Of a stretch of DNA of 28,961 nucleotides, positions 1 to 28,961 are shown in pieces (position 1 is the first letter of the stretch; the number at the start of each line of letters is the position of its first letter). The stretch comes from Candidatus Neomarinimicrobiota bacterium (GTDB lineage: Bacteria > Fidelibacterota > UBA2242 > B5-G15): the NCBI GenBank assembly GCA_017656425.1, contig JACDNV010000024.1:1-28961 (forward strand), written 5' to 3'. Position numbers and translations under genes: made by a program. Below the pieces are notes generated by a model. It saw only the letters and a program-made list of their open reading frames with translations. It was not told where the DNA came from and ran no database searches.

Positions 1-25
1 AAAAGCCAAATCTGACAAAAGGCGA

Positions 26-169
26 TTTTGCATTTTTAAATTTTCATTCTGCATTCTGCATTGAGCCTTTGCGCTTAACGTCTTGTATTAACGTAGTCGC
101 TGAAGGCGATTTACCGAAGTGCAAGATAGCCTTATAGCAATTGCAAAATGAAGATTGCAAAGTGCAAAA
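26..169. repeat. Fold-back element in repeat copy 1
   Basis: Positions 26-55 and 140-169 are imperfect inverted repeats of about 30 nt (24 of 30 positions match when one arm is reverse-complemented). They flank a non-repetitive core of about 84 bp. The layout resembles a small palindromic or MITE-like intergenic element, but no transposase is visible. The inner hairpin seen in copy 2 is degraded here. Confidence 0.6.
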
Positions 170-226
170 GTCAAATTTATTTCTGTCTACATTTTGAGTA
201 CAAAAGCCAAATCTGACAAAAGGCGA

Positions 227-370
227 TTTTGCATTTTTAAATTTTCATTCTGCATTCTGCATTGAGCCTTTGCGCTTAACGTCTTGTATTAACGTAGTCG
301 CTGAAGGCGATTTCCCGAAGGGCAAGATAGCCTTACGGCAATTGCAAAATGAAGATTGCAAAGTGCAAAA
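227..370. repeat. Fold-back element in repeat copy 2
   Basis: Inverted arms lie at 227-256 and 341-370, with the same 24/30 agreement as in copy 1. The core contains a nested hairpin: AAGGC at 304-308 pairs with GCCTT at 330-334, and inside it CCC-GAA-GGG occupies 314-322. Copy 3 keeps only the left arm (about 428-457) and is truncated before its core. Confidence 0.6.
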
Positions 371-488
371 GTCAAATTTATTTCTGTCTACATTTTGAGT
401 ACAAAAGCCAAATCTGACAAAAGGCGATTTTGCATTTTTCAATTTGCATTATGCATTCTGCATTGAGGCTTTGCGCTTAACAGGTAAT

Positions 489-1238
489 ATGAGACTATTA
501 ATAGCAAGTATACCACGATGTGGCTCAACAATGTTACTCAGAGCAATCGGTGGATTTCCACCCGGGGAATATACTCCCAGAAATAGACATTGCGCCACTA
601 TAACTGACTTTGAATACATTCCGGATGTTCCGTTTTTAAAAACCCATCTTCCAGCCCCTGAATATCTTCCAGGGGACATTAAAACAATTTTTCTTTTTGG
701 AGATCCAATTATAGCTGTTGCTTCCACCCTACAAAAAAGATTCGGTTGGCAACATTTTAGGAATTTAGGTTATACATCCAACAAAATACCTGATATAATA
801 AATAGAGATGACCTGGGTTACGAAAATGTTTATAAAACATGGGCCAAGCGACATAAATATCCTGTATTATCAATTAAATATGAATATATCTGGGATTTCC
901 AAAAAATTATTGAACTATATATTGGAAGAAGAATAATCCTACCGGTGAAAAGGAAAAGAACGACCAGAATAGATAAAAAGCTTTTTTATAAACTATCTGT
1001 TACGTACAAAAATTTAGGTGAAGAAATAAAATCAGCACCTTCCATAATGCTAAATACCAATAATGGAACCATACTATCTGGACTAGATGACATAAAAAGA
1101 TATCTGAATCGCTCAAATATTATACCTATACTACCTAAATGTTCAAATAAAAGAACACTAATACTAATACTTCAACACTATTTATCATTTCTAAAGCTAA
1201 ATAGCCTATATTTTAAAATATTAAAATACTTCAAATAA
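489..1238 (+). CDS. Sulfotransferase-like protein, divergent
   Basis: Predicted 249-aa cytoplasmic protein. Its N-terminus (IASIPRCGSTML, about residues 5-16) matches the 5'-phosphosulfate loop of PAPS-dependent sulfotransferases (PxxGS/TT). A second segment, FLFGDPIIAVAST near residues 68-80, resembles the 3'-phosphate-binding RDPxxxxxS motif, but the usual Arg is Gly. The frame stays open upstream to an ATG at 444, but that stretch is the third repeat copy, so the ATG at 489 is preferred; AGG at 482-484 is a weak ribosome binding site. It is the first gene of the polysaccharide run, so an envelope glycan is a plausible acceptor (inference). The C-terminal third is not recognised. Activity is uncertain because of the motif change. 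Confidence 0.6.
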   Translation: MRLLIASIPRCGSTMLLRAIGGFPPGEYTPRNRHCATITDFEYIPDVPFLKTHLPAPEYLPGDIKTIFLFGDPIIAVASTLQKRFGWQHFRNLGYTSNKIPDIINRDDLGYENVYKTWAKRHKYPVLSIKYEYIWDFQKIIELYIGRRIILPVKRKRTTRIDKKLFYKLSVTYKNLGEEIKSAPSIMLNTNNGTILSGLDDIKRYLNRSNIIPILPKCSNKRTLILILQHYLSFLKLNSLYFKILKYFK

Positions 1239-1261
1239 AAAAAATAGCGATTTAGCACCTT

Positions 1262-2269
1262 ATGATAAAATCAGTTTTGATAGCAGGACCATGGATAGGA
1301 GAATTTGGATGGGAGTTAATGGCTTTTCAGGCTAGAATTAGAGCATTATCCAGGTATTTTGAAAAAGTAATTGTAATTGGTAGCAAAGAAAAAGAGAAAT
1401 TATATGAAGATTTTGCACTTTATTACTCTGTCAAACTGCCAGACAATATTGGCTTTGCAAATGGAACTTTTAGATATAAACTTAATAACAAACAGAAAAG
1501 AGGGTTAATAAAATGGTGTCAGGATAAAATAAAAGAAGCAATAAAATATATTTCAGAAAGATACATCGTAAAAAACCTCGGCATATATATTCCATTTAAA
1601 TACGGAGAACTACCATGGATACCTACGTACCCTCCATACCAAAAATTTATCAGATTTGGTACCTCCCAGACTAATTCAGAAACACCTCTTGTACTTTTTG
1701 TAAGAAGAAATCGTTCTTTCATGAAGGAAATAAATCTGCCAGAAGAATGGTGGCATAATCTTAAATACAAACTCGATAAATATGGCATTAAATGTTCATT
1801 CTTTAAAAATAATTTAGACGAAGGGTTGAAACAACTTTCTTCATCAGATTTAGCAATCGGTGCATCAACCGGGGGATTACATTTAGCCAGTTTATGTGGT
1901 TGTCCACATTACGTTTGGGGTCCTGGTTCCGAGAAAATCATGGCAGGTGGACCCTGGCCAATTCCAACAGAAGTGAGGTACAACGCTACTTGGAATCCTC
2001 TCGGAACTCCTGTATTTTACCGCAGTTTAGGATGGCAGCCGTCAGTTGAAGTTGTTATACAAGATGTTTTACATACGTTAGAAAAATTTGGTCGGAGAAC
2101 TGGCTCTGCGAAAGAAAAAACTAAATGGCTAAATTCAGTCTGGAGACCTCTCCGAATGAGAATGAAAATAGCTGATTGTTTCAATTCCTTTGCGGCAAAC
2201 CACAATAGATACTTAGGCGAGTTTTTAAAAAATCTGGTCCGTCCAAGATCTGGAATTAAATATATCTAA
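1262..2269 (+). CDS. GT-B-like protein of unknown specificity
   Basis: 335-aa soluble protein. The N-terminus (GPWIGEFGWELMAFQARIRAL, residues 9-29) looks like the first Rossmann strand and helix of a GT-B fold with a distinctive GEFGWEL signature. The C-terminal half (around residues 195-220: DLAIGASTGGLHLASLCGCP) resembles the nucleotide-sugar half of heptosyltransferase/GT9 enzymes, where a conserved GPSTG-like loop precedes a His helix. It lies 23 bp after the sulfotransferase-like gene and 16 bp before the flippase, so a role in glycan assembly is likely from context. No donor or acceptor can be named. It could equally be a non-catalytic GT-B relative. Confidence 0.5.
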   Translation: MIKSVLIAGPWIGEFGWELMAFQARIRALSRYFEKVIVIGSKEKEKLYEDFALYYSVKLPDNIGFANGTFRYKLNNKQKRGLIKWCQDKIKEAIKYISERYIVKNLGIYIPFKYGELPWIPTYPPYQKFIRFGTSQTNSETPLVLFVRRNRSFMKEINLPEEWWHNLKYKLDKYGIKCSFFKNNLDEGLKQLSSSDLAIGASTGGLHLASLCGCPHYVWGPGSEKIMAGGPWPIPTEVRYNATWNPLGTPVFYRSLGWQPSVEVVIQDVLHTLEKFGRRTGSAKEKTKWLNSVWRPLRMRMKIADCFNSFAANHNRYLGEFLKNLVRPRSGIKYI

Positions 2270-2285
2270 ATGCATAAAAAGATAA

Positions 2286-3782
2286 ATGACTGATACTCAA
2301 CTAATAAAATCTAAATACAAATCTGGTATAAAGTGGTCTACATTAAATAATACATTAATAATCATAATACAAACAATTGTCGGTATTATTTTAGCGAGAC
2401 TGATTGATCCTTCTCAGTTTGGATTATTAGGAATGATATTAGTTTTTATAAATTTCGCACATGTTATAAGAGATATTGGACTTAACCATGCATTAATTCA
2501 AAAAGCAAATGTATCCAAAACAGAATACTCCACAGTTTTCTGGACTAACCTTTTTCTTGGAATTGTATTCACGGTTACTTTTTATTTTGGGGCATCTTTC
2601 ATAGCAAATATATACGAAAACCAAAAATTAATAGCTCTTACTAAGCTTTTATCATTCTCATTTTTATTCGCCTCTATGTCATCTATTTTTAGAACAATAT
2701 ATTTTATAAAATTGGATTTTAGAACTTTAACAATCATTGATGTACTTTCGATTGTATTAAGCTCCATCGCTGCCATAATATTAGCAATACTGGGATTCGG
2801 TGCATGGGCGTTAGTCTGGCAAATTTTGATTGGAAACATAATAACATTTATAATTTTCATAGTAATAACAGATTGGTACCCATCTCTTATTATTAATATT
2901 AGTACAATCAAACAGTTATTCCCATTTGGAAGTATAATTACATTAAATACAATTTTTGATTCTGTTAAATTAAACATTGATAATTTTATTATTGGCAAAT
3001 TATCCGGTGAATATAACCTAGGAATTTACAATCGAGCCTTTGGTTTAATGCGTCTACCTATAACAAACCTGACTAATTCAATTCGCAAAGTGATGTTTCC
3101 TACTCTTTCAAAACTTAAATCTGAAATAAAAGAAATCCAAAATGTCTATATAAGAAGCACACGCATAGTTGCATTCTTTGCATTACCATTAATGTTAGGG
3201 ATGTGGGCTGTTTCTCAGCCTTTTATCCTTGGGATTTACGGTGAAAATTGGGAAAAAACAATACCTATATTAAGAGTCTTTTCCATATTAGGGGCTATTC
3301 AAAGCCTGAATAGTTTCACAGGAACAATTTTTAACTCACTTGGATACCCTCACATTCCTTTATACTTAAAAATTATAAATATTCCACTGACAATAATTGG
3401 ACTTATATACGGTTTTATGTATTATAACATTATGGGTATAGTTTATGTTCTTTTCTTTTTAAATACTTCATTTGTGTTTATAAATATCTTTCTGGCAAAT
3501 AGGTTAATAAAACTCAGGAATATCGATTTTTTTAAACATTTTACAACTCCTACAATATGCTCCATTATAATGGCATCAATAGTAGAATTACTGCGCCATA
3601 TAACACCTTTAAACAGAATGCAAAATATAATTCAATTGGCAATATTGGTTATAACAGGGATTCTGATATATACTATACTAGTCTTTGCTTCAAAATCTGA
3701 AATCTTATCAGATATTTTTAACCATATGTTTCCATCTTTAAAAAAGTGTAAATTAATAAAAAAATATTTTAAGTGGATTTGA
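2286..3782 (+). CDS. Wzx-type polysaccharide flippase (MOP superfamily)
   Basis: 498-aa integral membrane protein with about 12-14 hydrophobic helices over its whole length, typical size for the polysaccharide-transporter branch of the MOP/MATE superfamily. The signature LARLIDPSQFGLLGM near residues 38-52 is characteristic of WzxC-like lipopolysaccharide/exopolysaccharide flippases. It would move undecaprenyl-pyrophosphate-linked oligosaccharide from the cytoplasmic to the periplasmic leaflet. It sits between the GT-B-like protein and a GT4 glycosyltransferase, with 15-16 bp gaps, inside one transcription unit. It is the only flippase here, and it places the pathway in the lipid-linked, Wzx-dependent class rather than the ABC-exporter class. 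The substrate is unknown. Confidence 0.88.
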   Translation: MTDTQLIKSKYKSGIKWSTLNNTLIIIIQTIVGIILARLIDPSQFGLLGMILVFINFAHVIRDIGLNHALIQKANVSKTEYSTVFWTNLFLGIVFTVTFYFGASFIANIYENQKLIALTKLLSFSFLFASMSSIFRTIYFIKLDFRTLTIIDVLSIVLSSIAAIILAILGFGAWALVWQILIGNIITFIIFIVITDWYPSLIINISTIKQLFPFGSIITLNTIFDSVKLNIDNFIIGKLSGEYNLGIYNRAFGLMRLPITNLTNSIRKVMFPTLSKLKSEIKEIQNVYIRSTRIVAFFALPLMLGMWAVSQPFILGIYGENWEKTIPILRVFSILGAIQSLNSFTGTIFNSLGYPHIPLYLKIINIPLTIIGLIYGFMYYNIMGIVYVLFFLNTSFVFINIFLANRLIKLRNIDFFKHFTTPTICSIIMASIVELLRHITPLNRMQNIIQLAILVITGILIYTILVFASKSEILSDIFNHMFPSLKKCKLIKKYFKWI

Positions 3783-3797
3783 TACTATTATTTAACA

Positions 3798-4973
3798 ATG
3801 AAAAGCTCTATTAAATTTTTATATATTGCTTCTGTTGATCTTGATATACACAATGCATCAAGTACCCATCCAATAGAATTTCTGAAGGGCATGGCTAAAA
3901 ATAACTGTATTGTATATGCAATCTTTCCCAAGCCAAAAAGGGAAATTTCATATAAAAATATAAACTTTCATTTCATTTATCCTGCCATATATAATGAATT
4001 CGGGAGATTTTACTTTTACTTATTAAGTTTCATTACTTCTATTATAATTATACTTTTTAAATATAAAGATATCAATTTTATATATATACGCGAAATGATT
4101 TACAATCCATTTCCAAGATGGCTTTCTAAAATTTCAAAATTACCACTAATTATAGAAGTTAACGGAAATCGCCTGCTCAGTGTCAATAAAAGAGAAAAGA
4201 GATATCATAAAATATATAGAGATCAAAGTAATAATTTCAATATAGCTAAACTAATAGTAACTTCTACTCCATACCTAAGAACACATATTAGTAAATCTTA
4301 TATGATACCAAATAATAAAATTATATTTTTAATAAATGGTGTTGAGGAGAGTAATTTAGATTCACCGTATATCTCAGACGATGATTTAGAATATTTAAAG
4401 GATAAATTCTGTCTGGGATTTTTAGGTACAATATGGAAATGCTATGATCTATACAGTACAATCATGTCTTTATATTTACTCAAAAAAGAGATTAAAAATA
4501 TACATTTACTATTTATTGGAGATGGTCCTGATAAAAGCTATATTCAGAAGCTTGTAAGCAAATTAAACCTACATAATAATATTACAATAACCGGATTTAT
4601 AAATCCATCGGTATTAAAACATTATTTGAAGTATATTAACATTGGGTTAATGAATCTTACAAAAAAGGGAGTAATGAATGGAGGCCCTATAACAACAAGA
4701 TTTGGATCATATGCAATAAACAAAATACCAATTATAGCCAGCGATTTTATGATTGACGAATATCCAATTGAAATTAAAAATAATATATTTTTAGTTCCTC
4801 CAGAAAATCCCAAAAAATTAGCATACAAAATATTATATATATTCAAAAACTACGATGAAGCCCAGCAAAAAGCAGAAAACCTGTACAAATATGTCGTAAA
4901 AGAATTGACTTGGGAAAAGGTTACCAGAAAAATTCTATCTAAAATTGAAGATATTCTCAAAGAGGAGGTATAA
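3798..4973 (+). CDS. Glycosyltransferase, GT4-like
   Basis: 391 aa, GT-B fold. The N-terminal acceptor half has hydrophobic surfaces around residues 71-86 that could dock to the membrane. The C-terminal donor half shows FLGTIW (208-213), FIGDGP (239-244) and a late segment around residues 283-316 (GLMNLTKKG ... IIASD) where GT4 enzymes normally carry the E-x7-E motif. That motif is not clearly present, so this is a divergent member. It is the most AT-rich gene of the run. The linkage formed cannot be predicted. Confidence 0.75.
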   Translation: MKSSIKFLYIASVDLDIHNASSTHPIEFLKGMAKNNCIVYAIFPKPKREISYKNINFHFIYPAIYNEFGRFYFYLLSFITSIIIILFKYKDINFIYIREMIYNPFPRWLSKISKLPLIIEVNGNRLLSVNKREKRYHKIYRDQSNNFNIAKLIVTSTPYLRTHISKSYMIPNNKIIFLINGVEESNLDSPYISDDDLEYLKDKFCLGFLGTIWKCYDLYSTIMSLYLLKKEIKNIHLLFIGDGPDKSYIQKLVSKLNLHNNITITGFINPSVLKHYLKYINIGLMNLTKKGVMNGGPITTRFGSYAINKIPIIASDFMIDEYPIEIKNNIFLVPPENPKKLAYKILYIFKNYDEAQQKAENLYKYVVKELTWEKVTRKILSKIEDILKEEV

Positions 4974-4988
4974 AAACAATTCATTAAA

Positions 4989-6017
4989 ATGTTATCGAAC
5001 GAATTAACAATAATCGTTGTTACTTACAATTCCATGGATATCCTACCCCACTTCCTTGTACACTTGAAAAATGCTTTGCAAGATGAGCAATGCGAAATTA
5101 TCATATCTGATAATTGTTCATCTGATGATATCCAGAATTACATTAATCGCTATCACCCTGATGTACATCTGGTCAAATTAAACGAAAACATGGGCTATGG
5201 AGCAGCATTAAATGAGGGGATAAAAATTGCTAAAACTCCTTATGTTGCTCTGATGAATCCAGATGTCATAGTTGAACCAGGAGGATTTAATGAGCTTATT
5301 ATATTCCTAAAAGAGCATCCCGAAGCTGCTGCCGTCTCTGGACTGATAGCACATTGTACAGAAATCCCGAAAAGTTTAACCATCAATTCGCTATTTCCCG
5401 ATAAAAAAGTTGCAGCAAATATAAAATACGAGAATCTATTTTCAAGGATAGTTTATTACACAGGCTTGAGGTATAAACTGCCAAAAGCTAAGTTCTTAAA
5501 ATCATGGAAAATGGTTGAAATTAAAGATCATATTGAAGTTTCAAGGATTGAAGGATCTTTTGGTATTTTCAGAAGAGAAGCTCTTCTTAAAGCTGGACTT
5601 TTTGATCCACGTTTATTCCTATACTGGGAGGAAGATGACATTGCTATAAGATTAAAAAAACTCAATTATAAAATCTACCTCACGAAAAGAGCCATAATCG
5701 CACATCTTCAAGGCAAAGGAAGTAATCTAAGTAAATCAATTGTTACCGAAAAAATCTTGCTAAATAGTATCTATTTATTTTTCAGAAAATATTATGGACT
5801 TGCTTATGCCTGGATTTCATTTTTTACAATCTGGACGATAATTTCTATCGTTCTTCTATCAAAGATTCTATTAAAAAAAGACCGCTATACTTTAATGGAA
5901 TTATGGAAATGGCATTTTTACTCTTTACTGCTCAAGGGTAAAACCCCAAAGAATACAATTCCCAACAATTCATCAATCAACTATGACTGGTCAACCAAAA
6001 TCAAAACTAATAATTAA
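4989..6017 (+). CDS. Glycosyltransferase family 2, rhamnosyltransferase-like
   Basis: 342 aa. A GT-A domain begins immediately (LTIIVVTYNS, residues 6-15) with SDNCSSDD (40-47), the metal/donor motif MNPDV (89-93) in place of a strict DxD, and the catalytic-base region YWEEDDIAIRL (212-222). A single hydrophobic segment near residues 275-300, followed by a short basic tail, anchors it to the inner face of the membrane. The order NPD then EED is typical of bacterial rhamnosyltransferase-like GT2 enzymes. It ends 9 bp before the next gene's preferred ATG. The donor sugar is inferred only loosely. Confidence 0.85.
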   Translation: MLSNELTIIVVTYNSMDILPHFLVHLKNALQDEQCEIIISDNCSSDDIQNYINRYHPDVHLVKLNENMGYGAALNEGIKIAKTPYVALMNPDVIVEPGGFNELIIFLKEHPEAAAVSGLIAHCTEIPKSLTINSLFPDKKVAANIKYENLFSRIVYYTGLRYKLPKAKFLKSWKMVEIKDHIEVSRIEGSFGIFRREALLKAGLFDPRLFLYWEEDDIAIRLKKLNYKIYLTKRAIIAHLQGKGSNLSKSIVTEKILLNSIYLFFRKYYGLAYAWISFFTIWTIISIVLLSKILLKKDRYTLMELWKWHFYSLLLKGKTPKNTIPNNSSINYDWSTKIKTNN

Positions 6018-6026
6018 TTGCACAAT

Positions 6027-7184
6027 ATGAACATAGTCTTAGAAGCCACTAGTGCATATACGGGATTAAGAGCAATAAAACGTTATACAAAAAGCCTCAT
6101 ACACGCCTTCTTTGAAAAAGGATATGAAGATAACTTTATAATATTCACGAACTTTTTTAGAGGTAAATGTAATGAGATTGATTCGATAATAAAAAAGAAG
6201 GATAATTTTATTAGAAAACATATGCCAATCCCCCTCAGATTCAAAAACTTATATTGGGAGTATATTGGGCTAATTAACATTAACCCGTCTTTCACTAAAG
6301 TTGATATATTCCACGCTCTTGGCGATAACCATCCAACTTTAAAGCTACATAACTATATAATCACACTACACGGAATTGCATATTTCTCAAGACCGGATTT
6401 GCTCGATCCAGATTATGTAAAAGAGAAACAAAAAAATCTGATTAAAGCCTGTAAAATCGCAAATTATTTTATTGCCGTCTCCGAACATACAAAAAGGGAA
6501 TTTTTAAAGGTTTTTTCATCAATAAAATCTAATAGTATAAGAGTTATACCGCTGGGTGTTGGTGAAGAATTTCACCCGATTGAAAAGAATAGAGTAAAAA
6601 AAATACTTAAAGAAAAATTTAAAATAGAAAGCCCCTATATTTTATTTGTTGGTGGACTGGAACCCCATAAAAATATACATGGAATCTTAGAAGCATTTTA
6701 TATAATTAAAGACGAATTTAAAAACATGGCTCTCATTTTAGTCGGGAAAACTTCAAGAAAAAATAATTACCTTGAAAATCTGCTTAACAAATATAAAATC
6801 CAAAATAGAATAAAGATTATTCCTTTCCTACCTCAAGAAGGCAGAGATTTACCAGTATTATATAACGGGGCAAAATGTTTTGTATTCCCAAGCTTTACTG
6901 AAGGATGGGCGTCACCTCCACTTGAGGCAATGGCGTGCGGAACTCCAGTAGTTACATCAAATGTATCGTCCCTGCCAGAAACAGTTAATGATGCTGCAAT
7001 TAAAGTAGACCCTTATAATCCTGAAGAAATTGCCAAAGCAGTAAGAAAAATATTAAACGACCCTGACTTCTCTAAAAATTTAACCAAAAAAGGATTGACC
7101 CATTCATCTAAATACACTTGGAAGAGATGTGCTGAAGAAACTTACTCTTTTTACAAAGACATAATAGAAAATAGAATAACTTAA
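6027..7184 (+). CDS. Glycosyltransferase family 4
   Basis: 385 aa from the ATG at 6027; the frame can also start at a TTG at 6018 directly after the previous stop, which adds three residues. The N-terminal half includes ITLHGIAYFSRPDLLDP, and the donor half has the GT4 signatures FVGGLEPHKN and [18 protein letters not shown], the E-x7-E pair being about E292 and E300. It is a retaining GT-B enzyme using a nucleotide sugar in the cytoplasm. It closely resembles the next gene in motif order and length, suggesting a tandem duplication that diverged in acceptor specificity. Confidence 0.87.
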   Translation: MNIVLEATSAYTGLRAIKRYTKSLIHAFFEKGYEDNFIIFTNFFRGKCNEIDSIIKKKDNFIRKHMPIPLRFKNLYWEYIGLININPSFTKVDIFHALGDNHPTLKLHNYIITLHGIAYFSRPDLLDPDYVKEKQKNLIKACKIANYFIAVSEHTKREFLKVFSSIKSNSIRVIPLGVGEEFHPIEKNRVKKILKEKFKIESPYILFVGGLEPHKNIHGILEAFYIIKDEFKNMALILVGKTSRKNNYLENLLNKYKIQNRIKIIPFLPQEGRDLPVLYNGAKCFVFPSFTEGWASPPLEAMACGTPVVTSNVSSLPETVNDAAIKVDPYNPEEIAKAVRKILNDPDFSKNLTKKGLTHSSKYTWKRCAEETYSFYKDIIENRIT

Positions 7185-7207
7185 AAGTTAAAAGAACAGG
7201 TTGAATA

Positions 7208-8341
7208 TTGAAAATCACAATAGATGTAAGCTGTCTAGTATTAAACCCTTATTCAGGTCTTTCCAACATGGCAAGGAATTTAATTAAATATCTTTTAGAA
7301 ATCGATAATGATAATGAATACATACTTTTTTTTAACTACTTCAAGAAAGAATATCGATCCTCTCTAAAATTTGATAGTGTAGAACTTTATAAACTACAGA
7401 TTCCTCGCAGATTAATCAAATTCATATGGAGTTATTGTAAAGTACCAATAGACTCATATTTCCCTAAAATGGATATCTTCCATTCCTTACATAGATTAAT
7501 GCCACCAACGAAAAAAATCAAAACCCTTTTAAATATACATGATTGTCGATTTATTGCTCATCCAGATCTCTACTCAACAAAAGAAGTAGATTCTTATAGA
7601 AAGCAAATTGAAATTTCCCTTAAACACTCAGATTTAATAATCACAATATCAAATTTTATGAAAAAAGAAATACAAAAGTACTTCGGGATTGACGAAGAAA
7701 AAATTAGAGTTATATATAATGGCTTTGACTATAAATATCCTGATAAATTAAAAAGCTCCCTTCAGTCCCAACACTTTAAATTTAAAACAAGCAGGTCTTA
7801 TATAATATTTCTTGGTCCACTGGATAAAAGAAAAAATTTAAACAGGCTACTCATGGCATATGAAAAAGCAATTCATAATGATAAATCATTCCCCGACATT
7901 CTAATAGCAGGTGTAGATAAATACGATTTCAACAAATACTTAAGAATAAATAATTTAGATATCAGCTCTTTTGAGAATAAAGTTATCATAACAGGATTTT
8001 CAACCTTCAAAGACATACATTTACTAATATCAAATGCAAAGGCTCTTTGCTATCCATCGATATATGAAGGATTTGGATATCCACCCCTCGAAGCTATGGC
8101 CTGTGGTGTACCAGTATTAACCAGTAACACTTCATCAATTCCAGAAATTGTTGGAGATGCTGCACTGAAGGTTAATCCATTCAGTATTGAAGAGATTTGT
8201 CAGGGATTAGAACAAATCGTACATGATAAAGAATTTAGAGAAAGTTTAATAAAAATGGGATACAATCAGGTCAGGAAATTTCCCTGGGAAAAAACGGCCT
8301 TAAGCTATGTAAATGCATACAATTATTTGTACAGGAGCTAA
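7208..8341 (+). CDS. Glycosyltransferase family 4
   Basis: 377 aa with a TTG start, chosen because the protein begins directly with the first beta strand ([10 protein letters not shown]) and an AGG lies about 8-9 nt upstream. Motifs include [15 protein letters not shown] (108-122), [10 protein letters not shown] (201-210) and [15 protein letters not shown] (286-300), with E287 and E295 as the E-x7-E pair. It parallels the preceding GT4 gene along its length and lies 23 bp downstream. Both probably add adjacent sugars to the same lipid-linked repeat unit (inference). Confidence 0.87.
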
Positions 8342-8350
8342 TAGCCCAAA

Positions 8351-9715
8351 ATGAGTTATAGCTCTTTCATTAAAAATATCTACTACCCAATTACTCAAAA
8401 AATAAAAGGACAAAATGTTATTAAATATTTTGAAGAACTAAAGAAAAATGAATATAAACCTATAGAAGAATTGAAACAGCTACAATTCAGAAGACTCAAA
8501 TACATTATAGATTCAGCTTATAGAAATGTCCCCTATTATCAAGAAACTTTTAAACAGTATAGTTTCCATCCTGATGATTTACAAAAACCTGAAGATATAA
8601 AGAACCTACCCATTCTCGATAAAGAAGACATAATCAGAAATTTTAATAGACTAATTAATCGCAATTACAAAGGTAAGATATATTTTTGCAAGACAAGTGG
8701 TTCCACAGGAATACCATTAAAATTCTACGTTTCAAATGAATATGACAGTTGGGATTGGGCAAGCCGATGGCGCGGAAGGAGCTGGTTCAATATAAAAATA
8801 GGTGATCCCGAGGTAGCTATCTGGGGTCGCCATATTCACTCTCCAATAAAAAGAATAATTGATCCTTTAAAAGCACTCATTCGTAATACCTTGCTTATTT
8901 CAGGATTTGAATATACAAAACAAGATTTAAAAAAATATACTCGAAGAATTAATTCATTTAATCCTGTATATATATACGGATATTCAAACAGCATATATAA
9001 CCTCGCTTTATTCTATAAAAAAAACAATATTCCTGCACCGAGTAGACTTAAAGCTATTTTTGTAACTGCTGAGATGCTCTTTCCAAATGAAAGAGCCCTT
9101 GTTGAATCCACATTCAACGTACCAGTAGCCAACGAATACGGTTGTTCTGAATTAGGAGGATTCGCCTACGAATGTCCTCATGGTAACTGGCATGTATCAA
9201 TTGAAAATGTATTTCTCGAATTCATTCAAAATGAATTAGGGTTCAAAGAAATAGTGGCGACATCATTGACAAATATATATATGCCATTTATTCGCTACAG
9301 AGTCGGCGACATAGGGGATTGGATCGATACAAAGTGTTCATGTGGACGAACTCTACCTATTATGAAGCTTGACTTTGGAAGAATAACAGAAGTAATTATC
9401 ATGAAAAATGGGGATCGTTTTTCAAGTAAAATTTTTGGATATGTAAGCAAAGAACTTTTTGAAATGGGCAAACATCCCTTCATTCAATATCAAATAATTC
9501 AAAATGAACCATCTTCCTTTATAATATATTATGTCCCATCAGACTCCTTCAAACAAGAGGACCTTAACATTTTCTCTAAACTCGTATACAAATATCTTAA
9601 AACAAATCAAATAAAAATCGAATATATACCTGTAAAGAATATTAATCCTGATCCATCGGGAAAAATAAGATATTTTATATCAAGATTAAAAAGCGAAGAA
9701 ATCACAGGAACATAA
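8351..9715 (+). CDS. CapK/PaaK-like adenylate-forming ligase
   Basis: 454 aa, ANL superfamily, closest in style to phenylacetate-CoA ligase and the CapK proteins of capsule clusters. The ATP-binding loop is intact (TSGSTGIP, residues 115-122). Also visible are NEYGCSELGG (261-270), RYRVGD (315-320) with the ATP-ribose-binding Asp, a CSCGR cluster (329-333) and GR at 343-344. It probably activates an organic or amino acid as an adenylate, possibly for decoration of the polysaccharide; the substrate is unknown. GGAG lies about 13 nt before the ATG. It is 9 bp after a GT4 gene and well inside the run. Its intact motifs contrast with the degenerate ANL protein at 24637. Confidence 0.85.
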   Translation: MSYSSFIKNIYYPITQKIKGQNVIKYFEELKKNEYKPIEELKQLQFRRLKYIIDSAYRNVPYYQETFKQYSFHPDDLQKPEDIKNLPILDKEDIIRNFNRLINRNYKGKIYFCKTSGSTGIPLKFYVSNEYDSWDWASRWRGRSWFNIKIGDPEVAIWGRHIHSPIKRIIDPLKALIRNTLLISGFEYTKQDLKKYTRRINSFNPVYIYGYSNSIYNLALFYKKNNIPAPSRLKAIFVTAEMLFPNERALVESTFNVPVANEYGCSELGGFAYECPHGNWHVSIENVFLEFIQNELGFKEIVATSLTNIYMPFIRYRVGDIGDWIDTKCSCGRTLPIMKLDFGRITEVIIMKNGDRFSSKIFGYVSKELFEMGKHPFIQYQIIQNEPSSFIIYYVPSDSFKQEDLNIFSKLVYKYLKTNQIKIEYIPVKNINPDPSGKIRYFISRLKSEEITGT

Positions 9716-9757
9716 AACTATACTTAAGTCTAAGTCCTATAATAAATACCTTCATTC

Positions 9758-10660
9758 ATGAAAAGAGATTTTGTTAGATATCGGAATGATCCTCCAAAGG
9801 GAAAGCTTGAGGTTTATCGGAACTGTCCAGTTGAAAGTGTTAAGTTAAGTATTATAATACCAACATTAGACAAAAAAAGAGGAGGATACCTGCAAAAACT
9901 TATTAATTCCATAAAAGAACAGACATTTAAAAATTGGGAGTTAATACTGGTAATCGGAGATACAAGACAAGGGCGGGCAATTAACTGCGGTGCGTCAATT
10001 GCTAAAGGAAAATACCTATTAATCCTTGATGACGATACTCAAATAACCCAGAATTTTCTCTTTGAAAAGATGGTATATTACATCGAAAAGCAACCTGATA
10101 TAGGAATGGCTGGTGTTTCCAATGTAATACCATCGGACGCAAAGTCATTTATAAAAAAGGTCATGACTCAAATACCACGAAGAACCTCGCCAATCGTAAA
10201 TGAAATAATTGATAGTGATCTTGCAGAACACCCCTGCTGTATAATTCCAAATAAAGTATTCTACGAAATTGGTGGGGAAAACGAATTGATACCAAGGGGA
10301 CTTGATCCATATTTAAGAAACGAGATAAGGAAGGCAGGATACAGAGTAGTAGTTCTACCAGGTCTCTACATACATCATCTACCTCCGAACAATTTTTCTT
10401 CGTTCATCAAACAGTTTTATAGAAACGGTAAAATGGCTGCATTTGTTAATAAGTATTATAAGGATTTTGTAGTAGATCTTGCATTTAAACACAATCAGAA
10501 AGTAATTGAAAAAAGAGGACTCATATATAGAATTTTTCGTTATTCATACAAAATTGTGATCTCGATCATGGAACTAAAACTATACTACCTTTTAAGTTTA
10601 ATTACCTATCTGGCAGGTTTCATTGTTGGCTATTTAACTCTGAATAAAGATGATGTGTAA
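9758..10660 (+). CDS. Glycosyltransferase family 2
   Basis: 300 aa. The GT-A domain starts near residue 29 (KLSIIIPTLD) and carries the metal-binding DDD at 91-93 within LLILDDDTQ. A hydrophobic segment near residues 272-293 forms a C-terminal membrane anchor. The first 25 residues are an unusual basic N-terminal extension. The gap of 42 bp before it is the largest within the first block and shows no obvious ribosome binding site. Its 3' end overlaps the next gene by 11 nt, implying coupled translation. Sugar specificity is not predictable. Confidence 0.85.
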   Translation: MKRDFVRYRNDPPKGKLEVYRNCPVESVKLSIIIPTLDKKRGGYLQKLINSIKEQTFKNWELILVIGDTRQGRAINCGASIAKGKYLLILDDDTQITQNFLFEKMVYYIEKQPDIGMAGVSNVIPSDAKSFIKKVMTQIPRRTSPIVNEIIDSDLAEHPCCIIPNKVFYEIGGENELIPRGLDPYLRNEIRKAGYRVVVLPGLYIHHLPPNNFSSFIKQFYRNGKMAAFVNKYYKDFVVDLAFKHNQKVIEKRGLIYRIFRYSYKIVISIMELKLYYLLSLITYLAGFIVGYLTLNKDDV

Positions 10661-11825
10661 AAAGATTAATCTTCTGATACCCGGTGATTTCCCACCGATC
10701 ATTAGTGGTATTTCAACATATTTTTATGAAATCTGGAAGTTGCTACCTTCTGATAAAAGAATCATTATAGCGCCCAGATTCGGAAGTTATCGTAAAATTG
10801 ACAGGAAATTTCCTCATAGAGTTTTCAGAGTTAAAGTTCCAATAAATAACAAAACTTTTGAAAAAATAAAGAAGGGGCTTATATATCTTTTTTACACTTT
10901 TATTCTGCATTTAAAACACAGAATAAAAATAATTCACTGCGGACAGGTACTCTCATCTGGATTTGTAGGCTGGTTTATGAACAAATTATTTAAAATTCCA
11001 TATGTCATTTACATCTATGGTTCAGAAACTTATAGATTTGGTAGATTAAAACTTTTTACATCTATAATGAAAATTTTTTTAGAATCATCATCAAAAATAA
11101 TTGCAAATAGCAATTTCACAAAAAATGAGTATATTGAATTTGGCATAAATCCAGAAAAAATTGAAGTTATAACTCCAGGTGTTGATATTGGGAGATTTTA
11201 CCCTCAGAAAAAGGATGAGCACCTTTTAGAAAAATTTAACCTAAGGGATAAAAAAATTCTGCTGACCGTTGGAAGACTTGATGAAAGGAAGGGACATGAC
11301 AAAGTTATAGAAGCTCTTTCAAAGTTAAAAAGCAAATACCCCGATTTAACTTATTTAATTGTTGGATCTGGCAGGGAGGAAAAGAGATTGCAAAACATTG
11401 TAAAAAATTATGCACTTGAAGACTACGTTGTATTTGTCGGCTATGTCCCTGATGAGGAATTACCAAGATACTACAACCTCTGCGATATTTTTATCCTTTT
11501 AAACAGGCAAACAGAGGCAAATAAACTGTTAAAAGGTGATTATGAAGGATTTGGTATTGTATTTATCGAGGCAAGTGCCTGTGGTAAACCTATCATTGCC
11601 GGTAATTTTGGTGGTGTTTACGATGCGGTTGAAAATGGTAAAACAGGTTTAGTAATTGATCCTGTTAATATTGAAGAAATTATTAAATCAATTGAATATT
11701 TTTTATCCAATCCTGAAAATTCATTTAAATTTGGCAATAGAGGTTTAAATCGTGTAAGGCAATCCTTTACTTGGGATAAAAAAGCCAGAGAAATTATTAC
11801 TATAGAAAATGAAATTCTGAATTAA
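10650..11825 (+). CDS. Glycosyltransferase family 4
   Basis: 391 aa. The opening (INLLIPGDFPPIISGISTYF) has the glycine-rich acceptor loop typical of GT4. The donor half has TVGRLDERKGHD (206-217), IVGSGREEKRL (237-247) and YEGFGIVFIEASACGKP (298-314), with E299 and E307 as the E-x7-E pair. It follows the mannosyltransferase-like GT4 pattern, but donor identity is not assured. Two adjacent ATGs form the start within the previous gene's end. Confidence 0.9.
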   Translation: MMCKKINLLIPGDFPPIISGISTYFYEIWKLLPSDKRIIIAPRFGSYRKIDRKFPHRVFRVKVPINNKTFEKIKKGLIYLFYTFILHLKHRIKIIHCGQVLSSGFVGWFMNKLFKIPYVIYIYGSETYRFGRLKLFTSIMKIFLESSSKIIANSNFTKNEYIEFGINPEKIEVITPGVDIGRFYPQKKDEHLLEKFNLRDKKILLTVGRLDERKGHDKVIEALSKLKSKYPDLTYLIVGSGREEKRLQNIVKNYALEDYVVFVGYVPDEELPRYYNLCDIFILLNRQTEANKLLKGDYEGFGIVFIEASACGKPIIAGNFGGVYDAVENGKTGLVIDPVNIEEIIKSIEYFLSNPENSFKFGNRGLNRVRQSFTWDKKAREIITIENEILN

Positions 11826-11833
11826 ATCAAATA

Positions 11834-12469
11834 ATGAAAGAGCTAAATTTACTGAAAATAAGCAAACCAAAAGCATTCTTAGGGAAAACAACAACTAAAG
11901 TTAGAAAGATAGCAGTTAAATTAGCATTGGAATATAAGGGCAATATTCTAGATGTTGGTTGTGGCAACTGCCTGCTCTTTCTAGAACTGCTTTCAAAATA
12001 CAGGTTTGATCATAAAATACTATACGGCCTCGACATTAAATATGATCTTTTAAAAGAAGCAATTGATATATCAAAAGATAATTTGCTACCATTGCCTAAT
12101 TTAATTAATGGTGATGGTACTTCTTTACCTTTCAAAAATAAATCTTTTAATATAATTTTTTGTTTAAATTCTTTTGTGAATTTCAATAAAGACACAATTG
12201 AAAAACTTTTAAGTGAATTTTCGAGAGTAGTAAAAGACGATTGTATAATTATATTTGATATTCGAAATAAGAGGAATATATTACTTAATATTAAATACAA
12301 GATATCTCAATTAAAAATACCTTTAAAAATAAGAACATATTCAATTTCTGAACTTAAACCTATTTTAAATAAATACAATTTTTCGATAAAAAAAATAATA
12401 AATGTAAGACTCACTCCCTTTATCATCATAGATAAAATAATAATTTTAAAAAAGGAAACAGTGAAATGA
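11834..12469 (+). CDS. Class I SAM-dependent methyltransferase
   Basis: 211 aa. Motif I ILDVGCGNC (38-46) is canonical, followed by an acidic strand end (YGLDIKYDLL) and a motif-II-like GDGTSLPFKNKSFNIIFC segment, the Methyltransf_11/UbiE style. It would methylate a sugar hydroxyl or terminal residue of the glycan, or a precursor (inference from context). Its stop overlaps the following aminotransferase start in an ATGA arrangement. The C-terminal 40 residues are Ile/Lys-rich and could associate with the membrane. Confidence 0.82.
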   Translation: MKELNLLKISKPKAFLGKTTTKVRKIAVKLALEYKGNILDVGCGNCLLFLELLSKYRFDHKILYGLDIKYDLLKEAIDISKDNLLPLPNLINGDGTSLPFKNKSFNIIFCLNSFVNFNKDTIEKLLSEFSRVVKDDCIIIFDIRNKRNILLNIKYKISQLKIPLKIRTYSISELKPILNKYNFSIKKIINVRLTPFIIIDKIIILKKETVK

Positions 12470-13674
12470 TAAAGATTATTACACCTTCCACAGGGACGCC
12501 TTATACAATTGGTGACGTTATAAAATCAAGCTTTGGATTTTTCAGAAAAGAAAACTCCTTACTAAACTTTGTAGATCAAGTAAAAAGATACCTAAATGCA
12601 AACAACATAATAGCAGTCAATTCAGGCACCTCTGCATTCTATGCTTTATTATTACTATTCAAAAAAATATCAGATAAAAATAGAACTGACGTTATCCTGC
12701 CTGCTTATACTGCGCCCTCTTTGACTCTCCCCATCAGAAAAGCCGGACTAAATCCAAAGCTTATCGATACTGATTCAACCACGTTCAATATTGATTTAAA
12801 CAAACTCCTAAATTCTATAGATGAAAAGACCCTTGCCGTTATCATTGTACATATGTTTGGAATACCCACCGATTTTAAGAAGATAATGGACCAGCTTAAA
12901 AGTTCCCAAGTTTTCCTTGTAGAAGATGCTGCTAGCTCTTTTGGCTCAAAAATATATGGCAAACAAACCGGAACAATAGCTGACTTTGGTTTCTTTTCAT
13001 TTAACAGAGGTAAAAATGTTTCTAATTTCACAGGTGGACTTATTTACATAAGAGACAAGGATCTATTAAATAAAACAATGGAAATTATAGATGAAAATTT
13101 CTCTTCATTATCTGCCAAACAGATACTATCAATCCTTTTAAAAATTTATGGACTATCACTTGCAGTCAGACCAGTAACTTACACCATGCTACAAAAATTA
13201 ATCGAAAAATACAAGTACACATCACTCCATACTGATTTTGATTCCTTTAAATACAATACAGTACAGTCTTCGCTAGGTGAAAGTGTAGCAAAAAGATATA
13301 ATCATATAGCTCATCTGAGGTGGCGAAATGGTAAAATGTTATATAACGGTTTAAAAGATAATAAAAACCTCACCGTTCCCAAAATCCCCGCTGATTGCTA
13401 TGTAGCATACAACCAATTCCCAATACTTGTTAATAATAAGGATAGTAAATATAAAATAGAATCCATATTGCTAGATTGTGGGATAGAAACCACATTTCTT
13501 TATGAAAAACCTATACATCATTTTTACCCCGAATTATCCCCTGACAATAATAATGAACCATTTCCAAATTCATTATATCTGGCAGAGCATCTGATTTTGC
13601 TGCCGACACATCCTCAAATTTCAACAGCTAAAATACAGAATATGATAGACGTTGTAAACTCATATGCGGAATAG
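12466..13674 (+). CDS. DegT/DnrJ/EryC1-type aminotransferase
   Basis: 402 aa, fold type I PLP enzyme. It shows NSGTSAFYALLLL (52-64), the ILPAYTAPS segment (77-85), VEDAASSFG (152-160) with the PLP-contacting Asp154, and FSFNRGKNVSNFTGG (177-191) with the likely Schiff-base Lys183. The usual Gln after the EDAA motif is Ser157 and the FSF.TK loop is altered, so it is a divergent member. Typical family members convert keto-sugars to amino-sugars on nucleotide donors. No partner dehydratase or oxidoreductase is in the window. It overlaps both neighbours (4 nt and 11 nt). Confidence 0.82.
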   Translation: MIKIITPSTGTPYTIGDVIKSSFGFFRKENSLLNFVDQVKRYLNANNIIAVNSGTSAFYALLLLFKKISDKNRTDVILPAYTAPSLTLPIRKAGLNPKLIDTDSTTFNIDLNKLLNSIDEKTLAVIIVHMFGIPTDFKKIMDQLKSSQVFLVEDAASSFGSKIYGKQTGTIADFGFFSFNRGKNVSNFTGGLIYIRDKDLLNKTMEIIDENFSSLSAKQILSILLKIYGLSLAVRPVTYTMLQKLIEKYKYTSLHTDFDSFKYNTVQSSLGESVAKRYNHIAHLRWRNGKMLYNGLKDNKNLTVPKIPADCYVAYNQFPILVNNKDSKYKIESILLDCGIETTFLYEKPIHHFYPELSPDNNNEPFPNSLYLAEHLILLPTHPQISTAKIQNMIDVVNSYAE

Positions 13675-14797
13675 AAAAATAAAAATCGCTCTTATCATAA
13701 CAAGACTCGATGCTGGTGGCTCAGCAGACGTAACGTTACAATTAGCAAGAGGACTGAGGAATAAAGGTTACGATGTATATCTCGCAAGTGGAATCACAAG
13801 TTCACCATCTCTTGAAATAGAAGATTTCTGCAATAGAAATCGCATTAAATATATTCTAATCAAAGAATTAGTTAGAGACATAAATCCAATCTTAGATTTT
13901 ATTGCCTTTTTAAAACTATATTTCATATTAAAAAGCATAAAACCAAACATTGTGCATACAAATACTTCAAAAGCAGGAATAATAGGAAGAATATCAGCTA
14001 AACTCGCTGGATGCGGAAAAACTTTGCACTCCCCACATGGCCATATCTTTTATGGTTATTATCCAAAAACTGTAACATTATTTTTTATAATGTTGGAAAA
14101 GATAGTGTCCCATTACACAAAATACATTTTAAATCTGACCGAACTTGGTAGATTAGACCACATCAAAATGAGAATTGCTCGACCGGAAAAATTTATTGTA
14201 GTTGGCTGCGGAGTGGACATTAATAAATTCGCTCTTTTAAAAAAAAATAAAGGGCATAAATTTACAGTAACATGGATAGGAAGACTTACGAATATTAAAA
14301 ACCCCTTTATGTTATTAGAAGCTGTCAAATTGATTAACCAAAAAGGATATAATTTTAAATTTGATATAATAGGAGATGGTGAAATACTAGATGACTGTAA
14401 AAGGTATGCGCTGGCAAATAATTTAAAGAATGTTGTATTCCACGGTTACAGTTCTGGTGTAGAAAAATTTTTAGCCAATTCTGATTTGCTTGTTGTAACT
14501 TCAAAAAATGAAGGCTTTGGTAGAGTTATCATAGAAGCAATGGCAGCTGGTGTACCCATAGTAGCAACAAAAGTCGGCGGTATCCCTGATCTGATAAAAC
14601 ATAATATAAATGGAATATTAATTCCGTCTGAATCTGCTGAAATGCTTGCAAAATCAATAATAGAATTATATAAAAATCCACATAAGAGAGAAATGTTTAT
14701 TGAATATAATAAAACTTTTTGTCTACAATACTCAATAGAAAACTATGTCAATAAAATAGAGAAAATATACAATAAAGTTTTACATGAAGAAACTTAA
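13664..14797 (+). CDS. Glycosyltransferase family 4
   Basis: 377 aa. The N-terminal pattern TRLDAGGSADVTLQLARGL and the segment HTNTSKAGIIGR (98-109) followed by HSPHGHIF (122-129) are typical of a GT4 subgroup found in O-antigen and exopolysaccharide loci. The donor half has WIGRLTNIKNP (204-214), IIGDGE (235-240) and NEGFGRVIIEAMAAGVP (282-298), with E283 and E291 as the E-x7-E pair. It starts inside the preceding aminotransferase gene and itself overlaps the next gene by 14 nt, indicating one transcript. Confidence 0.9.
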   Translation: MRNRKIKIALIITRLDAGGSADVTLQLARGLRNKGYDVYLASGITSSPSLEIEDFCNRNRIKYILIKELVRDINPILDFIAFLKLYFILKSIKPNIVHTNTSKAGIIGRISAKLAGCGKTLHSPHGHIFYGYYPKTVTLFFIMLEKIVSHYTKYILNLTELGRLDHIKMRIARPEKFIVVGCGVDINKFALLKKNKGHKFTVTWIGRLTNIKNPFMLLEAVKLINQKGYNFKFDIIGDGEILDDCKRYALANNLKNVVFHGYSSGVEKFLANSDLLVVTSKNEGFGRVIIEAMAAGVPIVATKVGGIPDLIKHNINGILIPSESAEMLAKSIIELYKNPHKREMFIEYNKTFCLQYSIENYVNKIEKIYNKVLHEET

Positions 14798-16304
14798 AAT
14801 AATATCTATAATTACTGCATCAGTTTTTGTCCTAAATTTATCTCTGTACGCTAAAGACGGTTATTACTTGCTTAAAGCTGGTATTCACTTTGACTCAAAT
14901 GTCAGTGGTGGTAAATATTCTCTTAATGAACTAGCAAAAATCATCACAAAGGAAAAACTTGATGTAGCTATAATAACAGACCACGACAATATGGATGTTT
15001 CCTATGGGATAAAACCATTCCAAGATCTATTAAAAATTACTATTTCACGCAACTCTGTAAGGAAATACGGCTTTGAAAACTATTTTTCCTATATTAACTA
15101 TCTTGATAGAATTTATAATAATACTATTTTCATACCTGGTATTGAGGCAGTCCCTTTTTATTACTGGACAGGAAATCCCTTAGATAAAAATCTTATCCTC
15201 AATGGATGGCACACTCATCTCCTTATATTTGGTATTAGCAGTGTAGAATATTATAAAAAACTGCCCTCTCTTTACAATAATAATTTTTATGATAACTATA
15301 ATGGAAATACGCTTAAATATATCTCAAATAATTTTAACTATTTTTTAAAACTATTTTTCTACTTCACTATTGCACTCTTGCTTCTGTTTTATGTAATAAA
15401 GAAGATTTATTTGAAACGAAAAGTGCACGGTGTACGCTCCCCTGCTCTCTCAACAGTATTTTTTATAATTGTTTGTATCTTAATAATAACGGAATATCCT
15501 TTCAAACCAAAAAAATACACACAATATTCCAATGACCCTGGAACTGGACCCTATCAATATTTGATTGATTACGTAAACAAATATGGTGGATTGGTTTTCT
15601 GGGCACACCCAGAAGTAACACATGAAGAGACCTTACCACTTAATATCCCTTTTATGCAGAATCAAATAAAAATATCAACTGAGGCATATCCCGATTTGGT
15701 ATACCAGACAAAAAATCATTCAGGATTTGCAATTTTCTGGGAAGGGATGAAAACTCTAGGAAGACCAGGCGGATTGTGGGATATGGCTCTAAAAGAGTAT
15801 TGCCTTGGGCTGAGAAAAAAACCATTCTGGGTTATCGGGGAACTCGACTTTGAAGAATCAAATAATCTGGACTTACTTCACGAAACAAATACATTCATTT
15901 TTGCAAAGGAATTCTCCCAGGAAGGTGTGATAGAAGCAATGAGAAAGGGAAGAATGTATGCTACTCGTAGCTATTTTGGTGATCTAATAGAAATTAACGA
16001 TTTTTCAATACACGATCCATACACTAATACTTCAGCCTTTATTGGTGAAACCCTTATACTTACCTACCCTGAGGCAAGAATACATATAAAAATTAAACTC
16101 AAAAAGAATATATCCAAACCTATCAACATCTTTTTATTTAGAGGAACTCAGCTCATAAAAGAAATGATTTTTGATAAACCTGTTGATGTGTGGATTGAAG
16201 ATATAAATCTGCCCTCAGAAAAAAAGTTCTATTACAAAATTTATATAGGCACCAAGGATTGGATTTCAGTAGCGACAAACCCCATTTTTGTCATTAAGCA
16301 ATAA
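14784..16304 (+). CDS. Membrane-anchored divergent PHP-domain protein
   Basis: 506 aa. Residues 1-23 look like a signal peptide or N-terminal anchor. Residues 30-150 resemble a PHP-type metallo-phosphoesterase: IHFDS (34-38), ITDHDN (64-69), GIEAVP (119-124) and WHTHLLIFG (142-150). Two hydrophobic helices follow (about 187-206 and 223-238) joined by a basic loop (KKIYLKRK). PHP-like motifs then resume with FWAHPE (272-277) and GELDFE (352-357). The first motif is H-x-D rather than H-x-H and the last lacks the usual His, so catalysis is uncertain. By the positive-inside rule both halves face the periplasm, with a membrane hairpin inserted within the domain. The C-terminal 100 residues are beta-rich. 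It is the last gene of the first block. Confidence 0.65.
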   Translation: MKKLKIISIITASVFVLNLSLYAKDGYYLLKAGIHFDSNVSGGKYSLNELAKIITKEKLDVAIITDHDNMDVSYGIKPFQDLLKITISRNSVRKYGFENYFSYINYLDRIYNNTIFIPGIEAVPFYYWTGNPLDKNLILNGWHTHLLIFGISSVEYYKKLPSLYNNNFYDNYNGNTLKYISNNFNYFLKLFFYFTIALLLLFYVIKKIYLKRKVHGVRSPALSTVFFIIVCILIITEYPFKPKKYTQYSNDPGTGPYQYLIDYVNKYGGLVFWAHPEVTHEETLPLNIPFMQNQIKISTEAYPDLVYQTKNHSGFAIFWEGMKTLGRPGGLWDMALKEYCLGLRKKPFWVIGELDFEESNNLDLLHETNTFIFAKEFSQEGVIEAMRKGRMYATRSYFGDLIEINDFSIHDPYTNTSAFIGETLILTYPEARIHIKIKLKKNISKPINIFLFRGTQLIKEMIFDKPVDVWIEDINLPSEKKFYYKIYIGTKDWISVATNPIFVIKQ

Positions 16305-16484
16305 CTACTTTTTATAAGCAATTTTATATAGCATAAAAGCAATAGCCACAATAAAACAAAACTCGGAAAAACTTAAATATGCATTTGCTTCTACAAAAAA
16401 TGGAACCAATAACATACGGGAAATTATTCCCATAATCAATGAAACTATTCCAATTACAAAACAGGCTTTGATTATTAAATCCAT
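16305..16484 (-). CDS. Small hydrophobic membrane protein, 59 aa
   Basis: This frame runs from ATG at 16484 to TAG at 16305. An AAGGAG ribosome binding site (16492-16497) lies exactly 7 nt before the ATG, the best one in the window. The protein has two predicted membrane helices, about residues 4-20 and 42-53, separated by a short loop containing SRMLLVPF, and ends in a basic tail (YKIAYKK). It is convergent with the PHP gene and divergent from the WbqC gene, and fills what would otherwise be a 256-bp gap. Similar tiny two-helix proteins occur as unnamed hypotheticals. Function is unknown. Confidence 0.7.
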   Translation of the reverse strand: MDLIIKACFVIGIVSLIMGIISRMLLVPFFVEANAYLSFSEFCFIVAIAFMLYKIAYKK

Positions 16485-16491
16485 GACAGTT

Positions 16492-16497
16492 CTCCTT
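16492..16497 (-). promoter_or_regulatory. Strong ribosome binding site of the 59-aa gene
   Basis: On the minus strand this reads AAGGAG, 7 nt upstream of the ATG at 16484. It is the main evidence that the small frame is translated and it decides the start. Confidence 0.75.
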
Positions 16498-16560
16498 TAT
16501 TCTTTTTATTATCATACATTTTCGATAATTTAAATAGCCCTGTGATTTTAAACATTTAAT

Positions 16561-17259
16561 ATGATTTGTGCAATTCATCAACCACAAACATTCCCATATA
16601 TAGGATATTTTGCAAAGATAATCCAGAGTGATATATTTGTTTTTTTTGATGACGTCCAGTTTAAAAAAAATGAGTGGCAAAATAGAAACAGAATTAAAAC
16701 CGATAAGGGATGGATGTGGTTAACGGTACCAGTTATTCATAAGTTCGGTCAGAAAATCAACGAGGTTCAGATAAATAACAAAGATAACTGGAAAAAAAAA
16801 CACATAAATACATTCTATACATATTATAGAAAAGCACCTTATTTCAATGAAATAATCAAAAATCTTGAAGAAATTTATTCAAGAGACTATGACAAACTTC
16901 TTGATTTTAATATAACAACTATTAAATGGATTCTGGATTATTTAAAAATAAACAAAAAAATTATATTTTCATCAAAATTAAATTATAATCCAGATGGCAA
17001 GCAGATGTCAGCCGATGAGAAAATTATAAGCATCTTAAAAATAATCGGAGCTAACACGTACATATCGGGCATTGGTGCTAAAGATTACCTGAATACTAAA
17101 CTTTTTGATAAAGAAAATATTAAAGTGGTATTCCAAGATTTCAAACATCCTGTTTATCATCAGCTATATGGCGAATTCACACCCAATTTATCAATAATAG
17201 ATCTGCTTTTTAATGAAGGGAAAAAAAGTGTCGATATAATAAGTAGGAAAATGAAATGA
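16561..17259 (+). CDS. WbqC family protein
   Basis: 232 aa. The N-terminus (ICAIHQPQTFPYIGYF, residues 2-17) with DIFVFFDDVQFKKNEWQNRN (24-43) and a WLTVPV strand is the recognisable WbqC-like pattern. WbqC-like proteins occur in O-antigen and exopolysaccharide clusters beside sugar aminotransferases; the biochemical role is not firmly established. It starts the second block, and its last codons overlap the PIG-L gene by 4 nt. With the deacetylase and aminotransferase downstream it probably belongs to an amino-sugar branch (inference). Confidence 0.85.
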   Translation: MICAIHQPQTFPYIGYFAKIIQSDIFVFFDDVQFKKNEWQNRNRIKTDKGWMWLTVPVIHKFGQKINEVQINNKDNWKKKHINTFYTYYRKAPYFNEIIKNLEEIYSRDYDKLLDFNITTIKWILDYLKINKKIIFSSKLNYNPDGKQMSADEKIISILKIIGANTYISGIGAKDYLNTKLFDKENIKVVFQDFKHPVYHQLYGEFTPNLSIIDLLFNEGKKSVDIISRKMK

Positions 17260-17894
17260 TTGAAACTGAGTATAGAATGAAAATAATAGCTATAGGTGCT
17301 CATCCTGATGATATAGAAATAGGATGTGGTGGAACATTGGCAAAATACTCAGACAAGGGTCACGAGATATATCTATATGTCGCAACAAGTGGTGACGCCG
17401 GTGGAGATGGTAGGGTAAGATCTGACGAGCAGATAGAATCAGCCAAAATTTTAGGCGTTAAGAAAATATACTGGGGTGGCTATAGAGATACCTATATAAC
17501 CGTTAGTAAAGAAACTATATGGAACCTCGAAAAGGTGATTAGAGAAGTTTCTCCTGACCTGATTTTTGTTAATTACCATGATGATACACACCAAGATCAT
17601 AGAAATCTTGCTCAGATTACTATCTCTGCTACAAGATATATAAAAAATGTTTTATTCTATGAAACTCCAACTACACAAAATTTCAATCCCAATGTATTTG
17701 TATATCTTGGAGAAAAATATTTAAAAATTAAAGAAAAGGTCTTATTAGCTCACAGATCTCAAGTACATAAAACTAATATTTCAGACATTTCAATACTCGA
17801 CGTATCTAGATCGAACGCTCTATACAGGGGTGTTCAAGCAAGGGTAAATTTCGCAGAAGCATTTCAATCATTGAGGTTATTTATAAACATATGA
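17256..17894 (+). CDS. PIG-L/LmbE family deacetylase
   Basis: 212 aa. The zinc site is complete: AHPDD (15-19) supplies His16 and Asp19, with Asp18 as the likely base, and HQDH (112-115) supplies the further His. Members remove N-acetyl groups from GlcNAc-containing lipids, nucleotide sugars or bacillithiol/mycothiol precursors; here a glycan intermediate is most likely from context. The ATG at 17256 overlaps the previous stop (ATGA) and has AGG about 9 nt upstream. An ATG at 17277 would also begin just before the first strand and cannot be excluded. The 3' end overlaps the next start by 4 nt. Confidence 0.9.
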   Translation: MIETEYRMKIIAIGAHPDDIEIGCGGTLAKYSDKGHEIYLYVATSGDAGGDGRVRSDEQIESAKILGVKKIYWGGYRDTYITVSKETIWNLEKVIREVSPDLIFVNYHDDTHQDHRNLAQITISATRYIKNVLFYETPTTQNFNPNVFVYLGEKYLKIKEKVLLAHRSQVHKTNISDISILDVSRSNALYRGVQARVNFAEAFQSLRLFINI

Positions 17895-18934
17895 TAGCAC
17901 ATAACAAACCATCATTAGGAAAAGAAGAGGTAAAAGCCCTGGAAAACGTCATAAAATCCGGATATATTGCCCAGGGAGAAAGAGTCAAAAGGCTTGAAAA
18001 AGACTTAACTGAATTTATTGGGAAAAAATATTGTATCTGCACCTCAAGTGGTACAGCCGCTCTAATACTTGCACTAAAAGCAATGGATATTGGTAAAGAT
18101 GATGAAGTAATCATCCCTTCATACACCTGCTCTGCTCTATGGCATGCAGTAAAACTTATGGGAGCAACCCCAATCTTATGCGATATTGAACTCACAACCT
18201 ACAACTTAGCAGTAGTCGATATAAAAAAGAAAATAACAGAAAAAACAAGAGCAATAATATTTCCACATATGTTTGGACAACCAGGATATATAGAGGAAGT
18301 TTTAAAACTTGAAATCCCTGTTATCGAAGACATTGCCCAAAGTATTGGATCAAAAATAAAAGGAAAACAAACAGGAAGTTTTGGCTATATCTCTATTGCT
18401 TCATTCTATGCTACAAAATTTATATGTGGTGGTGAGGGAGGAGCAGTATTAACAGATGATGAATCAATCTATGATAAGGTTATGGATATGCGAGATTACG
18501 ACGAGAAAAATGATCTAAACCTCAGATTTAATTTTAAAATGAATGAACTTGAAGCAGCAGTGACAAATGTTCAACTTTCAAAAATAAAATCATTTATCTC
18601 AATTCGAAAAAAAATATTTGACAATTATTTATCCATACTTGGCGACCATATAGAAATTCCAAATATCAAACTAAACAATTTCGACTACAATTATTTTCGA
18701 GTTATAGCATCACATTCATTCCTCTCACCTGACCAGGTAATTAAAAAGGCTCTGGAATATGGAATTGTCATACGAAAACCCGTATATAAACCACTTCATA
18801 TGTATGCTAACAAAGAAAAACTAATGAATACGGAAATGGCATGGTACAAACAATTTTCGTTACCAATTTATCCAGAATTGGATAAAAAGGATTTTAAAGT
18901 AATTGTTGATTTTCTGAGGACGATATATGATTAG
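17891..18934 (+). CDS. DegT/DnrJ/EryC1-type aminotransferase
   Basis: 347 aa PLP enzyme, more canonical than the one at 12466. It shows SGYIAQG near residue 23, TSSGTAALILAL (51-62), VIIPSYTCSA (73-82), IEDIAQSIGS (145-154) with PLP-contacting Asp147 and Gln150, and SFYATKFICGGEGG (171-184) with the Schiff-base Lys176. It likely makes an amino-sugar nucleotide for the cluster. It overlaps the PIG-L gene by 4 nt and the WecA-like gene by 8 nt, so all three are translationally coupled. The keto-sugar-forming partner enzymes are not in the window. Confidence 0.9.
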   Translation: MIAHNKPSLGKEEVKALENVIKSGYIAQGERVKRLEKDLTEFIGKKYCICTSSGTAALILALKAMDIGKDDEVIIPSYTCSALWHAVKLMGATPILCDIELTTYNLAVVDIKKKITEKTRAIIFPHMFGQPGYIEEVLKLEIPVIEDIAQSIGSKIKGKQTGSFGYISIASFYATKFICGGEGGAVLTDDESIYDKVMDMRDYDEKNDLNLRFNFKMNELEAAVTNVQLSKIKSFISIRKKIFDNYLSILGDHIEIPNIKLNNFDYNYFRVIASHSFLSPDQVIKKALEYGIVIRKPVYKPLHMYANKEKLMNTEMAWYKQFSLPIYPELDKKDFKVIVDFLRTIYD

Positions 18935-20066
18935 GTCAAAATCATTATTGAAATATATACCCACGTTAATTTTTTTCATATTTCTAATCTTTAATAAACA
19001 AATAGCTCATATTTTTAACAATCCTAAAACTATCTACATATATTATTTAATAACTCCGTTTATATTTACTTTTGGGTTAATTCCTGTTTTCAATAAAATT
19101 GCCCTAATATTTAACATTGTGGATAAACCAGGTGGAAGACACATCCATGACCATCCCACTCCAAAAACTGGTGGTATTGTGGTTTTGATAGTCTTTATCG
19201 CAGCAACAAACCTGATAAGAAACCTGCCATATGAATTCAATGGAATATTCTTGGGCACTATGATAATTGGATTCTCTGGAATATTTGATGATGTTAAAGG
19301 TTTACCAGCATGGTTAAAATTGATACTCCAATTGTTAGCCAGCAGTATTGTTATCTATTATGGTGTTTCATTTTCATTTTTGCCTGAGAATATTTTCTTC
19401 AGAATTATTGAAATATTATTAACCATTTTATGGATTGTAGCAATAACAAATGCTATCAATTTCTTAGATGGAATAGATGGTTTAGCTTCTGGAATTGGAA
19501 TAATTACATCGGTATTTTTTGCGATTATTGCATATCTGGGTGGTGATATTTTTATGTATTTACTAAGTTTAATTTTCGCAAGCACTCTATTAGGCTTTTT
19601 TATCTATAATTTTCGTCCAGGCAAAAATGCTCTTACATTCCTTGGTGATACAGGTAGCAATCTTATTGGTTTTTTCTTAGCAATAATTTCAATATACGGA
19701 ACATGGGGAAATGGCAAAATAATCGATATGATCATCCCTCTCCTTATTTTAGCACTACCAATCTCAGATCTGATTATTACCAATTTAGACAGAATTGTTA
19801 AAAAGAAAGTCAACGGTTTTCGTAACATACTCAGCTATACAGGGACAGATCATATTCACCACAGGGTAATGAAAATGGGTTTGAGTAAAACTTCGTCGGT
19901 AATCATTTTGCTAGCACTTAATGCAACTCTGGGGCTTATTACCATACTAATATATCAGGGAAACCTCCTTGAAGGAATAATTGCCATAATAACCTCAATA
20001 AATATAATATTTATTTTTAATTATTTAATATCAATCAGCAATCCAAATAAAAAGGTTTTGCAATAA
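18927..20066 (+). CDS. WecA/TagO-like undecaprenyl-phosphate sugar-1-phosphate transferase
   Basis: 379 aa, about 10-11 membrane helices, polyprenyl-phosphate HexNAc-1-P transferase family. It has DKPGGRHIHDHPTPKTGG (66-83), the Asp pair FDDVKG (120-125), NAINFLDGIDGLA (175-187), FLGDTGSN (238-245) and the cytoplasmic HIHHR motif (309-313). HIHHR places it with the WecA/TagO/WbpL group, which uses UDP-HexNAc, rather than with MraY. It would prime the lipid carrier for the glycosyltransferases upstream, so it is the natural first enzyme of the pathway even though its gene is last in the block. Confidence 0.92.
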   Translation: MIRSKSLLKYIPTLIFFIFLIFNKQIAHIFNNPKTIYIYYLITPFIFTFGLIPVFNKIALIFNIVDKPGGRHIHDHPTPKTGGIVVLIVFIAATNLIRNLPYEFNGIFLGTMIIGFSGIFDDVKGLPAWLKLILQLLASSIVIYYGVSFSFLPENIFFRIIEILLTILWIVAITNAINFLDGIDGLASGIGIITSVFFAIIAYLGGDIFMYLLSLIFASTLLGFFIYNFRPGKNALTFLGDTGSNLIGFFLAIISIYGTWGNGKIIDMIIPLLILALPISDLIITNLDRIVKKKVNGFRNILSYTGTDHIHHRVMKMGLSKTSSVIILLALNATLGLITILIYQGNLLEGIIAIITSINIIFIFNYLISISNPNKKVLQ

Positions 20067-20086
20067 AATGTATTCTTTTTTATATT
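20058..20086 (+). promoter_or_regulatory. Candidate sigma70-type promoter for the ATPase/HD-GYP pair
   Basis: TTGCAA (20058-20063) and TATATT (20081-20086) are spaced by 17 bp, giving 4/6 and 5/6 consensus matches. Transcription would start near 20093, about 45 nt before the ATG at 20138. It overlaps the last codons of the WecA-like gene. In such an AT-rich background the match could arise by chance. Confidence 0.4.
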
Positions 20087-20137
20087 AAAACGAGGGGGAT
20101 ATGATAGTGGATTTGATATTCGTGAGGTTAGGATAGA

Positions 20138-20926
20138 ATGTATGAAAGCTACTGGAAGTTAAAAGAGAAACCTTTTGAGAATACGCCGGACCCGAAGTTT
20201 CTATATAGGTCAAGAGAACACGAAGAAGCTATGATTCGCCTTTTGTACGCTATTCACAGCAATAAGGGCTGTGCTTTACTAACTGGAGATTATGGATGTG
20301 GTAAAACACTTTTAATGTATACAATTATCAAAGAACTATCCCAGGGTCCATTTGAAATTGCCTATCTTACCAATCCAAGATGGACACCTATTGAATTAAT
20401 AAAAGAAATCCTATATCAACTAGATATTGAAACAAATTCCGACTCCAAGCTTGATCTGGTACATAAATTAAATGATTTCCTTTACGATACTGCCAGAAAA
20501 CAAAAGCATACTATAGTAATTATTGATGAGGCACAGGAAATCAAAGACCCTGATATCTATGAAGAACTAAGGCTTTTACTCAATTTTCAACTAAATGACA
20601 GATTTTTGCTGACACTATTCCTTGTTGGACAAAACGAACTCAAAGAGTTGATTCAAAAAATCCCACAATTCAACCAGAGAATAGCAATTAAATACCACCT
20701 AAAACCCTTTGACCTGGATGATACTAAATCATATATTGAATATAGAATAAGGGTTGCGGGAAGAGAAGATTCAATGTTTACCCAAGATGCTTATGAAATG
20801 ATTTTTGAAAAATCCGATGGTATTCCCAGACTTATAAATAACATATGTGATCTTTGCCTTGTTATAGGATACGGTAAGAAATTAGAAAAAATTGATAGCT
20901 CTATAGTAAGGGAAGTTAGTCTATGA
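20138..20926 (+). CDS. ExeA/GspA-like AAA ATPase
   Basis: 262 aa. The opening (YWKLKEKPFENTPDPKFLY) is the signature start of ExeA/GspA-type ATPases, which occur with type II secretion, transposition or polysaccharide/exosortase loci. Walker A is GDYGCGKT (50-57) and Walker B is TIVIIDEAQE (125-134, Asp130/Glu131). A sensor-like FLVGQNEL (161-168) and a GIPRLINNICD sensor-2/arginine region (about 228-238) follow. Unlike full-length ExeA it lacks a peptidoglycan-binding C-terminus and has no membrane segment, so it is a cytoplasmic ATPase core. AGGA lies 4-5 nt before the ATG. It overlaps the HD-GYP gene by 4 nt, so the two probably work together. Confidence 0.88.
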   Translation: MYESYWKLKEKPFENTPDPKFLYRSREHEEAMIRLLYAIHSNKGCALLTGDYGCGKTLLMYTIIKELSQGPFEIAYLTNPRWTPIELIKEILYQLDIETNSDSKLDLVHKLNDFLYDTARKQKHTIVIIDEAQEIKDPDIYEELRLLLNFQLNDRFLLTLFLVGQNELKELIQKIPQFNQRIAIKYHLKPFDLDDTKSYIEYRIRVAGREDSMFTQDAYEMIFEKSDGIPRLINNICDLCLVIGYGKKLEKIDSSIVREVSL

Positions 20927-22809
20927 CACCCAGAATGAGAGATATACTCAAATTCTATAATGATGATAGAAAAAGCGACGAGGAGATAAAAAAAGAGAAA
21001 TCCAATAAAGATAAATGCTATGATATAGTTTTTGGAAATCTTGACGAATTAAAAGAAAAACTTTTGAATAAAGAGTCAGAAAATAAGGTTAAAAATGATA
21101 AACCCAAAGAAGAAAAGCTTGATGGGAAAAAAGAGGAAAGGAAAAAAGAAGAAGAAAAAAAAGATGACTATACAGCTGTCTTTGGTAGTTATGAATCCCT
21201 AAAAGAAAAACTATTAGATTCTTGTAAAAAGTCTGAAGAATCAATGAAAGAAAAAAGAAAAGAGAAAGAGGAATTAAAAGCGAAAGAAAAGCCTGATTTC
21301 AAAATTACTGAAGAAATACAAGAGAAAGAGATGCCAGAGGCAGTAAAGGTAGAAAGCATAGGTTTAGAGAAAAATGAACCAGAATTGGAATTAAGCAGTT
21401 TTAACGAAATTAGAGAAGAGCTTTTAAAAAAAACTCCCAAAACAGTCATACACAAACCTACAGAAGAAGTTAAAAAGAAAAAAACTGAAAAAATTGAGGA
21501 AATAAAAGCGACCAATAACGTAGAGGAAGAGACTCGAGAGAAAACTGTACAGGAAAAGGAAGAAACAAAAACAGCGGCTCCTATTGAAGAGCAAATCAGT
21601 AAGACTAAAGAAACAGTCACAGAAAAAGAGGAAAAACAAGAAGAATATGAATTCAGTAGTTTAGAATCGTTAATGGAAGACCTAAAAAAACCGCATATCC
21701 CCCCACCTATTTCTGAAGAAGAACCAACTATTACCGAACAGCTCATTCAAGAAGAAGAAGGAGAAACTACAGAAGAATCAATAAAAGAGCCTGAAATAGA
21801 GAAATCTGAAGAAAAAGAAGAGCAACCCTTTTCACCATTTAAAGAACTGGAAAAAGAAATAGAAAGGACCTCCTCTAAGGAGGACCACATAAAGAGAGTG
21901 CCTGAAAGGGAATCACAAATAACAGCAGGAACCCTGGAATATTCGGGCATTGATTTTTATCTCGAAGCAAATAAAGTAGTGGAACAGGCGATTAACCAGA
22001 TAAATACTAAATCGCATGATTTTATTATTCCAGTACTGAAGTTGGCTCCCACTTTTGTTAATAACGTATTGAATCACGAAGAACTCCTTGCTTTAGCAAT
22101 CCAAAAGAAAAGATACAGTAAATGGCTTGTATCACATCAGGTAAATGTAGCAATAATAAGTCTAAAAATAGGCATGGGGCTAAATCTACCCGAGATAAAA
22201 CTAAATGAACTTACAGTTTCAGCTTTGTTTCATGATATCGGAATGTTAAAAATACCAAACTCTATTATATTTAAACACGGTAGATTAGCTAATGAAGAAT
22301 TCGACCTAATCAAGAAACACCCAGAATTTGGTGTGGAATTAATATCTCAACTAAGAACAGATTATCCTTATTTGCTCGAAGCAATATACCAGGAGCATGA
22401 AAGATATGACGGCTCAGGCTATCCAAGAGGATTGCGTGGAAATGAAATTTCTATGTATGCGAGGATAATTGGACTTGCCGATACTCTTGAGGCTCTACTT
22501 CATGGAAGAGCATATAGAGATGGATTTATAACACAGAAAGCCATTCAGACTATCATACAGCAAAGGGCAAAATTATTTGATCCAAAAGTACTTAGAGCAA
22601 TGATAGATACAATTTCAATATTTCCTGTTGGTAGTTATGTAAAGTTAAATACAGGTGAGCTTGCACGGGTTATATCAATCAATAAACAGAGACCGGTTCG
22701 ACCAACAGTCGAGGTAATAAGAGACAAGAATGGAGAAGCACTAGCCGAGCCATATCAAATCAACCTTGAAAAAGAGCCCCTTATATACATAACAAAGCAA
22801 ATCTCTTAA
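20923..22809 (+). CDS. HD-GYP domain protein with long Glu/Lys-rich motif-repeat tail
   Basis: 628 aa. Residues 1-335 are extremely rich in Glu and Lys, probably disordered or helical. They contain five copies of a short motif ending in an amphipathic xxLxExLL: 33-48 (YDIVFGNLDELKEKLL), 83-98, 155-168, 241-255 and 303-314. Residues 340-400 form the helical lead-in and 400-560 the HD-GYP domain: HQVNV (His405), FHDIGMLKIP (His437-Asp438), KHPEFG (His466), HERYDGSGYP (492-501) and LADTLEAL (Asp520). A small beta domain closes the protein. HD-GYP domains hydrolyse or bind c-di-GMP or related cyclic dinucleotides. The usual His-His pair before ERxDG is Glu491-His492, and HDIGK reads HDIGM, so activity may be altered. 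The start overlaps the ATPase gene. Its stop overlaps the convergent sensor gene by 4 nt. Confidence 0.88.
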   Translation: MTPRMRDILKFYNDDRKSDEEIKKEKSNKDKCYDIVFGNLDELKEKLLNKESENKVKNDKPKEEKLDGKKEERKKEEEKKDDYTAVFGSYESLKEKLLDSCKKSEESMKEKRKEKEELKAKEKPDFKITEEIQEKEMPEAVKVESIGLEKNEPELELSSFNEIREELLKKTPKTVIHKPTEEVKKKKTEKIEEIKATNNVEEETREKTVQEKEETKTAAPIEEQISKTKETVTEKEEKQEEYEFSSLESLMEDLKKPHIPPPISEEEPTITEQLIQEEEGETTEESIKEPEIEKSEEKEEQPFSPFKELEKEIERTSSKEDHIKRVPERESQITAGTLEYSGIDFYLEANKVVEQAINQINTKSHDFIIPVLKLAPTFVNNVLNHEELLALAIQKKRYSKWLVSHQVNVAIISLKIGMGLNLPEIKLNELTVSALFHDIGMLKIPNSIIFKHGRLANEEFDLIKKHPEFGVELISQLRTDYPYLLEAIYQEHERYDGSGYPRGLRGNEISMYARIIGLADTLEALLHGRAYRDGFITQKAIQTIIQQRAKLFDPKVLRAMIDTISIFPVGSYVKLNTGELARVISINKQRPVRPTVEVIRDKNGEALAEPYQINLEKEPLIYITKQIS

Positions 22810-24134
22810 GTTTCTCCACGTTCCTTTAACCTCAACAACAAAAAATAAAGAGCTTTTACCTGATTATACATATTCCTCAAAACTTCAAAGTTAATAAATC
22901 TAAAATAGCAATCTCTCCTATCGCCAAAAATAGCGTACAATTTTTCGCTTCTGGAAAAAACAAAAGGTATAAATAAAAGGGAATTTGCCATTTTACCACA
23001 GATATCTAATATCTTCTTATCATCAATAATGTAGAATTCCTGTTCACCACATCTTATGTGATCATTAATATTCTCCATAACCTTAGGAAATAGCTCTTTA
23101 CATTCTATCGATTCCTCGCTTCTAAAAGCATCTACTTTACCAGCTTGTTCCCTCGCAAAGCAATATAAATCCACAGAGTATATCTTCTTCACCTCCTCAC
23201 AAAAAATCCTTAACAAAGAAGTAACATAATCCTCATACTTACTCTGATTCAATAATTGTGAAAGATTATATACTAATCTGTAACTTTCATTTACATCTTC
23301 TCTCTTTCTTAATAAATCCCTTAAGTAGTTCATTAACTGTCCTAATATAAATCCATTCAAAACAAGGATAGATGATAAGAATGCTCCATGGGTAAACCCA
23401 CCCATTAATATCACAGGATATACTAATTTAGAAACTGGTAATACTAAACTGATACCAAGTGTTATTACTAAAGTAAATACATAAATGATTCTTTTAAATC
23501 CCTGATAACAGTTAAATAGTCCAATGTGAAAACTGGCAGATAATGATAACATTATTATTATAGATGGCAATAAAATAGAAATAAAGTTAAAGTTTACCAC
23601 ATTTATTGGTTCATAGGTATATCTGTTCTCAGATATCATAAGATAAACTGATAGAATCAAGCAGAAAAATAAGCAACCATACCACATAATATATACAGTA
23701 ATGCTTTTTTTAATTCTAACTAATTCATCTGCAATCAATATTGTAAATGAAATTCCTATAAAGGCTAAAAAAGTTATAAAAGCAGAATAAATATTCCAGT
23801 AAACAGGGAACTCTGCAAGAAGGGGACTCTTCCCCCACAATTCAAGATAGTCTCTTAATAAATATGCCAGGATTCCATTTACTCCCCAGAACAGAGACAT
23901 CGAAAGTAATAAACCAATACTCAAAAAATAGTAGCTCCTTCTATTTAGTTTTATTATGCTATGGGCAAAAATTCCTGCCAGAAATATGCCAGCAATTAAT
24001 CCTATCTCTCTTTCAATTCGGAAACTCTTTATAAAATTTGGTACATTATAAAAAGTTGTGTCAACCACATAAACAATTATAAATATTAATACACTTAAAA
24101 AAAGAGGGATAAATATTTTAAAAAAATTTTTCAT
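22806..24134 (-). CDS. Multi-pass membrane sensor-like protein with GAF-like C-terminus
   Basis: 442 aa. About eight hydrophobic helices fill residues 7-265 (roughly 7-26, 43-60, 67-92, 113-135, 145-167, 183-205, 215-235 and 238-262). A charged helix (LRKREDVNESYRLVYNL, 275-291) then leads to a soluble domain to residue 442 with the helix-strand pattern of a GAF domain. No histidine kinase, GGDEF or other output domain follows, so it is either a stand-alone receptor or a sensor that signals to another protein. It lies 9 bp after panD, without its own ribosome binding site, so it is probably coupled to it. The GAF assignment is by pattern only. Confidence 0.6.
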   Translation of the reverse strand: MKNFFKIFIPLFLSVLIFIIVYVVDTTFYNVPNFIKSFRIEREIGLIAGIFLAGIFAHSIIKLNRRSYYFLSIGLLLSMSLFWGVNGILAYLLRDYLELWGKSPLLAEFPVYWNIYSAFITFLAFIGISFTILIADELVRIKKSITVYIMWYGCLFFCLILSVYLMISENRYTYEPINVVNFNFISILLPSIIIMLSLSASFHIGLFNCYQGFKRIIYVFTLVITLGISLVLPVSKLVYPVILMGGFTHGAFLSSILVLNGFILGQLMNYLRDLLRKREDVNESYRLVYNLSQLLNQSKYEDYVTSLLRIFCEEVKKIYSVDLYCFAREQAGKVDAFRSEESIECKELFPKVMENINDHIRCGEQEFYIIDDKKILDICGKMANSLLFIPFVFSRSEKLYAIFGDRRDCYFRFINFEVLRNMYNQVKALYFLLLRLKERGET

Positions 24135-24143
24135 TAAAAAAGA

Positions 24144-24494
24144 TTACTGTATCACACGATTATTTTCATTGGTTATAATTATTATTGGTTTATAATCGGC
24201 TAACTCATTCTCATCTAAAATTGCAAAAGATAAAATAATCAATTTATCACCAGGATAAACCAGCCGGGCAGCCGCACCGTTTACACATATAACACCACTG
24301 TTCCTTTCTCCTTCAATCACATAAGTCTCAAACCTATTGCCGTTAGTCAGATCAAGTACGAGCACTTTTTCATAAGGAAATAGCTTTGCCTTATCCATTA
24401 GTTCTCTATCAATAGTGATGCTGCCTTCGTAATCCAATTTACTTTCAGTAACAACGCATCCGTGTATTTTGGACTTTAACATTATATACTTCAT
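24144..24494 (-). CDS. panD: Aspartate 1-decarboxylase
   Basis: 116 aa. It makes beta-alanine from L-aspartate for pantothenate and coenzyme A, using a pyruvoyl group made by self-cleavage. With the ATG at 24494 every key residue falls at the E. coli number: Lys9, Tyr22, Gly24-Ser25 (cleavage site; Ser25 becomes pyruvoyl), Arg54, Tyr58 and Asn72 followed by GAAA (73-76). That numbering, plus GAGG (24504-24507) 9 nt upstream, decides this start over the in-frame TTG at 24518. The fold is the usual small double-psi beta barrel. It leads a two-gene minus-strand unit with the sensor-like protein; panB and panC are not nearby. Confidence 0.95.
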   Translation of the reverse strand: MKYIMLKSKIHGCVVTESKLDYEGSITIDRELMDKAKLFPYEKVLVLDLTNGNRFETYVIEGERNSGVICVNGAAARLVYPGDKLIILSFAILDENELADYKPIIIITNENNRVIQ

Positions 24495-24503
24495 GTTACT
24501 TAT

Positions 24504-24507
24504 CCTC
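24504..24507 (-). promoter_or_regulatory. Ribosome binding site of panD
   Basis: On the minus strand this reads GAGG, 9 nt before the ATG at 24494. It would lie inside the coding region if the upstream TTG at 24518 were used, supporting the shorter protein. Confidence 0.6.
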
Positions 24508-24576
24508 ATCAAGATCAAACATTTTAATTTATTAATATTAAATAATATAACAAAAATTTAAAATGAAACATAAAGC

Positions 24577-24605
24577 TTGACTATCCACCTCTAAATTGCT
24601 AAAAT
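24577..24605 (+). promoter_or_regulatory. Sigma70-type promoter for the ANL-EF-G-HIT operon
   Basis: TTGACT (24577-24582) and TAAAAT (24600-24605) are separated by exactly 17 bp, 5/6 matches to each consensus box. The predicted transcript starts near 24612, about 25 nt before the ATG at 24637. It lies in the 142-bp region divergent from panD. Confidence 0.6.
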
Positions 24606-24636
24606 TTCAAGCTTATTTAAGAAAAAATTTACAATT

Positions 24637-26124
24637 ATGAAGAACATTTTTGAGTACTTAGACTTTTATTCAAAATACAATCCTAATAAGACTTTTATTT
24701 CATATCATGAGAATAATTATTCATACAAACAAATAAACAACGCAGTAAATAATCTTTGTAACATAATAAACAGGTCGTTTGCTAACTATCCCAAGCGTAT
24801 TGCACTTTTTTTACCTGGTTCCCCAGAATTTATAACTTCTTATTTTGCTTCTATCAAATTGGGAGCTGATGTAGTAATAATACCACCAAATATCACTTAT
24901 CAGGAACTATCAAATCTTTTAAAGCAGACAAAACCAGATATTCTCATATTGAATAATAATTCAAATGACAAAGTTGATAAGGCTAAATTTCTCTCAAAAT
25001 GCGAATTTATAAAAATAATATTCAGTTCGAATAAAGACAACTCATTAAATATCAATGAATTAATAAATTATGAATCAGAATTTAAACAAACTACTTACCC
25101 AAATTTTGAAGAAAGACAAATACTTTTTTTCTTAAAAAAATTTCGGCAGAAAAGATCTAGAATAGGCTACTCTTATAAAAACATAACCTCTGCAGCTCGG
25201 TCACTTGCAGGAATTGTAAAATTCCTTCCAAAGAAAGTTTTTATCAATTCCTATCCTTTACATACAACAAAAGGGAATATACAGATTCTAAACACTTGTC
25301 TTGCTTCTGGCGGTAGACTGGTCATTTCAAATAATAATATTCCCAACCAAATTGCAAAACAGATTCAAAAACAGAAAGTTACTATATTTGTTACAGACAC
25401 AAATTATTTAATAGAAACTGTTGAAAATTTTGAAAATATTGAAAGAAAAAGTAAACAAAAAGTTATACTACTAAACGGTATTTTGTATGATCGTAAAATA
25501 TTTAAGGAAATTGAAGAAAAATTCAATTTTACAATCCTCGAAGGCTTTGGACTTCCTGAAACTTCCGAAGTCTGTTGCTGGAATCTAAACAAACTTGAGC
25601 GAGTAGAATTATCAATTGGCAAACCACTACCTTGTAACCAGGTTTTAATTGTTAATGAAGATGGAAAAGAAATGCCCCCCTACAAACCAGGGTACCTGGC
25701 AATAAAAGGGGAAAATATTTGTAATCAAATAATAGACGATCAAACTAAAATTTATAAGGATTGGATAAAGACAGAATTGATTGGATATAAAGATCACGAC
25801 GATTTTATTTATTTAAAATCTAAGAAGAAAAATATACTTCATAGACATGGATACGAAGTATATATCGAAGATATTGAAGATTTTATAAGACAACTGGAAG
25901 AGGTAAATGATGTTGCAATTTCTGTAACAGAATCCGGTGGTGGACATGATAAATACAAAGCATGTATCAAATTAAAAAACGGAATAAAGAGTGATACAGA
26001 AACTTTGAAAAAAGTTATAATAGACCATCTACCAAAATACCTCATCCCTGATGAATTAGAAGTAGTGAAAAGTATTCCAAAAGATGAATATGGTAATATT
26101 TTAAGACATAAACTAAACAAATAA
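24637..26124 (+). CDS. Degenerate ANL-superfamily (AMP-binding-like) protein
   Basis: 495 aa with the overall length and order of acyl/aryl-CoA ligases or NRPS adenylation domains: an N-terminal lead (EYLDFYSKYNPNKTFISY), LFLPGSPEFITSYFASIKLGA near 57-77, EGFGLPETSE (302-311) and a C-terminal lid. The catalytic motifs are lost. The P-loop normally reading TSGTTGKPKG is FLKKFRQKRSRIG (165-177). The A7 TGD is TEL (379-381), the A8 GRxKD is SKKKN (395-399), and the A10 catalytic Lys after Gly486 is Asn487. Loop length is kept, so this is substitution rather than a frameshift. It is probably not an active ligase and may be a binding or regulatory protein. It heads the operon with the EF-G-like and HIT genes. 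Confidence 0.75.
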   Translation: MKNIFEYLDFYSKYNPNKTFISYHENNYSYKQINNAVNNLCNIINRSFANYPKRIALFLPGSPEFITSYFASIKLGADVVIIPPNITYQELSNLLKQTKPDILILNNNSNDKVDKAKFLSKCEFIKIIFSSNKDNSLNINELINYESEFKQTTYPNFEERQILFFLKKFRQKRSRIGYSYKNITSAARSLAGIVKFLPKKVFINSYPLHTTKGNIQILNTCLASGGRLVISNNNIPNQIAKQIQKQKVTIFVTDTNYLIETVENFENIERKSKQKVILLNGILYDRKIFKEIEEKFNFTILEGFGLPETSEVCCWNLNKLERVELSIGKPLPCNQVLIVNEDGKEMPPYKPGYLAIKGENICNQIIDDQTKIYKDWIKTELIGYKDHDDFIYLKSKKKNILHRHGYEVYIEDIEDFIRQLEEVNDVAISVTESGGGHDKYKACIKLKNGIKSDTETLKKVIIDHLPKYLIPDELEVVKSIPKDEYGNILRHKLNK

Positions 26125-26125
26125 G

Positions 26126-26131
26126 AGGAGG
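26126..26131 (+). promoter_or_regulatory. Ribosome binding site of the EF-G-like gene
   Basis: A full AGGAGG, 7 nt before the TTG at 26139, supports use of the rare TTG start. Confidence 0.8.
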
Positions 26132-26138
26132 AATAAAC

Positions 26139-28226
26139 TTGAAGGAATACCAAACAAATGAAATAAGAAACGTCGGGCTTTTCGGCCATGCATCATCAGG
26201 CAAAACTTCTCTTGCAGAGGCATTCTTATACACAGCAGGAGTTACCACAAGACTTGGTAAAATTGAAGACGGTACAACTGTATCAGATTACCATCAGGAT
26301 GAAATAGCAAGAAAATTTTCTATTTCAACCAGCTTAATGCACGTGGAATGGGATAAAATCAAAATAAACATTCTTGATACGCCCGGCTATCTCGATTTTA
26401 TATCAGAAAGCAAAGCTATCGCTAAGGTAGTCGATCTTGGATTAATACTTGTCCATTCCCAGACTGGTGTAGAGGTAGGCACAGAAATGGTATTCAAATT
26501 TTCGGAAGAAGAGAACCTTCCCGTATGGTTTATAATTAACATGCTTGATAGAGAACACTCAAATTTCAAAAAAACTGTTGAATCAATCAGAAATACATTT
26601 GGTAAAAAAGCAGTGCCTATCCAGATACCTGTAAATGAGGGATTGGGGTTTACAACAATCGTTGACCTAATAAAAGAAAAAGCACTAAAATATAATCCCG
26701 ATTCAAAGGGCGATTACTCAATTGAAGACATTCCTGATAACTTAAAACAAGAAGTTGATGAATTGAGGGAAGATTTAATAGAAACAATAGCTGAATCTGA
26801 TGATTCACTGCTAGAAAAATTTTTTGAGAACGGAACACTTTCCGAGGAGGAAATCATAAATGGATTAAAAAATGCGGTAATCAATCGTGAAATTTTCCCG
26901 ATACTCGCTTCCTCTGCAGCACATAATATCGATGCTAAAAGAATATTGGAGTTAATAAAAGACTTTGCTCCAGCTCCAAATGAAAGAGGAGAAATAACAG
27001 GATTTGCAAACGGCAAAGAAATAAAAAGAAAAGTGAGTGACAGCGAACCTGTATCTATTTATATATTCAAAACCCTGAGTGAGTTACACGTTGGTGAATT
27101 ATTATTTTTTAAAGTTATGTCGGGATGTTTAAAATCTGGACTGGATTTATTAAATCCACACACTAAAACCACAGAAAGAATTGGAACGATTTACATAACA
27201 AACGGGAAAAATAAAAATGAAGTAGCACATCTCCATGCCGGTGATTTAGGTTCCACAGTAAAACTTAAGAACTCACATACACTGGATACCTTAACTGATC
27301 CAAAATCACCAATAGAGTATCAAAGAGTTACCTTCCCTGATCCTGTGATTGAAATAGCTATAGAACCAAAATCAAGAGGTGATGAGGAAAAAATATCCGA
27401 GGGATTACAGGCATTAAACCATGAGGACCCAACATTCAATTATAGATATGATTCTGAACTAAAACAAACGATTCTGTCTGGTCAGGGTGAACTCCACCTC
27501 ATGGTTGTCCTTGACAGACTTAAAGCCAGATATAATGTAGAAGTTAACCAGATGCCACCAAGAATACCATATAGAGAAACCATAACTAAAAAAGGAGAGG
27601 CAAAATACAGACATAAAAAACAAACAGGTGGCGCCGGCCAGTTTGCAGAAGTATGGATGTATATAGAACCACTGGAAAGGGGTAAAGGCATTGAATTCAC
27701 AAATACTCTTGTAGGGCAAAATGTTGACCGAGTTTTTGTTCCATCCGTTGAAAAGGGAGTGCGCTCAGCTTGTGAAGAAGGTATAATGGCGGGTTATAAG
27801 GTAACAGATGTAAAAGCAGTGTTTTACGATGGTAAACAACATCCCGTAGACTCTAATGATATTTCCTTCCAGATAGCAGGTAAAGGTGCTTTCAAAGAGT
27901 GCTTTATTAATGCAAACCCGATTCTTCTGGAGCCGATTTACGAACTTGAAATTCTAGTACCAGAAGAATTCATGGGTGACGTAATGGGGGATATCTCAAG
28001 TAGGAGGGGAAAAATACTTGGTATAGAAACGGAAGGTAACTTTCAGAAAATTAAAGCACAAGTACCACTTGCTGAACTATATAAATATGGTTCTGCATTA
28101 AGATCCATGACACAGGGACGCGGTTATCATAGACAAAAATTTTCTCACTACGAAACTGTACCCAGAGAAATTCAGGATAAAATAATAGAAGAAGCAAAAA
28201 GAAAAAAGGAGGAGGCACATAAATAA
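26139..28226 (+). CDS. EF-G-like translational GTPase (paralogue group, FusA2 type)
   Basis: 695 aa, full length for EF-G with domains I to V. The G1 loop is GHASSGKT (16-23) instead of the GHxDAGKT of canonical EF-G. G3 is DTPGYLDF (80-87), where the catalytic His is Tyr as in the EF-G-like bacterial paralogue group. G4 reads NMLD (134-137) where NKxD is expected, so the base-recognition Lys is Met. Domain IV (GGAGQFAEVW) and the C-terminal RGxxxGxE and QGRGYH segments are normal. It starts with TTG behind a perfect AGGAGG. It is likely a ribosome-associated factor distinct from the housekeeping EF-G, which should be encoded elsewhere. It is 14 bp after the ANL gene and directly abuts the HIT gene. 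Confidence 0.88.
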   Translation: MKEYQTNEIRNVGLFGHASSGKTSLAEAFLYTAGVTTRLGKIEDGTTVSDYHQDEIARKFSISTSLMHVEWDKIKINILDTPGYLDFISESKAIAKVVDLGLILVHSQTGVEVGTEMVFKFSEEENLPVWFIINMLDREHSNFKKTVESIRNTFGKKAVPIQIPVNEGLGFTTIVDLIKEKALKYNPDSKGDYSIEDIPDNLKQEVDELREDLIETIAESDDSLLEKFFENGTLSEEEIINGLKNAVINREIFPILASSAAHNIDAKRILELIKDFAPAPNERGEITGFANGKEIKRKVSDSEPVSIYIFKTLSELHVGELLFFKVMSGCLKSGLDLLNPHTKTTERIGTIYITNGKNKNEVAHLHAGDLGSTVKLKNSHTLDTLTDPKSPIEYQRVTFPDPVIEIAIEPKSRGDEEKISEGLQALNHEDPTFNYRYDSELKQTILSGQGELHLMVVLDRLKARYNVEVNQMPPRIPYRETITKKGEAKYRHKKQTGGAGQFAEVWMYIEPLERGKGIEFTNTLVGQNVDRVFVPSVEKGVRSACEEGIMAGYKVTDVKAVFYDGKQHPVDSNDISFQIAGKGAFKECFINANPILLEPIYELEILVPEEFMGDVMGDISSRRGKILGIETEGNFQKIKAQVPLAELYKYGSALRSMTQGRGYHRQKFSHYETVPREIQDKIIEEAKRKKEEAHK
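28208..28215 (+). promoter_or_regulatory. Ribosome binding site of the HIT gene
   Basis: GGAGGAGG lies within the last codons of the EF-G-like gene, 11 nt before the TTG at 28227. The spacing is slightly long but the match is strong. Confidence 0.6.
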
Positions 28227-28715
28227 TTGGATAATCTCTGGGCTCCATGGCGGATTGACTACATATTAAATCCAAAAGAAAAGGGATGTTTTTTTTGTAA
28301 ATACATCAAAGATAACAACGATGAAGAACATCTTATCCTGTTGAGGGGAAATCACTCTTTTGTAATTATGAATTATTATCCCTATAATAATGGACATCTC
28401 ATGATCGCACCCTTTAGACACCTTGCTGGGCTTTCTGAATTAAACGATGATACACTTCTAGAAATGCTGAAATTAACCCGGCATTCTGTTGATATAATAA
28501 AGAAGGAAATGAAAGCTGAAGGATTTAACATTGGCATAAATCTTGGTGACATTGCCGGAGCCGGAGTAAAAGACCATTTACATATCCATATAGTACCACG
28601 ATGGAAAGGCGACACTAATTTTATGCCTATTATTGGACATACGAAAGTAGTTAGTGAGGGATTAAAGGAAACTTACCAAAAACTAAAAAAACACTTCGAT
28701 AAAATCACAATATAA
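28227..28715 (+). CDS. HIT family nucleotide hydrolase/transferase
   Basis: 162 aa. The N-terminus DNLWAPWRIDYI followed by CFFC (residues 21-24) is the pattern of HIT proteins related to Ap4A phosphorylase. The histidine triad is DHLHIHIVPRW, the middle His of the triad being the nucleophile that forms the nucleotidyl-His intermediate. The start is TTG because LWAPWR sits immediately at the N-terminus in the family and no suitable ATG is near. It begins directly after the EF-G-like stop. The substrate is probably a dinucleoside polyphosphate or nucleoside phosphoramidate (family knowledge). Confidence 0.92.
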   Translation: MDNLWAPWRIDYILNPKEKGCFFCKYIKDNNDEEHLILLRGNHSFVIMNYYPYNNGHLMIAPFRHLAGLSELNDDTLLEMLKLTRHSVDIIKKEMKAEGFNIGINLGDIAGAGVKDHLHIHIVPRWKGDTNFMPIIGHTKVVSEGLKETYQKLKKHFDKITI

Positions 28716-28961
28716 AACTTAAAATTTTTAAATTGATTAAAAAATCCCACAGCTCATAACTATTAATCCTCATCCGTTATTTAATACGCCATTAAAAAGC
28801 ATCATGAGATAATCCATTAAAGACACTTATAAAACAAATTTTATAGTTACATCATAAAGTATTTTTTAAACACTCGGTTTTGTTACTACTCAATTCATTT
28901 TAATTTTTTTGGGTCTGTTAAATTTTCTGTTGAAATTTTGAATAAAAATAAGAAAGGTACC
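28716..28961. other. Non-coding end region with no recognisable feature
   Basis: 246 bp after the HIT gene contain no convincing open frame, RNA gene or GC-rich terminator hairpin. The last 60 bases are very AT-rich and may hold the promoter of a gene beyond the window, but no box pair with good spacing stands out. Confidence 0.5.

Follow-up and report, generated by a model that had tools for sequence, protein, structure and literature searches.

Five copies of a conserved short motif in the tail of an HD-GYP-family protein encoded next to an ExeA-like ATPase

To our knowledge, there is no sequence-level explanation of how ATPases of the ExeA/GspA, MshM and XrtA types find their partners. This question is raised by a 28,961 nucleotide stretch of DNA (contig JACDNV010000024.1, hereafter the window) from a Candidatus Neomarinimicrobiota bacterium, in which the gene for an ATPase of this kind is followed by a gene for an HD-GYP-family protein of 628 aa with a long predicted-disordered tail (20923-22809, +). 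An earlier note on this DNA had pointed out five copies of a short motif in the tail and proposed that they dock the protein onto the ATPase. If a short motif were the common key, the partners of such ATPases would be predictable from sequence across bacteria.

The ATPase and the gene that follows it

The first gene of the pair (20138-20926, +) encodes an AAA+ ATPase of 262 aa that resembles ExeA, MshM and the XrtA-associated ATPase. It contains a Walker A motif (GDYGCGKT, 20285-20308, +), a Walker B motif (IIDEAQ, within 20510-20536, +) and the sequence GIPRLINN (20819-20851, +). An ExeA-type AAA+ domain was present (AAA_22, 80 bits), and the same family model detected both this protein and a GspA-type protein of 650 aa. 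No peptidoglycan-binding domain was detected by Pfam in the 262 aa, the C-terminal extension of ExeA/GspA being absent, whereas the corresponding domain (PF01471) was present in an Auribacterota GspA (locus L154) examined for comparison. The best family model was TIGR03015, the XrtA/PEP-CTERM-associated ATPase, against which the window protein scored 243.3 bits, below the curated cut-off of 324.5 bits.

A search of PDB sequences with the ATPase gave no match. An AlphaFold2 model, computed from eight input sequences, had a pLDDT of 90, and its nearest folds were Cdc6/ORC, TnsC and MuB (Z about 20). As these AAA+ proteins form rings or filaments, the predicted fold agrees with the earlier statement that the family of this ATPase forms rings. 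The structure matches included 9gmz, in which TnsC was solved with the TnsAB 'hook' and a short peptide of the partner binds the ATPase assembly; by analogy, this may be taken as a precedent for a partner peptide docking onto the fold of the window ATPase. TnsC, with its TnsA/TnsB hook, and MuB belong to the same AAA+ fold group as the window ATPase but act on DNA and share about 16-19% identity with it, and there is no transposase here.

The ATPase and HD-GYP genes overlap by four nucleotides (ATGA), as had been noted earlier. They are preceded by a gene for a WecA/MraY-like glycosylphosphotransferase (18927-20066, +; PF00953), the last gene of a conserved polysaccharide-type operon before the pair. 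A search of 61 relatives found the ATPase in 40; within the window's order, an order of uncultured bacteria, 18 of 23 genomes have it. The earlier note had suggested looking for the same adjacency in other genomes, and it proved to be conserved: the HD-GYP gene came next after the ATPase in 17 of these 18 genomes, and in the 18th the contig ends. The ATPase and a close HD-GYP orthologue were both missing from the remaining five (G003, G007, G009, G010 and G018). The operon around the pair was constant in the order and consisted of genes for a PHP-type protein (a label given by reading), WbqC, a PIG-L deacetylase, a DegT-type aminotransferase and the WecA-like transferase, followed by the pair and, downstream, a convergent membrane protein gene and then panD.

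In the window, the convergent gene (22806-24134, -) encodes a membrane protein of 442 aa with no Pfam match. This is about 200 aa less than its longer relatives (630-690 aa, with a GAF domain at loci L050 and L052), and the protein may be shortened or diverged. Further downstream (24637-26124, +), an AMP-forming acyl-CoA ligase-like protein is encoded, which showed a weak match (105.8 bits against a cut-off of 592) to TIGR03098, an exosortase-associated ligase family.

Outside the order, family f5 of the same phylum has a related ATPase followed by a REC-HD-GYP protein, in another genomic setting. The ATPases at Auribacterota and Planctomycetes loci L039-L046 had no HD-GYP neighbour. At Auribacterota loci L039, L040 and L041, which hold the closest named ATPases, the ATPase gene follows a PilB/GspE-like gene and is itself followed by an NtrC-type regulator and then a PilC/GspF-like gene instead of HD-GYP. 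A tree of 78 ATPases split by partner class, the HD-GYP clade having a support of 100/98.

GspA-GspB and ExeA-ExeB of type II secretion, like the window pair, combine an ExeA-family AAA+ domain with a partner gene that is adjacent and co-inherited. Fusions of GspA and GspB exist (PMC9239104) and formation of the complex requires the ATPase domain (PMC9239104, PMC4098917). The window ATPase differs from GspA/ExeA in having no peptidoglycan-binding part, and its partner is an HD-GYP protein whereas GspB/ExeB is a periplasmic scaffold. The MshM-MshN pair of the MSHA pilus likewise has an ExeA-like ATPase followed by a product with a short starting motif (MSVINQMLKDL), but the window has no pilus genes and the partner domain is a different one. 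The XrtA-associated ATPase also adjoins exopolysaccharide genes, and the tyrosine autokinase of that system starts with MSRIEEALARA; in contrast, no XrtA-type tyrosine kinase or chain-length protein was found among the genes flanking the window pair. Judged from sequence and gene order, the pair is probably an HD-GYP variant of the GspAB/MshMN-like ATPase-partner pairs.

DUF3391 is a domain that occurs in HD-GYP proteins. Vibrio cholerae has an HD-GYP protein that contains it (PMC4212101), and in Alteromonas a DUF3391 gene adjoins gspB and GspB itself carries the domain (PMC9239104). There is therefore a precedent for linking GspA/B to proteins of the HD-GYP type. The earlier note had not recognised the architecture, and in the literature searched, which included few subscription papers, we likewise found neither the pair nor the tail repeat described, and nothing direct on an HD-GYP protein with an ExeA-like ATPase or on a shared N-terminal docking motif; the Alteromonas arrangement (PMC9239104) nevertheless means that the architecture is not wholly without precedent.

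The five-copy tail motif

The five segments of the tail were located at the residues given in the earlier note. Copy 1 (YDIVFGNLDELKEKLLNK, 21019-21072, +) covers residues 33-48 (YDIVFGNLDELKEKLL) and copy 2 (YTAVFGSYESLKEKLLDS, 21169-21222, +) residues 83-98 (YTAVFGSYESLKEKLL). Copy 3 (LELSSFNEIREELLKK, 21385-21432, +) covers residues 155-168 (LELSSFNEIREELL), copy 4 (YEFSSLESLMEDLKK, 21646-21690, +) residues 241-255 (EYEFSSLESLMEDLK) and copy 5 (FSPFKELEKEIERT, 21829-21870, +) residues 303-314 (FSPFKELEKEIE). A profile was built from 16 relatives, each contributing its one conserved tail motif, with the window excluded. Its five best sites on the window tail were at 37, 87, 157, 244 and 303, which are the same five segments, and copies 1 to 5 scored 10.9, 5.3, 11.4, 8.7 and 4.5 bits respectively. 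Compared rank by rank with 2000 shuffles of the tail, the best site had P = 0.002 and ranks 2-5 had P = 0.0005, the floor of the test; the sixth site (-0.15 bits) was not significant against these shuffles. Copies 1, 2 and 3 could also be aligned as DNA (66-71% identity over 38 nt, with 71% between copies 1 and 2), which fits an origin by duplication.

The motif has the form F/L-S-x-L-D/E-x-I/L-R/K. An alignment of 14 orthologues showed a mean column entropy of 1.11 for the repeat, compared with 0.86-1.27 for the folded parts of the protein and 2.2-2.6 for the linkers, and the polar positions were conserved as well as the hydrophobic ones. Most relatives have one copy, several f4 members have a weaker second one of the type STLDRLKTALE and the window has five, such that the motif varies in number while it is itself conserved, a pattern that the earlier note had proposed to look for. 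In the most divergent members (L060 and L061), the repeat copies were weak and barely or not above shuffles. By its conservation, the tail motif is a short linear motif of the kind expected of a partner-binding site. Single-sequence AlphaFold2 prediction of the tail gave low-confidence helices (pTM 0.19), among them isolated ones at residues 158-170 (copy 3), 305-322 (copy 5) and the N-terminus; it decides little, as Glu/Lys runs were turned helical too.

The N-terminal element and the binding partners of the tail

Apart from the repeat, the earlier note had called the tail featureless, which did not hold. Residues 1-13 contain a second element that is conserved as much as the repeat (mean entropy 1.02 across the order, 14 orthologues, against the 2.2-2.6 of the linkers). 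In the window it reads RMRDILKFYN (residues 4-13; 20932-20961, +), and we propose it as an ATPase-docking motif. Of the 13 aromatic residues of the tail, 12 lie in this element and the five segments, as do 16 of the 20 leucines; together these stretches make up 26% of the tail length.

ATPases of this family were found in 85 of 245 genomes of the phylum, none scoring above the TIGR03015 cut-off. Their neighbours were of unrelated kinds, namely PilM-like (PF11104), CheW-domain (PF01584), HD-GYP, REC-HD-GYP and HDOD proteins. A short starting motif followed by a linker, as in the HD-GYP proteins (MVRMKDVLKS), was also present in PilM-like (ATNRLLDLLR), CheW-like (MVDILKLRK), GspB-like, MshN and tyrosine kinase partners. 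Outside the phylum, similar N-termini were found in MshN of Aeromonas and Legionella and in tyrosine kinases of Nitratidesulfovibrio, Rhodobacterales and a planctomycete. An Auribacterota GspB-like protein, encoded beside the 650-aa GspA, has a similar start (MSIIMDALEKAQ), and both this start and that of a T2SSC-like partner (EEKLLNIIRKK), at new loci, fit the pattern described below.

In family f26 of the same phylum (loci L079-L086), a single protein of 915-1034 aa combines the ATPase with a long partner that resembles the PilM type. The fusion keeps the motif (SSNKLLNVLRKN, AVNKLLDVLRQD) directly behind the AAA domain, and in the ATPase tree the fused ATPases sit beside the PilM-paired ones. 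Pfam scored no PilM domain in the one fusion protein scanned, so the PilM nature of this partner rests on reading and on the tree. The partners starting with MVDILKLRK were encoded at loci L087, L088, L089 and L094; the one scanned (L087) has a C-terminal CheW domain, and the tails of L087 and L094 have a common second motif, SIKELLA[KE]KK. In each of two phyla, an HDOD gene lies downstream of an ExeA-like ATPase (L108, 2319-3248, -; L156, 5673-6542, +); one was identified by Pfam and the other by reading.

A simple N-terminal pattern, written after the data had been seen, was matched by 16 of 17 HD-GYP, all four CheW-type and 25 of 28 PilM-type partners, compared with 3.3% of 459 other ORFs. 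It was matched neither by the REC-HD-GYP partners (0/5), which have a conserved N-terminal element RSIDLFR and in which a regex search found no tail repeat, nor by an HDOD partner. A strict PilM-type profile applied to the HD-GYP N-termini gave nothing significant save a marginal hit in the window. With a profile of MshN and tyrosine kinase starts, most HD-GYP N-termini, which are related sequences, fell in about the top 2-6%, and the tail repeats did not match it beyond shuffles. In Rhodobacterales the Wzz-like gene directly after the ATPase lacks the motif, which is present instead in the kinase encoded next (2 of 4 in the strict form), and the start of GspB of E. coli K-12 lacks it. As the N-terminal motif is present in most partner classes while the REC-HD-GYP partners lack the repeat by regex, the N-terminal element is likelier to be the ATPase-docking site, and a better candidate for it, than the tail repeat. 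That one such docking motif is shared among the partner classes is no more than plausible, since the pattern was post hoc and strict profiles fail from class to class.

We have moderate confidence that the pair is a two-part machine of the GspA-GspB/MshM-MshN kind, with an HD-GYP partner tethered by the motifs of its tail. The AAA+ ATPase would assemble into a ring or filament, and short helical motifs in the disordered N-terminal tail of the partner would tether the partner to it. Most likely, the N-terminal element (of the RxMKDVLKS type) would dock on the ATPase and the internal motif, usually in one or two copies and here in five, would add docking sites, such that one HD-GYP protein could span several ring protomers or several could gather around the ring. 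On this reading, the ATPase is probably the partner of the tail motif as well. The function of the pair is probably to control or build something at the envelope, close to the co-inherited polysaccharide pathway. Motif numbers range from one to five in the order, which would provide a natural series for avidity.

A possible but less probable alternative is that docking on the ATPase is left to the N-terminal element and that the repeat binds another protein, such as one from the polysaccharide or envelope machinery; the HD-GYP protein would then be an adaptor between ATPase and client, with five-fold avidity here. This would fit the REC-HD-GYP partners, which keep the RSIDLFR element and have no repeat by regex, the dissimilarity in profile between the repeat and the N-terminal motifs, and the occurrence of the repeat only where the polysaccharide-type operon is conserved too, but no protein is known to carry a matching receptor. 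We consider it unlikely that the HD-GYP protein self-associates through the motifs, as a helical bundle or coiled coil, with the ATPase merely co-transcribed: several copies are predicted to form helices that contain leucine, but the copies lie far apart on a charged linker and most relatives have just one or two, and the two genes are inherited together, with an ATPase tree that follows partner class.

Still less can be said for amphipathic helices that would bring the protein to the membrane with no protein partner, even though the motifs are amphipathic and membrane enzymes are encoded nearby. Their net charge was -1 to +1 in all copies and relatives tested, a HeliQuest-type discriminant gave 0.06 to 0.66 against the usual threshold of 0.68, and the conservation of the polar positions alongside the hydrophobic ones also argues against it. 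It is most improbable that the repeat simply reflects the low complexity of the tail. The window tail is indeed rich in Glu (25%) and Lys (18.5%), but the profile exceeds shuffles of identical composition and the motif is conserved in relatives whose tails are rich in Pro, Ser and Gln.

Extending the preferred reading, in which the tail motifs tether the HD-GYP protein to the ATPase, we tentatively suggest that ExeA/MshM-like ATPases may be general platforms whose interchangeable effectors (secretion scaffolds, PilM, CheW, tyrosine kinases, HD-GYP) attach through one N-terminal helix, and that the window's lineage multiplied a second motif to five. This wider proposal is doubtful; if it were true, a one-to-one tether would have become multivalent in this lineage, with a pseudo-enzyme HD-GYP protein as its effector.

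The HD-GYP domain and its c-di-GMP context

The HD-GYP domain occupies residues 400-556 (22120-22590, +; PF13487, HD_5, 118.6 bits). Its catalytic residues were compared by alignment with those of PmGH (4mcw) and V-cGAP3 (5z7c), with which it has the domain and most metal ligands in common; the first His, the HD pair, the next His and the last Asp are retained. In HDIGM (22231-22245, +), the metal-binding HD is kept and Met replaces the Lys of the canonical HDIGK. At the second site (QEHERYDGSGYP, 22390-22425, +), aligned to 4mcw, Glu replaces the first His of the canonical HHExxDGxGYP. The window protein thus has HDIGM and EHE where an active HD-GYP phosphodiesterase has HDIGK and HHExxDGxGYP. 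Unlike PmGH and V-cGAP3, members of the order have HD[IV]GM and, where the second site was readable, E[HQ]E; in many orthologues this is EQE, with both His gone. The one f5 REC-HD-GYP protein read there has HDVGM and EHE.

Phosphodiesterase activity of the window protein is doubtful because its active site is degenerate, and the protein is probably catalytically impaired. VC2497 of V. cholerae, an HD-GYP protein with DUF3391, was inactive in all assays used (PMC4212101). The link to cyclic-dinucleotide signalling proposed earlier is weakened by these substitutions, which extend to all readable members of the order. With its degenerate metal site, the domain may serve as a sensor or structural head, not a strong phosphodiesterase, and perhaps binds a nucleotide, whether a cyclic dinucleotide or not. 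Should one short motif prove to be what these ATPases recognise in their partners, the pair would be an example of a signalling domain, probably a non-enzyme, wired into such a machine.

The window's genome encodes two GGDEF proteins and a second, canonical GAF-HD-GYP protein (L125, 957-2546, -) with HDIGK and HHEKLDGSGYP; no match to EAL or PilZ was found in this genome, making a very small c-di-GMP set. From this set, the organism can probably make c-di-GMP, but the HD-GYP protein of the window is not the enzyme that one would expect to degrade it.
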